Below are positions 1 to 64,000 of a stretch of DNA of 64,000 nt, in pieces. The DNA lies in contig NZ_BAAAHE010000007.1 of NCBI RefSeq assembly GCF_039525035.1, forward strand, positions 1 through 64,000. The letters run 5' to 3'. The notes below the pieces were generated by a model, which saw only the letters and a list, made by a program, of their open reading frames with translations, searched no databases and was not told the DNA's origin. The position numbers and the translations under genes were made by a program. The DNA comes from Sporichthya brevicatena (lineage in GTDB: Bacteria; Actinomycetota; Actinomycetes; Sporichthyales; Sporichthyaceae). The first letter of the stretch is position 1. The number at the start of each line of letters is the position of its first letter.

Positions 1-2
1 CC

Positions 3-89
3 GGTCGCTCCGACCAGTTCAGCGAGGACGAGATCTTCGCCGCCTACGCCGGCACGAACACCACCACCACGACCGCCCGCACCGCCTGA
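3..89 (+). CDS. C-terminal end of an unidentified protein (partial)
   Basis: The reading frame enters from the left edge and ends at TGA 87-89, giving 28 residues (GRSDQFSEDEIFAAYAGTN followed by a Thr/Ala-rich tail). Codon use is typical of the window, with G or C in almost every third position. The acidic segment and the low-complexity TTTTT run are not enough to name a family. The stop is followed within six bases by a palindromic repeat that probably terminates its transcript. Confidence 0.5.
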   Translation, partial: GRSDQFSEDEIFAAYAGTNTTTTTARTA

Positions 90-94
90 CCCCC

Positions 95-142
95 GTAACG
101 TCAGCGGGATCGGGCGCTATTGCGCACGGTCCCGCTGACGCA
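95..142. repeat. Intergenic palindrome, copy 1 (likely bidirectional terminator)
   Basis: Arms GTAACGTCAGCGGGATCG (95-112) and CGGTCCCGCTGACG flank a short loop. The left arm is the exact reverse complement of bases 56361-56378, in a second copy that also begins just after a stop codon and a run of C. The repeat sits between the partial gene and the acyl-CoA synthetase. Stem-loop terminator is the simplest role; a mobile REP-like family is possible. Confidence 0.65.
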
Positions 143-170
143 AGGGGGGTTTGGTTGGCAGAGTGGGGAG

Positions 171-1877
171 ATGTTCCCGACGAGCCCAGATCAACGACGT
201 TCGGCGCTCGCGGCCCGCTTCCCGGTCTGGGAACCGCGGACCCTGGACGCCTTCCTCGACTCCTGCGCCGCCGAGTTCGGTGACCGCCCCCTCGTCCTCA
301 CCGACGACCGGACGCTGAGCTACACCGGCGCGGCGGCCGAGTCCCGCCGCCTCGCCGACGGGCTCGCCGCGCTGGGTGTCCGCCCCGGCGACCGGGTCGG
401 GATGCTGATGGCGAACCACCTCGAGTTCGTCCCGTGCAAGTTCGCGATCGCGCGGGCCGGCGCCGTGGCGATCCCGTTCAACTTCCTCTACCGCGTCGAC
501 GAGCTCGCGTACGTGCTGCGGCAGTCGCGGTGCAACGTGCTCGTGACGATGACGGGCTTCGGCGACCTCGACTACCTCGCGATGCTCGACCAGATCGCGC
601 CCGGTTGGGAAGACGGTCCCACCGAGGCGCTGCCGGACCTGCGCGCCGTCGTCGTCCTGTCGACCGACGGACGCGAGCGGGCCGGGGTCCACACCGTCGG
701 CAGTCTCGGCGAACTGGGGGACGCGCACCCTGGCGCGGCGACGCACGAGGTCGACCCCTCCGACGTCGGCGACATCCTCTACACATCTGGGACGACCGGC
801 TCGCCCAAGGGTGTGATGGTCAGTCACGACGCCGTCCAGCGAACGGGTTACGCCTCGGCGCTCACCCGCGCTTTCGAGGACGGCCGCCGCGTGCTGTTCT
901 CGCTGCCGTGCTACCACATGTTCGGCTACGTCGAAGGTCTGATCGCCTCGATGATGGTCGGTGGCGCGATCGTGCCCCGTCTGACGTTCACGCCCGCCGA
1001 CTACTTCGCCGGCATCGAGCGGCACCGCGCGACCGACATCCTCTGCGTCCCCACGATGACCGTCGCGCTGGTCGAGCACGAGGACCGGAGGACCCGCGAC
1101 CTGTCCTCCGTGTTCGCGATCCTCTCCGGTGCGGCCCCGGCCCCGGTGTGGCTGTGGGAGAAGGTCCGCAGCGAGCTCGGCATCTCCGAGATCGTCACCG
1201 GCTACGGCATGACCGAGACCGGCGGCGCCATGACGCTGTCCGTGCCGGAGGATCCGCTCGAGCAGCACTCGACCACCGTCGGCCGCCCGAAGCTCGCCGG
1301 CGTCGCGGGACTGGACCCGTCCGACCCCGTCGGCGGGGCGCTGTGCGAGTACCGCACCGTCGACCCGCTCACCGGGGAGCCGCTCCCCGCCGGGGCCGAG
1401 GGTGAACTCGTCTCCCGCGGCCCGACGCACATGCACGGGTTCTGGGACAAACCCGAGGAGACCGCGCTCGCCATCCGGGACGGCTGGGTCCATTCGGGCG
1501 ACCTCGGCCTCGTCCGCGAGGACGGCTACCTGCAGCTGACGGGCCGCAGCAAGGAGCTCTACAAGAGCGGTGGCGAACTCGTGATGCCCAAGGAGATCGA
1601 GGAGCTCGTGTCCGCCATGCCGGGGGTCAGTCAGGCCTACGCCGTCGGCGTCCCCGACGAGCGCTGGGGCGAGGTCGGGTGCCTGTGGATCGTTCCCGAG
1701 CCCGGCGCGACCGTGGACCCCGACGCCGTCCTCGCCCTGTGCCGGGACAAGCTCGCCCGGTTCAAGGTCCCCAAGCACGTCCTGCTTCTCGACGGTGCGG
1801 AGCTCCCCACCACCCCGACCGGCAAGGTGCAGAAGTTCGCGCTGGTCCGGCGGGCGGGCGAGGTCCTCGGCGGCTGA
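171..1877 (+). CDS. AMP-dependent acyl-CoA synthetase / ligase (ANL superfamily)
   Basis: Activates a carboxylic acid with ATP to an acyl-adenylate and transfers it to CoA. The 568-residue protein has the ANL core motifs in order: P-loop YTSGTTGSPKG near residue 203, YGMTETGG near 343, HSGDLG near 442 and GRSKELYKSGGE with the downstream PKEIEEL near 460. The C-terminal TPTGKVQK carries the catalytic lysine. ATG 171 is chosen because GTGGGGAG lies directly before it; the frame is open 17 codons further up but crosses the palindrome. The substrate cannot be read from sequence; medium- or long-chain fatty acid or aromatic acid are all possible. It stands alone after a terminator-like repeat and is followed by a methyltransferase on the same strand. 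Confidence 0.9.
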   Translation: MFPTSPDQRRSALAARFPVWEPRTLDAFLDSCAAEFGDRPLVLTDDRTLSYTGAAAESRRLADGLAALGVRPGDRVGMLMANHLEFVPCKFAIARAGAVAIPFNFLYRVDELAYVLRQSRCNVLVTMTGFGDLDYLAMLDQIAPGWEDGPTEALPDLRAVVVLSTDGRERAGVHTVGSLGELGDAHPGAATHEVDPSDVGDILYTSGTTGSPKGVMVSHDAVQRTGYASALTRAFEDGRRVLFSLPCYHMFGYVEGLIASMMVGGAIVPRLTFTPADYFAGIERHRATDILCVPTMTVALVEHEDRRTRDLSSVFAILSGAAPAPVWLWEKVRSELGISEIVTGYGMTETGGAMTLSVPEDPLEQHSTTVGRPKLAGVAGLDPSDPVGGALCEYRTVDPLTGEPLPAGAEGELVSRGPTHMHGFWDKPEETALAIRDGWVHSGDLGLVREDGYLQLTGRSKELYKSGGELVMPKEIEELVSAMPGVSQAYAVGVPDERWGEVGCLWIVPEPGATVDPDAVLALCRDKLARFKVPKHVLLLDGAELPTTPTGKVQKFALVRRAGEVLGG

Positions 1878-1996
1878 CCCATCCGGGCTGACGCGGCGTC
1901 ACGGACTCGTAAGGGTTCCCGGGCACCTCGCGGCTCGATACTGGCCGCGGAACCGCCGGCGCCCGGTGGTGCGCCGGCCCGCTGTGGAGGTGAGCC

Positions 1997-2802
1997 GTGA
2001 ACAGTCCGTCGCTGGAGCAGGTCAAGGCCATGGCGAAGGAAGCCTGGGCCGCCGGGAACTACGCCGAACTCTCCCGGCACATCGAGCACGTCGGGGTGCG
2101 GGTGGTGGAGGCCGCGCAGGTGTCGCCGGGGCGGCGGTCCTCGACGTCGCCTGCGGCGCGGGGAACGCGGCGCTTCCCGCCGCCCGCGCCGGCGCGACGG
2201 TCACGGGCCTCGACCTCGTCCCCGCCCTGCTCGACGCGGGCCGCAAGAAGGCCGCCGACGCCGGGGTCGAGATCACCTGGGTCGAGGGTGACGCCGAGGC
2301 CTTGCCGTTCGACGACGACTCGTTCGACGTCGTGTTCTCGACCTTCGGTCACATGTTCGCGCCCCGCCACGACGTCGTGGCCGCCGAGATGGCGCGCGTG
2401 ACCCGCCCCGGCGGACTGATCGCGATCTGCTGCTGGACGCCGGAGGGCACGGTCGGCGAGGTCTTCGCGACCTCGGCCTCGTTCCTGCCTCCGCCCCCGC
2501 CCTTCGCCTCCCCGCCCGTGCTGTGGGGCACCCGCGACCACGTCCGCGCGATGTTCCCCAGCGCCACCGACGTCGAGTTCACCGAGCTCACCGCCACCGT
2601 CGAGTGGGGCTCGCCCGAGGACTTCGCCGACTACTTTCTGACGAACTTCCCGATGATGGTCGTGGCCGCCCGCATGCTCGGCGACCGCTTCGCCGACCTC
2701 CGCGCCGCCGTCCTCGACGTCTGGCGCCGCCGCAACGAGGCCCACGACGGCACTCTCGTCCTGCCCCAGGAGTACCTGCAGTCGCTGGTTCGCCTCGGTT
2801 GA
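1997..2802 (+). pseudogene. Class I SAM-dependent methyltransferase, interrupted by a -1 frameshift
   Basis: A GTG at 1997 follows a good ribosome site (GGAGGTGAG) and begins MNSPSLEQVKAMAKEAWAAG, the usual N-terminus of this UbiE-like family. The frame leads to VEAAQVSPG and then loses homology at GGGG 2128-2131. The expected continuation, AAVLDVACGAGNAALPAA (SAM motif I), runs in the -1 frame to TGA 2802 with GLDLV, the acidic loop WVEGDAEALPF and RPGGLIAICCW. One missing G in the run explains everything. This is either a recent mutation, a sequencing error or, less likely, programmed slippage, since no slippery heptamer is visible. Codon use stays normal on both sides, so any inactivation is recent. 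The leader contains a dyad, CCGGCGC/GCGCCGG (1956-1977), before the ribosome site. Confidence 0.75.
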
Positions 2803-2817
2803 GGCAGAGTCGGGGGC

Positions 2818-3279
2818 ATGGCACGGACGATCGCGACGAACACGAAGCTCGACCGGGACCAGCTGCTGGAGTTCGTACGGCCCCGGCACCGGATGATCCT
2901 GCTGACCACGCGCCAGGACGGGACGACTCAGGCGTCGCCGGTGACCGGGGGCGTCGACACCGGCGGCCGGATCGTGATCGCGACGTACCCGGAGCGGGCG
3001 AAGACGCGCAATGCGCGGGAGCGGCCGCAGGTGAGCGTCGTGGTGCTCTCGGACGAGTGGAACGGGGCCTGGGTGCAGGTCGACGGGACCGCCGAGGTCA
3101 TCGACGTGACCGAGGACGTCGAGCCGTTCGTCGAGTACTTCCGCTGCATCTCCGGCGAGCACCCGGACTGGGACGAGTACCGGCAGGCGATGGTCGCGCA
3201 GAACAAATCCCTGCTCCGGATCACGCCCACGCGCTGGGGACCGGCCGCGACCGGGGGTTTCCCGCCCCGTCTGGCGTGA
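2818..3279 (+). CDS. PPOX-class split-barrel flavin/F420-dependent oxidoreductase
   Basis: A 153-residue protein of the pyridoxamine-5'-phosphate-oxidase-like fold. It starts at ATG 2818, 15 bases after the methyltransferase stop. Recognisable pieces are RHRMILLTTRQDGTTQASPV near residue 25, the strand RIVIATYPERAKTRNARERP carrying the phosphate-contacting Lys/Arg, VSVVVLSDEWNGAWVQVDGTAEV, and a C-terminal ITPTRW. This arrangement matches the actinobacterial Rv1155-like group, which often binds coenzyme F420 and reduces unsaturated substrates. FMN use cannot be excluded. The close spacing suggests co-transcription with the methyltransferase upstream. Confidence 0.8.
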   Translation: MARTIATNTKLDRDQLLEFVRPRHRMILLTTRQDGTTQASPVTGGVDTGGRIVIATYPERAKTRNARERPQVSVVVLSDEWNGAWVQVDGTAEVIDVTEDVEPFVEYFRCISGEHPDWDEYRQAMVAQNKSLLRITPTRWGPAATGGFPPRLA

Positions 3280-3419
3280 CCGTCCGGCGCGAACAGTGAC
3301 CGTTCGGCGGTCCGTCGGAGCGTTGACTGCAATCTTGCTCACCCTTTCGTGTGAGAGCTCGTTCCGGTGGGTAGTCGCCTCCCAGCCGCCCGCGAGGGCG
3401 TTCGTGGGAGGAGGCCGTC

Positions 3420-3830
3420 GTGAGCGCAGGTGTGCTTGTGGCGTACGCCAGCGGGACCGGGTGCGACAGCGCCTGCGCGACCGACATCGCGAACCAGATC
3501 GCGGACGTCCCCGACCTGGAGGTTGACGTCAAGCCGCTCAGCCGGGTCACGTCCATCGCGTCGTACGCGGCCACCTACATCGGGTGGGCCCGCCCCTCCA
3601 GTGCCGGCCGCGCCGAGCTGGAGCGTTTCCTCAACGCCAACGCCGAGCAGCTCCGGACGCGCCCGGTGTGGATCGTGCACCACCACCCCGACTGCCCCGA
3701 CGGCTCGCCGGACCGACACCTCAAGATGACGCGCCTGGTCTTCACCCCCGCGCCGGACGCGAAGCCGGCGCCCGCGGAGGAGCCGAGCTGGGCGGCGGCT
3801 CCGTCAAAGCGGACCCCCGCCGGCGTCTGA
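3420..3830 (+). CDS. Flavodoxin-like protein
   Basis: The 136-residue product opens with VLVAYASGTGCDSACATDIA, which resembles the FMN phosphate loop of flavodoxin-like proteins (strand, then a Ser/Thr/Gly loop, then a helix). It continues with alternating beta-strand and helix segments (YIGWARPSSAGRAELERFL, RPVWIVHHHP). GTG 3420 is preceded by GGGAGGAGG at good spacing. A TTGACT hexamer (3323-3328) and the dyad CTCAC/GTGAG (3338-3355) precede it and may form its promoter region. The Pro/Ala-rich tail (after about residue 105) overlaps the 3' end of the convergent mannosyltransferase gene by 89 bases. Its redox partner is unknown. Confidence 0.65.
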   Translation: MSAGVLVAYASGTGCDSACATDIANQIADVPDLEVDVKPLSRVTSIASYAATYIGWARPSSAGRAELERFLNANAEQLRTRPVWIVHHHPDCPDGSPDRHLKMTRLVFTPAPDAKPAPAEEPSWAAAPSKRTPAGV

Positions 3831-5175
3831 CGGCCTCGCCGACCGCAACGACCGCGGCCGCCGTCAGGTAGCACCACTGCTGCATGGCGGTGTTGTCCAC
3901 GCCCAGGTTGCCCGCCTGGTAGACGGGATACGCCGCGGCCGCCACCGCGAGCCACGCCGGCCGGTTCGCCAGGGCGGCCAGCGCGACGATCAGCAACCCG
4001 TACCAGGGCTGGCTCGGCCCGACGAGAACGAACGCGACGCCAGCCAGCAGAAGGGCGTCCGCCGCCGACGGGACCTCCCGGGCCCGACGCCACACCCACA
4101 CCGCCACCGCGACGCCGAGCGCGACCGCGACGGCCGGCGCCGCCGCGTCCGGCGTCAGCAGTCGGACCGTCCCGAACCGTTGCGCGCCGGAGTACCCTTC
4201 CTCCTCCAGATAGCCCGGCAGGTACCCGAGCACGTCCGTGCCCACGGCCGCCACGTGCGGGACGTACCCGACGAGGAACACCCCCGCGGCCGCGGCGAGC
4301 ACCCGATGCCCCCGCCGCACCAGCAGCGCCGGCACCAGCAGCACCGGCACGAGTTTCACCGCGACCGCCGCCCCGAACAGGGCCCCGCCCGCGACCAGGC
4401 GCCGCCCGGCCAGCAGCCCGAGCGCGCCGACCAGCAGCAGGACCCCGAGCACGTCGATGTGGGCGTTGTTCGCGCACTCCAGCCACACGACCGGGCACCA
4501 CGCCCACCACACCGCCGCGCGCGGGTCGCGCCCCGCCCGCTGCCGAGCCCAGGCCAGCGCGGCGGTCACCGCCACGGCGAGTGCGCCGAGCGCGACCTGC
4601 AACGCCCGCACCCGGTGCTCCTCGGGTGATGCGACGTGCAGCAGCAGGAAACTGCCCTCGGCCACCGGCGGGTAGATCGTGCGGACGTGCGGCCGGTTGA
4701 TCCACGTGCAGTCGTGCGGGACGCCGCGGGTGGTGCACGCATCGGTCCGACCGGACGCGACGGCGGCGGCCGCCTGCTCGGGTGTTCGCGGATCGGGTGG
4801 GAACAACTCGTCGTCGCGGAGGTGGGCGAGCGCCGGGTCGAGCGGGGTGTACCGGTACGGGTCGATCCCGGCCGCCTGGACCTTGCCGTCCCACAGGTAG
4901 CGCCAGAAGTCGTCGGTCGTCGTCGGTGAGTACCCGACCGCGACGACCTGCAGCAGCGCCCCGCCGGCCAGGGCCGCGCTCAGCGACGCGCGCAGCGGCA
5001 GCCCCCGCACCGCCCAGGCCCCGGCGACGAACAGGACGGCGGCCGAGGCGTACCAGGTGAGCATCCGCTCGACCGAGTCCGCGTTCGGGGCACCGACGCG
5101 TAGCGCGCCGACCTCCGCGACCACCGAGCCCACGAACGCGAGAACGGCCACGGCGGCGCGCTGACGAACCGTCAC
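3742..5175 (-). CDS. GT87-type polyprenol-phosphate-mannose-dependent mannosyltransferase (multipass membrane protein)
   Basis: The 477-residue integral membrane protein has about a dozen hydrophobic segments. An early extracytoplasmic loop carries TTTDDFWRYLWDGKVQAAGIDPY, typical of GT-C glycosyltransferases, whose acidic pair is catalytic. Further on are NNAHIDVLGVLLLVGALGL, VAVKLVPVLLVPALL and GPSQPWYGL, as in the DUF2029/GT87 family that adds mannose to lipoglycans. GTG 5175 overlaps the upstream stop (GTGA), so it is the last gene of the six-gene operon that begins with the GT2 gene. The natural acceptor is not deducible. Its C-terminus overlaps the convergent flavodoxin-like gene. Confidence 0.8.
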   Translation of the reverse strand: MTVRQRAAVAVLAFVGSVVAEVGALRVGAPNADSVERMLTWYASAAVLFVAGAWAVRGLPLRASLSAALAGGALLQVVAVGYSPTTTDDFWRYLWDGKVQAAGIDPYRYTPLDPALAHLRDDELFPPDPRTPEQAAAAVASGRTDACTTRGVPHDCTWINRPHVRTIYPPVAEGSFLLLHVASPEEHRVRALQVALGALAVAVTAALAWARQRAGRDPRAAVWWAWCPVVWLECANNAHIDVLGVLLLVGALGLLAGRRLVAGGALFGAAVAVKLVPVLLVPALLVRRGHRVLAAAAGVFLVGYVPHVAAVGTDVLGYLPGYLEEEGYSGAQRFGTVRLLTPDAAAPAVAVALGVAVAVWVWRRAREVPSAADALLLAGVAFVLVGPSQPWYGLLIVALAALANRPAWLAVAAAAYPVYQAGNLGVDNTAMQQWCYLTAAAVVAVGEAVRRRRGSALTEPPPSSAPPRAPASRPARG

Positions 5176-5627
5176 GTCGAGGCGGCCCGTCGAACGAACG
5201 CCACCCGCACGGCGTACCAGAGCGCCGAGATCGCGGCGAGGATCGCGGTGACCAGCAGCCACCGGCCGACGAACTCGTCGATCGGGCGGCCGGTCTTGTA
5301 CTCGTAGCTCTCGGCCTGACGGAGAATCAGCGGTGAGAACATCAGCAGCAGGATGCCGGAGACCGCGAGCGGGATGCGGACGAAGTTGAGCCACGCGACG
5401 CGTCCGGGCCGCCGGCGCCACAACGTCACGAGGGCGACGTCGAGCAGCACGTACACCGGCAGCAGCAGGCCGTCGTGGAGGACCGCGCCGGCGGCGAACC
5501 ACCCCGCGACGTCGAGCGTCCGTTCGTTCAGCAACTCGCGCAGCGCGAGCGCCGCCGGGACGAACGACAGCATGAGCACCAGCGCGTGGGCGGGGTGCTC
5601 GCCGTAGAACCTGCGCACGGCGGTCAC
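5172..5627 (-). CDS. Small multipass membrane protein of the molybdoenzyme operon
   Basis: The 151-residue protein has four predicted membrane spans (ALVLMLSFVPAALAL, WFAAGAVLHDGLLLPVYVLLDVAL, FVRIPLAVSGILLLMFSPLIL, WLLVTAILAAISALWYAVRV). A polar loop, RQAESYEYKTGRPIDEFVGR, lies between spans three and four. GTG 5627 overlaps the stop of the molybdopterin oxidoreductase gene, and its own stop overlaps the mannosyltransferase start, so translation is probably coupled on both sides. I do not recognise a named family. Position suggests a partner or quinol-side anchor of the molybdoenzyme, or an envelope helper of the glycosyltransferase; neither is proven. Confidence 0.75.
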   Translation of the reverse strand: MTAVRRFYGEHPAHALVLMLSFVPAALALRELLNERTLDVAGWFAAGAVLHDGLLLPVYVLLDVALVTLWRRRPGRVAWLNFVRIPLAVSGILLLMFSPLILRQAESYEYKTGRPIDEFVGRWLLVTAILAAISALWYAVRVAFVRRAAST

Positions 5628-6940
5628 GTCTCGAAGGTCAGGCGCTTGACCCACTTGGTGTTCCGCACGCCCGGGTTGTTGGGGACGATGATCCGCGCCG
5701 GGAAGCCGTGGTCCAGCGACAGGTCGGCGTCGTTCACCTGCAGCGCGAGCAGGCTGTCGCCGGCCGCGATCTGGTTGCCGGCCAGGCGTCCACGGCCGAA
5801 GGCTCCGCCGTCCTGCAGCGACTCGACGTGGACCGAGGCGGGGTCGGCCACTCCCGAGAGCGTGGCCAGGTCCCGGAGTCGGACCCCGCGCCAGCGCTGG
5901 TTGCCGCTGGACCAGCCTTCGACGCAGGCGATCGCGAGGGTCGCCTCGTGCTGCTCCATGGCGGCCAGGTCCGCGCGGCTGAGCACGATCGGGCTCGGGC
6001 CGCCGGCGATCTCCAGCCGCCACAGCCCGCCGACCAGGGCCGGCGTGATGCGGGCCTCGCCCGCGGTGGTGTTCACTCCGAAGTCGTTGGGTCCACCGCC
6101 GGGGTCGTAGCCGCCGCGGGGGGACAGGAGCCCGAGTCGGCTCACCGGACCGCCCACGGTCTGCGGTGCGACCATGACGAACGCTGTGAGGGAGCCGGCC
6201 CCGACGAGGCCGAGTGCTCCCCGGCGGGAGATGGTGGGCGCGGCCGGGCGGGCGCTGACCAGACCGTTCGGGGTGTACGGCTCGGGCGTCGTCCCCGCCA
6301 GCGGCGTCCGTAGTTCGTCGCGCACCCGGCGCTCGCGCAGCGCCGCGCGCATCGTCGGGATCTTCAGCGCGACGTGGGCGGCGGCGGAGACGACGAAGAC
6401 CCAGGCGGCGTAGAAGTGCAGGACGTAGAAGGACCCGGGGAAGCGGTACCAGTACTGGATGTTCAGCAGCCCCGTCGCGAAGGTGAGCATCGCGCCACCG
6501 ACGAGCAGGAACAACGACAGGCGCTCCAGCGCCTGCGCCGGTGACGCGACGGGCGGCCAGACGAACAGCTTCGGGATCACCGACCACAACTTGGCCAGGA
6601 TCACCGGCACCAGCACGACACCGAGCGTGACGTGCAGGCCCTGGGTCACGCGATAGCCCCACGCGGGCGAGGCCGGCCAGTGGAAGGGCACGAACGTCAG
6701 GACGCCGGAGGCGTGCCGTCCGTCGTTTCCGGGCAGCCAGGGGTTGTAGGCGAGGTAGGAGAGCAGCCCGGTCGCGAACATCACCGGGAGACCGACCAGC
6801 AGCACGGCGCCGAGGACCGAGGTCAGCCAGGGACCGCGGATCGGGCTGCGCCAGAACCCCGCCCGGAACGGGCCCGGCGGTGGACGGTCGGCGACCCAGG
6901 TGTTCGCAGCGGCCACGCGCGAACGCAGCGAGGTCACCAT
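5624..6940 (-). CDS. Membrane-anchored molybdopterin-dependent oxidoreductase (sulfite-oxidase family with cytochrome b-like N-terminus)
   Basis: The 438-residue protein is a two-part fusion. Residues about 40-200 form a cytochrome b561-like membrane region with four spans and histidines in FVPFHWPASPAWGYRVTQGLHV and FYVLHFYAAWVFVVSAAAHVAL. Residues about 290-438 form the SUOX-type Mo-cofactor domain with the cysteine ligand in LAIACVEGWSSGNQRWRG, followed by LDHGFPARIIVPNNPG and the final KWVKRL. A twin-Arg-like SRRGALGLVGAGSL segment joins the halves, so the domain probably faces outside. ATG 6940 and GTG 6937 are both possible starts; the GTG would give the GTGA overlap used throughout this operon. 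Electrons likely pass between the Mo centre and a heme or quinone. The substrate is unknown. Confidence 0.85.
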   Translation of the reverse strand: MVTSLRSRVAAANTWVADRPPPGPFRAGFWRSPIRGPWLTSVLGAVLLVGLPVMFATGLLSYLAYNPWLPGNDGRHASGVLTFVPFHWPASPAWGYRVTQGLHVTLGVVLVPVILAKLWSVIPKLFVWPPVASPAQALERLSLFLLVGGAMLTFATGLLNIQYWYRFPGSFYVLHFYAAWVFVVSAAAHVALKIPTMRAALRERRVRDELRTPLAGTTPEPYTPNGLVSARPAAPTISRRGALGLVGAGSLTAFVMVAPQTVGGPVSRLGLLSPRGGYDPGGGPNDFGVNTTAGEARITPALVGGLWRLEIAGGPSPIVLSRADLAAMEQHEATLAIACVEGWSSGNQRWRGVRLRDLATLSGVADPASVHVESLQDGGAFGRGRLAGNQIAAGDSLLALQVNDADLSLDHGFPARIIVPNNPGVRNTKWVKRLTFET

Positions 6941-7611
6941 CGCCGCAGCCCGACGAAGTGCCGGTGGTCGGAGGACCAGGTCTCGGTGAGGGTGAAGCCG
7001 AGGGGCTCGGCCAGGGCGGTCAGGGGGACCGCTCCGATCCGGATCCAGGGGAACGAACCGACCGCCTCGCCGTCGGGCCCGCGCACGATCGCGGTGAAGT
7101 GGACGTAGGCGGAACCGGACTCGACCTCGACGAGGACATGTCCGCCCGGAGCGAGCAGATCGCGGACGCGCGACAGCAGTCGGGGGGCATTGCCGCCGAT
7201 GCCGATGTTGCCGTCGACGAGCAACGCTGACGTCCAGCGGCCCTCACCAGGGAGTTCGTCGAACACGGAGCGACGTAGCGCGGACGCACCGTTGCGGCGG
7301 GCGATGCCGACCGCGGCCTCGGACACGTCGACCCCGAGCGCCGGCACGCCGCGGACGAGCAGTGCGCGGACCAACCGGCCGGGACCGCAGCCGATGTCGA
7401 GGGTGGGACCCGTGCAACGGGCCAGCACGGTCTCGTCGTCGGCGTCGGAGGACCGCAGCCACCGGCCGACGTCGAAGGACAGCGTCGCACCGGTCTCGTC
7501 GCTGATCCGCAGCGGCAGTCCGCGGCTCAGGGCGTCGTGGTAACGCGTGAGCACGGCAGGGCCCCAGGTCCGATCGTCCGCGACCGGCAGCGCCTCAACC
7601 GACACGGGCAC
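6934..7611 (-). CDS. Class I SAM-dependent methyltransferase
   Basis: A 225-residue methyltransferase with motif I LDIGCGPGRLVRAL near residue 72, the acidic strand end ALGVDVSEAAVGIARRNGA, and post-I LLVDGNIGIGGNAPRLLSRVRDLLAPGGHVLVEVE. It starts at GTG 7611, inside the last codons of the DUF2064 gene (17-base overlap), and ends inside the start of the molybdoenzyme gene. Such a methyltransferase between a DUF2064/GT2 pair and a molybdopterin oxidoreductase is, from memory, a recurrent arrangement in actinobacteria. The acceptor may be a glycolipid or a sugar made by the neighbouring transferases, but this is inference. Confidence 0.82.
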   Translation of the reverse strand: MPVSVEALPVADDRTWGPAVLTRYHDALSRGLPLRISDETGATLSFDVGRWLRSSDADDETVLARCTGPTLDIGCGPGRLVRALLVRGVPALGVDVSEAAVGIARRNGASALRRSVFDELPGEGRWTSALLVDGNIGIGGNAPRLLSRVRDLLAPGGHVLVEVESGSAYVHFTAIVRGPDGEAVGSFPWIRIGAVPLTALAEPLGFTLTETWSSDHRHFVGLRRW

Positions 7612-8245
7612 CTGCCGGCACGGTCAGGGCGGCGGACAGCGCGTCGTACGCGGTCGCGAACCGGCGACCGGCGCCCGTGGCCGCGCACTCCGCGGCGACC
7701 GCGCCGGCGTCGGCAGCGGTGTCCACGTCGCGAAGAACCGGCAGCAGGCCGACCCGCAGACCGGCCGACCGGAGCCGGGCCAGTTGCACCGCACCGGTGT
7801 CGTCCCGGGACATCGGGACGCCCAGCACGAGAGCGGGGTCGGGGCCGCGCAGGCCCAGGCCCCAGAAGCCGCCGTCGGCCGCCGGGCCGAACCAGGCGTC
7901 GTGGTTGGCGAAGTCCACCGTCAGGTGACGCATCGTCAGCTGCGGGGTGTCCATGCCGACGAGCAGTGTCGGCCCGGTCAGGTCGGCGAGGGCGTTCGCG
8001 ATCCGCTCGTCCAGACCCGCGCCGCGTTGCGGGCGGACCTCGATCCCGGCGGGCAGCCACGGACCCGGTTCGCCTTCGAGGGCGAGCACCCGCCGGGTCG
8101 CCGGCGCGGCGACGACCAGGTCGAGGGTGTCGCGGAGGGCAGCCTCGGCCAGCGCGGCGGCCTCGGCGGGGGTGAACGGGGGGCACAGTCGCGTCTTGAC
8201 CCGGCCCGGCACCGGCGACTTGGCCACCACGAGCAGGTTCGTCAC
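7595..8245 (-). CDS. TIGR04282/DUF2064-family glycosyltransferase-like protein
   Basis: The 216-residue protein begins MTNLLVVAKSPVPGRVKTRL, the signature of the DUF2064 nucleotidyl/glycosyltransferase-A fold, and has TLLVGMDTPQLT (the Asp motif) and WFGPAADGGFWGLGL. Members are named for arsenosugar biosynthesis, but most actinobacterial homologues have no known substrate. GTG 8245 overlaps the GT2 stop as GTGA, so the two are translationally coupled, and this pairing of GT2 with DUF2064 supports joint action in making an activated sugar or polyprenyl-linked sugar. The N-terminal KTRL lysine/arginine pair that contacts nucleotide phosphates is intact. Confidence 0.8.
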   Translation of the reverse strand: MTNLLVVAKSPVPGRVKTRLCPPFTPAEAAALAEAALRDTLDLVVAAPATRRVLALEGEPGPWLPAGIEVRPQRGAGLDERIANALADLTGPTLLVGMDTPQLTMRHLTVDFANHDAWFGPAADGGFWGLGLRGPDPALVLGVPMSRDDTGAVQLARLRSAGLRVGLLPVLRDVDTAADAGAVAAECAATGAGRRFATAYDALSAALTVPAGARVG

Positions 8246-8925
8246 GTCGCGAGCACCGCCCGCATGTCCCGGACGGTCCGCACCGTGCCGCGGAGGGTTC
8301 CGGTCACCTTGGACTTGCCGATGCGGGGCCGGTAGTCGATGTCGCGCTCCTCGATCCGCCAGTCGGCCCGGGCCGCCGTCAGCACCATCTCCAGGGGGTA
8401 GCCGAAGCGGCGGTCACGCAGGTCGAGGTCGACCAGTTCCGTCCGCCGTGCCGCCCGCATCGGCCCCAGGTCGTGCAGGCGGACGCCCGAGTGGCGGGTC
8501 ATCAGAACTGCCAGGGCGCGGTTGGCGAGCCGCGCGTGCACCGGCCATGATCCGCGCGCGGGCCGGCGTCGACCCAGCACGAGATCGGCCGTCCCGGCGA
8601 GGACCGGGGCGGTCACGCGCTCGAGCTGGCCGGGATCCATGGAGGCGTCGCAGTCGCAGAAGCACACCACGTCGGCGGTGGCCGCGAGCAGACCCGCGTG
8701 GGCCGCGGCACCGAAGCCGCGGCGGGGTTCGGAGACGACGAGGGCCCCGAGCGCCGCCGCCACCGCGGCGGAGTCGTCGGTGGAGCCGTTGTCGACCACG
8801 ATCGCGCGCGCCCAGGGCGGCATGCGCTCGAGGACCCACGGCAGCGCCGCCGCCTCGTCCAGACAGGGCAGAACCACGTCGACGACCGGAAGCACCGAGT
8901 CCGACGGAAGGTGGGCCGAGGTCAC
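8242..8925 (-). CDS. Family 2 glycosyltransferase
   Basis: A GT-A fold transferase with VDVVLPCLDEAAALPWVL, IVVDNGSTDDSA, the metal-binding CDCDASMDP (DXD-type) and DLGPMRAARR. I place the start at GTG 8925 (227 residues). TACGGT at 8937-8932 lies six bases before it, exactly as the -10 box lies before the leaderless response regulator gene. The alternative ATG 8997 would put a predicted regulator site inside the coding region and has no convincing ribosome site. It is the first gene of a six-gene operon (GT2, DUF2064, methyltransferase, molybdoenzyme, membrane protein, GT87). The likely product is a polyprenyl-linked or lipid-linked sugar. Confidence 0.82.
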   Translation of the reverse strand: MTSAHLPSDSVLPVVDVVLPCLDEAAALPWVLERMPPWARAIVVDNGSTDDSAAVAAALGALVVSEPRRGFGAAAHAGLLAATADVVCFCDCDASMDPGQLERVTAPVLAGTADLVLGRRRPARGSWPVHARLANRALAVLMTRHSGVRLHDLGPMRAARRTELVDLDLRDRRFGYPLEMVLTAARADWRIEERDIDYRPRIGKSKVTGTLRGTVRTVRDMRAVLAT

Positions 8926-8931
8926 GGTGAA

Positions 8932-8937
8932 ACCGTA
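8932..8937 (-). promoter_or_regulatory. Candidate -10 box of the GT2 operon (leaderless start)
   Basis: On the minus strand TACGGT is followed by six bases and then GTG 8925, which would put the transcription start at or next to the start codon. No good -35 is visible, which fits an activated promoter; a regulator-like site lies about 47-62 bases upstream of the start. Confidence 0.45.
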
Positions 8938-8971
8938 GGGCGGCGGGGTCTGCGGGGGTACCTCGCAGCGG

Positions 8972-8987
8972 TTACGGAGTTCTGACG
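8972..8987. promoter_or_regulatory. Candidate response-regulator binding site, copy A
   Basis: TTACGGAGTTCTGACG here differs at one base from 9888-9903, upstream of the response regulator gene. It lies upstream of the GT2 operon start preferred here, on the opposite orientation relative to transcription. Confidence 0.55.
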
Positions 8988-9020
8988 TCGGATGCATGAG
9001 TAAGTCCTGCCCACAAGAGA

Positions 9021-9056
9021 GGACGGGAACGACCGGCAGTGCGGTCGTTCCCGTCC
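9021..9056 (-). terminator. Rho-independent-like terminator of the lipoprotein gene
   Basis: A perfect 14-bp stem (GGACGGGAACGACC with GGTCGTTCCCGTCC) and an 8-base loop lie 48 bases beyond the lipoprotein stop. On the minus strand the stem is followed by TCTCTTGTG, a short T-rich stretch. It also separates the lipoprotein from the GT2 operon. Confidence 0.75.
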
Positions 9057-9104
9057 GGATCGCTCAGGAAGAGCCGGTCGGCCGCCGGTGGCGGCCCCGG
9101 CGGA

Positions 9105-9776
9105 TCAGGCCAGCTTGAGCGTGATGCGCGCGATGCCGACCTTGAAGAACTCGGTCAGGGCGTCGGTCTTGTAGGTGGCGTTGAGCAGGTCCGCAGCGGC
9201 GGCGGTCAGGCTGACCGTCGTCCCGTAGAGGACCGCCTGGTTCTTGGCCTCGTTGACCTGCAGCGGCTCCAGGGTGCGACCGTCCAGGAAGAACAGCGGC
9301 GCGCCCTTCACGACCGACTTGCCGTTCGCGGACACGTCGCCGGTGAGCATCGAGGTGCCGGCGTCGACGAGGAAGTTGGTGAGCTCCACCTTCGTCTTGC
9401 CGTCGGTGAGGCTGATGCCGCTGCCGTCGTGGGCGATCGCGCTCTCGACGTACGGGGTGCGGGAGCCGGGCGTGTAGTACGTCGCCGAGCCGCCGGTGAT
9501 CGGGAAGGACAGCGTGCCGTCCTTGAGCTTGGCCGTGCCGACCACGCCGGGGGTGAGCTTGAGCGAGGTCAGGCCCTCGAGGAAGCCGGGGTCGACGACG
9601 ACCTCGGTCATCTTGCCGGTGAGGTTGGTCAGAGCGGCCACCGGCTCGCCGGCGGTCGCTGCGGTCGCCGCGGTGGGTTCGGCCTTGTCGTCCTCACCGC
9701 ACGCGGCGAGACCGAGGACCAGGGTGCCGGCGATGGCGAGTGCTGTCGCGGAGCGGGTGAGAACGTGGGTGCGCAT
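9105..9776 (-). CDS. Secreted lipoprotein of unknown function
   Basis: The 223-residue product has a lipoprotein signal peptide: MRTHVLTRSATALAIAGTLV followed by LGLAAC, with the lipidated Cys at about residue 26, then an acidic/Ala-Thr spacer. The mature part is rich in beta-strand and turn residues (LTNLTGKMTEVVVDPGFLEG, GSATYYTPGSRTPYVES, HDGSGISLTDGKTKVELTNF, APLFFLDGRTLEPLQ, AVLYGTTVSLTAAAADLLN). No catalytic motif is visible. It is transcribed away from the two-component genes across a 176-base gap that contains one of the two predicted regulator sites, so it may belong to the same regulon as an envelope component. ATG 9776 follows a GAGAGGAAATC ribosome site. Confidence 0.75.
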   Translation of the reverse strand: MRTHVLTRSATALAIAGTLVLGLAACGEDDKAEPTAATAATAGEPVAALTNLTGKMTEVVVDPGFLEGLTSLKLTPGVVGTAKLKDGTLSFPITGGSATYYTPGSRTPYVESAIAHDGSGISLTDGKTKVELTNFLVDAGTSMLTGDVSANGKSVVKGAPLFFLDGRTLEPLQVNEAKNQAVLYGTTVSLTAAAADLLNATYKTDALTEFFKVGIARITLKLA

Positions 9777-9887
9777 GATTTCCTCTCGGGGGCGTTGTCC
9801 GTATGGCCTCCATTCGCAGGTCGCGCCCGGCGGGCTTGGTGAAAGTGGGTGCCGGTTCTGAGTCCTGGCTCACAGGCGGAACGGGGC

Positions 9888-9903
9888 TTACAGAGTTCTG
9901 ACG
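9888..9903. promoter_or_regulatory. Candidate response-regulator binding site, copy B
   Basis: TTACAGAGTTCTGACG, one mismatch to copy A at 8972-8987, lies 50-65 bases upstream of the leaderless response regulator GTG. A further half-match, GGTTCTGAGTCC, is at 9854-9865. This fits autoregulation by an OmpR-type dimer. Confidence 0.55.
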
Positions 9904-9940
9904 GCACGAAAGCGACGGTCCCGCGCGGGCCGGATCTCCC

Positions 9941-9946
9941 TAGACT
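9941..9946 (+). promoter_or_regulatory. -10 box of the response regulator gene (leaderless)
   Basis: TAGACT ends six bases before GTG 9953. No ribosome site precedes the GTG, so the transcript is probably leaderless. No strong -35 element is seen at the usual distance. Confidence 0.55.
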
Positions 9947-9952
9947 CCGCGT

Positions 9953-10675
9953 GTGGGCAGTCGCGTGCTGGTCGTCGAGGACGACGTGACGGTGGCGGAA
10001 GTGGTCGTCACCTACCTCAAGAACGCCGGTTACGAGGTCGAGCACGCCCCCGACGGACAGGCCGCACTGGACGCCGCTGCACGTGCGTGGCCCGATCTCG
10101 TCGTCCTCGACCTGATGCTGCCCGGCATCGACGGCCTCGAGGTCTGCCGGCGGCTCCGGACGACCGGCGCGGTTCCGGTGATCATGCTGACGGCGCTGGG
10201 TTCGGAGAACGACCGCGTGGTCGGTCTGGAGGTCGGCGCCGACGACTACGTGACGAAGCCCTTCAGCCCGCGCGAGTTGACGCTGCGTGTGCAGTCGGTG
10301 CTGCGCCGCGTCGCCGGCCCCCCGCCGGTTCATCCGGACGCGCCGGCCGTGCTGACGGCGGGGCCGATCCGGATGGACGTGACCGCGCACCGCGTCACGC
10401 TGCACGGCGAACCGCTCGCCCTGACGACCCGTGAGTTCGACCTGCTGGCGCACCTGCTCGCCCACCCGGGCCAGGCGTTCACCCGCGAGGAACTCATGAA
10501 GACCGTGTGGGGGTGGGAGTTCGGCGACCAGTCGACCGTCACCGTCCACGTCCGGCGGCTGCGGGAGAAGATCGAGCCCGACCCGGCGAACCCGACGCTG
10601 CTCGTCACGGTGTGGGGCGTCGGCTACCGGTTGGACCCGCCGGTGCCGGCACCGTCGGAGGGCGCACCGGCGTGA
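9953..10675 (+). CDS. OmpR/PhoB-family response regulator
   Basis: The 240-residue regulator has a receiver domain (about 1-118) with the acidic pocket EDD 9-11, phospho-acceptor Asp53 in VVLDLMLPG, the switch Thr in VIMLTAL and the conserved Lys in VTKPFSPREL. A winged-helix DNA-binding domain follows (about 140-228: VTLHGEPLALTTREFDLLAHL, EELMKTVWGWEF, VHVRRLREKIEPD, VWGVGYRLD). GTG 9953 has a -10 box six bases upstream and no ribosome site. Its stop overlaps the histidine kinase start (GTGA). The 16-base repeat upstream of it and of the GT2 operon suggests it regulates itself and that operon. The signal is unknown. Confidence 0.95.
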   Translation: MGSRVLVVEDDVTVAEVVVTYLKNAGYEVEHAPDGQAALDAAARAWPDLVVLDLMLPGIDGLEVCRRLRTTGAVPVIMLTALGSENDRVVGLEVGADDYVTKPFSPRELTLRVQSVLRRVAGPPPVHPDAPAVLTAGPIRMDVTAHRVTLHGEPLALTTREFDLLAHLLAHPGQAFTREELMKTVWGWEFGDQSTVTVHVRRLREKIEPDPANPTLLVTVWGVGYRLDPPVPAPSEGAPA

Positions 10676-11802
10676 GTGACCGCGTCGAGATCGTCCTGAT
10701 CGCGCTCGGGTGGTCGGGTGCGGTGGCGATCGCGGGCGCGGGACTGCTCCGTGCGCTCCGGGGCCGATCGGTCCGTGCGTCCCTGCTCGCCCTCTGTCTG
10801 ACGACGGTCGCCGCCGTGATCGCCGCGACCATCGGCACCGCTCACGCCATGTTCCTCTCCGACCACGACTTCGAGGTCCTGCTGCTCGTCAGCGTCGTCG
10901 TCGCGGTGCTCATGGCCGGCGTCTCGGGTCTGCTCGCGCACAACCTCGCCGAGAGCAGCCGGGCTCTGACCGAGCAGACCCGCGCCATCGGCGACATCGC
11001 CACCCTCGACCTGTCCGCCGAGACGCCGCACCGCGCCCCCGCCAGCGCCGAGCTCGCCGCGCTCAGTCGGGAGCTCGACGCCGCCCGTACCCGGCTCGCC
11101 GAGTCCCGGGCCCGCGAGCAGGCGCTCGAGACCGCGCGACGCGAGCTGGTCGCGTGGGTCTCGCACGACCTGCGTTCGCCGCTGGCCGGGATCCGGGCGA
11201 TGGCCGAGGCGCTCGAGGACGGCGTCGCCGAGGATCCGGACCGCTACCGCAAGCAGATCCGCATGGACGTCGACCGCCTCGCCGGCCTGGTCGACGACCT
11301 CTTCGAGCTCTCCGTGATCCAGGCCGGCGCGCTCAAGCTCTCGCTGGAGAAGATCTCGCTCTCCGATCTCGTCAGCGACACCCTGGCGGGCGCCGACGCC
11401 CTGGCCCGGGAGCGCGGCATCGCCCTGCGCGGCCACGCCCTGACCGACGTCGCCGTCCGCGCCGACAGCCGCGAGCTGTCGCGGCTGATGAGCAACCTCG
11501 TCGTCAACGCGATCCGGCACACCCCGGCCGATGGCGCCGTCGAGATCAGTCTCGTCGAGCGCGACGGCCGCGCGACGATCGCGGTCACGGACGGGTGCGG
11601 CGGCATCCCGGAGGAGGACCTGCCGCGCGTCTTCGACGTCGCGTGGCGGGGCAACAACGCCCGAACCCCCGGGGCGGACGGCGGTGCCGGCCTCGGCCTC
11701 GCGATCGTGCGCGGCATCGTCGAGGCTCACGCCGGCGAGATCACCGTTGCGAACACCGGCAGCGGCTGTCGGTTCGAGGTCTCGCTGCCCGCGCTCGCCT
11801 GA
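10672..11802 (+). CDS. Membrane sensor histidine kinase
   Basis: The 376-residue kinase has two membrane spans near residues 5-25 and 35-95, including the long hydrophobic VLLLVSVVVAVLMAGVSGLL, with little extracytoplasmic sequence. A linker/HAMP-like coiled region leads to the dimerisation box WVSHDLRSPLAGIRAMAEAL, where His is the phosphorylation site. The ATPase domain shows N box LMSNLVVNAIRHTP, G1 VTDGCGGIPEEDL, F box and G2 GADGGAGLGLAIVRGIVEAH. GTG 10672 overlaps the response regulator stop. Lack of a sizeable sensory loop points to sensing within the membrane or through a partner, possibly the neighbouring lipoprotein; that last idea is conjecture. Confidence 0.94.
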   Translation: MSDRVEIVLIALGWSGAVAIAGAGLLRALRGRSVRASLLALCLTTVAAVIAATIGTAHAMFLSDHDFEVLLLVSVVVAVLMAGVSGLLAHNLAESSRALTEQTRAIGDIATLDLSAETPHRAPASAELAALSRELDAARTRLAESRAREQALETARRELVAWVSHDLRSPLAGIRAMAEALEDGVAEDPDRYRKQIRMDVDRLAGLVDDLFELSVIQAGALKLSLEKISLSDLVSDTLAGADALARERGIALRGHALTDVAVRADSRELSRLMSNLVVNAIRHTPADGAVEISLVERDGRATIAVTDGCGGIPEEDLPRVFDVAWRGNNARTPGADGGAGLGLAIVRGIVEAHAGEITVANTGSGCRFEVSLPALA

Positions 11803-11811
11803 GCCTGAGCC

Positions 11812-12870
11812 TCAGACCCGCATCGCCGCCGCGGCGAACTCGGCCATGCCGGCGTCGAAGTCCTCGCGGGGCGACCAGTCGAGCTCGGTGCGCAGGCGGA
11901 GCGAGGAGGCGGTGATGTGCCGGACGTCGCCGAGGCGGAAGCCGCCGGTGACGATCGGCTCGGGACCGCCGCACGCTCGGGACAGGGCGAGCGCGAGTTC
12001 GCCGACGGTCCGGACCGTCCCGCTCCCGACGTTGTAGGCACGGAGCGCTCCGGCCTCGACCGGCCCCGGGCCGGACACGGCGTCGAGCACGGCGAGGTTG
12101 GCGGCCGCGACGTCGCGGACGTGGACGAAGTCGCGCCGCTGCGCGCCGTCCTCGAACACCTTGGGTGGCTGGCCGGCGGCGAGGCTGGACCGGAACAGGC
12201 TGGCCACGCCGGCGTACGGGGTGTTGCGCGGCATCCGGGGCCCGTAGACGTTGTGGTACCGCAGTGCGGCGACGCGCGCCCCCGTCGCGCGGGCGAACGC
12301 GGCCGCGAGGTGTTCCTGTGCGAGCTTGGTCGCGGCGTAGACGTTGCGCGGGTCGGGTGCCGCGGTCTCGTCGACCAGTCCGGACTCCAGGTCGGCGCCG
12401 CAGCGCGGGCACGGGGGCTCGAACCGCCCGTCGCGCAGCGCGCTCGGCGTCCGCGGGCCCGGGGCGACGACGCCGTCGTTCGGGCACTCGTAGCGGCCCT
12501 CGCCGTAGACGACCATCGAGCTCGCGAGCACCAGGCGCCGGATCCCCATCCGCGCCATGCCGGCGAGCAGGACCGCGGTTCCCCAGTCGTTGCTCGCGAC
12601 GTAGTCGGGGGCGTCGTCGAAGTCGACACCGAGTCCGACCATCGCCGCCTGGTGGCAGACGGCCTCGATGTTGTCGAGTGCCTGCTCGACCGCCTCGGCA
12701 TCGCGGACGTCCCCGGCGAGCACCTCGGCCTCGACGGGCAGCGTCGGCGACGTGGAGTGGACCGCCGGCAGCAGCGCGTCGAGCACGCGCACCTCGTGCC
12801 CGGCGGCCAGCAACGCCTCGACGACGTGGGACCCGATGAACCCGGCCCCGCCGGTGACCAATACGCGCAT
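11812..12870 (-). CDS. NAD-dependent epimerase/dehydratase (nucleotide-sugar extended SDR)
   Basis: A 352-residue extended SDR with the Rossmann motif VTGGAGFIGSHVVEALLAAG at the N-terminus, ASSMVVYGEG, the catalytic YAATK near residue 174 and substrate-binding RYHNVYGPRMPR and DFVHVRDVA. An insertion before the catalytic Tyr carries four cysteine-type residues in YECPNDG and PPCPRCGADL, a zinc-ribbon-like patch that, from memory, also occurs in some actinobacterial and Burkholderia sugar epimerases such as dTDP-rhamnose 4-epimerase. ATG 12870 is preferred because it begins exactly at MRVLVTGG; GTG 12888 is also open. It converges on the histidine kinase with a nine-base gap. It probably supplies an activated sugar for the glycosyltransferase operon. 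Confidence 0.87.
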   Translation of the reverse strand: MRVLVTGGAGFIGSHVVEALLAAGHEVRVLDALLPAVHSTSPTLPVEAEVLAGDVRDAEAVEQALDNIEAVCHQAAMVGLGVDFDDAPDYVASNDWGTAVLLAGMARMGIRRLVLASSMVVYGEGRYECPNDGVVAPGPRTPSALRDGRFEPPCPRCGADLESGLVDETAAPDPRNVYAATKLAQEHLAAAFARATGARVAALRYHNVYGPRMPRNTPYAGVASLFRSSLAAGQPPKVFEDGAQRRDFVHVRDVAAANLAVLDAVSGPGPVEAGALRAYNVGSGTVRTVGELALALSRACGGPEPIVTGGFRLGDVRHITASSLRLRTELDWSPREDFDAGMAEFAAAAMRV

Positions 12871-12887
12871 GCGCGTCACGTTACCCA

Positions 12888-12912
12888 CGACGGGGCATCT
12901 GACGCCCCGTCG
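12888..12912. promoter_or_regulatory. Strong hairpin in the epimerase/methyltransferase divergent region
   Basis: CGACGGGGC and GCCCCGTCG form a perfect 9-bp stem with a 7-base loop, 18 bases before the preferred epimerase start. It lies in the 169-base gap between divergent genes, so it is more likely an operator or 5'-UTR structure than a terminator. Confidence 0.4.
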
Positions 12913-13039
12913 ATCGCGACTGGAAACGGGCCGTCAGAACCTGGTAATGGGCCGCCTCCTTGTGGTCGACCGTCTCCCCGGAGGAGAGTCGTCCCGCTCG
13001 TGCACCGCCAGACGAACCACACCGGATCGGAGGCCGGAG

Positions 13040-14089
13040 ATGCACATCGACGAGACCAAGCTCCACGACCTGCTCGGCAGCTTCGTGACCGACCTCGGCG
13101 GAAGCTTCCACGCCATCAGCGCCGTTGTCGGCGACCGCCTCGGCCTGTACGCGGCGCTCGCCGACACCATGCCCGCCACCGCCGCCGACGTCGCGAAGCG
13201 TGCGAAGGTCGGCGAGCGCTACGCCCTGGAGTGGCTGCGCGGTCAGGCCGCCGGCGGCTACATCACCTACGACGCCGTCACGGAGAAGTTCTCCCTCACC
13301 CCGGAGCAGCACTTCGCACTCGCCGACCCGGGCGGGATGCAGATCGCCTCCGCGTTCGCGCTGCCGATCGCGGTGACGAAGAACATCGACACGATCGCCG
13401 ACGCGATCGCCCACGACGAGGGTTTCGGCTGGCACCAGCACGACGCGGGCCTGTTCGAGGGGACCGAGCGGTTCTTCCGCCCCGGTTATGTTCTGAACCT
13501 CGTGTCCTCGTGGATCCCGGCCCTCGACGGCGTCGACGAGAAGCTGCGGGCCGGCGCCAAGGTGGCCGACGTCGGTTGCGGGCACGGCGCCTCGACGATC
13601 CTGCTCGGGCAGTCGTACCCGAACTCGAAGGTCACCGGCTTCGACTACCACGGCCCGTCGGTCGAACGGGCGCGTGCGCTCGCCGCCGAGGCGGGTGTCG
13701 ACGTCGAGTTCGTCCTGGCCGCGGCCGCCGATTTCCCCGGCGAGAACTACGACCTGGTCGCGATCTTCGACGCCCTGCACGACATGCCCGACCCCGTCGG
13801 CGCCGCGACGCACATTCGGGAGTCCCTCGCCCCGGACGGTACGTTCCTGCTCGTCGAACCCATGGCCGGTGACGACCTGTCCGACAACCAGCACCCGATC
13901 GGCCGGCTGTTCTACACGGCGTCGACCGTCATCTGTGTCCCGCACTCCCTCACCGCTCCACCGCGCGCCGCGCTCGGCGCCCAGGCCGGGGAGGCCCGCC
14001 TCACCGAGGTCCTGCACGCCGCCGGCTTCACGCGCGTCCGCCGGGCGACGGAGACCCCGTTCAACCTCATCCTCGAAGCTCGGCCCTGA
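13040..14089 (+). CDS. Class I SAM-dependent methyltransferase with N-terminal winged-helix-like domain
   Basis: The 349-residue protein resembles the Rv2258c-type group. An N-terminal helical dimerisation/winged-helix part (SAVVGDRLGLYAALADTMPA, TAADVAKRAKVGERYALEWL) precedes a Rossmann methyltransferase domain with motif I VADVGCGHGASTILL near residue 178, TGFDYHGPSVERARALA, and post-I YDLVAIFDALHDMPDP with SLAPDGTFLLVEPM. ATG 13040 has CGGAGGCCGGAG just upstream. A flavodoxin-family gene follows 16 bases later on the same strand, so methyl transfer and flavin chemistry may act on the same small molecule, which is unknown. Confidence 0.85.
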   Translation: MHIDETKLHDLLGSFVTDLGGSFHAISAVVGDRLGLYAALADTMPATAADVAKRAKVGERYALEWLRGQAAGGYITYDAVTEKFSLTPEQHFALADPGGMQIASAFALPIAVTKNIDTIADAIAHDEGFGWHQHDAGLFEGTERFFRPGYVLNLVSSWIPALDGVDEKLRAGAKVADVGCGHGASTILLGQSYPNSKVTGFDYHGPSVERARALAAEAGVDVEFVLAAAADFPGENYDLVAIFDALHDMPDPVGAATHIRESLAPDGTFLLVEPMAGDDLSDNQHPIGRLFYTASTVICVPHSLTAPPRAALGAQAGEARLTEVLHAAGFTRVRRATETPFNLILEARP

Positions 14090-14105
14090 ACCCGGAGGAT
14101 CTGTC

Positions 14106-14855
14106 GTGGTCGACCTGACACCGCAGCAGGAGGAGCTCTGCCGGCAGGACCGGTGGGACTTCAGTGACCTGCGCGCGCTGTTCGTGAACTGCACGCTGAA
14201 GCGCTCGCCCGAGATGTCCCACACCCGGGGACTGATCGATCTCGCGGCGGAGATCCTCCGCCGCCAGGGCGTGACGGTCTCCCAGATTCGAGCGGTCGAC
14301 CACGACATCGCTCCCGGCGTCTGGCCGGACATGACCGAACACGGGTGGGCCACCGATGAGTGGCCCGCCCTGTTCGAGCAGGTGATGGCCGCGGACATCC
14401 TCGTCCTCGCCACCCCGATCTGGCTGGGGGAGAAGTCCTCGGTCTGCACCCGTGTCATCGAGCGGCTCTACGGCAACTCCGGGCAGCTCAACGAGGCCGG
14501 GCAGTACGCCTACTACGGGCGGGTCGGCGGCTGCCTGGTCACCGGGAACGAGGACGGGATCAAGCACTGCGCGATGAACGTCCTCTACTCGCTCCAGCAC
14601 CTCGGGTACGTCATTCCGCCCCAGGCCGACGCCGGGTGGATCGGCGAGGCGGGCCCGGGCCCGTCCTACCTCGACCCCGGGTCGGGCGGCCCGGAGAACG
14701 ACTTCACGAACCGGAACACGACCTTCGCGACCTGGAACCTGCTCCACCTCGCGCGGATGATCAAGGACGCCGGCGGCATCCCCGCGCACGGGAACCAGCG
14801 CTCGGCCTGGGACGCCGGCTGCCGCTTCGACTTCCCCAACCCCGAACACCGCTGA
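14106..14855 (+). CDS. Flavodoxin-family NAD(P)H-dependent FMN reductase/quinone reductase-like protein
   Basis: A 249-residue flavodoxin-like fold: LRALFVNCTLKRSPEMSHTRG is the FMN phosphate-binding region near residue 20, and DILVLATPIWLGEKSSVCTRVIERLYG forms the flavin-stacking loop. GRVGGCLVTGNEDGIKHCAMNVLYSLQHLGYVIPPQADAGWIGEAGPG completes the site. GTG 14106 is preceded by CGGAGGA. It is probably co-transcribed with the methyltransferase 16 bases upstream. The electron acceptor is unknown; related proteins reduce quinones or iron complexes, or act in oxidative stress. Confidence 0.82.
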   Translation: MVDLTPQQEELCRQDRWDFSDLRALFVNCTLKRSPEMSHTRGLIDLAAEILRRQGVTVSQIRAVDHDIAPGVWPDMTEHGWATDEWPALFEQVMAADILVLATPIWLGEKSSVCTRVIERLYGNSGQLNEAGQYAYYGRVGGCLVTGNEDGIKHCAMNVLYSLQHLGYVIPPQADAGWIGEAGPGPSYLDPGSGGPENDFTNRNTTFATWNLLHLARMIKDAGGIPAHGNQRSAWDAGCRFDFPNPEHR

Positions 14856-14980
14856 CCAGGATCGGGGACCTTCGGCCCCGGGCGGGTCGCGCGGGATCCG
14901 GCTACCGTGAGAGATCGGGCAGCCCACGTCCGGACCTGGCGGCACACGGTCGCTGTACGCCGACGGAACCCGGTGCTCTC

Positions 14981-15979
14981 TTGAGCGATGTTCTGCTCGA
15001 CCCGCCCGCGCGCTCCGCGAGCGACTTCGCCCCCCTGCTGGACCAGGTCCGCACCAGCGGCCTGCTCCGGCTGCGCCGCCGCCGCTACGTGGTGATGATC
15101 GCGTGCGACCTGCTGGCCCTCGCCGGCGTCTGGGCGACCATCCAGGTCGTCGGGAACACCTGGTGGCAACTGTTCCTGGCGCTGCCGCTGGCGATCTTCA
15201 CGGTCCGGATGATCTTCGTGGCTCACGACGTCGGCCACCGCCAGGTGGCGCGGACCTCGCGGGTCAACAAGGTCGCCGGGTACCTGGTGGGCGACGTCCT
15301 GCTGGGTCTGAGCGCCCGCTGGTGGATCGACAAACACTCCCGCCACCACGCCAACCCGAACCAGGTCGGTCGGGACCCCGACGTGGGCACGGGCGCCCTG
15401 TGCTGGACGACCGACCAGGCCATGGGCCGCTCCCCGGTGATGACCTGGCTCGGCCGGCACCAGGGCCGACTGTTCTTCCCGCTGCTGATGCTGGAGGCGC
15501 TGAATCTGCACATCGGCAGCGCCCGGGTGGCCCGCAGTGCGCGGGAACTCGCGATGCTGACCGCGCACGTCGCCGCCTATCTCGGGCTGCTGCTGTGGGC
15601 GATGGGGCCGGGCAAGGCGGTGGTCTTCCTCCTGGTCCACCAGGCTCTGGTCGGGCTGCACCTGGGCTGCGCCTTCGCCCCGGGGCACAAGGGCATGGTC
15701 ATGCCGCCGCCGGGCGCACGCTGGGACTTCCTGCGCAAACAGGTCCTCACCACGCGGAACGTCCAGGGCGGACCGGCCACCGACTGGTTCCTGGGTGGCC
15801 TGAACTACCAGATCGAGCACCACCTGTTCCCGGGCATGCCGCGGCCGAACCTGCGTGCGGCCCAGCCGCTGGTCCGCGCGCACTGCTCCGACCTCGGACT
15901 TCCCTACGCGGAAGAACCGCTGGTCAGCTCGTTCGGGATCACGATTCGGCACCTTCAACAGGTCGGCCGACGCGCGTAA
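14981..15979 (+). CDS. Membrane fatty acid desaturase
   Basis: The 332-residue protein has the three histidine boxes of membrane di-iron desaturases: HDVGH near residue 82, HSRHH near 121 and EHHLFPG near 274, with hydrophobic spans between them. No fused cytochrome b5 domain is present, so it needs an external electron donor such as a ferredoxin or rubredoxin. The only start codon that fits the family N-terminus is TTG 14981 (LSDVLLDPPARS); ATG codons come much later. It likely introduces a double bond into membrane acyl chains. Confidence 0.83.
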   Translation: MSDVLLDPPARSASDFAPLLDQVRTSGLLRLRRRRYVVMIACDLLALAGVWATIQVVGNTWWQLFLALPLAIFTVRMIFVAHDVGHRQVARTSRVNKVAGYLVGDVLLGLSARWWIDKHSRHHANPNQVGRDPDVGTGALCWTTDQAMGRSPVMTWLGRHQGRLFFPLLMLEALNLHIGSARVARSARELAMLTAHVAAYLGLLLWAMGPGKAVVFLLVHQALVGLHLGCAFAPGHKGMVMPPPGARWDFLRKQVLTTRNVQGGPATDWFLGGLNYQIEHHLFPGMPRPNLRAAQPLVRAHCSDLGLPYAEEPLVSSFGITIRHLQQVGRRA

Positions 15980-16002
15980 CGCAGGTCGCAGCGCGCATTT
16001 CG

Positions 16003-16037
16003 GCCCCCATACGCCATACTGGGGGCACACGGCCCCC
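16003..16037. terminator. Competing hairpins after the desaturase gene
   Basis: GCCCCCA (16003-16009) can pair with TGGGGGC (16020-16026), and the same GGGGGC can pair instead with GCCCCC at 16032-16037. The first stem would terminate the desaturase transcript 23 bases after its stop. The second is mutually exclusive with it. A TTGACG (16054-16059) with a weak TATGGG follows and may be the SNF2 gene promoter. The rest of the 216-base gap shows only the ribosome site AAGGAGGAG. Confidence 0.4.
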
Positions 16038-16196
16038 ACCAGGGCCGTCGGGCTTGACGATCCGGGCGCGCCGATATGGGCCGCGGAACTCGCCCGAAGT
16101 TCCACCAGTTGGGGAGCGGGTCGGTCCTGGACCGAAATCGCCCGGGAGCCGGCTGGCGCATCGTGCTCGGGAGCGACCCGGGCCAAGGAGGAGCGC

Positions 16197-18335
16197 GTGG
16201 CTCGACCTCGGCAGGCACCGTCGGGTGCTCGTCGTCCCGTCCCGCGGCCGGACCGCCGGCCGAAAGCACGCTCGGACGAGGGCATCATCCCGGTGCTGGC
16301 CCGTGCCGTACGGGCCGTCGAGGCGTCGGTGAACCGCGGGTCGATCTCGCCCTCCGTGCGCACCAAGTTCCAGAGCGTGGCCCTGCTGGTCCGCCAGGAG
16401 CGGGCGCGCGTCAAGAGCGACAGCTCCGCCGGGGAGGCCCAGAAGGCCGAGATGCTCAAGCGCCTGGACGGGATCGCGATGATCCTCGCCCAGACCTCGG
16501 TCCGCGAGCCCTCGCTGCTCGCCCTGTTGGCCGACGACGCGGTCGTCTCCTCCGACACCCGGGCGATGGTGCGCGCGATGCTCACCGACGCCGGGCTCGA
16601 GGCCCCGCCGGAGGAGGAGACCCGCCCCGCTCCGACTCCCACCACGCCGGCCGCCGAGAAGCGGGTCGTGCCCCAGTCGGTGATGCAGCGGCAGCTGGCC
16701 AACCCGTTCCTCGCCCCCGACTTCTCCGCGGCCGCGGCACAGCCGGCCGCTCCGCGGACCCGCCACCTCGCGACCTGGGAGCTGCTCGAGCCGCTCTTCC
16801 GCTCGTTCGAGGAGGCTACCGGCGGCGACTCCGCCTGCATGCCGCTGCCCGAGCCGGGCGACCTGCGCGTCCTGTCCGGTCGCGAGCTGATGCCGCACCA
16901 GTCCCGGGTCATCGCGGCGGCCGCCGCCGGCCACCGGACGTTCCTGCTCGCCGACGAGCCCGGTCTCGGCAAGACCGCCCAGGCCCTGCTGGCCGCCGAG
17001 GCGGCAAACGCCTACCCGCTGCTGTGCGTCGTCCCGAACGTCGTCAAGACGAACTGGGCCCGTGAGGTCGGCATCTGGACGGCCAACCGCAAGCCCACCG
17101 TGATCCACGGCAACGGCGACACGATCGACGGCTTCGCCGACGTCGTCATCGTCAACTACGAGGTGCTCGACCGGCACGTCGGCTGGATCGGCGACTTCGG
17201 CTTCCGCGGGATGGTCGTCGACGAGGCGCACTTCATCAAGAACAAGACCTCGCAGCGCTCCCAGCACGTCCTGGAGCTGGCCGAGCGGATCCGCAACCGG
17301 TCGGTCCGCCCGCTGCTCATGGCGCTCACGGGTACGCCGCTGATCAACGACATCGAGGACTTCCAGGCGATCTGGGAGTTCCTCGGCTGGATCGACGCGA
17401 AGAAGCCGCGCAGCGAGCTGATGGCCCGTCTCGAGGAGACCGGCCTGACGCCGATCGACCGCGAGTTCTACCCCGCGGCCCGGCGCTGCGTCATCGACAT
17501 GGGCATCGTCCGGCGCCGCAAGGTGGACGTCGCCGCCGACATCCCGGCCCGTCGCATCGCCGACCTGCCCGTCGAGCTCGAGGACAAGCTGGGCAAGTCG
17601 ATCCGGCAGGCCGAGCAGCGCCTTGCGAAGCGGATGGTCTCGCGGTACGAGGCCGCCCTCGAGGCGCGCACGAGCGGTCACATCGCCGACGGCATCGACC
17701 ACGACCTCGTCCGCCTCATCGCCACGCGTGAGCGCAAGGAGGCGACGAACAGCAAGACCGAGGGCAACGTGTTCGGCCTGATGCGCAAGATCGGCCAGTC
17801 CAAGGCCGTGCTCGCTGCCGACTACGCCGCCCAGCTGGCCCGCAGCGCCGGCAAGGTCGTGTTCTTCGCCAAGCACATCGACGTCATGGACGCCGCCGAG
17901 GAGACCTTCACCAAGGCCGGCATCCGGTTCTCCTCGATCCGCGGCGACCAGACCTCCGCGGCACGGCAGAAGCAGGTCGACGCGTTCACCAACGACCCCG
18001 AGGTCTCGGTCGCGGTCTGCTCGCTGACCGCGGCCGGTGTCGGCATCAACCTGCAGGTCGCGTCGAACATCGTCCTCGCCGAGCTGTCGTGGACCGACGC
18101 GGAGCAGACGCAGGCGATCGACCGCTGCCACCGCATCGGCCAGACCGAGCCCGTCACCGCGTGGCGCATCATCGCCGCGCAGACTCTCGACGCCCGCATC
18201 GCGGAGCTGATCGACAGCAAGGCCGGCCTCGCCGCCCGCGCCCTCGACGGCTCCGACGAGGAGGTCTCGTCCTCCGTCGACGTCCAGCTCGAGGCGCTGG
18301 TCTCGCTGCTGACGGACGCGCTGCAGAACCGCTAG
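16197..18335 (+). CDS. SNF2-family DEAD/DEAH-box ATPase
   Basis: The 712-residue protein has a basic, disordered N-terminus, a helical region (about residues 20-130, partly Pro/Glu-rich), then a SNF2 motor. Motor motifs are LADEPGLGKTAQALLAAEAA (Walker A) near 259, VVDEAHFIKN (Walker B, DEAH) near 340, LMALTGTPLIND (motif III), then in lobe two VVFFAKHIDVMDAAEETF, FSSIRGDQTSAARQKQVDAF, LTAAGVGINLQVAS and the SNF2-specific DRCHRIGQTEPVTAWRI. The layout resembles the SMARCAL1/ZRANB3-like bacterial group. GTG 16197 follows an ideal AAGGAGGAG. Its TAG stop and that of mrpG, on the other strand, share one CTAG. A role in DNA remodelling or repair is inferred; no nuclease or methylase neighbour points to a defence system. 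Confidence 0.9.
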   Translation: MARPRQAPSGARRPVPRPDRRPKARSDEGIIPVLARAVRAVEASVNRGSISPSVRTKFQSVALLVRQERARVKSDSSAGEAQKAEMLKRLDGIAMILAQTSVREPSLLALLADDAVVSSDTRAMVRAMLTDAGLEAPPEEETRPAPTPTTPAAEKRVVPQSVMQRQLANPFLAPDFSAAAAQPAAPRTRHLATWELLEPLFRSFEEATGGDSACMPLPEPGDLRVLSGRELMPHQSRVIAAAAAGHRTFLLADEPGLGKTAQALLAAEAANAYPLLCVVPNVVKTNWAREVGIWTANRKPTVIHGNGDTIDGFADVVIVNYEVLDRHVGWIGDFGFRGMVVDEAHFIKNKTSQRSQHVLELAERIRNRSVRPLLMALTGTPLINDIEDFQAIWEFLGWIDAKKPRSELMARLEETGLTPIDREFYPAARRCVIDMGIVRRRKVDVAADIPARRIADLPVELEDKLGKSIRQAEQRLAKRMVSRYEAALEARTSGHIADGIDHDLVRLIATRERKEATNSKTEGNVFGLMRKIGQSKAVLAADYAAQLARSAGKVVFFAKHIDVMDAAEETFTKAGIRFSSIRGDQTSAARQKQVDAFTNDPEVSVAVCSLTAAGVGINLQVASNIVLAELSWTDAEQTQAIDRCHRIGQTEPVTAWRIIAAQTLDARIAELIDSKAGLAARALDGSDEEVSSSVDVQLEALVSLLTDALQNR

Positions 18336-18703
18336 ACGGGCCGGTCCGGATCCGGGCCGGGGTCGGGGAGGACCGCGCGGAGGTCGTTGACCACCAGCAG
18401 GTCCTCCCGGACCTGACCGGCGCGGACGGAGGCACGGCCGACCATGTGGTTGCCGATCGGGGACGTCATCATCTGGCAGAACCCGATCAGGATCAGGACG
18501 CCGATCGCGCCCGGTTCCCGGAGCCGGAATCCCAGCCCGATCAGCACGAGGGTCAAACCCAGCACCTGGGGCTTGGTGGCGGCGTGCATCCGGCTGAGCA
18601 GGTCGGGCAGGCGCAGGACGCCGATCGAGGCGATCAGCGCGAGCGCCGCTCCGCTCAGCAGGCAGGTGGCGGCGATGACGTCCGCGATGTCGGCCGCGCT
18701 CAT
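18332..18703 (-). CDS. mrpG: Na+/H+ antiporter subunit G
   Basis: The 123-residue MrpG/MnhG subunit has three membrane spans. The family core is SGAALALIASIGVLRLPDLLSRMHAATKPQVLGLTLVLIGL (residues 17-57), followed by a third span GVLILIGFCQMMTSPIG. ATG 18703 overlaps the mrpF stop as ATGA. It ends the operon at a TAG that shares its CTAG with the stop of the convergent SNF2 gene, leaving no room for an intergenic terminator. The hydrophilic Asp/Pro-rich tail is longer than the core needs. Confidence 0.93.
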   Translation of the reverse strand: MSAADIADVIAATCLLSGAALALIASIGVLRLPDLLSRMHAATKPQVLGLTLVLIGLGFRLREPGAIGVLILIGFCQMMTSPIGNHMVGRASVRAGQVREDLLVVNDLRAVLPDPGPDPDRPV

Positions 18704-18978
18704 GACCGCTCCACCTCGATGTCGTCACTGCCGCGGGTGAAGCGGGCGACGCTGACCGAACCGACGAAACCCAGCAGCGTCAGGACGAGCAGGATCGGCA
18801 GCGTGTGCGAGTGCCGGTTCCAGGCGGCCTCGATCGCGAGGGCGCAGATGCCGACGGCGACGAGCATGTCGAGTGCGACCGCACGGTCGAGGACGGTCGG
18901 CCCCCGCACGATGCGCGCGAGCACGCACACCGCGGCGACGGCGAGCATCGCGAGGCACACGGACAGGACGGCGGTCAT
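18700..18978 (-). CDS. mrpF: Na+/H+ antiporter subunit F
   Basis: The 92-residue MrpF/MnhF subunit has three hydrophobic spans. Its hallmark loop RIVRGPTVLDRAVALDMLVAVGI, with the conserved Pro and Asp, lies at residues about 23-45. ATG 18978 overlaps the mrpE stop (ATGA) and the gene's own stop overlaps mrpG. F and G are needed for assembly and activity of the antiporter complex in the cytoplasmic membrane. Confidence 0.92.
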   Translation of the reverse strand: MTAVLSVCLAMLAVAAVCVLARIVRGPTVLDRAVALDMLVAVGICALAIEAAWNRHSHTLPILLVLTLLGFVGSVSVARFTRGSDDIEVERS

Positions 18979-19565
18979 CGCTTCCCTCCGGCGGGGTGGT
19001 CGGCCGGGTCGTCGGGCAGGTCGTCGAGGTGCGCGATCTCCGCGCCGAGCGCACGCACGACGCGGTCCTCCTGGGCGAGCACGCTCTGTCGGAACCGTTC
19101 GGCGCCCTCGGCGTCCCCGACGTCGAGCACGTGGAGGAACAGGGTGTGCGTCGAGCGGCGGGCCTCGACGACGAGGCTGCCCGGGATCAGGCAGGTCATC
19201 TCCGCGACGACGGTGAGCACGAACTCCGACGGGGTCTTGAGGTTCACCTCGACGATCGCGTTGCGCAGCGGTCGTTGCCGCGGACGCAGCACCACCCGCG
19301 CGACCTGGATGCTCGAGACGACGACGTCGGTGAAGAACTTCGTCACGAGCCGGACCAGCGCGAGCGGACGGACCCGCAGGTTCAGCCGCACCGGCGGCAG
19401 CGGGAAGACGATCGACGCGACGACCGCGACGGCGAGCCCACCCAGTGCGGTGAGCAGCGAGAGCTGGCCCCACAGCAGCATCCAGACCGCGGTCAGCCAG
19501 AGCAGCATCGGCCACTGCAACAAGCCGAAGCGTGACCGGAAGCGGACCACCGACGTGGGCGTCAT
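18975..19565 (-). CDS. mrpE: Na+/H+ antiporter subunit E
   Basis: The 196-residue MrpE/MnhE subunit has an N-terminal pair of membrane spans (WPMLLWLTAVWMLLWGQ, LTALGGLAVAVVASIVFPL). The conserved cytoplasmic domain shows RPRQRPLRNAIVEVNLKTPSEFV and MTCLIPGSLVVEARRSTHTLFLHVLDV. ATG 19565 overlaps the mrpD stop and its own stop overlaps mrpF. The C-terminal extension (EDRVVRALGAEIAHLDDLPDD) is acidic and beyond the family core. Confidence 0.92.
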   Translation of the reverse strand: MTPTSVVRFRSRFGLLQWPMLLWLTAVWMLLWGQLSLLTALGGLAVAVVASIVFPLPPVRLNLRVRPLALVRLVTKFFTDVVVSSIQVARVVLRPRQRPLRNAIVEVNLKTPSEFVLTVVAEMTCLIPGSLVVEARRSTHTLFLHVLDVGDAEGAERFRQSVLAQEDRVVRALGAEIAHLDDLPDDPADHPAGGKR

Positions 19566-21301
19566 CCGTCACCCCCGATCCCGCGGGCGCCGGAGTCGGG
19601 GTCGCCGCGGGTGTCGTCCGGGTTCAGCGCCGCCTCGAGATAGGGCGAGCGGAGCATCAGGTCCTCGGCCGCGCGGTCGGTGTACCGGAACAACGGACCC
19701 GCGAGGAACGTGAAGATCAGGCTCACGCCGACCAGCGCCGCGGCGGGCCCGACCATCGCCGCCGGCAGCCGGGAGGGCAGGTCGCCGTCCCGGAGCAGCT
19801 GGTGCAGGTCACGGTCCGAGGACTCGTCGTCGACCACGCGCCGCGCGGCCGCGATCTCCCGGTCACCGAACGCCGTCGCGCCGACGTGGACGTGTCCGCG
19901 GTGCCGGACGATCCGGGCGCCGGAGTCGCCGGAGTCCTGCTCGGGGTCGGGGGCGGCGAGCGACTGCGCGATGTCGTGCGCCTGTTCCGGCGTCCGCCAG
20001 AACGCGGCCGACCAGGTCTTCGCGATGGCGTAGAGCGTCAGCAGGCTCGTCGCCGTCCCGCCGATCACGAGGGTGATCGCGAGCCAGCCGCCGACCTCCA
20101 GGCCGGCCTGCAGCAGACCGACCTTGCCGAGGAACCCGGACATCGGCGGGATCCCGGCGAGGTTCATCGCGGGCACGAAGAACAGGATTCCCAGCAGCGG
20201 CGCGAGCCGCGCCAGCCCACCGAGACGGAGCAGGGCCGTGCTGCCGGCTCTTCGTTCGATGAGACCGACGACGAGGAACAACGCGGTCTGGATCGTGATG
20301 TGGTGCGCGACGTAGAAGATCGCGCCGGAGATGCCGGCCTCGGTCGCCAGGCCGATGCCGAAGATCATGTAGCCGATGTGGCTGACCAGCGTGAAGGACA
20401 GCATTCGCTTGATGTCCGACTGCGCGATCGCGCCGAGGATGCCGACGACCATCGTCACCAGCGCGGCCCACATCAGCAGGTCCGAGAGCGGACTGTCGGG
20501 GAACAGCAGCGTCTGCGTCCGCAGGATCGCGTAGACACCGACCTTGGTCAGCAACCCGGCGAAGACCGCGGTGACCGGGGCTGGTGCCGTCGGGTAGCTG
20601 TCGGGCAGCCACAGCGAGAGCGGGAACACCGCCGCCTTGATCGCGAACGTCGTGAGCAGCAGCAGCTGCAGCGTCAGGCTCACGCCGTCGGGCAGGTCGT
20701 CGAGGCGTCCGGCGAGCTGCGCGAAGTTCAGGCTCCCGGTCGCCGCGTACACGGCCGCGATCGAGATCAGGAACAGCGTCGAGGACAGCATGTTCACGAC
20801 GACGTAGATCGTCCCGGCGCGGATGCGCGTCGCCGTGCCGCCGAGCGTGAGCAGCACGTAGCTCGCGAACAGCAGCATCTCGAAGCTGACGAACAGGTTG
20901 AACAGGTCGCCGGCGAGGAAGGCGTTCGAGACGCCGGCGACGAGGACCAGGAACGTCGGGTGGTAGATCGAGACCGGGGCCTCGGAGTCGTCGTCGGTCA
21001 GGCCCTGTCCGATCGAGTACAGGAGGACGGCGAGGGTCACGACCGCCGAGACGAGCAGCATCAGCGCGGAGAGCCGGTCCGCGACGAGGTTGATGCCGAG
21101 CGGGGGCGTCCACGCGCCGATCCACGCGACCTGCGGGCCCTGCTGGTCGGCGCGGACCATCAGGGCGGCGGCGAGGACGACGATCGCGGACAGCACGGCG
21201 ACCGTGATCGCCCGCTGCATCTTCGGGTGCCGGGAGAGCGCGAGCGCGGCGCCGGCGCCGAACAGCGGCAGCAGGACCGGCAGGGGGACGAGAACGTTCA
21301 C
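19562..21301 (-). CDS. mrpD: Na+/H+ antiporter subunit D (NuoN-like)
   Basis: The 579-residue subunit is a complex I NuoN/M-like proton-translocating protein with about 14 spans. Key segments are NLFVSFEMLLFASYVLLTLGG (with the conserved Glu), AIKAAVFPLSLWLPDSYP (Lys), APAPVTAVFAGLLTKVGVYAI (Lys) and IAQSDIKRMLSFTLVSHIGYM, plus YVAHHITIQTALFLVVG. GTG 21301 overlaps the mrpC stop as GTGA. A hydrophilic insert near residues 465-510 (DPEQDSGDSGARIVRHRGHV) separates the last spans and is longer than in the MrpD proteins I know. MrpD is thought to carry one of the proton paths of the complex. Confidence 0.93.
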   Translation of the reverse strand: MNVLVPLPVLLPLFGAGAALALSRHPKMQRAITVAVLSAIVVLAAALMVRADQQGPQVAWIGAWTPPLGINLVADRLSALMLLVSAVVTLAVLLYSIGQGLTDDDSEAPVSIYHPTFLVLVAGVSNAFLAGDLFNLFVSFEMLLFASYVLLTLGGTATRIRAGTIYVVVNMLSSTLFLISIAAVYAATGSLNFAQLAGRLDDLPDGVSLTLQLLLLTTFAIKAAVFPLSLWLPDSYPTAPAPVTAVFAGLLTKVGVYAILRTQTLLFPDSPLSDLLMWAALVTMVVGILGAIAQSDIKRMLSFTLVSHIGYMIFGIGLATEAGISGAIFYVAHHITIQTALFLVVGLIERRAGSTALLRLGGLARLAPLLGILFFVPAMNLAGIPPMSGFLGKVGLLQAGLEVGGWLAITLVIGGTATSLLTLYAIAKTWSAAFWRTPEQAHDIAQSLAAPDPEQDSGDSGARIVRHRGHVHVGATAFGDREIAAARRVVDDESSDRDLHQLLRDGDLPSRLPAAMVGPAAALVGVSLIFTFLAGPLFRYTDRAAEDLMLRSPYLEAALNPDDTRGDPDSGARGIGGDG

Positions 21302-21746
21302 GCCGTCTCCTCCTCGCGCAGCCGTTCGAGGTCGTCCTCGGGGAGGTCGACGCCCTGCGACATCAGGTCGTGGCTGTCGGACGCCTCGTCCGCCGCGGCG
21401 AGGCGGCGGATCGCGGCGTCCTCGACGTCGTCCTGGACGTCGTCGTTGCCGTAGAGCTGCCAGCTGCGGTGCGCCATCGCGAGCAGGAACGCGGTCGTGG
21501 CGAGGGCGATGACGATCGCGGTGAGCACGAGGGCCTGGGGGACGGGGTCGGACATCTCCGCCGGTGGGTACTCGTTGGCGATCGGTGCCGACCCGGCGCG
21601 GCCGCCCGCGACGAGGAACAGCATGTTGACGCCGTTGCCCATCACGAGGAGGCCGACGAGCACCCGCGTCAGGCTGCGTTCGAGGATCAGGTACACGCCG
21701 CAGCCGATGAGGAACGACGCGGTGAGGATCAGCGTGAGGTTGCCGC

Positions 21747-21750
<4 letters not shown>
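21298..21750 (-). CDS. mrpC: Na+/H+ antiporter subunit C (NuoK-like)
   Basis: The 150-residue MrpC/MnhC subunit is homologous to complex I NuoK, with three spans. The hallmark RVLVGLLVMGNGVNMLFLVAGG lies near residue 30, and DPVPQALVLTAIVIALATTAFLLA near residue 70. ATG 21750 overlaps the mrpA stop. A cytoplasmic acidic tail of about 50 residues (DDVQDDVEDAAIRRLAAADE and beyond) extends past the usual family length of roughly 110-115. Confidence 0.93.
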
Positions 21751-26953
<5,203 letters not shown>

Positions 26954-26966
26954 CGCCACCCCGGTC

Positions 26967-27016
26967 AAAAAAGGGTGACACCCCTTACTGCGCAGTAAGG
27001 GGTGTCACCCTTTTTT
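26967..27016. terminator. Perfect 50-bp palindrome, bidirectional rho-independent terminator
   Basis: Six A, then GGGTGACACCCCTTACTGC, are mirrored without mismatch by the other half, ending in six T. Each strand therefore reads a 19-bp GC-rich stem plus U-run. It serves gdhA on the plus strand and the TrmB-type regulator on the minus strand, which converge here. Confidence 0.95.
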
Positions 27017-27049
27017 CACAGCGGGGCGCGGTGTCGCGGCGGGGGTGGC

Positions 27050-27928
27050 CTAGCGGCGGGGGCGGCGCGGCGGGGTGCCGGTGCCGGCGCCCCGCTTGAG
27101 GACCGCGGCGGGGGCGCCGTGGTCGGCGCGGAGGCGGCGGAGGCGGGGGTTCTCGGTCCAGAACGACTCGAACTCGTCCGGGGCGAAGCGCTCGGCGATC
27201 AGGTGCATCGCGATGTCGTGCCGGACGTACTCGACGGCGACGAGGACGACCGCGGGGTCATCGGTGTAGACGCCCCAGGCGTCGCCGTTGACGACGCCGC
27301 CGATGACGGCCTGCTCCCGGTCGCCGGAGACGACGAGCAGGCGGCAGCCGAGGTTCTCGAGGACGACCTCGGGCGAGGAGAAGCGGTGCGGGGTGGTGTT
27401 CCCGACCGGGTCCTTGTCCTCGCCGAAGGTGACGACGGAGACGTCGACCCCGTCGGCCTCGGCCCGGCGCGCCGCGGGCTTGAGCGGGTCGAGCTCGGCC
27501 GGGAAGCCGGAGAGGAAGACGTCGGTCCGCGCGGCGGCGATGACGTCCTCGGCCCGGGCCAGCAGCGACGAGCGGTCGGAGAGGCTGTGGACCAGGCGCA
27601 CCTGCGACGGCGACGCGATCTCGGGGAGGGCCTCGCGGAGGGTGTCCATCGACTGGTCGAACTCGCGCCGCATCCGGTCGAGCAACGCGGACGGCGGCAG
27701 CGAGATGTAGCCGACGTTGTCCTCACCGGCGCGGACCTCGTACGCGGCGCCGCGCGCGACGAGCTTGGCGAGCGTCTCGTAGACCGTGCTGCGGGGGACG
27801 CCGGAGCGTTTCGCGACCTCGTAGCCGTTCAGCGGCGCCCCGGCCGCGACGAGGGCGACGTACGCCTTCGCCTCGTAGCCGGACATGCCGAGTCGCTGCA
27901 GCTCCTCGATGACGTTCTGCTGCGACAT
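27050..27928 (-). CDS. TrmB-family transcriptional regulator
   Basis: The 292-residue protein starts MSQQNVIEELQRLGMSGYEA, then the TrmB winged-helix signature KAYVALVAAGAPLNGYEVAKRSGVPRSTVYETLAKLVARGAAYEV (residues about 21-65). A helical linker follows. The C-terminal sensor domain is PLD-like (AAARTDVFLSGFPAELDPL, LGCRLLVVSGDREQAVIGGVVNGDAWGVYTDD, FAPDEFESFWTENPRL). TrmB proteins usually respond to sugars or other small carbon compounds. ATG 27928 is chosen over upstream in-frame codons because the family N-terminus begins there. It sits beside the SDR and the catabolic island, and is a candidate regulator of it. Confidence 0.85.
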   Translation of the reverse strand: MSQQNVIEELQRLGMSGYEAKAYVALVAAGAPLNGYEVAKRSGVPRSTVYETLAKLVARGAAYEVRAGEDNVGYISLPPSALLDRMRREFDQSMDTLREALPEIASPSQVRLVHSLSDRSSLLARAEDVIAAARTDVFLSGFPAELDPLKPAARRAEADGVDVSVVTFGEDKDPVGNTTPHRFSSPEVVLENLGCRLLVVSGDREQAVIGGVVNGDAWGVYTDDPAVVLVAVEYVRHDIAMHLIAERFAPDEFESFWTENPRLRRLRADHGAPAAVLKRGAGTGTPPRRPRR

Positions 27929-28004
27929 CCCGCCATCATTCCACCCCGCGAACGCGTGCCGGGGGTAGCGCCCCGCGGCCCACGGGGAGACGGACACCGC
28001 GGTC

Positions 28005-28796
28005 CTAGGCCAGGGAGTCGTCGTCCGGGCCGACCGAGTCGACCGACTTCGGTCGCGGCAGGCTGGCGAGGGTGCTCTTGAGCAGGCCACCGTCGACGGC
28101 CAGGACCTGACCGGTGATGTACGTGGCCTTCTCCGAGGCGAGGAACAGGACGGTGTCGGCGATGTCCTCGCTCGACCCCAGACGGCCCAGCGGGACGCGC
28201 GCCTGGCGGAGCCGGCGCACCTCGGGGTCGGCGTAGATCGCGTCGGACATCCCGGCGTCGATGAGGCCCGGGGCGACGCAGTTGACGCGGATCCCGAGCG
28301 ACGCCCACTCCATCGCCTGGTGCTCCGTCAGCCGGATCACGCCCGCCTTGGAGGCCGAGTAGGCGCCGGCGTTGGGGGCGGCCGCGACGCCGTTGACCGA
28401 GGCGATGTTGATGATCGCGCCGCCACCGACGGTGGCCATCCGGCGGGCGACGGTGCGCCCGACGAGGAAGGTGCCGGTGAGGTTGACGCGCAGGGCCTGC
28501 TCCCAGTCGGCGAGCGAGACGTCCAGCAGCGGGCCGAAGCGCACGATGCCGGCGCTGTTGACGAGCAGGGCCGGGGCGTCGGGGAGGGAGGCGACGGCGC
28601 CCTCGACCGAGGCCTCGTCGACGACGTCGACCTGACGGGGCACGCAGATGTCACCGAGCTCGGCGGCGAGTTCCTCGACGCCGGCGGCGTTCACGTCCCA
28701 GGCCGCAATGCGGTAACCGAGCTTCGCCGCCGACCGCGCGATGACGGTGCCGATGCCGTTCCCGGCGCCGGTGACCACCGCCCACTTCTCGGTCAT
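28005..28796 (-). CDS. SDR-family NAD(P)-dependent oxidoreductase
   Basis: A classical 263-residue SDR: cofactor motif VVTGAGNGIGTVIARSAA near residue 7, LLVNSAGIV near 81, catalytic Ser in NIASVNGVAA and the YSASK pair near 147. VNCVAPGLIDAGM and the C-terminal FLASEKATYITGQVLAVDGG complete it. The Asp in AAWDVN after strand two suggests NAD(H) preference. ATG 28796 has GAGGAGGGG upstream. A 14-residue tail extends past the FabG core. It faces the ferredoxin/SDR pair across a 291-base control region. Confidence 0.9.
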   Translation of the reverse strand: MTEKWAVVTGAGNGIGTVIARSAAKLGYRIAAWDVNAAGVEELAAELGDICVPRQVDVVDEASVEGAVASLPDAPALLVNSAGIVRFGPLLDVSLADWEQALRVNLTGTFLVGRTVARRMATVGGGAIINIASVNGVAAAPNAGAYSASKAGVIRLTEHQAMEWASLGIRVNCVAPGLIDAGMSDAIYADPEVRRLRQARVPLGRLGSSEDIADTVLFLASEKATYITGQVLAVDGGLLKSTLASLPRPKSVDSVGPDDDSLA

Positions 28797-28923
28797 GCGA
28801 GCCCCTCCTCACCCCGTGGGACCGCTACCGATCCGGACGGCGCCCATGCGACGTTGTTCTTGTAACGACGCTACTTCCTCGCCGACCGATCGTCCAGCGT
28901 CGTCCCGCGCATTTGTTCGCTGA

Positions 28924-28951
28924 TACATGCGTGTAACGCCGATTTTTGGCG
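28924..28951. promoter_or_regulatory. Two small dyads in the SDR/ferredoxin control region
   Basis: TACATGCGTGTA (28924-28935, 10 of 12 symmetric) is followed by CGCC-N7-GGCG (28937-28951). They lie between the divergent SDR and ferredoxin genes and could bind the nearby TrmB-type regulator or another factor. Apart from these and the box at 28988-28998, I see nothing else in this 291-base gap. Confidence 0.35.
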
Positions 28952-28987
28952 CAGTGATGGGTTGCGCGCCCGAAGACGCTAAGGGCC

Positions 28988-28998
28988 TAGCTACTAGT
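28988..28998 (-). promoter_or_regulatory. GTAGCTA-type box (island regulatory motif)
   Basis: Minus-strand ACTAGTAGCTA matches CATAGTAGCTA upstream of the P450 pair (42910-42920) and TATAGTCGCTA upstream of the ABC transporter (44679-44689). It lies 90 bases before the ferredoxin gene and 190 before the SDR. Confidence 0.45.
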
Positions 28999-29087
28999 GA
29001 GCCGTCGGCCTAGCTGACCCCGGGGCCGAGCGATTACAGTTCGACCTCGCCGCCCCCGACCGTCCGCCCCCGAGGAGGTGCGTGGAA

Positions 29088-29318
29088 ATGACCGCCAAGC
29101 TCTGGATCGACTCCGACGTCTGCATGAGCTCGGGTCGCTGCGTCGCCGACCTGCCGCGCGTGTTCCGCTTCGACGACGAGGAGATCGCCGAACTCGTCCC
29201 CGACGCGGACATCGACGCCGAGTTCGACGCCCACCGTGACCTGCTGGTCGCCGCCGTGCGCAACTGCCCGGCCGGTGCCATCCACCTGCAGGAGGACGGC
29301 GTCGAGGTGGAAGCCTGA
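29088..29318 (+). CDS. Ferredoxin, [3Fe-4S]-type
   Basis: The 76-residue acidic ferredoxin has Cys12 and Cys18 in CMSSGRC and Cys60 in NCPAGAI. That is the three-cysteine pattern of actinobacterial [3Fe-4S] ferredoxins that feed electrons to P450s. ATG 29088 is preferred to GTG 29082 because GAGGAGG lies nine bases before the ATG. It is five bases from the following SDR gene, and is the natural electron carrier for the two P450s at 40.4-42.9 kb, although no dedicated ferredoxin reductase is in the window. Confidence 0.88.
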   Translation: MTAKLWIDSDVCMSSGRCVADLPRVFRFDDEEIAELVPDADIDAEFDAHRDLLVAAVRNCPAGAIHLQEDGVEVEA

Positions 29319-29322
29319 CGTC

Positions 29323-30072
29323 ATGGATCTCGGACTCTCCGGCCGCCGCGCGGCCGTCGGCGCCGCGAGCGCCGGACTCGGGTACGCCTGCGCCGAGGCT
29401 CTCGTCGCCGAGGGCGCTCAGGTCGTGATCTGCGGGTCGGACGCCGGCCGCGCCGAGGCCGCCGCGAACAAGCTCGGCGGCGGGACGCAGTGGCTCGTCG
29501 CCGACCTCGCCGACCCCCTCGGGGCCGAGCGCTTCGTGCACGAGGCCAAGGAACGGCTCGGCGGGCTCGACGTCCTCGTCGTCAACGGCCCCGGTCCCGC
29601 GGCGGGCACCGCGCTCGACACCCCGGCCGACGCGTACCAGGCCGCGCTCGACCGCAGCCTGCTCGCGGTCGTGCGCCAGTGCCTCGCGGCCGTGCCCGAC
29701 ATGCGTGCGCAGCAGTGGGGCCGGATCGTCGCGATCACCTCGCTCGGGGTCCGCCAGCCGTACGCGAACCTCGCGCTCTCCAACGCCGCCCGCGCCGGCG
29801 CGACCGGCTTCCTGCGCACCCTCGCCACCGAGGTCGCCGCCGACGGCGTCACCGTCAACTCGGTGCAGCCCGGTGTCCACGCCACCGACCGCGTCCGCCG
29901 GGTCTTCGACGAGCAGGCCCTCGCGGCCCAGCTCTCCGGGGTCCCCGCCGGCCGCCTCGGCGAACCGGCCGAGTTCGGCGCGCTCGTCGCGTTCCTCTGC
30001 TCGAACCTCGCCGCGTACATCACCGGCGCCGCGATCCCCGCCGACGGCGGCGCCAACCGCGCCCTCCAGTAA
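29323..30072 (+). CDS. SDR-fold protein lacking the catalytic Tyr and Lys
   Basis: The 249-residue protein keeps the cofactor motif GAASAGLGYACAEAL and the C-terminal SDR ending CSNLAAYITGAAIPADGG. Where a classical enzyme has Y-x3-K, this one reads LALSNAARAG, so both catalytic residues are replaced; the upstream Ser (AITSLGV) remains. It belongs to the beta-ketoacyl-reductase-like subgroup known to lack the canonical tetrad. It may bind NAD(P) or acyl-CoA without ordinary reductase chemistry, or use other residues. It is co-transcribed with the ferredoxin. A palindrome cluster follows its stop. Confidence 0.82.
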   Translation: MDLGLSGRRAAVGAASAGLGYACAEALVAEGAQVVICGSDAGRAEAAANKLGGGTQWLVADLADPLGAERFVHEAKERLGGLDVLVVNGPGPAAGTALDTPADAYQAALDRSLLAVVRQCLAAVPDMRAQQWGRIVAITSLGVRQPYANLALSNAARAGATGFLRTLATEVAADGVTVNSVQPGVHATDRVRRVFDEQALAAQLSGVPAGRLGEPAEFGALVAFLCSNLAAYITGAAIPADGGANRALQ

Positions 30073-30081
30073 CCCCGCCTT

Positions 30082-30116
30082 CCCCTGCACAAGAGATGTC
30101 ATCTCCAGTGCAGGGG
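30082..30116. repeat. GAGATGTCATCTC palindrome, copy 1
   Basis: CCCCTGCAC-AA-GAGATG-T-CATCTC-CA-GTGCAGGGG is a near-perfect dyad nine bases after the SDR stop. Three copies lie in this 215-base convergent gap. Likely a terminator; also possibly a repeat-family element. Confidence 0.75.
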
Positions 30117-30120
30117 TGGG

Positions 30121-30148
30121 TGCACAAGAGATGTCATCTCCAGTGCAG
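30121..30148. repeat. GAGATGTCATCTC palindrome, copy 2
   Basis: A direct copy of the first element with a shorter left arm (TGCAC), four bases after it. The core GAGATGTCATCTC and the right flank CAGTGCAGGG are identical. Confidence 0.75.
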
Positions 30149-30159
30149 GGCGTCGGGGC

Positions 30160-30235
30160 CGGGTGCCCGATTGCGCCGAGTGCGCAGATCAGCACCGGTC
30201 GCGGCGCGGGCACCCGTGCTCAACTGCGCACTCGG
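30160..30235. repeat. Interleaved inverted repeats
   Basis: Arms occur in the order A-B-A'-B'. A is CGGGTGCCCG (30160-30169) and A' CGGGCACCCG (30207-30216). B is CCGAGTGCGCAGATCAGCAC (30176-30195) and B' its reverse complement with three mismatches (30216-30235). The two stems cannot be nested and would form a pseudoknot-like or alternative fold. It is framed by copies 2 and 3 of the palindrome. Confidence 0.6.
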
Positions 30236-30249
30236 TGCAGATCGGCTCA

Positions 30250-30283
30250 CCCTGCACTAGAGATGTCATCTCCAGTGCAGGGG
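30250..30283. repeat. GAGATGTCATCTC palindrome, copy 3
   Basis: CCCTGCAC-TA-GAGATG-T-CATCTC-CA-GTGCAGGG lies five bases past the stop of the minus-strand amidohydrolase. It can terminate that gene just as copy 1 terminates the SDR. Confidence 0.75.
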
Positions 30284-30287
30284 GCGG

Positions 30288-31298
30288 TCAGGGGAGGCGG
30301 AGGAGCCGGGCGGCGTTGGCGGCGAGGGTCGGGGCGAGGGCGCCGGGGCCGTCGGAGGCGCCGGAGTCCCAGCCCGCGAAGTTGGTGCCGAACACCAGGC
30401 GCTCGGTGCCGGCGTGGGAGACGAGCAGGTCGAGCGAGCCCGCGTCGTGGACGTGGGTGTCGAACCACAGCTGCCGGTAGTAGTGCGCGAAACCGTTCTC
30501 CCGCAGCGCTTTCGAGGCCCACGGCCGGACCTCGACCGCGCGGGCGAGCCGGCCGGCGAGGAACGCGGCCGCCCCGCCGCCGTGGCTGATGCACACGTCG
30601 AGGCCGGGGTGCCGCTCCAGCACGCCGCCGCAGACGAGCGCGGCGACGGCGAGCGTCTCGTCCCGGGCGAAGCCGAACAGCAGGTCGAGGTCGAACCGGC
30701 GCAGCCGTACGTCGTCCGGCGGGCCCTGCTCGCCGAGCGGGGTCGGGTGCACGAACAGCGGGACGTCGAGCTCGACCAGCGCCTCGTACAAGGGGTCGAG
30801 CGCGGGGTCGTCGAGCGTCCGCCCGGCCGGGTCGGTGTCGATGTACGCCGCACGCAGGCCGAGGTCGCGGACGCTGCGCCGCAGCTCGGCGATCGCGGCG
30901 GGCACGTCCTGCATCGGCAGCTGGGCCGAACCGAGCAGACGGTCGGGGTGCTTGCCGACGAGTTCGGCGAGGGCGTCGTTGTGAGTGCGCGCGAACCCGA
31001 TGGCCGCGTCGGCGTCGAGCCGGCCGAAGTAGGTCAGCGGGTTCGGGGAGAGCAGCTGGACGTCGATGCCGGCCGCGTCCATCGCGGCGAGCCGGACGTC
31101 GACGTCCATGAACGGCGAGCCGCGGTAGCGGACGCCGCGCAGCACGTACTCGCCGACGCGGTAGAAGGGCGTGCCGTCCTCGGCGACGCCGAGCTCCGGT
31201 CCCGCCGCCCCCGCGGCGCCGAGGCTGACCTCGAGCACCGCGTGGGCGTGGACGTCGACGACCCGCGTGGAGCCTGAAGCTGACGCGACGTCAGACAC
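30288..31298 (-). CDS. Amidohydrolase family 2 (ACMSD-like) metal-dependent hydrolase/decarboxylase
   Basis: The 336-residue TIM-barrel protein begins with the metal motif VVDVHAHAVLEV. It contains GIDVQLLSPNP, HPDRLLGSAQLPMQD, the His ligand in PLFVHPTPLGEQGPP, CISHGGGAAAFLAGRLARA and the late acidic region near LVFGTNFAGWDSG. The plan matches 2-amino-3-carboxymuconate-6-semialdehyde decarboxylase relatives that decarboxylate or hydrolyse aromatic-ring products. The usual final catalytic Asp (GTDFP type) reads GTNFAGWD here, so metal ligation may differ. Its start overlaps the previous gene by eight bases. It is last in the Mo-hydroxylase operon. Confidence 0.82.
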   Translation of the reverse strand: MSDVASASGSTRVVDVHAHAVLEVSLGAAGAAGPELGVAEDGTPFYRVGEYVLRGVRYRGSPFMDVDVRLAAMDAAGIDVQLLSPNPLTYFGRLDADAAIGFARTHNDALAELVGKHPDRLLGSAQLPMQDVPAAIAELRRSVRDLGLRAAYIDTDPAGRTLDDPALDPLYEALVELDVPLFVHPTPLGEQGPPDDVRLRRFDLDLLFGFARDETLAVAALVCGGVLERHPGLDVCISHGGGAAAFLAGRLARAVEVRPWASKALRENGFAHYYRQLWFDTHVHDAGSLDLLVSHAGTERLVFGTNFAGWDSGASDGPGALAPTLAANAARLLRLP

Positions 31299-32673
31299 GA
31301 GCGAGCTTCTCGAGCTGCTCCTCGGTCAGGGCGAGGCCGCGGGTCAGCGGACAGGAGGCGAGCATGCGGACCTGATCGCTGCTGCGCATCTTCCGCTCGG
31401 GGATCGGCGTCGTGAGGTCGATGCGCCGACCCTCCTTGATGACCTCCACGATCTTCGACTGGTCCTGAAGGATCGTGATGTCGGCCAGCGGATTGCCGTC
31501 GATGACGAGCACGTCGGCGATGCGGCCGACCTCGAGCGTGCCGAGCTGGCCCTCCATCCGCATGGCGAAGGCGCCGTTGCGGGTGGCCGCGACGATCGCG
31601 TCCATCGGGGTCATGCCCATGTACTGGACGAACATCTCCAGCTCGCGGGCGTGCCACTCGCCGACCGGCGTGACGGCGAATCCGGTCTCGGACCCCGCGA
31701 GGAACGTGACGCCGAGCTCGTGCGCCTTGGCCATCTGATTGGCCGTCACCTCGACCTCGGCGCGGAACACGTCGAGCAGTTCGGGTGCGGTGCCGATCTT
31801 CAGGCCGTAGTCGGCGAGGTTGCCGAGCAGCGTGAACGTCGGGCAGAGCGCGGACCCGGACTCCAGCACGGCGTCGAGCGCGCGGTCGTCCATGTAGGAC
31901 GCGTGGTAGATCAGGTCGACCCCGGCCAGCGCGGCCTCGCGCGTGCTCTCGGAGTTCCGGCAGTGCGCGACGACCTTGGTGTTCAGCTCGTGCGCGGCGT
32001 CGCAGACGGTACGGAGCTCGTCGAAGCTCCAGACCTTGACCTCGGGGCCCTTCATCGACGGGATCAGGCCGGTGACCATGATCTTGATCCAGTCGACGCC
32101 GTACTTGATCTGCCGCCGGATCTCGTTGACCATCATGTCCCGGTTGTGGACGACGGTCGCGTACCCGGTGGTGCCCTCGTCCTTGATCATCCGGCCCGCG
32201 GTGCCACCGAGCATCGTCATCAGCGCCTGGCCGCCGGCCCGCATGCGCGGACCCTCGACGATGCCGGTCTCGATCGCGTCCCGGAGCTCGACGCCGATGT
32301 TCCACAGGCAGTCAGCGTCGAGGACGCTCGTCACGCCGGCACGGAGGACCTTGCGGGCGTTGTACGCCGACAGCATCGAGCTGTAGGCCTCGGTGCGGTG
32401 GTGGAACAGCTCGTCGTTGCCGGTGGGCTCGCCGAACGTGAGGTGCGTGTGCGCATCGATGAGGCCGGGCATGACGGTGCGGCCGGTCGCGTCGATGCGG
32501 ACGTCCACACCGTTCGCGGCGGCCTCGTCGTCGGCGGCCCGGCCGAGAGCGGCGATCCGTCCGTCCCGGATGAGGACCGACTCGCCCGGGCGGGCCGCCG
32601 CCCCCGTCCCGTCGATCAGAGTTCCACCGACGAGCAGAGTGGTGCTGGTTCCCTGCCGCAGTCCCGATGTCAC
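31291..32673 (-). CDS. Amidohydrolase family protein (imidazolonepropionase/prolidase-like)
   Basis: The 460-residue metallohydrolase has the N-terminal beta-sandwich entry VTSGLRQGTSTTLLVGGTLI, DATGRTVMPGLIDAHTHL with the HxH metal pair near residue 72, a Lys in WIKIMVTG, His in VVAHCRN and IYHASYM, and C-terminal AATRNGAFAM and LEVGRIADVLVIDGNPLADI. Where relatives have GTDAG, this one has GSETGF, so the catalytic Asp is apparently Glu. GTG 32673 overlaps the IorA stop as GTGA. Its position after a Mo hydroxylase suggests it opens a ring or amide formed by hydroxylation; the substrate is unknown. Confidence 0.85.
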   Translation of the reverse strand: MTSGLRQGTSTTLLVGGTLIDGTGAAARPGESVLIRDGRIAALGRAADDEAAANGVDVRIDATGRTVMPGLIDAHTHLTFGEPTGNDELFHHRTEAYSSMLSAYNARKVLRAGVTSVLDADCLWNIGVELRDAIETGIVEGPRMRAGGQALMTMLGGTAGRMIKDEGTTGYATVVHNRDMMVNEIRRQIKYGVDWIKIMVTGLIPSMKGPEVKVWSFDELRTVCDAAHELNTKVVAHCRNSESTREAALAGVDLIYHASYMDDRALDAVLESGSALCPTFTLLGNLADYGLKIGTAPELLDVFRAEVEVTANQMAKAHELGVTFLAGSETGFAVTPVGEWHARELEMFVQYMGMTPMDAIVAATRNGAFAMRMEGQLGTLEVGRIADVLVIDGNPLADITILQDQSKIVEVIKEGRRIDLTTPIPERKMRSSDQVRMLASCPLTRGLALTEEQLEKLARV

Positions 32674-33137
32674 GACTTGGCGGCCATCTTTCGCGCTGCC
32701 GATTCGATCGCCTTGCGGATGCGGAAGTACGTGCCGCACCGGCAGACGTTCTGGATGGAACGGATCTGCGCGTCGGTCGGCTTCTTCGTGCGCTTCAGCA
32801 GCGCGACCGCGTTCATGATCTGGCCGGGCTGGCAGAACCCGCACTGCGGGACGTCCTGCTCGATCCAGGCCTCCTGGACCGGGTGCAGCTTGCCGCCCTT
32901 GGCCAGGCCCTCGATGGTCGTGACGGACTTGCCGGCGACCTCCGAGACCTTGACGGAGCAAGGCGTGATCGCCTGGCCGTCGAGCAGGGACGTGCAGGCC
33001 TTGCAGTCATTGATGCCGCAGCCGTACTTCGGGCCCGTGATGGCGAGCTTGTCCCGGAGCACCCACAGCAGAGGGAGGTCCCTCGGGGTGTCCACGGTGA
33101 CGTTCTTGCCGTTCAGCCGGAAGGTGTACTTGGGCAC
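32670..33137 (-). CDS. (2Fe-2S) subunit of a molybdenum hydroxylase (IorA-like)
   Basis: The 155-residue small subunit carries two [2Fe-2S] clusters. The plant-ferredoxin cluster uses the Cys residues in KYGCGINDCKACTSLLDG plus a later Cys (ITPCSV). The alpha-helical cluster uses VPQCGFCQPGQIM and VCRCGTYFRIRKAI. Length and motifs match IorA of isoquinoline 1-oxidoreductase and similar aldehyde or N-heterocycle hydroxylases. GTG 33137 has AGAAAGGG upstream. It follows the large subunit by 14 bases and is coupled to the amidohydrolase. Confidence 0.92.
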   Translation of the reverse strand: MPKYTFRLNGKNVTVDTPRDLPLLWVLRDKLAITGPKYGCGINDCKACTSLLDGQAITPCSVKVSEVAGKSVTTIEGLAKGGKLHPVQEAWIEQDVPQCGFCQPGQIMNAVALLKRTKKPTDAQIRSIQNVCRCGTYFRIRKAIESAARKMAAKS

Positions 33138-33151
33138 GGAACACCCTTTCT

Positions 33152-35485
33152 CTACGAGAACGCCGGCGGGGGCAGCTGGCCGGGCGCGAACGGTTCGAAG
33201 TCGACCGGATGGATGATCGGGAACTTACGGGGGCGGATGCCGGTCACCTTGGCGTAGGCCTGGGCGATCGCGCCGGTCGGGGCGGCCATGCCGACCTCGC
33301 CGGTCCCACCGATCGGGTCACCCTTGTCGGGCATGACGATGACCTGGATGTCGGAGGGCATGTCCCGCATCCGCAGCCACTTGTACTGGGAGAAGCTGCC
33401 CTCGAGCGGCAGGCCGTCGACGATGTGCAGGCCGGCCTTGAGCGTCAGCGAGATGGCCTCGGCGAGACCACCCTCCATCTGCGCGATGATGCCGAGCGGG
33501 TTGATCGGCTTGCCGCAGTCGATGGCGATGACGGCCTTGGTCACCCGCGGCAGCTTCGGGTTGCGGGCGTCCAGCTCGATGAGCGCCGCGGTGTGCGACC
33601 GGCTCTCCGAGTGGAACGCGATGCCCTGGGCGTGGCCCTCCGGCATCGCCTTGCCCCACTGCCCGCGCTCGGCGACGGCGTCGAGGACGGCGCGCGAGCG
33701 GTCGGACTTGAGCAGGGCCCGCCGGAACTCGTAAGGGTCGACCTTGAGCTTCTCGGCGAGCTCGTCGATGAACATCTCCTCGCTGCCGCGCGCCGTCTGG
33801 CAGGGGACGCTGCGGTAGGAGGAGGTCGGCATGCCGAGCGAGACCTCGAGCTGACGCTTGTCCTGGGCGCCGAGGTTGTACGGCGAGGACACCATCGTCG
33901 TGAAGACGCCCTGGCCGAACCCGTCGTTGACGATCGCCTGCTTCGCGCCCTGCGGCATCTCCGTGATGATCGCGGAGAAGATCTCGCCGAGGCCGTGCCG
34001 GTAGTCGGTGGAGACACCGGCGACGCGCTGCTCGGACGAGACGACCTTGCCGTCCAGGATCGTGGCGCGGAAGCGGTGCACGTTCTGCGGGCGGTGCCGG
34101 CCGTGCCGGAAGTCGTCCGTGCGGGTCCACATCAGCTTGATCGGGCGGCCGACCTGCTTGGAGACCAGCGCGGCCTCCATCGCGGCGTCGAAGAACACGC
34201 GCCGGCCGAAACCGCCGCCGACGGGGACGACGTGCGCCTTGACGGATTCGATCGGCAGGCCGCAGGCCAGTGCGACCTGCTGGGCCGCGACGATCGGAGC
34301 CTGGAAGCCGCTCCACAGGTCGCCGCCGTCGGAGCGGATGTCGGCGATCGCGCACTCGACCTCGAGGAAGCCGTGGGCGGCGGGGGCCCACTCGTACTCG
34401 GCCTCGACGGTGTTCTCGCCGGCCGGCGGGGCCATGAACGGGAGCATGCTCGCGCGCAGCTTCTGCCCGACGGTCTCGTTCGACTCGTTCGCGACCGGGC
34501 CGGAGTCGAAGACGGCCTCGACGGCGGCGGCACCGGCGCGGGCCTGCTCGAAGGTCTCGGCGACGACCGCGACGCCGTTCTTGAGGAGCGCCGTGGCGAT
34601 GACGCCGGGCATCTTCTCGACCTGCGCCTTGTTCCGGAACTCCTGGAGTTCGGCGTTCAGCGTCGGCGCGCGCCGGACCATGGTGGGCAGCGCGCCGGGG
34701 ACCTGCAGGTCCATCGTGAACTTCTTGCGCCCGGTGACGATGTCGAGCGCGTCGACGCGACGGGTCGGCTTGCCGACGATCTTGTACTGGCTCGCCTCCT
34801 TGAGGCGGACCTGGCCGATCTTGAGGTTCGGGTCGGCGGCGGCGCGGCTGAGCTCACCGAAGGTGGCGGTGCGGCCGTCGCCGGAGACGATCACGCCGTC
34901 GTGCACCGACAGCGTCGAGGGGTCGACGCCCCACTGCTGCGCGGCGGCGGCCGTCATCCGCATCTTGGCGGTGGCGGCGAGCACGCGCAGCGGGTCGTGG
35001 AACTGCCGGTGGCTGCAGGAGCCGGCGGTCATCTGGTTGCAGGCGAGCTCCGGGCGCGCGTCGGCGCAGGTGACCTTGACCTGCTCGAGCGGGCAGTCGA
35101 GCTCCTCCGCGATGAGCATGGCCATCGACGTGGTCATGCCCTGACCCATCTCGATGCGCGGGATGTCGAAGCGCACGATCCCGTCGGTGCCGATGTCCAG
35201 TTTCAGCAGCGGCATCGTGGGCGCGCCCGCCATGATGATGGCGTCGGCGATGTCGAACGTTTCCTCGATCGACTGACCGGACGGGACCGCCTGCGTGCTG
35301 CCGGTGGCCGCCTCCGCGACGTCACCGAGGAAGCCGTCGAGCGTCACCGACGTGGCCAGCGACAGTGCGGGAACACCGACGAGGAAGGTCAGGAACGTGC
35401 GGCGGCCCAGCCGGACCTCGCCGGCGGCGGGTTCCGCGGGCGCACTGCTGGGGGCAGCACCGATGGTGCTCTGTGCGTCGACCAT
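33152..35485 (-). CDS. Molybdopterin-binding large subunit of a molybdenum hydroxylase (IorB-like), Tat-exported
   Basis: The 777-residue large subunit has a twin-arginine signal near residue 28 (GRRTFLTFLVGVPALSLATS), so the folded enzyme is probably exported with its small subunit. The aldehyde oxidase/xanthine dehydrogenase-type region follows: IPRIEMGQGMTTSMAMLIAE, QMTAGSCSHRQFHDPLR, GFLEVECAIADI, VPVGGGFGRRVFFDAAMEAAL and near the C-terminus GGTGEVGMAAPTGAIAQAY, which holds the catalytic Glu. This is the IorB layout, without FAD, using a cytochrome or other external acceptor. ATG 35485 is the first of a four-gene operon with IorA and two amidohydrolases. An inverted repeat sits just upstream. 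Confidence 0.92.
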   Translation of the reverse strand: MVDAQSTIGAAPSSAPAEPAAGEVRLGRRTFLTFLVGVPALSLATSVTLDGFLGDVAEAATGSTQAVPSGQSIEETFDIADAIIMAGAPTMPLLKLDIGTDGIVRFDIPRIEMGQGMTTSMAMLIAEELDCPLEQVKVTCADARPELACNQMTAGSCSHRQFHDPLRVLAATAKMRMTAAAAQQWGVDPSTLSVHDGVIVSGDGRTATFGELSRAAADPNLKIGQVRLKEASQYKIVGKPTRRVDALDIVTGRKKFTMDLQVPGALPTMVRRAPTLNAELQEFRNKAQVEKMPGVIATALLKNGVAVVAETFEQARAGAAAVEAVFDSGPVANESNETVGQKLRASMLPFMAPPAGENTVEAEYEWAPAAHGFLEVECAIADIRSDGGDLWSGFQAPIVAAQQVALACGLPIESVKAHVVPVGGGFGRRVFFDAAMEAALVSKQVGRPIKLMWTRTDDFRHGRHRPQNVHRFRATILDGKVVSSEQRVAGVSTDYRHGLGEIFSAIITEMPQGAKQAIVNDGFGQGVFTTMVSSPYNLGAQDKRQLEVSLGMPTSSYRSVPCQTARGSEEMFIDELAEKLKVDPYEFRRALLKSDRSRAVLDAVAERGQWGKAMPEGHAQGIAFHSESRSHTAALIELDARNPKLPRVTKAVIAIDCGKPINPLGIIAQMEGGLAEAISLTLKAGLHIVDGLPLEGSFSQYKWLRMRDMPSDIQVIVMPDKGDPIGGTGEVGMAAPTGAIAQAYAKVTGIRPRKFPIIHPVDFEPFAPGQLPPPAFS

Positions 35486-35577
35486 GACCTCGACTCTCCT
35501 GTGTGCCGGGCGAAAGCACCCCTGTGGTCTACGTCTCTCAGGTTATGACCCTGCCTGAGGCGAAAAGGCGGAGTCAA

Positions 35578-35650
35578 GGTTCTAGCGACGATATGGGCCA
35601 GGGTTTTGCTTCTCAGCGTAGGACCAGGGAATCTGGGCGTCGCTAGAACC
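35578..35650. promoter_or_regulatory. 13-bp inverted repeat with GTCGCTAG boxes between divergent genes
   Basis: GGTTCTAGCGACG (35578-35590) and CGTCGCTAGAACC (35638-35650) are perfect inverted copies 47 bases apart. Each contains the GTCGCTAG box found at other island promoters. One arm faces the Mo-hydroxylase operon and the other the NTF2-like gene, as expected for a regulator bound at both promoters. Confidence 0.65.
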
Positions 35651-35682
35651 ACAACTCCCCCTCGGGATCAAGGGTGACGTCG

Positions 35683-36120
35683 ATGTCATTTACCGCGGAG
35701 TCCGGCACCGCATTTGCGACGGTGTCCCGCTTCCTGGCTGCCGTAGCTGCGAGGGACGCGGTGGCGGCGGGCGCCTGCTTCGCGCCGGGGGCCACCTACG
35801 CCAACATGCCGCACCCGCCCGTGGTGGGGCCGGCGGGCGTCGCGGGGCTGCTTTCGCCGATTTTGAATCGTTCCGAACGGGTCCGCTGGGACCTGGTCTC
35901 GGCGTCGTACACCGCGGACCGGGCGTGGCTCGAACGCGTCGACCGGTTCTGGATCGACGGCCGCGAGTACGCGATCGAGTGCAACGGCGTCGCCGAGATC
36001 GACCCGGCGGCCGGGTTGATCACGGCGTTCCGCGACTACGTGGACCTGGCGACCTGGAGGGAGCGGCTCGGTGACGTGCTCACGGCGTCGCCGGAGCCGG
36101 GCGCGGGCGCCGGCGGGTAG
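35683..36120 (+). CDS. NTF2-like / limonene-epoxide-hydrolase-like protein
   Basis: The 145-residue cone-fold protein has VSRFLAAVAARDAVAAGACFAPGATYANMPHPPVVG, then WDLVSASYTADRAWLERVDRFWIDGREYAIECNGVAEI and ITAFRDYVDLATW. The Arg/Asp residues in ERVDRFWIDGRE and FRDYVD sit where limonene-1,2-epoxide hydrolase relatives have their Asp-Arg-Asp set, so epoxide opening or a related isomerisation is possible, not shown. ATG 35683 has AAGGG at a good distance; GTG 35674 is also open. The 3' end overlaps the convergent oxidoreductase gene by 85 bases. Confidence 0.72.
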   Translation: MSFTAESGTAFATVSRFLAAVAARDAVAAGACFAPGATYANMPHPPVVGPAGVAGLLSPILNRSERVRWDLVSASYTADRAWLERVDRFWIDGREYAIECNGVAEIDPAAGLITAFRDYVDLATWRERLGDVLTASPEPGAGAGG

Positions 36121-39100
36121 GCCGCGAGCGCCCGGGTGAGCTGCTCCCGGTAGCGGGTGACGTTCGCGAGCTTGATCTCCTCGTAGCCGCGGACCTCGTC
36201 GGGCAGGTCCGCGATCTCGACCGCCGCGGGGAGCGCCGCCGGGGACAGGCCGCTCAGGAGCCGCTCGATCACCGTCCGGTACTCCGCGACCAGTTCGCGC
36301 TCCACGCGGCGCACCTCGGCGCGGCCGAAGGGGTCCCACCGGGTGCCGCGCAGGCGGCGGGCCCGGACCAGGGCCCGGAAGGCAGGGTCGGCGACCCGCT
36401 CGGGGACGGGAATCTTCCGCTTCAGGCCGAGTGCACGCAGCGCCGGCGGGTGCAGGTGGCGGGTGACGCGGGCTCCCGGGCCGAACTCGCGGGTCAGGGC
36501 GGCGCGGTTCGCCGGGTCCAGCGCGAGCCGGGCGACCTCGTACTCGTCCTTGTAGGCCATCAGCTTGTGCAGGTTCCGGGCGACGGCGGCCGCGAGCGCG
36601 GTGCTGCCGGGGACCGCGGCCGCCTCCGCGGCGCGGACGCGGTCGACCACGGCCGCGTACTCGGCGGCGTACTCCGGCCCCGAGTACCCGGTCAGGTCGG
36701 CGACCCGCACGGCGAGCAGCGCGTCGAGGTCGTCGGTCTCCGGGGAGGTCTCCGGGGAGGTTTCCGGTTCGGCGCCCAGGGCGCGGGCGAGACCGGCCGG
36801 GTCGGCGACGGCCTGCCGGCCGCGGCGGAAGGCCTGAACGTTGGCCGCGACCGCCACCCCGTTCAGCTCGAGCGCGCGCTCGATCGCGGCCGGGGGCAGC
36901 GGCAGCGCACCGGACTGGCAGGCGACGCCGACGAGCAGGATCGCGGCGTACTGGTCGCTGCCGAGCAGCTGCGCGGACAGGCCGTGGGCGTCGAGGGTGA
37001 ACTGGGTCCGGGTCGCCGCAGCGATCCGGCTCAGGACCTCGTCGACGACCGGGAACTGCACGGTCGGGTCGACGACCATCGACCCGGTCGGGATCTGGGC
37101 CGTCGAGACCACCGCGGCCGTGCGGTTCGGGTCGGCGGCGGACAGGCGCGCCGGGTCCGCGGCGACGAGCAGGTCGGCCGCGATCAGGACGTCGGCCTCA
37201 CCGGCGGCGAGGCGGCCCGGGACGTCGAGCGGCGAGGTGCTCAGCGTGAGGTCGGAGACGACCGCACCGCCCTTCTGAGCGAGGCCGGTCTGGTCGAGGC
37301 CGCGGACGTGGCGACCGTCGATCACTGCGGCGTTGGCGAGGACCTGAGCCACCGTCACCACACCGGCGCCGCCGACGCCGGCGAGCCGGACGCGCACCTC
37401 GTCCGGCCGGGAGGCCGGCGGGGCGGGCAGCTCGGCGTCGTCGAGGGCCGGAGCGCGGCGGGCCTTCGCGACGCCGGCGGAGTCGGCGCCCGGCTCCACG
37501 GTGACGAACGACGGGCAGTCGCCGGCCAGGCAGGTGGCGTCGAGGTTGCACGAGCCCTGGTGGATGCGAGTCTTGCGGCCGAACTCGGTCGCGACCGGAT
37601 GCACCGACAGGCAGCCGGACTTCGCGCCGCAGTCGCCGCAGCCCTCGCAGATCCGCTCGTCGATGACGACGCGCTTCGTGGGCGTGGGGGCGAGGCCGCG
37701 CTTGCGCGCGCGGCGCAGCTCCGTCGCGCACTCCTGGTCGTGGATCAGCACGGTGACGCCGGGCGTCGCCGCCAGGACGCGCTGCGCCTCGTCGAGGCGC
37801 TCGCGCTTCCACACCTGCACACCCGGCGCGAGACGGGTCCGGCGGTACCGGCGTGGGTTCTCGGTCGTGATGATCGTGCGCGCCACACCCTCGGCCGCGA
37901 GCAGCCGCGTCAGGGCGGGGACCGACAGCTGACCGACGGCGTCCTGACCCCCCGTCATGGCGACGGTGCCGTTGTGGAGCAGCTTGTAGGTGATCGAGAC
38001 CCCGGCGGCGACCGCGGCGCGGATCGCCAGGCTGCCGGAGTGGAAGAACGTGCCGTCGCCGAGGTTCTGCACCAGGTGCGGGGTCTCGACGAAGGGCGCC
38101 ATCCCGATCCACTGCGCGCCCTCGCCGCCCATCTGCGTCAGGCCGACGACGTCGCCGACCTGGCGCGGGTCCATGAGCAGCACCATGGCGTGGCAGCCGA
38201 TTCCGGCGCCGACCAGTGATCCCTCGGTCGGCCGCGTGGAGCTGTTGTGCGGGCAGCCGGAGCAGAACGACGGGGTCCGGGGCAGCAGCGGCAGTGGCGT
38301 CGGACCCGACGTCCTCCGCGCGGGGGCGGGCGCCGTCAGGCCGAGCCGAGCCGCGAGGGCTTTCGCGATGCTCTCGGGGTCGAGCTCGCCGTGGGGCGGG
38401 AGCAGGGGCGAACCGTCGGGGCTCGTCTTGCCCGAGACCGCCGGGGCGTTCGGGACGCCGTAGAGCGCGTCCTTGATCGCGGACTCGAGGAACGCCCGCT
38501 TCTCCTCGACGACGACGATCTCGCGCAGACCCTGCGCGAACGTCCGGACGATGCCGGGCTCGAGCGGGTGGACCATGCCGAGCTTGAGCAGCCGGATCCC
38601 GCGGCGGCGCAGGTCCTCCTCGCCGAGGCCGAGCCGGGCGAGGGCGTGGCGCAGATCCAGCCACGTCTTGCCCGCCGCGACCAACCCGATCGTGTCGTCG
38701 GCGGAGCGCGCGACGATCTCGTTGATCGGGTTGGCCGCGGCGTAGCGACGGGCAATCTCCAGCCGGGCCCGGTGCAGGTCACGCTCGAGCGGGCCGAGCG
38801 TGGGCTGCAGGAGCCGGCCGGTGACGGTGTGGGTGAACGGACGGCCGTCGATCGTCCGGTCCGGTGCGACGAAGGTGAACGGCTCCACCGAGACCGTGGC
38901 CGAGCCGTCCGCGACGGCGGTGGCCATCTTGAGGGCGGCCCACAGCCCGGACGCGCGGGAGAGCTCGATGCCGTGCAGGCCGAAGGTGATCACCTCGGCG
39001 GGGTCCGCCGGGTAGAGCGTCGGGATCGCGAGGTCGGCGAGGGCGAGTTCCGACGCGCACGGCACGCTGGAGGACTTGGCGGCCGGGTCGTCACCGACCA

Positions 39101-39521
39101 CGGCCAGCACCCCGCCCGTGGAGTGAGTACCCATCAGATTCGCGTGACGGATGGCGTCGGTCGCACGGTCGAGACCGGGGGCCTTGCCGTACCAGACGCC
39201 GACGACCCCGTCGGGGCGCATGCCGCCGGCCACGGCGGCGAGCTGGCTGCCCTGCACCGCGGTGGCCGCGGCCTCCTCGTTCAGGCCCGGTGTGAAGACG
39301 ACGTCGTGCGCGTCGAGGAGCTGGCGTCGGCGGCCGAGTTCGAGGTCGAAACCGGCGAGCGGGGACCCCTCGTAGCCCGAGACGAAGGTCGAGGTGTTCA
39401 GGCCGCGAGCGCGGTCGGCCCGGCGCTGGTCGAGCAGCAGGCGGACCAGAGCCTGAATACCCGTCAGGTGGACGACGTCGCCCGTGGCGACGTAGCGGTC
39501 GGAGAGGGCGAGATTCGACAT
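36036..39521 (-). CDS. Indolepyruvate ferredoxin oxidoreductase family protein (fused subunits)
   Basis: The 1161-residue enzyme fuses all parts of a thiamine-diphosphate 2-oxoacid:ferredoxin oxidoreductase. The N-terminal POR domain has FVSGYEGSPLAGFDLEL and GLNEEAAATAVQGSQLA. The TPP domain has SFCSGCPHNSS, GAGIGCHAMVLL and LGDGTFFHSGSLAIRAAV. A ferredoxin-like block (about 600-660) has CEGCGDCGAKSGC and CLAGDCPSF, and a gamma domain near 710 has VRLAGVGGAGVVTVAQVL. Such aerobic fused enzymes convert arylpyruvates or other 2-oxoacids to acyl-CoA. ATG 39521 is first in its transcript, opposite the Lrp gene. The end overlaps the NTF2-like gene. Confidence 0.9.
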   Translation of the reverse strand: MSNLALSDRYVATGDVVHLTGIQALVRLLLDQRRADRARGLNTSTFVSGYEGSPLAGFDLELGRRRQLLDAHDVVFTPGLNEEAAATAVQGSQLAAVAGGMRPDGVVGVWYGKAPGLDRATDAIRHANLMGTHSTGGVLAVVGDDPAAKSSSVPCASELALADLAIPTLYPADPAEVITFGLHGIELSRASGLWAALKMATAVADGSATVSVEPFTFVAPDRTIDGRPFTHTVTGRLLQPTLGPLERDLHRARLEIARRYAAANPINEIVARSADDTIGLVAAGKTWLDLRHALARLGLGEEDLRRRGIRLLKLGMVHPLEPGIVRTFAQGLREIVVVEEKRAFLESAIKDALYGVPNAPAVSGKTSPDGSPLLPPHGELDPESIAKALAARLGLTAPAPARRTSGPTPLPLLPRTPSFCSGCPHNSSTRPTEGSLVGAGIGCHAMVLLMDPRQVGDVVGLTQMGGEGAQWIGMAPFVETPHLVQNLGDGTFFHSGSLAIRAAVAAGVSITYKLLHNGTVAMTGGQDAVGQLSVPALTRLLAAEGVARTIITTENPRRYRRTRLAPGVQVWKRERLDEAQRVLAATPGVTVLIHDQECATELRRARKRGLAPTPTKRVVIDERICEGCGDCGAKSGCLSVHPVATEFGRKTRIHQGSCNLDATCLAGDCPSFVTVEPGADSAGVAKARRAPALDDAELPAPPASRPDEVRVRLAGVGGAGVVTVAQVLANAAVIDGRHVRGLDQTGLAQKGGAVVSDLTLSTSPLDVPGRLAAGEADVLIAADLLVAADPARLSAADPNRTAAVVSTAQIPTGSMVVDPTVQFPVVDEVLSRIAAATRTQFTLDAHGLSAQLLGSDQYAAILLVGVACQSGALPLPPAAIERALELNGVAVAANVQAFRRGRQAVADPAGLARALGAEPETSPETSPETDDLDALLAVRVADLTGYSGPEYAAEYAAVVDRVRAAEAAAVPGSTALAAAVARNLHKLMAYKDEYEVARLALDPANRAALTREFGPGARVTRHLHPPALRALGLKRKIPVPERVADPAFRALVRARRLRGTRWDPFGRAEVRRVERELVAEYRTVIERLLSGLSPAALPAAVEIADLPDEVRGYEEIKLANVTRYREQLTRALAAYPPAPAPGSGDAVSTSPSRSLQVARST

Positions 39522-39564
39522 CGTGCTTCGGACGCTAGGCACGAATCGGGCACTCGTCCAGCTA

Positions 39565-39579
39565 CAGTTTTCGAAACTG
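39565..39579. promoter_or_regulatory. Lrp-type operator between the oxidoreductase and Lrp genes
   Basis: CAGTTT-TCG-AAACTG is a dyad with perfect 6-bp arms in the 112-base divergent gap, unusually AT-rich for the window. Lrp/AsnC regulators commonly bind such 15-bp sites next to their own gene. Confidence 0.6.
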
Positions 39580-39633
39580 GGCCATTGGCTCAGTCCGAGT
39601 CCACCCCGACCGCGCCGAACGGAGCACCTGTCC

Positions 39634-40155
39634 ATGTCCGTCGACGACCTCGACCGTGCCCTGCTGCTGGAACTGCTCGAACACCCCCGAGCGGGGCTGC
39701 GGGAGTACGCACGGGTGCTGGGCGTCGCGCGGGGCACCGTGGCGGCGCGCTTCCTGCGTCTGCAGGAGACGGGGGTGATCACCGACCTGGCGCCGCAGGT
39801 CTCCACCCGCGCGCTCGGCTACCCCGTCGCGGCGTTCATCCAGCTCGACCTGGCGCAGGGTCACCTGGACTCGGTGGTCGAGGCGCTCACCGAGATCGGC
39901 GAGGTCATCGAGGCGCACACCGTCACCGGCGACGGCGACCTGCTCTGTCAGGTCGTCGCGCGCGACACCCCGGAGCTGGAGCACGTGGTGCAGCGCATCA
40001 TCGCGATCCCCGGCGTCGTGCGGACGCGCTCGCAGGTCGCGCTGACGCAGCGCATCCCGCGGCGGGTCCTGCCGCTGGTGCGGCAGGCCGCCGGCAAGGG
40101 TGCGGCGCGGGGGAGCGTCAGAGCTCGTACTGCAGCGCCACGCGCTCCGCGATGA
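39634..40155 (+). CDS. Lrp/AsnC-family transcriptional regulator
   Basis: The 173-residue regulator has an N-terminal HTH (DDLDRALLLELLEHPRAGLREYARVLGVARGTVAARFLRLQE) and the C-terminal RAM ligand domain (YPVAAFIQLDLAQG, EVIEAHTVTGDGDLLCQVVARDTPELEHVV, GVVRTRSQVALTQ). The glycines of VTGDGDLL form the amino-acid effector pocket. It is divergent from the fused 2-oxoacid oxidoreductase, whose substrate would come from an amino acid, so it likely senses that amino acid. ATG 39634 fits the family start. Its tail overlaps the convergent Dabb gene by 38 bases. Confidence 0.9.
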   Translation: MSVDDLDRALLLELLEHPRAGLREYARVLGVARGTVAARFLRLQETGVITDLAPQVSTRALGYPVAAFIQLDLAQGHLDSVVEALTEIGEVIEAHTVTGDGDLLCQVVARDTPELEHVVQRIIAIPGVVRTRSQVALTQRIPRRVLPLVRQAAGKGAARGSVRARTAAPRAPR

Positions 40156-40417
40156 TCGGGCGCAGGTACTCGGTCACGACCTTGGTGTGCCGCGGGTCCG
40201 ACTGGTAGGCGAGGTAGGCCTCGGAGTTCGGGAAGTCGCCGACCACGACGACGTCCGCGTTGCCCTCGGCCAGCCCGGCATCGAGACCGACGCTCAGGCG
40301 GCCGAGGTCCGCGACCTCCTCCTTGAGGCGGCCGAGAGCCGAGATTGCCGCCTCCCGCTGCTCCGCCGTCGCCTCGGGCTGCCAGCGGAACATCACGACG
40401 TGCCGGAAGCCGCTCAC
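40118..40417 (-). CDS. Dabb-domain (stress-responsive A/B barrel) protein
   Basis: The 99-residue dimeric alpha/beta-barrel protein has RHVVMFRWQPEATAEQREAAISAL, with the typical HVVMFRW strand, and GNADVVVVGDFPNSEAYLAYQSDPRHTKVVTEYLRPI. Dabb proteins include olivetolic-acid-cyclase-like enzymes and many unassigned dimers. GTG 40417 overlaps the P450 stop as GTGA, so it is the third gene of a P450-P450-Dabb operon. That coupling points to a role on the P450 product, such as cyclisation, dehydration or isomerisation, which is only inference. Confidence 0.87.
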   Translation of the reverse strand: MSGFRHVVMFRWQPEATAEQREAAISALGRLKEEVADLGRLSVGLDAGLAEGNADVVVVGDFPNSEAYLAYQSDPRHTKVVTEYLRPIIAERVALQYEL

Positions 40418-41646
40418 GACCCGTCCCCGAGCAGGACCGGGTAGCTGCCCCAGTACGGGCGCAGGGTGTTCTTGTCGCGCTCCGGCGCGTTGTCCGGGTC
40501 GCGGCGGACGCCGGCGGTGAGCACGGCCTGCACCGATCCGGTCAGCAGACCGAACAGGTGGTTGTCGGCCTCGAAGTCCGCACGCGGGACGACGCCCGCG
40601 GCGAGGTCCTGGCCGATGCAGACGTGCATGCCGCCACCGAAGCTCAGCCCGAACGGCGCGACGCCCGGCGGCAGCGGCCGGCGCGGGTTGAACTCGGCCG
40701 CGTCCTCGCCGAACACCTCGGGGTCGCGGTTGATGTTCTGCAGGTCGAGGATGACGAAGTCGCCCTCGTTCACCTCGCCGGACGACAGCGACACCGGCGC
40801 CAGCGCGCGGCGCTTGCCGATCGGGCTCGACGGGTTCAGGCGCACCGTCTCGTGGATGCAGCGCTGCACGAACAGCTGGTCGGTGCGGATGACCTCGAGG
40901 TCCTCGGGGTGCTTCTCGACCCAGCTCAGGATGTGGTCGATCGAGCGCACGAACGCGGTCGCGGTCGTGTGGGCGCCGGCGAGGAGGAAGAACGCGATCT
41001 CGCGGCGGAGCACCTCGTGGGTGAGCTCGAGCTCGTCCCAGTTCTCCAGCAGGGTCGTGAGGACGTCGCGCGGGAGCTCGACGTCCTCACCCGCGGCCTT
41101 GCGCTCGAGCAGCGCGCGGCGACGCTCGATCGAGGGGGCGAGGAAGTCACGGTCCCAGTCGAGCAGGCCGGCGTAGATGCACTTGCGCTGGGCGTCCTTG
41201 TCGCCCGTCGAGTGCGCCAGGGTCGCGCCCTCGATGAACAGCATCATGTAGCTGTAGAGGTGGTGCGTCTCCTCGGCCGTGCCCTGGGGCCGGTCGACGC
41301 CGGCGGTCAGCGCGGCGAGGTTCAGCAGGAGCTCGTGGCCGAGCGTCACCAGGTCGACGCGACCGGCCTCGACGTACGGGGCGAGCGTGCGCTCGATGAC
41401 CTGCGGGAAGAGCTCACGCTCGTAGCGCTCGAAGACCTCGCGCCGGAACATCTTGTTCTCCGCGCGGCGCCGCGCGCGGTGCTCGGCACCGTGGAGGTTG
41501 ACGAGGACGTCGCCCATGACGACCTCACCCTCGTCGTAGAGGGCCTGCCGCAGGTCCTTCGCGCGGTAGACCTCCTTCGCCTCGGCGAACGTGCTGACGA
41601 CCAGCGGCTCTTTGGCCTCGGGCGTGGACGGAGCGGTGACGGTCAT
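40414..41646 (-). CDS. Cytochrome P450 (second of a tandem pair)
   Basis: The 410-residue P450 has the heme-ligand loop FGGGMHVCIGQDLA near residue 335, the ExxR motif ETVRLNP near 263, and I-helix LLAGAHTTATAF near 222. The I-helix lacks the usual acidic residue before Thr (AGxDT/AGxET); His takes its place. After the Cys loop the sequence VVPRADFEADNHLFGLL is longer than in most bacterial P450s. ATG 41646 overlaps the first P450's stop (ATGA). Electrons could come from the ferredoxin at 29.1 kb. Substrate unknown; the two copies may act on successive positions or work as a pair. Confidence 0.92.
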   Translation of the reverse strand: MTVTAPSTPEAKEPLVVSTFAEAKEVYRAKDLRQALYDEGEVVMGDVLVNLHGAEHRARRRAENKMFRREVFERYERELFPQVIERTLAPYVEAGRVDLVTLGHELLLNLAALTAGVDRPQGTAEETHHLYSYMMLFIEGATLAHSTGDKDAQRKCIYAGLLDWDRDFLAPSIERRRALLERKAAGEDVELPRDVLTTLLENWDELELTHEVLRREIAFFLLAGAHTTATAFVRSIDHILSWVEKHPEDLEVIRTDQLFVQRCIHETVRLNPSSPIGKRRALAPVSLSSGEVNEGDFVILDLQNINRDPEVFGEDAAEFNPRRPLPPGVAPFGLSFGGGMHVCIGQDLAAGVVPRADFEADNHLFGLLTGSVQAVLTAGVRRDPDNAPERDKNTLRPYWGSYPVLLGDGS

Positions 41647-42866
41647 CGGAGGGCCTCCTCGAACACGACCGGGTAGCTGGCGAAGTTGTGACGCTTGGAG
41701 TCGGAGTCCAGCCGCGGCGGGTTCGCCGGGTCCGGACGGGCGCCGCTGCGCAGCAGAGCGTGAATCATGAGCGTGACGGTGCCGAACACGGGCTCGTGGT
41801 CGTCGGGAGCACCGGTGTTCTGCACCCCGCCGTCGAGTTCCATGCCGATGCAGGCATGCATGCCACCGCCGAAGGAGTGGCCCCACGGCGGGACGCCGTC
41901 GGGGAGCTCGCGGTCCGGGTCGAAGAGCTCGCCGTCCGGGCCCCACACGGCGGGGTCGGTGTTGGCGGACTTGAGGTCGAGCTCGACGAGCGACCCGGCG
42001 GGGATCTCCATGCCGTTGCGCAGGGTGATGTCCTCGACCGCGGTCCGCCAGGCGACGGGCGAGGCCGGGTTCAGGCGCAGGGTCTCCAGCACGCACCGCT
42101 GCAGGAAGCGGCGGTCGTCGAGGCGGGCCGCGAACGTGGGGTCGTCCATCCGCAGGAACACCTGGTGCGCGGAGTGGGTGAACAGGTTCGCGGTGCTGTG
42201 CGACCCGGCCTGCAGGTAGAACGCGACCTCGCGGCGGATCTGGCCGTCGTCGACGCCCAGCTCGGCGCGGTTGCGCAGCAGCGCGGTGAGGACGTCGCGG
42301 GGGAGGTCCTCCTCGGTGATCCGGCCGGCGGCGAGGTCGGCGAGCAGCTGCTCGCGGCGCTCGCGGGACGGGCGCAGGAACTCGGTCTCGAAGACCTCCA
42401 TCGCTGCGGTGACTTCGGCGTGCAGCTCGGCCGGGTCGCGGGTGGAGTGGATCGCGGTCGCGCCGGCGCTGAACACGCGGGCGAGGTCCTCGAGCCGGTC
42501 GGCGCGGTCCGTGTTCTCCGGCGGGTCGATGCCGGCGACCAGCGCGGTCAGGTACATGATCGTCCGCCGTCCGAGGTGGACCAGGTCGGTCGACCCGTCG
42601 GCCAGCACCGGCGCGTAGCTCTGCTCGATGGTCCCCGGGACGAGCGTCAGCTCCCAGTACCGGAAGGTGCCCCGGCGGAACAGTCGGTTCTCGACGCGGC
42701 GGCGCAGCTTGTGCTCGTCCCCGTGCAGGGTGATCAGCGCGCCGGACATGACCGCGCCACCGGCGTCGTAGAGCGCCTGCTTGAGGTCGCGGGCGCGCAG
42801 CGCCTCCCGCACGTCGGCGTACGTGCTCAGCACGATCGGCCGCGACACCTCTGCGGTGACGCTCAT
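41643..42866 (-). CDS. Cytochrome P450 (first of a tandem pair)
   Basis: The 407-residue P450 is paralogous to its downstream neighbour. It shares STYADVREALRARDLKQALYD, ETLRLNP, FGGGMHACIGMEL and the C-terminal SYPVVF pattern. Its I-helix reads LQAGSHSTANLF, so both the acidic residue and the Thr are changed (His and Ser). After the heme Cys loop it has GGVQNTGAPDDHEPVFG. ATG 42866 opens the P450-P450-Dabb operon. The divergent region upstream has two copies of the GTCGCTAG/GTAGCTA box. The tandem arrangement and matching I-helix change argue that the duplication is functional. Confidence 0.92.
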   Translation of the reverse strand: MSVTAEVSRPIVLSTYADVREALRARDLKQALYDAGGAVMSGALITLHGDEHKLRRRVENRLFRRGTFRYWELTLVPGTIEQSYAPVLADGSTDLVHLGRRTIMYLTALVAGIDPPENTDRADRLEDLARVFSAGATAIHSTRDPAELHAEVTAAMEVFETEFLRPSRERREQLLADLAAGRITEEDLPRDVLTALLRNRAELGVDDGQIRREVAFYLQAGSHSTANLFTHSAHQVFLRMDDPTFAARLDDRRFLQRCVLETLRLNPASPVAWRTAVEDITLRNGMEIPAGSLVELDLKSANTDPAVWGPDGELFDPDRELPDGVPPWGHSFGGGMHACIGMELDGGVQNTGAPDDHEPVFGTVTLMIHALLRSGARPDPANPPRLDSDSKRHNFASYPVVFEEALR

Positions 42867-42909
42867 TCGTCCGCCTTTCGCCGTACCACTGGACTAGTCG
42901 TTACGAAGG

Positions 42910-42920
42910 TAGCTACTATG
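42910..42920 (-). promoter_or_regulatory. GTAGCTA-type box upstream of the P450 operon
   Basis: Minus-strand CATAGTAGCTA lies 44 bases before the P450 start. It matches TATAGTCGCTA at the ABC-transporter promoter (44679-44689) at nine of eleven positions and may include the -10 element. Confidence 0.5.
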
Positions 42921-42999
42921 AGGGCCATCACTCAAGGGTTGCGCAGTCCCTGAGCTGAACCTGGACGCTTTCCGAGGCTCCTTGTTCGGGTCCGGGGTC

Positions 43000-43007
43000 G
43001 TCGCTAG
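43000..43007 (+). promoter_or_regulatory. GTCGCTAG box upstream of the ThuA-like gene
   Basis: Exact GTCGCTAG 72 bases before the ThuA-like start. A TAGAGT hexamer at 43058-43063 may be that gene's -10. Confidence 0.45.
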
Positions 43008-43078
43008 CGTCATCCTGACGTCCGCACGCTGATCGTGAAAAACGTTCGGCATCACCGTAGAGTTCCAGGAGTTGCTTC

Positions 43079-43777
43079 GTGCGAGCGGTCGTTCTGTCCG
43101 GCGGTCTCACCCACGACTTCCCGGCCACGACCGCGTGCCTCGCGGACCTGCTGGACGCGCAGGGAGTGACCGCGGACGTCCACACCGACGTCGAGTCGGC
43201 CTTCGCCGCGCTCCCCGGGGCCGCGTTGTTCGTGGTCAACGCCCTGCGCTGGACGATGACCGGGGCGACGCCCGACCGGTACCGCGTGCTCGCCGACGTC
43301 GAGGGCCGGACGGTCTCGCCCGCGGCCCGCGAGGCGCTCGCGCGCCACCTGGCGGCCGGCGGCGGGCTGCTCGGGATGCACACCGCCGCCATCTGCTTCG
43401 ACGACTGGCCGGAGTGGGGTGACATCCTCGGCGGCGCGTGGGTGTGGGGCACCTCCTGGCACCCGCAGATCGGGCCGGAGATCTCCGTGCGGCCGGTCGA
43501 GCACGCGGCCGACGAGCACGCGTTGACCGCCGACATCGACCCGTTCGACCTCGTCGACGAGGTCTACTCCGAGCTCGACCTGCGGCCCGACGTCGAGGGG
43601 CTGCTGACCGCGGTCGCGCCCGGCACCGAGGGGCCGGCGCGCCCGCTGCTCTGGTCCCGCGAGTACGGCGGCGGCCGCGTCGTCTACGACGCGCTCGGCC
43701 ACCACCCGCCCTCGTACGAGGTCCCGGCGCACCGGGAGATCGTGCGCCGGGCGATCCGCTGGACGACCGGTCGCTGA
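43079..43777 (+). CDS. ThuA-like (class I glutamine-amidotransferase-fold) protein
   Basis: The 232-residue protein has the ThuA fold: MRAVVLSGGLTHDFPATTAC at the N-terminus, LFVVNALRWTM, ARHLAAGGGLLGMHTAAICF near residue 95 (the nucleophile-elbow position, with no Cys), DWPEWGDILGGAWVW, and the late REYGGGRVVYDALGHHPPSY. ThuA proteins take part in trehalose or other disaccharide use, and a few act as small-molecule hydrolases or isomerases. GTG 43079 has CCAGGAG upstream. An SDR gene follows 51 bases later on the same strand, so both probably belong to one transcript. Confidence 0.82.
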   Translation: MRAVVLSGGLTHDFPATTACLADLLDAQGVTADVHTDVESAFAALPGAALFVVNALRWTMTGATPDRYRVLADVEGRTVSPAAREALARHLAAGGGLLGMHTAAICFDDWPEWGDILGGAWVWGTSWHPQIGPEISVRPVEHAADEHALTADIDPFDLVDEVYSELDLRPDVEGLLTAVAPGTEGPARPLLWSREYGGGRVVYDALGHHPPSYEVPAHREIVRRAIRWTTGR

Positions 43778-43828
43778 GCACCGGCACCAGCCGCTGAACA
43801 TCCGTCAGACAACGAAGGGAACTTGATC

Positions 43829-44593
43829 ATGGGCCGTCGGCTCGAAGGGATGTCGGTCCTGGTCACCGGCGGTGGCTCGGGGATCGGCGAGGCGTGTGTC
43901 CACCGCCTGACCGCCAAGGGCGCGAAGGTCACGCTCACCGGGCGCCGGGCCGAGAAGATCCAGACGGTGGCGGAGAAGGCCGGCCCGAACGCCCTCGCCG
44001 TCCCCGGCGACGTGACCTCCGCGGCGGACCGCGCGGCGATGATCGAGGCCGCGGTCGAGTTCGGCGGCGGGCTGGAGGTCCTGGTCAACTCGGCCGCGAA
44101 CATGTACCGCGGACCGGTGGACGAGCTGACCGAGGAGGGTCTGCAGGACATCTTCTCCTCGAACGTCATCGCCCCGATGCTGCTGACCGGCCTCGCCCTG
44201 CCCCACCTGCGCGAACGCGCCGGCGCGGTGATCTTCTTCGGGTCCGTCCACACCCAGCGCGCCTTCCCCGGTGCCTCGCCCTACGCCGCGACGAAGGGCG
44301 CACTCGAGACGTTGACCGGGGTCCTCGCGGCCGAGCTCGGCCCGCAGGGCGTGCGGGTCAGCTGCGTGCGTCCGGGTGGGGTGCTCACCGAGATCAACCA
44401 GCGCGCCGGTCTGATGGACGACGCCACCGCCGCCGCGCGCATGGCCTCGCTCGGCCCCGCCCACGCCATCGGTCGCCCCGGGACCGCGGACGAGGTCGCC
44501 GAGTCGGTCGAGTACCTCGCGCAGGCCGAGTGGCACACCGGCGCGGTCCTGACCATCGACGGCGGACTCGGCCTCGGGGTCACCAACGCCTGA
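43829..44593 (+). CDS. SDR-family oxidoreductase
   Basis: A classical 254-residue SDR with VLVTGGGSGIGEACVHRL near residue 10, VNSAANM near 86, catalytic Ser in FFGSVHTQ and YAATK near 155. VSCVRPGGVLTEI and the C-terminal GAVLTIDGGLGLG follow. The Arg-rich GRRAEK after strand two suggests NADP(H). ATG 43829 has GAAGGGA eight bases upstream; TTG 43823 is less likely. It follows the ThuA-like gene and precedes the ABC transporter by 121 bases. Confidence 0.9.
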   Translation: MGRRLEGMSVLVTGGGSGIGEACVHRLTAKGAKVTLTGRRAEKIQTVAEKAGPNALAVPGDVTSAADRAAMIEAAVEFGGGLEVLVNSAANMYRGPVDELTEEGLQDIFSSNVIAPMLLTGLALPHLRERAGAVIFFGSVHTQRAFPGASPYAATKGALETLTGVLAAELGPQGVRVSCVRPGGVLTEINQRAGLMDDATAAARMASLGPAHAIGRPGTADEVAESVEYLAQAEWHTGAVLTIDGGLGLGVTNA

Positions 44594-44654
44594 GGCGGCG
44601 TCACCCGGAGGGGCCGCGCCGCGTCCCGCGGAGCCCCTGGACGGAGCCGAATCC

Positions 44655-44690
44655 TTGTCACGGTTCCCGCGGCCCTCCTATAGTCGCTAG
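44655..44690 (+). promoter_or_regulatory. Promoter of the branched-chain-type ABC transporter operon with GTCGCTAG box
   Basis: TTGTCA (44655-44660) and TATAGT (44679-44684) are 18 bases apart, a good vegetative promoter. GTCGCTAG (44683-44690) overlaps the end of the -10 and the expected start site, where a repressor would block transcription. Confidence 0.6.
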
Positions 44691-44714
44691 CCATCCAACG
44701 ACGCTGGGGCGCCC

Positions 44715-45572
44715 GTGAGCGAACAGGTCGTCAACGGCCTGGAGTCAGGCAGTTGGTACGCCCTCATGGCACTGGCTCTCGTGCTGGTCATGCGGGCCAC
44801 CAACGTGCCGAACTTCGCGATGGCGGAGATGGGCCTGTTCGGCGCGTTCATGCTCTGGACGCTGATGGACGCCGGCATCCCGTACTTCATCGCGATCCCG
44901 ATCGCCCTGCTCTGCGGTGCGCTGCTGGCGGTGGTGCTCGAACGGGTGCTGATCCGGCCTCTGCTGTCCGAGTCCGAGTTCGCCGGCGTCCTGATGACGA
45001 TCGGCATCTTCGTCGGACTCAACGCGCTGACCCAGCTGTTCTGGGGCTCGCAGCCGCGTGAGGTCGACTCGCCGTTCACCGCCAGTTGGGACGTCTTCGG
45101 TACCCGCGTGACGGCCAATCAGCTCGTGTCGCTCGGGCTCGCGATCGCCGTGACCTACGCGCTGGCCAGGTATTTCCGCTCTCCCGGCGGTGTTCGTATG
45201 CGCGCCGTCGCCGAGGACCGGGTGACGCCGCGACTGGTCGGCGTCAGCGTCTCCTGGGTCTTCCGGACCGCGTGGGCCGTGGCCGGTGTCATCGCGACGC
45301 TGGCCATGGTCCTGCAGGGCCAGTCGACGTTGCTGACCGACCAGAACGCGGGCTCGATGGTGCTCAAGGGCTTCGTCGCCGCGACCGTCGGCGGCTTCAC
45401 CTCGGTGTGGGGAGCGCTCGCTGCCGGCCTCGGTCTCGGCGTGATCGAGAACCTCGCCGGCTACTGGATCTCGACGTCCGCGCGCCCGGCCGTGGCGCTG
45501 CTCGTCGTCCTGCTCGTGCTGCTGCTCCGCCCCCAGGGGCTGTTCGGCACGGTACGGACACGGGAGGTCTGA
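44715..45572 (+). CDS. livH: Branched-chain amino acid-type ABC transporter permease, LivH-like
   Basis: The 285-residue permease has about eight spans. Typical LivH sequence is SGSWYALMALALVLVMRATNVPNFAMAEMGLFGAF (residues 11-45), then AVLERVLIRPLL, GVRMRAVAEDRVTPRLVGVSVSWVF (the EAA-like loop near residue 155) and GFVAATVGGFTSVWGALAAGLGLGVIENL. It is the first gene of the five-gene operon. GTG 44715 has GGGGCG at moderate distance. The genomic setting argues for import of an aromatic, terpenoid or amide compound rather than leucine, which is inference. Confidence 0.9.
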   Translation: MSEQVVNGLESGSWYALMALALVLVMRATNVPNFAMAEMGLFGAFMLWTLMDAGIPYFIAIPIALLCGALLAVVLERVLIRPLLSESEFAGVLMTIGIFVGLNALTQLFWGSQPREVDSPFTASWDVFGTRVTANQLVSLGLAIAVTYALARYFRSPGGVRMRAVAEDRVTPRLVGVSVSWVFRTAWAVAGVIATLAMVLQGQSTLLTDQNAGSMVLKGFVAATVGGFTSVWGALAAGLGLGVIENLAGYWISTSARPAVALLVVLLVLLLRPQGLFGTVRTREV

Positions 45573-45575
45573 CCG

Positions 45576-46589
45576 GTGCTGCGCGACATCAAGGCGCTGA
45601 CGGTCGTCAAGGCGCTCGCCGTCACGGCCGTCGTGATGGTCCTTCTTACGCTTCCCTCGTTGGTCAACCCGTACCGGTTGTTCCTGGTCTCGCTGGTGGC
45701 CGTCTACATGGTCGCCGGGCTGGGCCTGACGATCATCATGGGCTGGACCGGGCAGGTCGTCCTGGCGCAGGCGGCCTTCTTCGGGATGGGCGCCTATCTG
45801 ACGGCCTACTGGCACGAGTGGATGCCCTGGCCGCTCGCGGCCGCGCTCGCCTGCCTCGCCGCGGCGGCGGCCGGCGCGGTGATCGGGTTCCCGGCCGTGC
45901 GCCTGCACGGGTTCTACCTCGCGATCGCCACGCTCGCCTTCTCCGAGCTCGTCCGCCGCGGGTTCGTCGAGCTCGACTCGATCACCGGTGGCATCGCGGG
46001 CACCGACGTCGAGCCCGTGCAGTTCGGTGGCCTCGACGTCGCCGCCTCGCAGTGGTACCTCGCGCTCAGCGTGGCGGCGTTCGCGCTGCTCGTCGCCTGG
46101 CGGATCCGGGTCACCAGCCTCGGCCGGTGCCTGCTCGCGGTGCGCGACGCCGAGGTCGCGACGGCGTCGGTCAGCATCTCCGCCGCCCGCTACAAGCTGG
46201 TCGCCTTCGCGCTGTCCGCGGCGATGGGCGCGCTCGCCGGTGCGGTCTACGGCCAGCTGCAGGCCTACCTGACGCCGGAGATCTTCGGCGTCGGCCTGCT
46301 CATCCAGTTCCTCGTGGTCGCCTTCGTCGGCGGGGTGACGTTCCTCCTCGGCCCGTTGCTCGGCGCGATCTTCGTCGTCGTCGCCCGCGAGCTGCTGCAG
46401 GACCTCGGCGCCGGGCAGCGCCTCGCGTACGCGATCGCGCTGATCCTCGTCGTGCGCTTCCTGCCCAGTGGCCTGGCCGGTCTGCCGGCGCTCTGGCGCC
46501 GGTTCCGGACGCGGCGCTCCGCCGCCGCGCCGTCCGCTCCGGCCGCGGGCGAACAACCCGCCCTGGCCTCCTCGGGGGGTGACGCCTGA
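45576..46589 (+). CDS. livM: Branched-chain amino acid-type ABC transporter permease, LivM-like
   Basis: The 337-residue permease has AGLGLTIIMGWTGQVVLAQAAFFGMGAYLTAYW near residue 47, the LivM hallmark. It continues with GFPAVRLHGFYLAIATLAFSELV, LLAVRDAEVATASVSISAARYKLVAFALSAAMGALAGAVYG and VAFVGGVTFLLGPLLGAIF. GTG 45576 is three bases after the livH stop, and the stop shares one base with the livG ATG. A hydrophilic Arg/Ala-rich tail of about 30 residues follows the last span. Confidence 0.9.
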   Translation: MLRDIKALTVVKALAVTAVVMVLLTLPSLVNPYRLFLVSLVAVYMVAGLGLTIIMGWTGQVVLAQAAFFGMGAYLTAYWHEWMPWPLAAALACLAAAAAGAVIGFPAVRLHGFYLAIATLAFSELVRRGFVELDSITGGIAGTDVEPVQFGGLDVAASQWYLALSVAAFALLVAWRIRVTSLGRCLLAVRDAEVATASVSISAARYKLVAFALSAAMGALAGAVYGQLQAYLTPEIFGVGLLIQFLVVAFVGGVTFLLGPLLGAIFVVVARELLQDLGAGQRLAYAIALILVVRFLPSGLAGLPALWRRFRTRRSAAAPSAPAAGEQPALASSGGDA

Positions 46590-47389
46590 TGACCGACTCG
46601 ACTCCGGCCGCGACTCCGGAATCGGTGCTGACGCTGCGGGAGCTGGCGGTCAGCTTCGGCGGCAACCACGTCCTGCGGTCGGTGGACCTCGAGGTGCCGA
46701 CCGGGTTCACCGGCCTCGTCGGCCCCAACGGGGCGGGCAAGACGACCGTGTTCAATGTCGTGTCCGGCTACGTGCGCGCGGCCGGCGGCGACGTCCGGCT
46801 CGGGGGCGAGACGCTGATCGGCGTCGCCCCCGACGCGATCGCGCGGCGCGGCGTCGGGCGCACCTTCCAGACGCCGAAGCTCGTGGCCGGGATCAGCGTC
46901 GTCGAGAACGTCATGCTCGGCCTCGACGGGCGCGCCGGGCCGCTCGCGCACCTGCGCGCGATCGCCGGGTCGCGTCGCGACTCCCGCCCGGCCCGGGAGC
47001 GGTCGCTGGACCTGCTCGAGCGCTTCGGCATCGTCGAGTACGCGAACGAGGAGGCCTCGGCGCTCCCGCTCGCGACGCAGAAGATCGTCGAGGTCGCGCG
47101 GGCCCTGATCGCCAGCCCGCGCCTCGTCCTGCTCGACGAGCCGGCGGCCGGTCTCGGCGCCGAGGACGTCGAGGCGATGGTGGCGCCGCTGGTCGAACTC
47201 GCCGCCGACAACGACCTCGCGGTCGTGATCATCGAGCACGACCTCGCGCTGGTCTCGCGGCTGTGTCCGCGGCTCGCCGTGCTGCACCAGGGCGGCGTGA
47301 TCGCCCTGGGCACCCCGGCCGAGGTCCTCGCGCAGCCGGAGGTCGTCGACGCCTACCTGGGAGCGGGCTTTGCTGCTGTCGGTCCGTGA
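46589..47389 (+). CDS. livG: Branched-chain amino acid-type ABC transporter ATP-binding protein, LivG-like
   Basis: The 266-residue ATPase has Walker A GPNGAGKTTVFNVVSG near residue 46, Q-loop GRTFQTPKLVAGISVVENVM and Walker B RLVLLDEPAAGL, followed by the H-loop IIEHD. The usual LSGGQ signature is replaced by SALPLATQKIVEVARAL; LivG proteins have a loose signature (LPYGQQ), but this one lacks the Gly entirely. ATG 46589 overlaps the livM stop by one base. Its end overlaps livF by 20 bases. Confidence 0.9.
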   Translation: MTDSTPAATPESVLTLRELAVSFGGNHVLRSVDLEVPTGFTGLVGPNGAGKTTVFNVVSGYVRAAGGDVRLGGETLIGVAPDAIARRGVGRTFQTPKLVAGISVVENVMLGLDGRAGPLAHLRAIAGSRRDSRPARERSLDLLERFGIVEYANEEASALPLATQKIVEVARALIASPRLVLLDEPAAGLGAEDVEAMVAPLVELAADNDLAVVIIEHDLALVSRLCPRLAVLHQGGVIALGTPAEVLAQPEVVDAYLGAGFAAVGP

Positions 47390-48077
47390 TCTCGAAGCCG
47401 GTTACGGCGGCGCGCACGTCCTGCGCGGCGTCTCGCTCGACGTCGCCCCCGGCGAGATCGTCCTGCTGCTCGGCGCGAACGGTGCGGGCAAGACGACGAC
47501 GCTGCGAGCGATCTCCGGCGTCGTCGCGGCACGCGCCGGGTCGATCACCTTCGACGGCCGGCTGTTCTCCGGGCCACCCGAGGCGCGGGCTGCGCGCGGT
47601 CTCGGCCACGTGCCGGAGGGCCGCGGCATCCTCGCCGGGCTGACGGTGGCGGAGAACCTCGACCTCGGCACCGTCCTGCGCAAGGACGGGGCGGCGGCCG
47701 TGGCGGCCGACCGCGCGAACCTGCTCGAGCTGTTCCCGATGCTGAAGCCGCGACTCAAGGAGTCGGCCGCGGCGTTGTCGGGCGGTCAGCAGCAGATGCT
47801 CGCCCTCGCCCGCGCCCTGCTCGCCCGTCCGCGGCTGGTCATGCTCGACGAGCCGTCGTTCGGTCTCGCACCCTCCGTGGTCGACGAACTGCTCGGCCTG
47901 GTGCAGCGGCTGCGCACCGAGGGGACGACCTTCCTCATGGTCGAGCAGCACGCGGCGGCGCTCGCGATCGCCGACCGCGCCTACGTCCTCGCCGGCGGCC
48001 GCACCGTGCTCGAGGCTCCCGCCGCCGAGCTCGCCGGCGACGACCGACTCGTCCGCGCCTACCTCGGGGCGCACTGA
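47370..48077 (+). CDS. livF: Branched-chain amino acid-type ABC transporter ATP-binding protein, LivF-like
   Basis: The 235-residue ATPase has Walker A LLGANGAGKTTTLRAISG near residue 30, Q-loop GHVPEGRGILAGLTVAENL, a canonical signature LSGGQQQMLALARAL, Walker B RLVMLDEPSFGLAPSVVDEL and H-loop MVEQH. The first fitting start is TTG 47370, inside the livG end, giving LLSVRDLEAGYGG as in other LivF proteins. With an intact signature here and a degenerate one in LivG, the heterodimer may have one main hydrolysis site. Confidence 0.9.
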   Translation: MLLSVRDLEAGYGGAHVLRGVSLDVAPGEIVLLLGANGAGKTTTLRAISGVVAARAGSITFDGRLFSGPPEARAARGLGHVPEGRGILAGLTVAENLDLGTVLRKDGAAAVAADRANLLELFPMLKPRLKESAAALSGGQQQMLALARALLARPRLVMLDEPSFGLAPSVVDELLGLVQRLRTEGTTFLMVEQHAAALAIADRAYVLAGGRTVLEAPAAELAGDDRLVRAYLGAH

Positions 48078-48144
48078 TGCCCTGTTCCGGAACTTGTCCC
48101 GCCCGTTGCCCCCGTCTGGATCCCACCCGAGCAAGGAGTTCTCG

Positions 48145-49368
48145 ATGACCACGCGCCGGACCGCGCTCGCCGCGGCTGCCATCCTGCTGGCGGCTGCCGG
48201 CTGCAGTTCCCAGAGCGACGACAAGCCCGCGGTGCAGGCCGGCGGGGACGGCTCGTGCAGCGGCGTCTCGCAGGGCGTCACCGACACCGCGCTGAAGGTC
48301 GGCACCTCGCTGCCGCTCTCCGGCGGCGCGGCCACGGCCGGCAAGGGCTTCGAGGCCGGGCTCAAGGCCGCGGTCGCCGAGGTCAACTCCAACGGCGGGA
48401 TCAACGGCCGCAAGGTCGACCTCGTCGTGCTCGACGACGGCTTCGAGGCCGCCCGGTCGGTGGCGAACATCCGCCGCCTCGGTGAGGAGGAGAAGGTCTT
48501 CGCGGTCCTCGGCCCGGCCGGTACGGCGAACCTGCCCGGCAGCTTCTCCTACCTGGAGCGCAAGGGCATGCCGATGTTCGCCCCGGTCCTCCCGCCGGAC
48601 CCCGACAAGGGCGAGGTCTGGCTGCTCGGTACCGGTCACAAGGACCAGGTCCGCGTGATCATCGACTGGCTGGCCAAGGAGAAGAAGGTCAAGACCGTCG
48701 CGCTGCTGACGCAGGACAACGACCTCGGGAAGGCCTTCGCCGAGGCCGTCGACGAGCAGGCGCCCAAGCACGACGTCAAGCTCGTCGCCAACGAGAAGCT
48801 GGAGCCGAACTCGACCGACGTCGACTCGGCGATCCTCAAGCTCAAGGCGAAGAACCCCGACGCCGTCATCTCCGGCACCGACAACGCGCAGACCGCGCTG
48901 CTGCTCAAGGAGGCGCGGGACCTGAAGTGGTCGACGCTCATCGTCGGCAACTCGTCCTCCGGCGGCCCGGGCAGCCCGAGCACCGTCGGCCCGGCCGGTC
49001 CCGCGGCGGAAGGCTTCATCTCCTCGGCGATCCTCGAGTTCCCGACCTCGGACGCCCCCGAGGTGCAGAAGTACCGCGAGGCGATGAAGGCCGGCGGCGG
49101 CGCCGAGGCCGACAACTCCTTCGCGCTGCAGAACTACGCCTCCGCGCAGGTCTTCTTCGAGATCGTCAAGCGACTCGGCGACGACGTCTGCTGGGCGAAG
49201 TTCCGCGCCGAGGGCGAGAAGCTGTCCGACTTCAAGACCGGCCTCATCCCGCCGGTGACGTTCGGCGCGCTCCCCGGCGGCCACAGCGGCACCAAGGGCG
49301 CCCGCATCGCGCAGTACACGGGCAAGGAGTGGAAGGCCCTGACCGAGTTCGTCGAGCCGCAGGACTGA
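48145..49368 (+). CDS. ABC transporter substrate-binding lipoprotein (LivJ/K-like)
   Basis: The 407-residue type I periplasmic-binding protein has a lipoprotein signal (MTTRRTALAAAAILLAAAGC, lipidated Cys20) and then DTALKVGTSLPLSGGAATAGKGFEAG. It continues with NSNGGINGRKVDLVVLDDGF and KTVALLTQDNDLGKAF, then GTDNAQTALLLKEARDL and ENAD-like GGGAEADNSFALQNYAS. It delivers the ligand to LivHMGF. ATG 48145 follows CAAGGAG. A Gly/Ser-rich loop (SSSGGPGSPSTVG) near residue 272 lies at the ligand cleft hinge. Ligand identity is not deducible. Confidence 0.9.
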   Translation: MTTRRTALAAAAILLAAAGCSSQSDDKPAVQAGGDGSCSGVSQGVTDTALKVGTSLPLSGGAATAGKGFEAGLKAAVAEVNSNGGINGRKVDLVVLDDGFEAARSVANIRRLGEEEKVFAVLGPAGTANLPGSFSYLERKGMPMFAPVLPPDPDKGEVWLLGTGHKDQVRVIIDWLAKEKKVKTVALLTQDNDLGKAFAEAVDEQAPKHDVKLVANEKLEPNSTDVDSAILKLKAKNPDAVISGTDNAQTALLLKEARDLKWSTLIVGNSSSGGPGSPSTVGPAGPAAEGFISSAILEFPTSDAPEVQKYREAMKAGGGAEADNSFALQNYASAQVFFEIVKRLGDDVCWAKFRAEGEKLSDFKTGLIPPVTFGALPGGHSGTKGARIAQYTGKEWKALTEFVEPQD

Positions 49369-49443
49369 GCCGGCGAACTGGGCTGGCGAACTGACTGACG
49401 GACCGGCCCGCACCGCAGCGGTCGGCATGGCACTCTGAGCGTT

Positions 49444-50889
49444 ATGCGCCGATTTCGCCTGCCGCTGCGGTCCGGGCTCGCCCTCGCGACCGCCGCCCTC
49501 GTCGGAGCGGTGCTCACGGCCCCGGGAAACGCGCAGGCGCAGGACGCCTTCGTCCCCGGGGCCGCCGGCGTCGGGGACTCCTACTTCCCCGGCGACGGCA
49601 ACGGCGGCTACGACGTCGACCACTACGACCTCGCCGTCCGGTACGACCCGCTCCCGGGACACCTCGCCGGGGTCGCCACCATCCGGGCGAAGGCCACGCA
49701 GAACCTCGCGCGGTTCAACCTCGACCTGGTCGGCCTGAACGTCCGCAAGGTCACGGTCGACGGCGCCGCGGCCCGCTTCACCCGCAGCGGGCAGGAACTG
49801 GAGATCACCCCGGCCGCCGGGCTGATCCGGGGGCGGACCTTCACGGCCGTCGTCACGTACGACGGGATCCCCGACCCGACGCTGTCCGGGACCGAGGCCC
49901 GCGGCTTCCACCGCACCCTGACCGGGGCGGTGTTCACCGGTCAGCCGCACGTGGCGACGGCGTGGTTCCCGGTCAACGACCATCCGAAGGACCGTGCGAC
50001 GTACACCGTGACGGTGGACGTGCCGGCCGGGCTGACGGCGGTCAGCAACGGCGTGCTCGCCGAGCGGCGCAGCGCGGCCGGGCGGTCGGTGTGGACCTGG
50101 CGCGCCGACGACCCGATGGCGTCGTACCTCGTCGTGCTGGCGATCGGCGACCTGGACCTGAAGGCGTACACGAAGGAGGGCATCCGCTACTGGGACGCCG
50201 TCGACCGCATCCTCGGCCCGAACTTCGCGCGCGACGCGCTCGCCCAGCAGTCCACGGTGATCGCGACCCTGGCCGAGATGTTCGGGCCGTACCCGTACGA
50301 CATCGGCGGCGCGATCGTGCACGCCGCCGCCGCGGAGTTCGCGCTCGAGACGCAGACCCGCCCGGTGTACTCGCCGAAGTTCTTCGTGCCCGGCGGCTCG
50401 GGCGTCGGCGTGGTCGTGCACGAGCTCGCGCACCAGTGGTTCGGGGACAACCTCCGCCTCGCGGACTGGCGCAACATCTGGGTGAACGAGGGCTTCGCCT
50501 CGTACGCGCAGTGGCTCTACACCGAGCGCACCGGCGGGCAGTCCGCGGCGAAGCGGTTCGCCGAGACCTGGGAGGCCTACGCGGACGACCCGGACTTCTG
50601 GTCGGTCCGCATCGGCGACCCCGGCGCGGAGAACCTGTTTCACGGCGCGGTGTACGTCCGGGGCGCCATGACGCTCCATCAGTTGCGTCAGGTCGTGGGA
50701 GATTCGACCTTCTTCCGCATGCTCCGCAGCTGGGCGACCAAGCGCGCCGGCGACGCCGTGACGATCTCCGAATTCGTCGCGCACGCTAAGAAGGTCTCGG
50801 GCCGCGACCTCGGCCGGTTCTTCGACACCTGGCTGTTCACCGGGTCCCGGCCGACCCTGCCCGGCCCGGGTGGCCCGGCGCCGTCCTGA
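49444..50889 (+). CDS. Secreted M1-family zinc metallopeptidase
   Basis: The 481-residue protein has a Sec signal peptide (about 1-32, ending AQAQ) and so acts outside the cell. The M1 catalytic motif is HELAHQWFGD near residue 325 with the zinc-binding Glu in NEGFASYAQWLY 18 residues on. The substrate-recognition stretch reads GGAIVHAAAAEFALETQTRP in place of the family GGMEN, so the exopeptidase GAMEN Met/Glu is changed. N-terminal beta domain and C-terminal SGRDLGRFFDTWLF are present. It lacks the long HEAT-repeat domain, being half the size of PepN. ATG 49444 opens alone after the ABC operon. Confidence 0.9.
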   Translation: MRRFRLPLRSGLALATAALVGAVLTAPGNAQAQDAFVPGAAGVGDSYFPGDGNGGYDVDHYDLAVRYDPLPGHLAGVATIRAKATQNLARFNLDLVGLNVRKVTVDGAAARFTRSGQELEITPAAGLIRGRTFTAVVTYDGIPDPTLSGTEARGFHRTLTGAVFTGQPHVATAWFPVNDHPKDRATYTVTVDVPAGLTAVSNGVLAERRSAAGRSVWTWRADDPMASYLVVLAIGDLDLKAYTKEGIRYWDAVDRILGPNFARDALAQQSTVIATLAEMFGPYPYDIGGAIVHAAAAEFALETQTRPVYSPKFFVPGGSGVGVVVHELAHQWFGDNLRLADWRNIWVNEGFASYAQWLYTERTGGQSAAKRFAETWEAYADDPDFWSVRIGDPGAENLFHGAVYVRGAMTLHQLRQVVGDSTFFRMLRSWATKRAGDAVTISEFVAHAKKVSGRDLGRFFDTWLFTGSRPTLPGPGGPAPS

Positions 50890-50913
50890 CGCGCGGCCGC
50901 GACTGACTGGCCC

Positions 50914-51387
50914 CTACTGCGACAGCCACGCCCGGGCGGCGCGGGCCTCGTCGGGCGGGACGATCTCGGCCACGGCGGCGGCGAGGTCGGCGATCGTGGT
51001 CGCGGCGAGGGAGTCGCGCCAGGCCTGCTCGGCCTGCGCCATCACGGCCGCGATGCCGCAGGGGCGGACGCACCGCTCCGGGGGCGCGCCGAACGGGCCG
51101 TTCTGCCGGATCTCGGTGCACCGGAAGGCGGGGGCGTCGCCCTCGACCGCGAGCACCACGTCGAGCACGGTGATCTCTGCCGGTGGCCGGTTCAGCACGT
51201 AACCGCCCTCCCGGCCCTCGGTCGAGGAGACCAGGCCGGCCCGGGACAGGGCCTGCAGGCTCTTCGCCAGGTACGTCCGCGAGACCCCGTGGAACTCCGC
51301 GAGCCGGGGCGCGGGCACCGGCCCGTCCGCCGCGCTCAGGACGACGCAGCAGTGGACGGCCCATTCGACCCCGGTGGCGAGCTTCAC
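50914..51387 (-). CDS. Rrf2-family transcriptional regulator
   Basis: The 157-residue regulator begins VKLATGVEWAVHCCVVLSAAD, the standard Rrf2 N-terminus, followed by the winged HTH FHGVSRTYLAKSLQALSRAGLVSSTEGREGGYVLNRP. It has three clustered cysteines in FRCTEIRQNGPFGAPPERCVRPCGI (about residues 96-120), as in iron-sulfur-sensing Rrf2 members such as IscR and NsrR. GTG 51387 overlaps its ribosome site, so translation may be weak. Two 17-bp dyads in the divergent region are its likely operator. The target is the NAD(P)-binding protein gene opposite. Confidence 0.88.
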   Translation of the reverse strand: MKLATGVEWAVHCCVVLSAADGPVPAPRLAEFHGVSRTYLAKSLQALSRAGLVSSTEGREGGYVLNRPPAEITVLDVVLAVEGDAPAFRCTEIRQNGPFGAPPERCVRPCGIAAVMAQAEQAWRDSLAATTIADLAAAVAEIVPPDEARAARAWLSQ

Positions 51388-51402
51388 CTCCCCAGGGTAT
51401 CG

Positions 51403-51419
51403 CGGACTTCGAGTGTCCG
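51403..51419. promoter_or_regulatory. Rrf2 operator, site 1
   Basis: CGGAC-N7-GTCCG, centred 31 bases (three helical turns) from site 2 and 16 bases upstream of the Rrf2 start, fitting autorepression. Confidence 0.55.
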
Positions 51420-51433
51420 TGTTTAGATGAACC

Positions 51434-51450
51434 CGGATAGTAGTTATCCG
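51434..51450. promoter_or_regulatory. Rrf2 operator, site 2
   Basis: CGGATA-N5-TATCCG, same half-site class and total length as site 1, 31 bases from it and 32 bases upstream of the divergent oxidoreductase start. Confidence 0.6.
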
Positions 51451-51481
51451 CGTTTGTCGTCGCGTTCTCGAAGGAGTGGAT

Positions 51482-52210
51482 ATGAAGATCGCCGTCGCCG
51501 GGTCCACCGGCATGGTCGGGCGCAAGCTGGTGGCGCTCGCCACCGCGCAGGGGCACGAGGTCGTGGGCCTCGCCCGCAGCACCGGGTACGACCTGCTCGC
51601 CCCGGTGGGGCTGGAGGAGGCACTGGCCGGTGTCGACGCCGTCGTCGACGTCACGCAGGGGCCGGCGCTGGACGAGAAGGAGGCGACGGAGTTCTTCGTG
51701 ACCGTGGCCGAGAACCTCGGCAAGGCCGCGAGCGCGGCCGGGGTGGGCCGCACGGTCGTGCTCTCGATCGTCGGGGTCGACCGCAGCCCTGACTACGGCT
51801 ACTACGTCGCCAAGCTCGCGCAGGAGGAGGCCACCCGCGCCACGGCACCCGGGCCGCTCGTCGTCCGCGCGACGCAGTTCCACGAGTTCCCCGGGCAGAT
51901 GCTGGAGTGGAACCGGGACGGGGACGTGGTCCGGATCGTCGACGTCCCGACCCAGCCGGTGTCCACCGACGAGGTCGTGGCGCTGCTGCTGGAGGCCGCG
52001 ACCGGGCAGGTGGACGGCGACGTCGACCTCGCCGGGCCGCAGGTGGAGCGGCTGGTCGACCTGGTCGAGCGGGTCGTCGCGCGCACCGGTGAGCGGGTGC
52101 GCGTGGAGGCGGTGCCCGCGCCGGCGAGCATGGCCGGCGGGTCGATGGTCCCCGGTCCCGGCGCGCTCCGGCGGGGGCCCGACTGGGACACCTGGTTCGC
52201 CGCGCGATGA
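51482..52210 (+). CDS. NmrA-like atypical SDR, NAD(P)-binding protein
   Basis: The 242-residue protein starts MKIAVAGSTGMVGRKLVALATAQGHEVVGLARSTG, the atypical-SDR Rossmann motif, then VDAVVDVTQGP, VLSIVGVDRSPDYGYYVAKLAQEEA (with YxxxK), and VVRATQFHEFPGQML, typical of NmrA/complex-I-39kDa-like members that bind NAD(P) as sensors or reduce small carbonyls. ATG 51482 has GAAGGAG close by; GTG 51476 is an alternative. It is divergent from the Rrf2 regulator, whose predicted sites lie between, so it is probably derepressed by oxidative or nitrosative signals. Confidence 0.87.
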   Translation: MKIAVAGSTGMVGRKLVALATAQGHEVVGLARSTGYDLLAPVGLEEALAGVDAVVDVTQGPALDEKEATEFFVTVAENLGKAASAAGVGRTVVLSIVGVDRSPDYGYYVAKLAQEEATRATAPGPLVVRATQFHEFPGQMLEWNRDGDVVRIVDVPTQPVSTDEVVALLLEAATGQVDGDVDLAGPQVERLVDLVERVVARTGERVRVEAVPAPASMAGGSMVPGPGALRRGPDWDTWFAAR

Positions 52211-52240
52211 CGGTCACCGGCGCCCGGGTCCGGACACGCA

Positions 52241-52268
52241 AAGGCACCCACAACGTGGTGGGTGCCTT
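52241..52268. terminator. Hairpin terminator after the NmrA-like gene
   Basis: AAGGCACCCAC pairs perfectly with GTGGGTGCCTT around a 6-base loop, 30 bases after the stop. The flanking A-rich and T-rich ends make it likely to work in both directions. Confidence 0.7.
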
Positions 52269-52269
52269 A

Positions 52270-52320
52270 ACCCACAGCTACAAGTCACCGGCTGGCGGAC
52301 CTGCTGCCCGAGCTGTGGGT
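52270..52320. repeat. Inverted repeat with long loop
   Basis: ACCCACAGCT (52270-52279) and AGCTGTGGGT (52311-52320) are perfect 10-bp arms around 31 bases. A smaller dyad GTACA-GG-TGTAC lies at 52344-52355. Together with the preceding hairpin they fill the 240-base gap, and the only other elements seen are A/T-rich hexamers near 52390-52405 that could be a promoter for the small gene. Confidence 0.5.
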
Positions 52321-52450
52321 GGGTTGCGGGCTTCCTATCCCGAGTACAGGTGTACCCCGGTTTTGCCGATTTAGGACCCGCCACGACCTTTGAATCGGCT
52401 TAATTCTTGGCCTCGAGGTGTAACCCCGGCGGGCCGGGCAGGGTTTAACC

Positions 52451-52654
52451 ATGTCCGACGTCGAGCCGGAGGCCTCCGAGACCGATCAGCCGGGGCGTGC
52501 GGCTGCCGCCCAGCAGGAGCTCCGGCTGCGCCGCCGCGAGATCCTCCTTGCCGAGCTCGCCGAGGCCCGCGCGCTGCGGCGGCGCCTCCACCCCCGCAAG
52601 GTCCGCCTGGCCCGGGAGCGGGCCGTCCTGCACGCCGCGACGCTGCGTCGCTGA
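52451..52654 (+). CDS. Small charged helical protein of unknown function
   Basis: The 67-residue product has an acidic N-terminal third (SDVEPEASETDQPG) and a long amphipathic basic helix (QQELRLRRREILLAELAEARALRRRLHPRKVRLARERAV). GC-rich third positions throughout support real coding, and a GCAGGG lies nine bases before ATG 52451. I do not recognise a family. High Arg content and helix length suggest nucleic-acid or partner binding. It stands between the NmrA-like gene and malQ, framed by stem-loops on both sides, which marks it as a separate transcript unit. Confidence 0.55.
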   Translation: MSDVEPEASETDQPGRAAAAQQELRLRRREILLAELAEARALRRRLHPRKVRLARERAVLHAATLRR

Positions 52655-52674
52655 GGCGCCCGGGGCTACCGGCC

Positions 52675-52723
52675 AAGAACTCCCGCGGACGGGGTTTCCG
52701 GGCCCGGTTCGGTGGGAGTTCTT
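52675..52723. terminator. Stem-loop between the small gene and malQ
   Basis: AAGAACTCCC and GGGAGTTCTT form a perfect 10-bp stem. The 29-base loop contains the self-complementary CCGGGCCCGG, giving a second inner hairpin. It lies 20 bases after the small gene's stop and 48 before malQ. Terminator or malQ leader structure. Confidence 0.5.
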
Positions 52724-52771
52724 GCTCACCGCTCCAGGTCTGCGAGGTTTCGGGTGTCTCCCTCCAACGAC

Positions 52772-54649
52772 ATGTCCGCCGGCGACAGGTCCGTACCGGT
52801 GACCGACGCGTGGGGGATCGACGACCGGTTCCTGGACGCGGGCGGCACGGTGCGGTCGATCGCGCCGGAGGTCCTCGAGGCCGTCCGGGACCGCATCGGC
52901 ACTCCGCCGGACGACCGCCCGCCGCGGCCGCTGGTCACGCGCCCCGGCGAGCCGGTGCCGGACGGGCACGCGTACCTCGTCCTCGAGGACGGGTCGACCC
53001 GCGAGGTCGCCGACTTCTTCCCGGCCGACCTGCCGTACGGGTACCACGCCATGATCGGCCCCGCCGGGCGCGCGCGGCGGCTCATCCTCGGACCGGGGCG
53101 GGCGCACCTGCCCGACCGGCGGATGCGGGGCTGGGCCGCGCAGGTCTACGCGATGCGGTCCGAGCGCAGCTGGGGGATGGGTGACCTGGAGGATCTGCGC
53201 CGGCTGGCGCGGTGGTCGAGCCGTGAGCTCGGGGCCGGGTTCGTGCTCGTCAACCCGGTGCAGGCGGTCTCGCCGACGATCCCCCAGCAGGCGAGCCCGT
53301 ACTACCCCGCGAGCCGGCGGTTCCTGAACCCGCTCTATCTCGCGGTCGAGCACGTGCCGGGTGCGGCCGGGGTGGTCGAGGTCGAACGGGCCGCCCAGGC
53401 GGGACGCGCGCTGAACGCCGACCCGCACCTGGACCGGGACGAGGTGTGGCGGCTGAAGTTGGCGGCCCTGGAGCGGATCTGGGCGATCCGCCGGCGCGAC
53501 CCCTGCCCGGACTTCGAGGCATGGACGCGCACCTCGGGGCCGTCGCTGCAGCAGTTCGCGACCTGGTGCGTCCTGAGCGAGGAGTTCGGGCCGGGCTGGC
53601 GGTCGTGGCCGGTGCCGCTGCGGACGCCGATGTCGTCGGCGGTGACGACCTTCGCGCACGGTCACGCCGACCGCATCGAGTTCTACTGCTGGCTCCAATG
53701 GCTGACGCAGCGTCAGCTCAAGGATGCGAGCCAGGGGATCGCGCTGATCCAGGACATGCCGATCGGCGTCGACCCGGGCGGGTTCGACGCGTGGGCCTGG
53801 CCGGAGTTGCTGGCCGAGAACGTCAGCGTCGGCGCACCCCCGGACGAGTTCAACACCAAGGGCCAGGACTGGGGTCTGCCCCCGTTCGTGCCGTGGCGTC
53901 TCGTCGACGCCGCGTACCAGCCGTTCATCGAGACCGTGCGCGCGTCGATGACCACCGGGGGCGGGTTGCGGGTCGACCACGTCATGGGACTGTTCCGGCT
54001 CTGGTGGGTGCCGGGCGGCGCCTCGCCGGCCGACGGGGCGTACGTGCGCTACCCGGCCGAGGACCTGCTCGACATCGTCGCGTTGGAGAGCTGGCGGGCC
54101 CGGGCGCTCGCCGTGGGGGAGGACCTCGGGACCGTCGAGCCCGGCGTCCGGGAGGCGATGGCGGACCGGGGCATCCTGTCCTACCGGCTGCTGTGGTTCG
54201 AGTCCGACGAGCCGGCGTCCTGGCCCGAGCAGGCGATGGCCGCGGTGACGACGCACGACCTTCCGACGGTGGCGGGGTTGTGGACCGGGTCGGACCTGCG
54301 AGAGCAGCGCCAGCTCGGGATGGATCCGAACGAGGAGGGGACGGCGGAGATGCGCGACCGCCTCGCGACCGGCGCGAGCCTGGCTGACGATGCGTCAGTC
54401 GAGGAGGCGGTGGCGGGGGCCTACGGTCTGCTCGCCCGCACCCCGAGCCTGCTACTCACCGTCGCCCTCGACGACGTCGCCGGCGCGGCGGATCGTCCGA
54501 ACATCCCGGGGGCGGACGGTGGACGGCCGAACTGGTCGATCCCGCTGCCGGCCGACCTCACCGAGCTCGAGCACCGGTCGCTGCTGCACGAGGTGGCGGA
54601 CCAGGTCCGCACCGCGGCGGACCCCCCGGAGCGTCCGGCGCCGGCGTAG
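52772..54649 (+). CDS. malQ: 4-alpha-glucanotransferase
   Basis: The 625-residue GH77 amylomaltase transfers alpha-1,4-glucan segments between maltodextrins. Motifs are QASPYYPASRRFLNPLYL (residues about 171-190), ALIQDMPIGVD near 327, GLRVDHVMGLFRLWW near 399 with the nucleophile Asp in RVDHVMG, LAVGEDLGTVEPGVREAM with the acid Glu near 451, and TTHDLPTVAGLWTG. PNIPG...RPNWSIPLP closes the C-terminus. ATG 52772 is chosen; the frame is open upstream across a hairpin. GTG 52799 is also possible. No glycogen or maltose genes lie nearby. Confidence 0.94.
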   Translation: MSAGDRSVPVTDAWGIDDRFLDAGGTVRSIAPEVLEAVRDRIGTPPDDRPPRPLVTRPGEPVPDGHAYLVLEDGSTREVADFFPADLPYGYHAMIGPAGRARRLILGPGRAHLPDRRMRGWAAQVYAMRSERSWGMGDLEDLRRLARWSSRELGAGFVLVNPVQAVSPTIPQQASPYYPASRRFLNPLYLAVEHVPGAAGVVEVERAAQAGRALNADPHLDRDEVWRLKLAALERIWAIRRRDPCPDFEAWTRTSGPSLQQFATWCVLSEEFGPGWRSWPVPLRTPMSSAVTTFAHGHADRIEFYCWLQWLTQRQLKDASQGIALIQDMPIGVDPGGFDAWAWPELLAENVSVGAPPDEFNTKGQDWGLPPFVPWRLVDAAYQPFIETVRASMTTGGGLRVDHVMGLFRLWWVPGGASPADGAYVRYPAEDLLDIVALESWRARALAVGEDLGTVEPGVREAMADRGILSYRLLWFESDEPASWPEQAMAAVTTHDLPTVAGLWTGSDLREQRQLGMDPNEEGTAEMRDRLATGASLADDASVEEAVAGAYGLLARTPSLLLTVALDDVAGAADRPNIPGADGGRPNWSIPLPADLTELEHRSLLHEVADQVRTAADPPERPAPA

Positions 54650-54667
54650 ATCGGCCAGAGTGGCGGC

Positions 54668-55408
54668 ATGACCGGTTACGTGACGCCGCTCGGCAGCGCG
54701 CTGCTGACGCTGATCGACCCCGATCGCGGCCGTGAGGTCGAGTTCAACCGCTGGTACGAGCGCGACCACTTCTACGGGGGCGTGCTGCTCGGGCCGGGTG
54801 TTCTCGCCGGCGGGCGGTTCGTGGCCCGGGCGGCCGAGAAGCGCGACCGCGTCGCCGACGAGCCCGACGTCGGCACGCTGCTCAACGCGTACTGGCTCGC
54901 CGACGAGGGCTCTGCCTTCTGGCCCTGGTGCGTGGAGCAGATCCCGGTCCTGACCGCGGCCGGCCGGATGACCGCGCCCGGCAGGGTGAAGCGGGTGTGG
55001 TGGCTGCCCGCACCGTGGACGGAGACGTCGGCCGTCGCCGGTGTCCCGCCGGCGTTGGCGCTGGACCGCCGGTATCCCGCGGTGATGCTGACGCTCGTCT
55101 CCGGTGCCGTTGATGTGTACCGCGCGGTGGCGCGGACGTTGTGCGAGCGGCCCGGCGTCGGTCTCGTCGTCGGGGACGTGCCGCGGGCGGTGAACTTCCG
55201 CTCCGGGCCCGCCGAGGCGATGGACGTGGTGCTGGGGCTGTGGTTCCTCGCGTCGGCGGAGGGCTCGTCGGAGTTCGGTGTCGCGCACGACGCGGCGGTG
55301 GCCGCTGCCGGTGCGGAGGTCCGGTGGCGCTCGCCCTTCGTCGGTACGGTGCCGGGCACGGACACCCACCTGGACTCGCTGTGGCTGCGGGAGGAGAGCG
55401 CGACGTGA
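54668..55408 (+). CDS. Hypothetical protein, possible dimeric alpha/beta-barrel (EthD-like)
   Basis: The 246-residue protein begins TPLGSALLTLIDPDRGREVEFNRWYERDHFYGGVLLGPGVLAGGRF. The FNRWYERDH element resembles the EthD/Dabb-type ferredoxin-fold barrel (W/Y-x2-x-H), and a second barrel-like half may follow (PAVMLTLVSGAVDVYRAV ... DVVLGLWFLA). No catalytic motif is certain. ATG 54668 lies 18 bases after malQ, and its stop overlaps the alpha/beta-hydrolase-like gene as GTGA, so the two are translationally coupled. A joint role with the serine-less hydrolase is an inference from that coupling. Confidence 0.7.
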   Translation: MTGYVTPLGSALLTLIDPDRGREVEFNRWYERDHFYGGVLLGPGVLAGGRFVARAAEKRDRVADEPDVGTLLNAYWLADEGSAFWPWCVEQIPVLTAAGRMTAPGRVKRVWWLPAPWTETSAVAGVPPALALDRRYPAVMLTLVSGAVDVYRAVARTLCERPGVGLVVGDVPRAVNFRSGPAEAMDVVLGLWFLASAEGSSEFGVAHDAAVAAAGAEVRWRSPFVGTVPGTDTHLDSLWLREESAT

Positions 55409-56322
55409 CCGGTCTGCCCCTGACGTGCACCGTGGAGGTGGGGGAGGGCGTCGAGGCGGCCCTGGCCGAGCTCGCGTCGATCGCCGCCGAGGTGCGGCCC
55501 ACCGACGTCCCGAGCTGGCGTGTGTTCGCCCGGTTCGCGGACCGGCTCGCCGGTCCGGCGCTGGACCTCGCCGAGGTGCGGAACGTGACGATCCCGCGGC
55601 GGCTCGGCGGGATCGGGCTGCGGCTCTACCGCCCGGCGGCGGGGGCGTTGCCGGCGGTGCTGTTCGTCCACGGCGGCTGGTTCTTCTTCGGCGACCTCGA
55701 GAGTCACGACACCCTGTGTCGCTCGCTCGCCGCGGCGTCGGGCTGCGCCGTGATCGCCGTGCACTACCGCCGCGGGCCGGAGCACCCGTTCCCCGCGGCG
55801 CCGGACGACTGCTTCGAGACGCTGACCTGGATCGCCGAGCACGCCGAGGAACTGGGCATCGACCCAGCGTCCCTCGCGATCGCCGGTGACGGGGCGGGCG
55901 GGACGCTCGCGGCGCTGACGGCCCGTCGGGCTCGCGACGAGGGCGGACCGTCCCTCCGCGCGCAGGCGCTGCTGTACCCGGTGCTGACCGAGGCCGTGCC
56001 GGACGTGTCCGGGGTGCCGCTGGTGAGCGCCGACCTCGTGCGGTCGGGGTGGTCGATGTACGCCCCGTCCGGCGGTGAGGGGCTGGTGCCGCCGCGGACG
56101 GACCTCGCCGGCCTCCCCCCGACGCTCGTCGTCACCGCCGAGCACGACCCGTTCCGCGACGACGCCGAGGCCTACGCCACGGCCCTCGCCGACGCCGCCG
56201 TCGAGGTCACCACCACCCGGTACGACGGCATGGTCCACGGCTTCGCCGGCCTCGCCGGTGCCGTCCCCGCCGGCCGCGACGCCCTCGCCGCCGTCGGAAC
56301 CTTTCTCCGCTCGGCCCTCTGA
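55405..56322 (+). CDS. Alpha/beta-hydrolase (HSL-type) lacking the nucleophile serine
   Basis: The 305-residue protein has the hormone-sensitive-lipase fold: oxyanion motif VLFVHGGWFFFGDLESHD near residue 88, VIAVHYRRGPEHPFPAAPDD near 116, the late acid in TAEHDPFRDDAEAY and the His in DGMVHGFAG. The nucleophile elbow that should read GDSAGG reads GDGAGG (codons GAC GGG GCG), so the catalytic Ser is Gly. Oxyanion, Asp and His survive. It is therefore either a non-hydrolytic member (carbamate, decarboxylase or binding role) or an inactive esterase. GTG 55405 overlaps the preceding stop. The stop is followed by palindrome copy 2. Confidence 0.85.
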   Translation: MTGLPLTCTVEVGEGVEAALAELASIAAEVRPTDVPSWRVFARFADRLAGPALDLAEVRNVTIPRRLGGIGLRLYRPAAGALPAVLFVHGGWFFFGDLESHDTLCRSLAAASGCAVIAVHYRRGPEHPFPAAPDDCFETLTWIAEHAEELGIDPASLAIAGDGAGGTLAALTARRARDEGGPSLRAQALLYPVLTEAVPDVSGVPLVSADLVRSGWSMYAPSGGEGLVPPRTDLAGLPPTLVVTAEHDPFRDDAEAYATALADAAVEVTTTRYDGMVHGFAGLAGAVPAGRDALAAVGTFLRSAL

Positions 56323-56327
56323 CCCCC

Positions 56328-56380
56328 CGTTACGTCAGCGAGATCGCGCGTCATAGCGCTCGATCCCGCTGACGTTACGA
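56328..56380. repeat. Intergenic palindrome, copy 2 (likely bidirectional terminator)
   Basis: GTTACGTCAGCGAGATCG and CGATCCCGCTGACGTTAC form an 18-bp dyad with two mismatches. It begins six bases after the hydrolase TGA with the same TGA-CCCCC-GT junction as copy 1 at 95-142, whose left arm is identical to the complement of this right arm. The convergent quinone reductase gene ends 38 bases further on. Confidence 0.75.
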
Positions 56381-56417
56381 CCGCACGGGGCCGCACCACC
56401 TCGACCCGGGCGCCGGG

Positions 56418-57386
56418 TCAGCGCACCTGGAGCACGATCTTGCCCGTGACCTGGCGCCGGTCGATGGCGAGGAGGCCGTCGAGGGCCTGGTCGAACGGGA
56501 GCACGGTGAGGGGCAACGGCTTGATCGTGCCGTTGGCGTAGAGGGGTTCGAGCTCGGCCCACTGCTCGTGGAGGTAGCCAGGGTGGGTCATCCACCATGC
56601 GCCCCAGCCGGCGCCGCGGACGTCGATGTTGTTCAGCAGCAGACGGTTGACCTTGACGGTGGGGATCTCGCCGGCGGTGAAGCCGACGACGATCAGGCGC
56701 CCACCGGGGCGCAGGGAGCGCAGGCTGTCGGTGAAACGGTCGCCGCCGACGGGGTCGACGACGACGTCGACGCCGGAGCCGGTGAGCTCGCGGACCCGGT
56801 TCAGCCAGCCGTCGACGAGCACGACGTCGTCCGCGCCGGCCTCGCGGGCGACGGCGGCCTTCGTCTCGTCGCTGACGACCGCGATGACGCGACCCGCGCC
56901 GAGCGCCGGGGCGAGCCGGAGCGCCGAGACGCCGATGCCGCCGGCCGCGCCGTGGACGAGCACGGTCTCGCCGCGGACCAGGCCGGCCCGCTTCGTCAGG
57001 ACGAAATGGACCGTCAGATCGTTGAAGAGCAACCCGGCCGCCTGCTCCATCGGCACCGAGTCCGGGAGCCGGAAGACCTGCGAGGCCGGGATGCAGGCGA
57101 CCTCCGCCATGCCGCGGTTGATGCCGAGCGCGACGACGCGATCGCCCGCCGCGAGCCCGCTGTCCGCCGGTGCGGTGCGCACGACGCCGGCGACCTCGCT
57201 GCCGAGCGTGAACGGCAGATCCGGCTGGTACTGGTACATCCCGCGGGTCTGGAGCACGTCCGGGAACGCGAACCCGGCGGCGTGCACCTCGATGACGACC
57301 TCACCGGGCTCCGGCGTGGGCTCGGCGATGTCGACGATCTCGACCGACTCCGGCCCGTCCAGCTTCGTCACCTGCACGGCACGCAT
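56418..57386 (-). CDS. NADPH:quinone oxidoreductase family (MDR) protein
   Basis: The 322-residue zinc-free medium-chain reductase has MRAVQVTKLDGPESVEIVDI, EVHAAGFAFPDVLQTRGMY, LPFTLGSEVAGVV near residue 59 and the Rossmann VLVHGAAGGIGVSALRLAPALGA near 142. DVVVDPVGGDRFTDSLRSLRPGG and GKIVLQVR close it. Absence of the catalytic-zinc Cys set is typical of QOR-type enzymes that reduce quinones or enoyl compounds. ATG 57386 is preferred, and GTG 57392 two codons up is also usable. It is followed 38 bases past its stop by the terminator palindrome. Confidence 0.9.
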   Translation of the reverse strand: MRAVQVTKLDGPESVEIVDIAEPTPEPGEVVIEVHAAGFAFPDVLQTRGMYQYQPDLPFTLGSEVAGVVRTAPADSGLAAGDRVVALGINRGMAEVACIPASQVFRLPDSVPMEQAAGLLFNDLTVHFVLTKRAGLVRGETVLVHGAAGGIGVSALRLAPALGAGRVIAVVSDETKAAVAREAGADDVVLVDGWLNRVRELTGSGVDVVVDPVGGDRFTDSLRSLRPGGRLIVVGFTAGEIPTVKVNRLLLNNIDVRGAGWGAWWMTHPGYLHEQWAELEPLYANGTIKPLPLTVLPFDQALDGLLAIDRRQVTGKIVLQVR

Positions 57387-57425
57387 GGGCACCCCGTCCT
57401 CTCGGCTCGGACGGATTCTTCCGGC

Positions 57426-57647
57426 TCAGTGCGTCTGGGTGCTCGAGGGGGCTGCGTCCAGCGGGGCGGTCGGGCCCGTCTGCAGCTCGACGCGGTGCGG
57501 GAAGTTCACCTCCACGGTGCGCGGCCCGGTGCCCTGGACCGCGACGGCCGCCATCGCCAGCGCGAAGAAGAACGCGCCGAGCACGATCACCAGGTGATGG
57601 ACACCCTGCGTGATGGCGACCGCTCGGGGGTGGGGGCGCGCGTGCAT
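57426..57647 (-). CDS. Small single-span membrane protein
   Basis: The 73-residue product has one membrane span (HHLVIVLGAFFFALAMAAVAVQG, residues about 17-39) after a short basic N-terminus, and a soluble Pro/Thr-rich tail (PHRVELQTGPTAPLDAAPSS) that should face outside. No family is recognised. It lies 39 bases before the quinone reductase start on the same strand, so they may be co-transcribed. Coding-like third-position composition supports it being real. Confidence 0.5.
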   Translation of the reverse strand: MHARPHPRAVAITQGVHHLVIVLGAFFFALAMAAVAVQGTGPRTVEVNFPHRVELQTGPTAPLDAAPSSTQTH

Positions 57648-57693
57648 GCCGGGGATCTACCCCGGGCGATTCGCGCGATTGTTGTGACGCCCG

Positions 57694-57888
57694 TCACAGA
57701 CGCTCGACGGCGTGGAGCACGTCGTCGGCGCTCGCGAAGCGCTCCGCGGGCAGGGCGCGCAGGGTGCGGACGACCTCGATCTCGGCGCCGGCGGTCTGGG
57801 CGCACTCGACCAGGCGGTCCTTGCTCGCGGGGAAGTCGGCGGCGTTCAGTGCCTCACGGACCGCCGCGGACGTCGGCCGGGACTGCAT
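57694..57888 (-). CDS. DUF2795 domain protein
   Basis: The 64-residue protein matches the DUF2795 signature: VREALNAADFPASKDRLVECAQTAGAEIEVVRTLRALPAERFASADDVLHAVERL, helices from residue 10 to the end. The hallmark is F-PA-K then a charged helix and L-x2-LP-x3-F-x2-x2-DV. These small actinobacterial proteins have no known function; some sit near flavoproteins or stress genes. ATG 57888 has AGGAGGC upstream. It is 80 bases downstream of the flavohemoprotein stop on the same strand. Confidence 0.8.
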   Translation of the reverse strand: MQSRPTSAAVREALNAADFPASKDRLVECAQTAGAEIEVVRTLRALPAERFASADDVLHAVERL

Positions 57889-57968
57889 GGGGGCGGAGCC
57901 TCCTCGTCGTCGCTTACGGCTCTCCGCTCCTCTACCCCGATCGGCGTGCCCTCATGGAGGGGCGTCAG

Positions 57969-59072
57969 TCACCCGAAGGAGTCGAAGCGGATTCGCGAGA
58001 GCGAGACGCCGCTGATCAGCAGGCGGTCGATCGAGTTACGCACCATCGGCGCCGAGCCGGAGATGAAGACGTCGTGATTGCGCCAGTCGCCGTGCCGCAG
58101 CGCGACGTCCACGGCGACGCCCTGCTCGCCGGGGAAGTCGGGCTGGTCGGAGATCGCGGGCACGACGTTCAGCCACTCGTACGCCCGAGCGAGGCTGTTG
58201 ATCGCCGCCAGGTCGTAGAGGTCCTCCACCGTCCGCGCGCCGACGAACAGGTGCACGCGGCGGTACCAGTTCCAGCGACCCATGTCCTCGATGATCGCCT
58301 TCATCGGGGCGAGCCCGGTGCCGCCGGCGATGCAGACCAGGTCGCGGTCCGACGTGCGGTCCGCGGTCATCGTCCCCGTCGCGTGGCCGATCCGCACCAC
58401 GTCGCCCGGTCGTGCCTTGCGCACGAGCGCCGTGCTGACCCAGCCCGCGTCGACCTTGCGGACGTGGAACTCGAGCAGGTTGTCCTTGTTCGGTGCCGTC
58501 GCCATCGAGTAGTTGCGCCACACCCGCGGCCACCACGGCGTCTCGACCGAGCAGTACTGCCCGGCCTCGTAGGGGAACGGCTGGTCCGGACGGAGCCGCA
58601 CGACCGCGATGTCCGCCGCGCGCTCCTCGTGCTCGACGATCTCGGCCAGCCACCAGTCGGGCGTGTCGAGCGCCGCGCGACGGGCGGCCTCGATCATCGT
58701 GCGCGCGACCCGCGCGTACGCCTCCACCCACGCGTTCTGCACCTCGGGCGTCCAGGCGTCACCGGCGTAGCGCGCGATCGCGGCGAGCAGCGACCGGCCG
58801 AGCGCCTCGTAGTGCGCCGCCTTCACGCCGAACTTGCGGTGGTCGCGACCGAGGCCGGTGAGGAAGCCGTCGAGGAACTCGGGCTGGTCCGATCCCTGCA
58901 CGATCCGCACGAGGGCGCCGAACAACCGGTCGCGCTGGAGGTCCATGGCGACCGGGAACAACTCACGCAGCTCGGGGGCCTCCATGAACAGCCGCGCGTA
59001 GAAGTACGACGCCACGCGGTCGGCCTGGGGCTCCACAACCGCGAAACTGTTCTTGATCAGGTCTTCGGTCAT
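57969..59072 (-). CDS. Flavohemoprotein-like globin/FAD/NAD(P) oxidoreductase
   Basis: The 367-residue fusion has an N-terminal globin (about 1-135) with the proximal His in FGVKAAHYEALGRSL and distal Tyr/Gln region near residues 25-55. An FAD domain follows (FPYEAGQYCSVETPWWPRVWRNYSMA; the RxYS motif binds FAD), and an NAD(P) domain with CIAGGTGLAPMKAIIED and HDVFISGSAPM. This is the layout of nitric-oxide dioxygenase Hmp, here slightly shorter than the usual 390-410. ATG 59072 has GGTGAGGG close upstream. It is divergent from a cysteine-containing HTH regulator that probably controls it. Confidence 0.9.
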   Translation of the reverse strand: MTEDLIKNSFAVVEPQADRVASYFYARLFMEAPELRELFPVAMDLQRDRLFGALVRIVQGSDQPEFLDGFLTGLGRDHRKFGVKAAHYEALGRSLLAAIARYAGDAWTPEVQNAWVEAYARVARTMIEAARRAALDTPDWWLAEIVEHEERAADIAVVRLRPDQPFPYEAGQYCSVETPWWPRVWRNYSMATAPNKDNLLEFHVRKVDAGWVSTALVRKARPGDVVRIGHATGTMTADRTSDRDLVCIAGGTGLAPMKAIIEDMGRWNWYRRVHLFVGARTVEDLYDLAAINSLARAYEWLNVVPAISDQPDFPGEQGVAVDVALRHGDWRNHDVFISGSAPMVRNSIDRLLISGVSLSRIRFDSFG

Positions 59073-59111
59073 CCCTCACCTGCGACTGGAGCGGGCGTGA
59101 TTTTCTACGAG

Positions 59112-59130
59112 GATAATTGGAAAAATTGAG
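59112..59130. promoter_or_regulatory. AT-rich island in the flavohemoprotein/HTH divergent region
   Basis: GATAATTGGAAAAATTGAG stands out in a GC-rich window and contains AATT-N5-AATT. It likely holds the promoter of one or both genes and may be the regulator's site. Confidence 0.45.
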
Positions 59131-59171
59131 GCTCGGGGGTCTGGTGGAACATTTGCGATCAAGGGAGCACG

Positions 59172-59807
59172 GTGGTCTCTGACCGACGCGGGGCAGTTCT
59201 GTCCGCTTTGCGTGCCTTCGGCCGGGCCGTCGCCGTCGAGGAGATCGCCGCCCAGTTGGACCTGCACCCGAACACGGTGCGCTTCCATCTGCGCCGCCTC
59301 GTCGCCGACGGGCTCGCCGAGCAGGCGCCCGATCCCCGCGGCGGCCGCGGCCGCCCCCGCCTGCTGTTCCGCCCGGTGACGCACCGGGACAGCCGCAACT
59401 ACCTGCTGCTGTCCCGCATGCTCGCGCAGGCGACCGCCGAGTCCGGCGACGTCGCGCTCGCCGAGCGCACCGGTGACGCCTGGGGTCAGGCTCTGCTGGG
59501 CGAGACCGGCGCCCGCCCGAGCCGGCGCGCCCGGGGCGACGACGCCACTCGGGTGGCCGGTCACCTCACCGAGATCCTCGACTCGATCGGCTTCGCCCCC
59601 GAGGTCGCGGTCGCCGAGGACGGGCTGCACGTCGACCTGCGGCACTGCCCGTTCCTCGAGGTCGCCCGCGAGCAGCCCGGCCTCGTCTGCGGCATGCACC
59701 GCGCGCTGATTCAGGGCGTGCTCAACGGCCTCGACTCCGGCCTGCAGGTGACCGAGCTCCGCGCGTTCGTCGAGCCCGGACGGTGCACCGCGAGCATCGC
59801 GCGCTGA
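59172..59807 (+). CDS. HTH transcriptional regulator with conserved cysteines (SufR/ArsR-like)
   Basis: The 211-residue regulator has an N-terminal winged helix (RGAVLSALRAFGRAVAVEEIAAQLDLHPNTVRFHLRRLVADGLAEQ), a basic wing (DPRGGRGRPRLLF), and a C-terminal ligand domain with HCPFLEVAREQPGLVCGMHRALIQG and a third Cys in EPGRC. The Cys-x13-Cys pair plus a distal Cys resembles iron-sulfur-binding SufR-type regulators. Divergence from a flavohemoprotein suggests NO or oxygen sensing, which is inference. GTG 59172 has AAGGGA six bases upstream. Confidence 0.8.
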   Translation: MVSDRRGAVLSALRAFGRAVAVEEIAAQLDLHPNTVRFHLRRLVADGLAEQAPDPRGGRGRPRLLFRPVTHRDSRNYLLLSRMLAQATAESGDVALAERTGDAWGQALLGETGARPSRRARGDDATRVAGHLTEILDSIGFAPEVAVAEDGLHVDLRHCPFLEVAREQPGLVCGMHRALIQGVLNGLDSGLQVTELRAFVEPGRCTASIAR

Positions 59808-59810
59808 GAC

Positions 59811-60185
59811 CTACTCCGGGTCGTCCAGGCGGCGCACCAGCGTCTTCGGCGCGACGAGCCGGTAGGACGTCTCGACCATCTCGGCGACCTCGGCCCACTC
59901 CGCCGCCGGGAGCGACTCCGCGAGGGTGAGGGCCACCCACCCGCTCCGGCCGAGCCCGTAGCCGGCCGGCTCCGCGTTCTCGCGGGACGCGACGAGGCCG
60001 GCCGCCTCCTCCGACGGCAGCTTCACCGTCAGATGCGTGGCGGCCTGGTCGCAGAAGACGAAGTTCTTGCCGCGGACGCGGAACGTCGGGTGGTCACCCC
60101 AGGACTCGATGTCGACGCGCTCCGCCTCGGGCAGCGCGAGCGCCACCGCCTCCAGCCGGGCCATGTTGTTCAGCTTCTTCGCCAC
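59811..60185 (-). CDS. MmcQ/YjbR-family DNA-binding-fold protein
   Basis: The 124-residue protein has the YjbR cyaY-like fold: NNMARLEAVALALPEAERVDIESWGDHPTFRVRGKNFVFCDQ, THLTVKLPSEEAAGLVA, then GRSGWVALTL and VAEMVETSYRLVAPKTLVRRL. GTG 60185 matches the family length of about 120; the upstream in-frame GTG 60218 would add 11 residues. Function in the family is not established despite the DNA-binding label. It converges on the HTH gene with three bases between stops and follows the alkylation-repair gene on the same strand. Confidence 0.85.
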   Translation of the reverse strand: MAKKLNNMARLEAVALALPEAERVDIESWGDHPTFRVRGKNFVFCDQAATHLTVKLPSEEAAGLVASRENAEPAGYGLGRSGWVALTLAESLPAAEWAEVAEMVETSYRLVAPKTLVRRLDDPE

Positions 60186-60214
60186 GGGCCCAGTCTGCCG
60201 CCCGGGCGCGAAGT

Positions 60215-60928
60215 TCACGACCCCCGATGGGCCGCGAGCACCGCCGCGCGCTGATCCTCCGTCAGGTATTTGACCGCCTCACGCATCGTCACGCCGGAGG
60301 CGCGGGCCGCGCGGGGGAGCAGCCAGTCGAACACGAGCTCCGGCCGGGTCCGGGCTGCGTCGCGCAGCACCCACCCGATCGCCTTGCGGATGAAGAACTC
60401 GCGCTCGTCGAGCATCGCGTCGGCGTAGCGCGCGAACCGCGCGAAGTCCCCACCGCCCCGGCGCAACGGAACCAGGTGCGCGAGCAGCGCCGAGCGCCGC
60501 ACCCAGAAGTCCTCGTCGCCCGCCCACCGGTCCAGCACGACCCCGGTCTCCGGGTGCGCGTCCGCGATCGGGCCGACGGCGTTGCCCGCGAGGTTGTCCA
60601 CCAGCGCCCACGTGCCCGAGGTGCGGATCAGGCGCTCGATCAGCGGCAGGTCGGCCGGGCCCAGCGTCTTGACGCGATGAACGAGCAGATCGACCGCGAC
60701 CGCGCAGCACTCGAACGCCGGCCTCTGCCACAGCGCCTCGACGAGATCGACGAGCGTCGCGTGGTCGAGACGGCCCACGCCCTTCGCGATGCGATGCACG
60801 GCCGGCATCCCCGTGCCGTAGTGCTTCCGCGTGCTCTTGAGGTACCGGCGCTCGTGGTCCGCGCGGACCGGGTCACCGACGGCCGCCAGCGCCGCCTCGA
60901 TCTCGGCAACACTCGCCAACGGGCCCAC
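60215..60928 (-). CDS. DNA alkylation repair protein (AlkD-like HEAT-repeat glycosylase)
   Basis: The 237-residue all-helical protein has the AlkD/DUF4071-type repeats: YLKSTRKHYGTGMPAVHRIAKGVGR, LVDLVEALWQRPAFECCAVAVDLLVHRV, TWALVDNLAGNAVG with the Trp/Asp pair used in base release, DEDFWVRRSALLAHL and FFIRKAIGWVLRDAARTRPE. AlkD removes bulky and cationic alkylated bases. GTG 60928 directly abuts the aminotransferase stop codon, so they are co-transcribed. The conserved Trp, Asp and Arg are present, so activity is expected. Confidence 0.87.
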   Translation of the reverse strand: MGPLASVAEIEAALAAVGDPVRADHERRYLKSTRKHYGTGMPAVHRIAKGVGRLDHATLVDLVEALWQRPAFECCAVAVDLLVHRVKTLGPADLPLIERLIRTSGTWALVDNLAGNAVGPIADAHPETGVVLDRWAGDEDFWVRRSALLAHLVPLRRGGGDFARFARYADAMLDEREFFIRKAIGWVLRDAARTRPELVFDWLLPRAARASGVTMREAVKYLTEDQRAAVLAAHRGS

Positions 60929-62092
60929 CTACAACCAGCCCGCCAACCGGTCGAGGGCGGTGCGGACGTCGTCGGGTGTCCCCGCGAACGACAACCGCAG
61001 GAAGTGGTGCCCCTCCACGACGTCGAAGTCGATCCCCGGCGCGGTGGCGACGCCGGTCTCGGCGAGCATCCGGTGGCAGAACGCCATCGAGTCGCCGGTG
61101 AGGTGCCCGACGTCGGCGTAGACGTAGAACGCACCGTCCGCCGGGGCGAGTCGCTCCAGGCCCAGCTTCGGCAGCCCGTCCAGCAGCAGTGCGCGGTTCT
61201 CCGCGTAGCGCGCGACGTTCGCCTCGCACTCGGCGTAGGACTCCTCGGTCAGCGCGGCGACCGCGGCGAGCTGCGAGAGCGCCGGCGCGCAGATCGTGAA
61301 GTTGCCGTTCAGCGCGTCGACGGTTCGGCGCAGCCGCTCCGGCACGAGCATCCAGCCGATGCGCCAGCCGGTCATCGAGAAGTACTTCGAGAACGAGTTG
61401 AAGACGATGGCCTCGCGGCTCGTCGCCCACGCGCTGCTGTACTCGGGCGCGTCCCCGAACGAGATGCCGTGGTAGATCTCGTCGCTGATCAGCTGGACAC
61501 CGTTCGCCTCGCACCAACTCGCCAGGGCGGCGAGTTCGGCGGGCAGCAGCATCGTCCCCGTCGGATTCGCGGGTGAGGCGACGACGAGCCCCTTCACCGG
61601 TTCGTCGAGCGCCTCGAGCATCGCGACCGTCGGCTGGAAGCGGTCCGCGGGGCCGGTCGGCAGCTCGACCACCTCGCACCCGAGCGCCGTGAGCACGTTG
61701 CGGTAGCAGGGGTAGCCGGGTCGTGCGATCGCGACGCGGTCACCCACCTCGAACGCGGCGAGGAACGCGAGCAGGAAGCCACCGCTGGACCCGGTCGTGA
61801 TGAGCACGTCCTCGGCGGTGACGTCGATCCCGTGCCACCGGCCGTGGTGCTCCGCGATCGCCGTCCGCAGCTCCGGGATGCCCGGCGACACGGTGTAGGT
61901 CAGCAGGTCGTTCTCCAGCGCCGCCGCGGCCGCGCGGCGCACCGGAACCGGTGCCGGCGTCATCGGTTGCCCGGCGACGAGATTGACGACGTCCCCGTGC
62001 TCGGCCTGGCGACGGCCGGCTGCCGCCCACAGGTCCATGACGTGGAACGGCGGGACGTTCGCCCGCGTCGCGATCTGGAACCGGCTCGTCAC
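60929..62092 (-). CDS. PLP-dependent class I/II aminotransferase
   Basis: The 387-residue fold-type I enzyme has NLVAGQPMTPAPVPVRRAAA, ITTGSSGGFLLAFLAAFEVGDRVAI, VVASPANPTGTML with the Asn contacting PLP, SDEIYHGISFG (Asp to the pyridine N), the Schiff-base Lys in FNSFSKYFSMTGWRIGWML and FLRLSFAG with the carboxylate-binding Arg. It resembles aspartate/aromatic aminotransferase-like enzymes; the amino donor is not deducible. GTG 62092 overlaps the upstream membrane-protein stop as GTGA. The stop directly abuts the AlkD-like start. Confidence 0.88.
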   Translation of the reverse strand: MTSRFQIATRANVPPFHVMDLWAAAGRRQAEHGDVVNLVAGQPMTPAPVPVRRAAAAALENDLLTYTVSPGIPELRTAIAEHHGRWHGIDVTAEDVLITTGSSGGFLLAFLAAFEVGDRVAIARPGYPCYRNVLTALGCEVVELPTGPADRFQPTVAMLEALDEPVKGLVVASPANPTGTMLLPAELAALASWCEANGVQLISDEIYHGISFGDAPEYSSAWATSREAIVFNSFSKYFSMTGWRIGWMLVPERLRRTVDALNGNFTICAPALSQLAAVAALTEESYAECEANVARYAENRALLLDGLPKLGLERLAPADGAFYVYADVGHLTGDSMAFCHRMLAETGVATAPGIDFDVVEGHHFLRLSFAGTPDDVRTALDRLAGWL

Positions 62093-62859
62093 CCGGCCAC
62101 GGTAGCCCGCGGGGCGGTCGGTCGAGTCTCCCGGTTGACGTACCGGATCAGGTAGAACGACAGCGTCATGATCCAGGCGAAGAAGTAGATCATCGGGATC
62201 CCGAGGCCGATGATGCCGTTCCACGCGAACGGGCCGGTCTTGAAGAAGATGATGAACCCGGTCGGGACCAGCGCCGCCGACGTGGCGAAGCAGAGGTAGC
62301 CCGCCCACCGCGGGAAGACCGGAGTGCTGCGACGGTCGCGCAGGATCGCCCACCCCTGCGCGATCAGCAACAGGTCGAAGATCGGGTACGGCATCACGAA
62401 GCAGAACCACGCGATGTCGTAGAGGGACTGCGTGACGTACGGCGGGATGTCGCCCGCGCGGAACGCCATGATTCCGAAGAACATCGGCGACAGCGCGAGG
62501 ATCGCCGCGCACCCGCCGCCGCACACCAGCTGAACCCACGTCAGCGCGGGATGCGCGCCGTCGGTGTCCCGCAGCTCGAGTGCCACGCCGACGACGAACG
62601 TCGCGAACAGACCGAAGCCGAGAATCATGAAGATCACGCCGACGCGGATCGCCGTCTGGTTGCCCGCGATGTCGGCCGCGATCTGCTCGGCCGAGTCGTC
62701 GGGGCTGGGGAAGGGGAGCCAGCGCGCGCACCCGAGGAACCCGATCGCGAACAGCACCGTGCACGCGATCCCGCTCCAGGCGAGCGCGAGGCGCGCCCCG
62801 CGGTTGAGGTCGGCCGCCGTCGGCGGGGCTGCGGGCGGGGTTGCGGTGTCGAGCGCCAT
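62089..62859 (-). CDS. Multipass membrane protein of unknown function
   Basis: The 256-residue protein has six predicted spans after a Pro/Ala-rich cytoplasmic N-terminus (LALAWSGIACTVLFAIGFLG, IRVGVIFMILGFGLFATFVVGVAL, WVQLVCGGGCAAILALSPMFFGI, IAWFCFVMPYPIFDLLLIAQGW, LCFATSAALVPTGFIIFFKTG, GIPMIYFFAWIMTLSFYLI). No family is recognised; related short membrane proteins are common in actinobacteria next to TetR genes. ATG 62859 begins the aminotransferase operon, opposite a TetR gene whose operator lies 24 bases upstream, so it is the likely regulated target. Confidence 0.78.
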   Translation of the reverse strand: MALDTATPPAAPPTAADLNRGARLALAWSGIACTVLFAIGFLGCARWLPFPSPDDSAEQIAADIAGNQTAIRVGVIFMILGFGLFATFVVGVALELRDTDGAHPALTWVQLVCGGGCAAILALSPMFFGIMAFRAGDIPPYVTQSLYDIAWFCFVMPYPIFDLLLIAQGWAILRDRRSTPVFPRWAGYLCFATSAALVPTGFIIFFKTGPFAWNGIIGLGIPMIYFFAWIMTLSFYLIRYVNRETRPTAPRATVAG

Positions 62860-62882
62860 GGCCGGCCTCCGGGGTGAGATCT

Positions 62883-62913
62883 GAACAGACTGTATGACTC
62901 ATACGCTATGTTC
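62883..62913. promoter_or_regulatory. 31-bp dyad, TetR operator
   Basis: GAACA-N4-GTATG-N3-CATAC-N4-TGTTC is centred at 62898 with all twenty arm bases symmetric. It lies between the divergent membrane-protein and TetR genes, the usual place for a TetR operator. Confidence 0.75.
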
Positions 62914-62933
62914 GGAACGACTACGATGTCCAG

Positions 62934-63569
62934 ATGAAGCGGGCACCGACCGAGAGCGTCCAGGCGGCCGCCGGGCGCCGGCGACGCGAGGCGTCGACGG
63001 CCGAGATCCTCGCCGCGACCCGGCGGCTGCTGTCGGCCGGCGACCCGATGGCGTCCCTGACGGTCGAGCGGATCCTCGCCGAGGCCGGCGTCTCCCGGGC
63101 GACGTTCTACGCCTGCTTCCCCGACAAGCACGCCGTGGTCGGCCGCCTCGCCCAGGAGTCCCTCGCGTGGCGCGAGGAGGTGTCGAGCGAGGGCCTCGCC
63201 GACCCCACGGTGACGCGCGAGCAGCTCGAGACCCTGATGCGCGCGGTCGTCGGGCACTGGCGGGCCAACCGTCCCGTGCTGGCCGCGATCGTCGAGCTCG
63301 CCGAGCACGATCCGGCGATGCGCGCGGCCTGGCGGTCCGCCGTCGAGGAGATCGCATCCCAAACTGCAAGCCACCTGAGAGTTCGCTGGACGGACAGTGC
63401 TGATGCCCCGTCAGATATCGACGGAGTGGCGACGGCGCTCACCTGGATGTTCGAGCGCTGCGCGCACCAATTGGCGGTCGACGACGCCGGTGCGGAGACG
63501 GTTTCGCTCGCTCTCACCGAGATTCTGTGGCGCACCGTGACGTGGCGGGCCCCGCGGCGTGCGCGCTGA
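62934..63569 (+). CDS. TetR/AcrR-family transcriptional regulator
   Basis: The 211-residue regulator has an N-terminal HTH, EILAATRRLLSAGDPMASLTVERILAEAGVSRATFYACFPDKHAVVGRLA (residues about 24-75), and a helical ligand domain that ends with HQLAVDDAGAETVSLALTEILWRTV. It is divergent from the membrane-protein/aminotransferase operon across a 74-base gap holding the 31-bp dyad, which it likely binds to repress both directions. The ligand is unknown. ATG 62934 is preceded by TGTCCAG and has no strong ribosome site. Confidence 0.9.
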   Translation: MKRAPTESVQAAAGRRRREASTAEILAATRRLLSAGDPMASLTVERILAEAGVSRATFYACFPDKHAVVGRLAQESLAWREEVSSEGLADPTVTREQLETLMRAVVGHWRANRPVLAAIVELAEHDPAMRAAWRSAVEEIASQTASHLRVRWTDSADAPSDIDGVATALTWMFERCAHQLAVDDAGAETVSLALTEILWRTVTWRAPRRAR

Positions 63570-63727
63570 CGTGGCGCTCCTCACTTCGCTCACGCTGCGT
63601 GCAAATTTCGTCGCACAAAGACAGCCATTCGGCGGACACAAAACCCGACGCTTACTCCGGTAACGTCCTCCGCGGTGTGACCGGCCCTGACGCCCCGGGT
63701 CGCGACAGCACCACAGGAGGCTTCGGG

Positions 63728-64000
63728 ATGGATACGGCGCAGCCGGTGCTGCGACCGATCGAGGGCCCCGACGCCGCCGCGCGGTGTCGAGCCCTGGTCG
63801 CCGAGGAGCTCGTCGGGCTCCCGGAGGACCTCGTCGCCGACGCCCAGCTCGTTCTCACCGAGCTCGTCACCAACGCCCAGCTGCACGGCGAACCGCCGAT
63901 CCTGGTCGGCATCACCGTCCTCGGGGGCGGCGCCGCGCGCGTCCAGGTCTCGGACGCGGGCCGACGTCGACTCGTCCTGCCGGCTCAGAGCGACGACGCG
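63728..64000 (+). CDS. ATP-binding regulatory protein, RsbW/HATPase_c_2-like (partial, runs off the end)
   Basis: The visible 91 residues begin MDTAQPVLRPIEGPDAAARC, then LVGLPEDLVADAQLVLTELVTNAQLHGEPPILVGITV and ARVQVSDAGRRRLVLP. LVLTELVTNAQLHG is the Mg-ATP-binding N box of the anti-sigma-factor kinase family, and VSDAG the G1 box. ATG 63728 has AGGAGG at good spacing. Actinobacteria carry many such single-domain kinases that act with STAS partners. The C-terminal G2 box lies outside the window. The 158-base gap before it shows no clear dyad; the sequence GTAACG at 63660 is the only stand-out. Confidence 0.85.
   Translation, partial: MDTAQPVLRPIEGPDAAARCRALVAEELVGLPEDLVADAQLVLTELVTNAQLHGEPPILVGITVLGGGAARVQVSDAGRRRLVLPAQSDDA

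Follow-up and report, generated by a model that had tools for sequence, protein, structure and literature searches.

A predicted operator shared by a two-component system and a glycosyltransferase operon in Sporichthya brevicatena and related actinobacteria

The two-component locus and its neighbours

The 64,000-nucleotide stretch of Sporichthya brevicatena DNA analysed here, termed the window, encodes an OmpR/PhoB-family response regulator (RR; 9953-10675, + strand) with a predicted leaderless GTG start, and a sensor histidine kinase (HK; 10507-11802, + strand, as the longest open reading frame). The HK displays PF00512 and PF02518 domains, and its true start is probably nearer 10670. The RR has a receiver domain (PF00072, 5.8e-32) and a C-terminal winged helix (PF00486, 5.4e-28). 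Its nearest solved structures by sequence are RegX3 (2oqr) and MtrA, and it does not reach the cut-off of any of the named NCBIfam families that match it best, with 242.5 bits against a cut-off of 300 for the MtrA equivalog and 225.4 bits against 296.2 for the PhoB equivalog. A close RR is found in 144 of the 395 genomes sampled from the host's class, which is more than one-third.

An operon on the opposite strand begins with a GT2 family glycosyltransferase gene (8242-8925; PF00535), whose predicted leaderless GTG start (8923-8925) was assigned by conservation. The GT2 reading frame stays open to an ATG at 8997, and the longer open reading frame would overlap the first copy of the motif described below. 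The genes that follow, all on the - strand, encode a DUF2064/TIGR04282-like protein (7595-8245; profile match), which adjoins GT2 in most relatives, a methyltransferase (6934-7611), a membrane molybdopterin oxidoreductase of the sulfite oxidase fold (5624-6940; PF00174) and a GT87 glycosyltransferase (3742-5502; PF09594). The molybdoenzyme shows weak matches to SorA, SorT and SoxC, below cut-off, and its membrane region has a cytochrome b561-like match that is below the Pfam cut-off. On the other side of the two-component system, a GalE-like NAD-dependent epimerase gene (11812-12870, - strand; PF01370) is convergent with the HK gene, and this gene order is the same in Streptomyces.

GT2 is parted from the RR by a lipoprotein-like gene (9105-9776, - strand), the product of which has no Pfam or NCBIfam match. 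It is followed by a terminator-like hairpin (9021-9056, - strand) with perfect 15-bp arms and a fold of -32.7 kcal/mol (z -4.6). The hairpin lies upstream of the GT2 promoter and probably insulates GT2 from the lipoprotein transcript. The lipoprotein gene is found between GT2 and RR in the host genome and in no relative read. It lies downstream of the HK in the genus-mate G002, and distant homologues adjoin the RR in two other loci. The gene shifts place around the two-component system between genomes, being located beside the RR, after the HK or elsewhere.

A palindromic repeat is present further along the window, where positions 30083-30275 contain three copies of CTGCACAAGAGATGTCATCTCCAGTGCAG; the third copy differs in having T in place of A at a single position. 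With up to one mismatch, the core occurs 92 times in the host genome, 25 times in the genus-mate G001 and not at all in G002, with no control hits. Judging by these counts, the element is an expanded palindromic repeat family.

A 16-base motif upstream of two start codons

As the first-pass annotation had pointed out, two 16-base sequences at this locus differ by a single base (15/16 identical). The first, TTACGGAGTTCTGACG (8972-8987, + strand), occupies -62 to -47 at the promoter of the GT2 operon and is inverted relative to GT2. The second, TTACAGAGTTCTGACG (9888-9903, + strand), is at -65 to -50 of the RR promoter. With respect to their own genes, the two copies face in opposite directions. 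The distance from the first T of the site to the start codon is 47 bases for GT2 and 65 bases for the RR. The identity of the two copies does not extend beyond the 16-mer, and this suggests how far a functional core reaches. A match of 15/16 within 1 kb had been thought unlikely to arise by chance, but the whole GC-rich window has 34 distinct direct pairs that are at least 15/16 identical and at most 1 kb apart. The chance argument therefore cannot carry the claim. As judged from sequence comparison, the significance of the motif comes from its conservation, and the pair itself contributes none.

The -10 boxes were also correctly described, each being six bases before its GTG. That of GT2 is TACGGT (8932-8937, - strand) and that of the RR is TAGACT (9941-9946, + strand, before GTG 9953). 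No -35 element better than those of shuffled sequence is present at either promoter. The comparisons covered two genus-mates (G001 and G002), two family relatives (G003 and G004) and roughly 20 loci from Streptomyces and other families. Starts were called as in-frame ATG or GTG codons with a -10-like box 6-7 nt upstream, a definition under which leaderless status is a prediction; the predicted boxes at this distance were compared with those of leaderless genes of mycobacteria. The GT2 box is TACGGT in G001 and G004, TACGTT in G003 and TAGGGT or TACGGT in Streptomyces, and the RR element is CCCTAGACTC or CCCTAAACTC in G001, G002 and G004. In nearly all relatives, both the GT2 and the RR gene have a TANNNT-like box 6-7 nt before RTG.

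In all four genus and family relatives, and at most loci from Streptomyces and other families, GT2 and the RR are adjacent and divergent, with no intervening gene. Every GT2/RR intergenic region read (25 of 25) contains a TTACG-N6-KGACG-like site. It appears as TTACGGAGTTCTGACG in G001 (an exact copy of the first host site), TTACGTAGTTCTGACG in G002, TTACGGTCCGCGAACG in G004 and TTACGAAACACGGACG in typical Streptomyces, and G003 has two copies of TTACGGTCCGC. The half-sites TTACR and KGACG, 11 bp apart, form an imperfect direct repeat in the host's own family and in Streptomyces; the second half-site decays to GGAA in some other families. An operator of the OmpR/PhoB kind is expected to consist of direct half-sites in tandem, about 10-11 bp apart. 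The proposal that the motif connects the two-component gene with the GT2 operon is largely right, as the site is present at 33 of 37 RR orthologue loci and at the GT2 promoter of all 24 relatives with a callable start. Some of the 33 RR loci have no adjoining GT2, and the site thus tracks the RR.

The spacing of the site, measured from its first T to the predicted RTG start (in reverse orientation for GT2), changes between loci in steps of whole helical turns, with nominal values of 55, 66 or 77 bp for the RR and 38 or 48 bp for GT2. For the RR it is 55 bp at two loci, 64-68 bp at 21 and 76-79 bp at eight. For GT2 it is 46-49 bp in 12 relatives and 37-38 bp in another 12. Upstream of the epimerase gene, where a further site is found (see below), it is 56, 66-67 or 77-78 bp, and the host genome has 65 (RR), 47 (GT2) and 77 bp (epimerase). 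This regularity supports the operator as well as the leaderless starts, and speaks against a GT2 start at ATG 8997. Leaderless GT2 and RR transcripts, as first suggested, are consistent with the conservation of both predicted starts at these fixed helical-turn distances.

Genome-wide distribution and further candidate targets

The first-pass annotation considered that many random genomic hits would count against the motif. With up to one mismatch, the 16-mer has just three matches in the 5.2-Mb genome, two of which are the sites at 8972 and 9888. A one-mismatch match at C26:74005 was rejected; it is just 3′ of a TAGAAT box, inside a AGAAACCCC/GGGGTTCT-like repeat, lacks the promoter geometry and is probably due to chance. 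The combined pattern of site, RR-type spacing, -10 box and start codon is matched once per genome in the three members of the genus, invariably at the RR, and not at all in the controls. The GT2-type pattern likewise has one match per genus genome (n=3), always at GT2, with none in the controls; it also has one match away from GT2 in G004, which we take as chance. Genome-wide, a strict skeleton, TTACNNNNNNNKGACG, is matched 12 times, as often as its reversed control, and most matches beyond the two-component locus are thus attributable to chance. Four of the 12 fall in the 11 kb around the two-component system (P ~2e-8), these being the original pair and two additional sites described next.

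With a weight matrix built from other families, the sites of the pair rank 2nd and 5th of 127,966 positions. Ranks 1 and 6 are occupied by two more predicted operators. One of these, TTACCAGGTTCTGACG (12932-12947, - strand; rank 6), is at -77 of the predicted leaderless epimerase gene, which has the -10 box TAACGT (12878-12883, - strand) 7 nt before ATG 12870. It is identical in G001, where it forms a conserved island amid diverged flanks. Separate epimerase sites at 66-67 bp are present in G003 and at two Streptomyces loci; a forward site before the epimerase was not found in G002 or G004. The other, TTACGAGTCCGTGACG (1897-1912, - strand; rank 1), is also identical in G001 and is 25 bp from a -10-like GATACT (1937-1942, + strand) of a methyltransferase gene that begins at GTG 1997. 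This site would serve a leadered promoter, which is a point against the regulon model. The two targets originally named, the regulator gene and the GT2-to-GT87 operon, are both supported, but the regulon is probably larger.

The methyltransferase gene at 1997 has one G fewer than G001 in a run of G residues (~2125-2145), which shifts the frame; the cause could be either a genuine mutation or an error in the assembly. On another contig of the host genome (G000:C44:91821-91836), TTACGAACCGCGGACG precedes the ATG of an alpha/beta-hydrolase gene by 65 bp; a TetR-like gene is divergent from the hydrolase gene. G001 has an identical 16-mer, and the hydrolase is a possible remote member of the regulon. 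The lipoprotein-like gene was considered as a member and rejected, as the site at 9888 is 112 bp before its ATG but in G002 and G004 the gene is not preceded by such a site.

A putative operator and its predicted regulator

The adjacent OmpR/PhoB-family RR very probably has the 16-base motif as its operator, and would activate leaderless promoters that have no -35 element. The phosphorylated RR would bind the two direct-repeat half-sites upstream of these promoters, on a fixed face of the helix, and contact polymerase from upstream of the -35 region. When bound, it would activate its own RR-HK operon and the GT2-DUF2064-methyltransferase-molybdoenzyme-GT87 operon, and probably also the GalE-like epimerase gene and the methyltransferase gene at 1997. 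The tandem half-sites 11 bp apart, their upstream position and the lack of a -35 element together suggest an activator.

There is a small but appreciable chance that the RR represses these promoters from the same operator, or both activates and represses them. Many autoregulated response regulators act as repressors, and the presence of two sites per intergenic region in G003 and several other families would fit looping or dual control. Activation, on the other hand, is favoured by the absence of a -35 better than shuffled sequence at either promoter, and it also fits the location of the sites, which at -47 to -79 are on the upstream side of the RNA polymerase core region. In addition, regulators that contact polymerase typically show such spacing in helical turns from the start.

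It is improbable that another regulator, encoded elsewhere, binds the motif and happens to control the locus. The site accompanies the RR where GT2 is not adjacent, sites cluster at the two-component system genome-wide, and tandem half-sites are typical of OmpR/PhoB regulators. No more probable is a GT2 start at ATG 8997, in which case the first motif copy would be coding sequence and not a promoter element. The open reading frame does extend that far, with a possible AGGA ~8 nt upstream, but only 23 bp separate this ATG from the hairpin at 9021-9056, leaving little room for a promoter, and the GT2 domain begins at residue 42. The conserved context of GTG 8925 makes the longer form unlikely, since all 24 callable relatives keep a leaderless GTG or ATG at the same distance from the site. 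Finally, the idea that the 16-mers are a target-site duplication flanking an inserted 900-bp segment, or mere chance, with no regulatory role, can be set aside: the lipoprotein gene is missing from this position in every relative read and identity ends with the 16-mer, but the insert-free genus-mates G001 and G002 carry the motif at the same distances, so that it is older than the insert. Moreover, the segment between the copies has no transposase, and G003 carries two sites without any insert.

With the motif taken as an RR operator, the RR and GT2 would ancestrally have shared a single divergent promoter region that held one or two sites. The lipoprotein gene would have come to separate the promoters in the host genome, and each promoter kept its own site at the standard spacing (47 bp for GT2 and 65 bp for the RR).

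Several known systems partially resemble the one described here. Escherichia coli HprSR (YedVW) is a two-component system that adjoins and controls msrPQ, which encodes a molybdoenzyme of the sulfite oxidase fold. The host system is also near such an enzyme, and the HprR model matches the host RR below cut-off. In contrast to msrPQ, the host enzyme is coupled to a membrane region and is within a glycosyltransferase operon, and the operator differs. RegX3, of SenX3-RegX3, is the closest solved structure by sequence (2oqr), but the host neighbourhood consists of GT2, epimerase and molybdoenzyme genes, and no phosphate genes were seen there. MtrA of Streptomyces coelicolor and Mycobacterium tuberculosis has an 18-nt consensus site in which a unit of about six nucleotides is imperfectly repeated, directly and in tandem (PMC5650626). 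The host RR is of the same OmpR/PhoB family and is predicted to recognise a similarly arranged repeat, but its site is TTACR...KGACG, it scores below the MtrA cut-off and its gene set is separate and local. A review of S. coelicolor two-component systems contains several unnamed OmpR-type RR-HK pairs, and the host system was not matched to any of these. A described regulon or motif of this kind was not found in the open-access literature searched, although such absence is no proof of novelty.

The evidence leans, with less assurance than for the operator itself, towards a widespread actinobacterial two-component system whose compact regulon would serve glycan assembly and comprise GT2, GT87, a GalE-like epimerase and a membrane molybdoenzyme. 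Control would be through one operator that moves only by whole helical turns relative to leaderless starts and is retained at both promoters where the divergent region has been divided. A common actinobacterial two-component system would thereby acquire a concrete predicted operator, a defined set of targets and a predicted promoter geometry, and a membrane enzyme of the sulfite oxidase fold would be linked to glycan assembly. The split divergent promoter, with an operator copy on each side, may be regarded as a natural experiment, and the regulon becomes directly testable.

Follow-up and report, generated by a model that had tools for sequence, protein, structure and literature searches.

A dispersed, probably mobile REP-like palindrome family in part of the genus Sporichthya, found after stop codons, within proteins and upstream of some DUF222-HNH genes

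Two convergent genes, one putatively for an SDR-type oxidoreductase and the other for an amidohydrolase-like protein, face each other in the window, by which is meant the whole 64,000-nt stretch of Sporichthya brevicatena DNA analysed here (Table 1). The gap between them holds three palindromes, the first beginning 9 nt past the end of the oxidoreductase gene (30072, + strand) and the third ending 4 nt short of the stop codon of the amidohydrolase-like gene (30288, − strand), and a hairpin block lies between the second and the third; all three had been picked out by an earlier reading of the letters without database searches (the sequence-only reading), and both the sequence and a repeat finder confirm them. 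They come in sizes of 34-35 nt and about 28-30 nt, and in each of them outer arms add 7-11 pairs to an inner GAGATG-T-CATCTC, with mismatches adjacent to the core of the form CACAA/CAGTG or CACTA/CAGTG. Within the whole window the 13-mer GAGATGTCATCTC occurs without mismatch only in this gap (30082-30283). The predicted RNA hairpin of copy 1 has an energy of −22.8 kcal/mol on the + strand and −24.9 kcal/mol on the − strand, and the 218-nt gap folds far better than its shuffles on both strands (z of −8.7 and −10.8).

Table 1. Genes and repeat features at the convergent gap, in window coordinates
Feature	Coordinates	Strand	Description
SDR-type oxidoreductase gene, putative	29323-30072	+	ORF list and gene call; family name read from translation
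Palindrome copy 1	30082-30116	+	Type CCCCTGCACAA-GAGATGTCATCTC-CAGTGCAGGGG; 11-position outer arm containing two mismatches
Palindrome copy 2	30121-30148	+	7-position outer arm; start-to-start spacing to copy 1 of 35 nt
Central block	30160-30239		Interleaved inverted repeats A/A' and B/B'
Palindrome copy 3	30250-30283	+	Type CCCTGCACTA-GAGATGTCATCTC-CAGTGCAGGG
Amidohydrolase-like gene, putative	30288-31298	−	ORF list; family name read from translation

The central block was singled out by the sequence-only reading for two inverted repeats in the order A-B-A'-B', which would not nest. This order is there, with A at 30160-30169 (CGGGTGCCCG), B at 30172-30187, A' at 30207-30216 and B' at 30224-30239, but B and B' are part of a longer nested inverted repeat of 28 nt (30172-30199 with 30212-30239), and the minimum-energy fold of the block is a single long hairpin (30172-30239) in which A and A' go unused. 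The block is present twice in the congener G001, where A/A' is retained in one of the two, and so the pseudoknot-like order, though present, points at most weakly to a functional feature. The 28-nt inverted repeat is itself a low-copy repeat, with about five paired genomic copies at a spacing of 52-53 nt, and the hairpin block has further copies on contigs C20 and C45 of the same genome. Between the two central blocks of G001 (L060:8173-8313) another repeated pair is seen, containing CTTCCTTCTCCC and AAAGCGC.

The palindromes belong to a much larger set. A genome search with GAGATGTCATCTC, which the sequence-only reading had proposed as a check of its repeat-element idea, bears that idea out, giving 170 exact copies in the genome from which the window comes (G000, 5.2 Mb), split 87 to 83 between the strands, against none for the reversed control and a whole-genome chance expectation of 0.12 under a first-order model taken from the window. 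Among 39 relatives searched, the congeners G001 and G002 have 77 copies and one copy respectively and the remaining 37 have none, so that in the genomes searched the family is confined to part of the genus Sporichthya. Copies were examined with their flanks for part of 100 of the 170 cores in G000 and, in G001, for about 30 of 50 located among the 77. Scans of the genome_contigs and viral_contigs collections gave no match, with a first pattern stricter than the palindrome family, and no palindrome family of its own was seen in the 260 kb of G002 that were scanned. No report of the GAGATGTCATCTC family was found in a literature made up mostly of papers outside subscription, the core as a text string bringing up one unrelated human-genetics paper. 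A second dispersed palindrome, AAAGGGTGACACCCCTTACTGCGCAGTAAGGGGTGTCACCCTTT with the arm AAGGGGTGTCACCC, lies at 26967-27044 of the window, its arm matching 214 times in G000, 181 times in G001 and once in G002; often found next to a GAGATGTCATCTC palindrome, it has a T-rich tail and the appearance of a repeated bidirectional terminator of the classical kind.

Comparison of 76 copies from G000 and 30 from G001 shows conservation extending to the 17-bp core TGGAGATGTCATCTCCA, the 13-mer inside it being the search key and thus invariant by construction, and variable sequence further out. The outer arms vary yet often pair, as in TGCACTG/CAGTGCA, CCCACTG/CAGTGGG, TTCGTTG/CAACGAA, GCCGTTG/CAACGGC and CCCGGTG/CACCGGG. 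Across 112 distinct copies, related ones among them not being independent, complementarity of the pairs 9, 10 and 12 positions out from the centre reaches 54, 67 and 66% (means of 200 shuffles 41, 52 and 41%, maxima 52, 62 and 51%), each with two or more pair types, and at the other distances from 7 to 20 pairing does not rise above the shuffle maximum. Numerous copies lie in tandem or inverted arrays, with a commonest start-to-start spacing of 36-38, and many array members have unpaired arms. At L023:1390-1520 tandem 18-nt units of GAGATGACATCTGCACAA/TG form a degenerate array of this core that resembles a product of slippage.

Such a core could be read as a double-stranded, operator-like site for a DNA-binding protein, be it a nucleoid protein, a topoisomerase or a regulator. 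The two base pairs flanking the searched core are indeed far more conserved than the outer arms and the arrays have a tandem period of 36-38 bp, as this reading would have it, but selection by an exact 13-mer makes the conservation of the core partly built in, and the covariation of the arms reaches beyond it. How the copies lie relative to genes bears on the matter as well. Genes were called by a codon-usage script in 41 stretches (the window and L031-L070), and the sample of 46 clusters, 24 from G000 and 22 from G001, falls by the gene caller into 16 convergent, 17 codirectional and one divergent, with 12 within genes. The caller missed a DUF222 gene at L048, so that one "convergent" cluster is really codirectional, and two clusters of L060 share one gap; with these corrections convergent gaps are enriched (p=1e-4) and divergent ones depleted (p=4e-5), the p-values before correction having been smaller (6e-6 and 3e-5). 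By hand count, 14 of the 17 codirectional clusters (the number before the L048 correction) are closer to the stop upstream than to the start downstream. Where asymmetric copies have a single gene upstream, they point one way in six cases and the other way in three, too small a sample to show a preference. A bias to 3' ends and in-frame genic copies are unexpected of an operator, as is the presence of only one of the 34 intergenic clusters in a divergent gap, and the protein-site reading seems to us unlikely.

Hairpins following stop codons may act in RNA. The family resembles intrinsic terminators in having a strong hairpin after stop codons and also between convergent genes, but differs from them in lacking a T-tract and in having copies inside coding sequence. 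That the structure is more than a plain intrinsic terminator, as the sequence-only reading had it, holds up, for a terminator scan of the gap gives no candidate site and none of 160 palindrome flanks has a T-tract. Its suggestion of a structured RNA stands in part: the covarying outer arms and the location after stop codons are in keeping with it, whereas the gap belongs to no known Rfam RNA family, its matches being to miRNA models only and below the gathering score. On one account the palindromes are bidirectional terminators working without a U-tract, homogenised by gene conversion and otherwise immobile, and a hairpin such as those of the window would end both convergent transcripts. The siting past stop codons and in convergent gaps fits such an account, as do the strength of the hairpins on either strand and the covariation of their arms; it has more difficulty with the absence of T-tracts from the 160 flanks, with the 12 of 46 clusters that are genic and in frame, and with the AAGGGGTGTCACCC-arm palindromes and their T-rich tail, which already look like the classical terminator here; it is a possible explanation that we would put forward only tentatively.

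The genic copies are apparently tolerated as protein. In all 12 genic clusters the reading phase is 0 or 1, the encoded peptides including EMSSP and GDDIS, and phase 2, which brings a TGA in one orientation, was not seen among them; tandem spacings are a multiple of three in six of six cases within genes vs three of 25 between genes (p=1e-4). In the tilS gene of G001 (tRNA-lysidine synthetase, L066) two cores 36 nt apart lie within an insertion of 14 residues that is missing from the orthologues of G000, G003 and G004, and against the solved structure 3a2k a gap of 10 residues falls at the same place. As the relatives of this species lack the insertion, the palindrome family moved after the species split, and the tilS orthologues with and without it form a natural pair in which the effect of the insertion on the protein could be measured. 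An acyl-CoA dehydrogenase (L038) has a similar gap of 10 residues against 6wy9, and the site in a methyltransferase gene (L033) is common to G000 and G001, missing in G003 and G004, and ambiguous in G002. In two AMP-forming ligases, one per species (L041 and L059), a palindrome stands shortly before the conserved loop FTSGTTGEPK or FTSGSSAEPK.

Turnover is also seen between genes. The comparison of copy number that the sequence-only reading suggested for strains, made here between species, finds G000 and G001 differing at the window gap itself, where G001 carries two central blocks with a single palindrome at either side, copy 2 being absent at the orthologous place. An array of three cores in G000 (L036) has no counterpart to any of them in G001 (L063), which carries one core where L036 has none, and several further sites are common to both species and differ in number or arms. 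Neither target-site duplication nor clean excision was seen at the sites compared, where divergence blurs the insertion sites. Quasi-palindrome correction and replication slippage might by themselves multiply palindromes in place, with no mobile step, and would account for tandem arrays, perfected arms and differing copy numbers at shared sites; we consider it improbable that they suffice, as the same core recurs in scores of unrelated locations and is found at new positions in just one of the species.

Mobilisation of REP elements is attributed to RAYT transposases. These elements, to which REPINs also belong, are GTAG-tagged and RAYT-associated. The Sporichthya family is like them in consisting of short palindromic hairpins (20-40 bp) in more than 100 copies and in clustered units (PMC3733652, PMC2817692), mostly extragenic with a bias to convergent and codirectional intergenic sites, and in having alternative complementary stems and some genic copies (PMC3733652). 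Unlike REP elements it is found in an actinobacterial genus and has no GTAG tag, which occurs in at best two of 112 copies at any fixed offset, and G000 (completeness 99.5%) gave no match for a RAYT gene (Y1_Tnp, PF01797) in a search positive in five of 14 named control genomes. With CGTC REPs and the palindromic elements of Rickettsia (RPE) it shares the lack of a known dedicated transposase and in-frame copies inside unrelated proteins, which in those elements are frequent (PMC3733652, PMC10969869), but a CGTC tag is likewise missing (at most four of 112 copies at any fixed offset), and RPEs are longer, at about 150 bp. Lacking a GTAG tag and a detected RAYT gene, two features that define the RAYT-linked class, and also the CGTC tag of the other class, the family is described here as a REP-like variant that falls in neither class.

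We therefore judge it likely that the three palindromes of the window gap come from a family of dispersed, mobile palindromic repeats akin to REP elements in part of Sporichthya. Copies might spread as short DNA hairpins and persist at the least harmful sites, directly past stop codons and in protein loops. Transcription could turn them into bidirectional hairpins at 3' ends, which might, with no need of a U-tract, terminate transcripts or shield the ends of mRNAs. The family combines recent movement and in-frame copies in conserved proteins with no detected RAYT, and a different multi-copy enzyme family adjoins it.

That enzyme family is DUF222-HNH. Some palindromes stand at the end of a repeated stretch of 1.5-2 kb encoding a DUF222 protein with a C-terminal HNH domain, although in a Pfam scan of three of the proteins HNH reached the cut-off in that of L070 only, those of L078 and L130 giving DUF222 only. 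DUF222 matches number 16 in G000 and 31 in G001, and membership of one DUF222-HNH subfamily (at least 74% identity in the best segment), tested for all 16 of the former and 21 of the latter, is found for six G000 genes and for nine among the 21 G001 loci. An exact core lies upstream of five of the six and five of the nine (10 of 15 in total), 113-217 nt before the matched N-terminus and in one orientation throughout; two more subfamily genes carry a 10-base part of the core, and the other ten G000 DUF222 loci have no exact core. For comparison, a core lies at most 300 nt upstream of 22 of 700 called genes, a background biased upward since the stretches were chosen for cores. At least four of the G000 subfamily genes have a G001 orthologue, so that the 15 genes amount to about 11 sites, six of them with an exact core, and the sites L082, L118 and L121 are without a palindrome. 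Two empty sites keep the palindrome, one species having palindrome and unit and the other the palindrome alone between the same flanks (L055/L212 and L117/L207, the palindrome of L117 being a degenerate form), and at L082/L200 it is in neither species. DUF222 genes of G002 have no upstream palindrome, the nearest DUF222 protein among the loci tested being 52% identical, and at DUF222 loci of other genera one of eight examined has a palindrome upstream, with no pattern.

A role for the DUF222-HNH enzyme is a hypothesis drawn from where the palindromes stand, which way they point and their occurrence together with the genes in a few genomes. In the most speculative part of our proposal this multi-copy nuclease, with the palindrome fixed upstream of its genes, would be the partner that moves or recognises the family. 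Put in full, the REP-like satellites would depend on a DUF222-HNH nuclease in place of RAYT, which would recognise the palindrome at the 5' edge of its unit, the unit moving between palindromic sites and the enzyme spreading or maintaining the solitary copies, the in-frame ones included; as a whole this we hold to be rather doubtful. A narrower view takes the palindrome as merely the 5' edge or operator of a DUF222-HNH mobile unit, and the solitary copies as unrelated terminators sharing the core by chance or conversion. It would explain why the palindrome keeps one place and one direction before the gene, and the 3' end of the unit is sharply shared as well (TGAGGCTCCCGGGGCG), but the chance expectation of 0.12 and the full 27-nt sequences common to solitary and unit copies leave this view little credence.

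Standing beside a multi-copy enzyme gene is again a likeness to REP elements (PMC3733652), with DUF222-HNH here instead of the enzyme gene found there. The neighbouring genes, as distinct from the palindrome, also agree with the REP13E12 (13E12) family of mycobacteria in having DUF222 and an HNH domain and in being multi-copy, DUF222-HNH genes being dispersed repeats there too (PMC10589994). Unlike in REP13E12, a palindromic satellite accompanies the genes here, in one subfamily only; for DUF222-HNH genes, REP13E12 included, none was found in a literature again consisting mostly of papers outside subscription. If the proposed partnership is true, an unrelated enzyme would here underlie a system of the RAYT/REP kind, and the widespread 13E12/DUF222 genes could have found a function; a causal link would mean a testable role for a large and uncharacterised actinobacterial gene family, that of REP13E12 in mycobacteria. 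An AlphaFold model of the DUF222-HNH protein was set aside, its pTM of 0.40 being too poor for assigning a DNA-binding or transposase fold; Foldseek with this model gave no match at E 0.001, and PADLOC no match. Judging from the sequence tails at L048, L079, L119 and L121, some DUF222-HNH units end beside putative tRNA genes.
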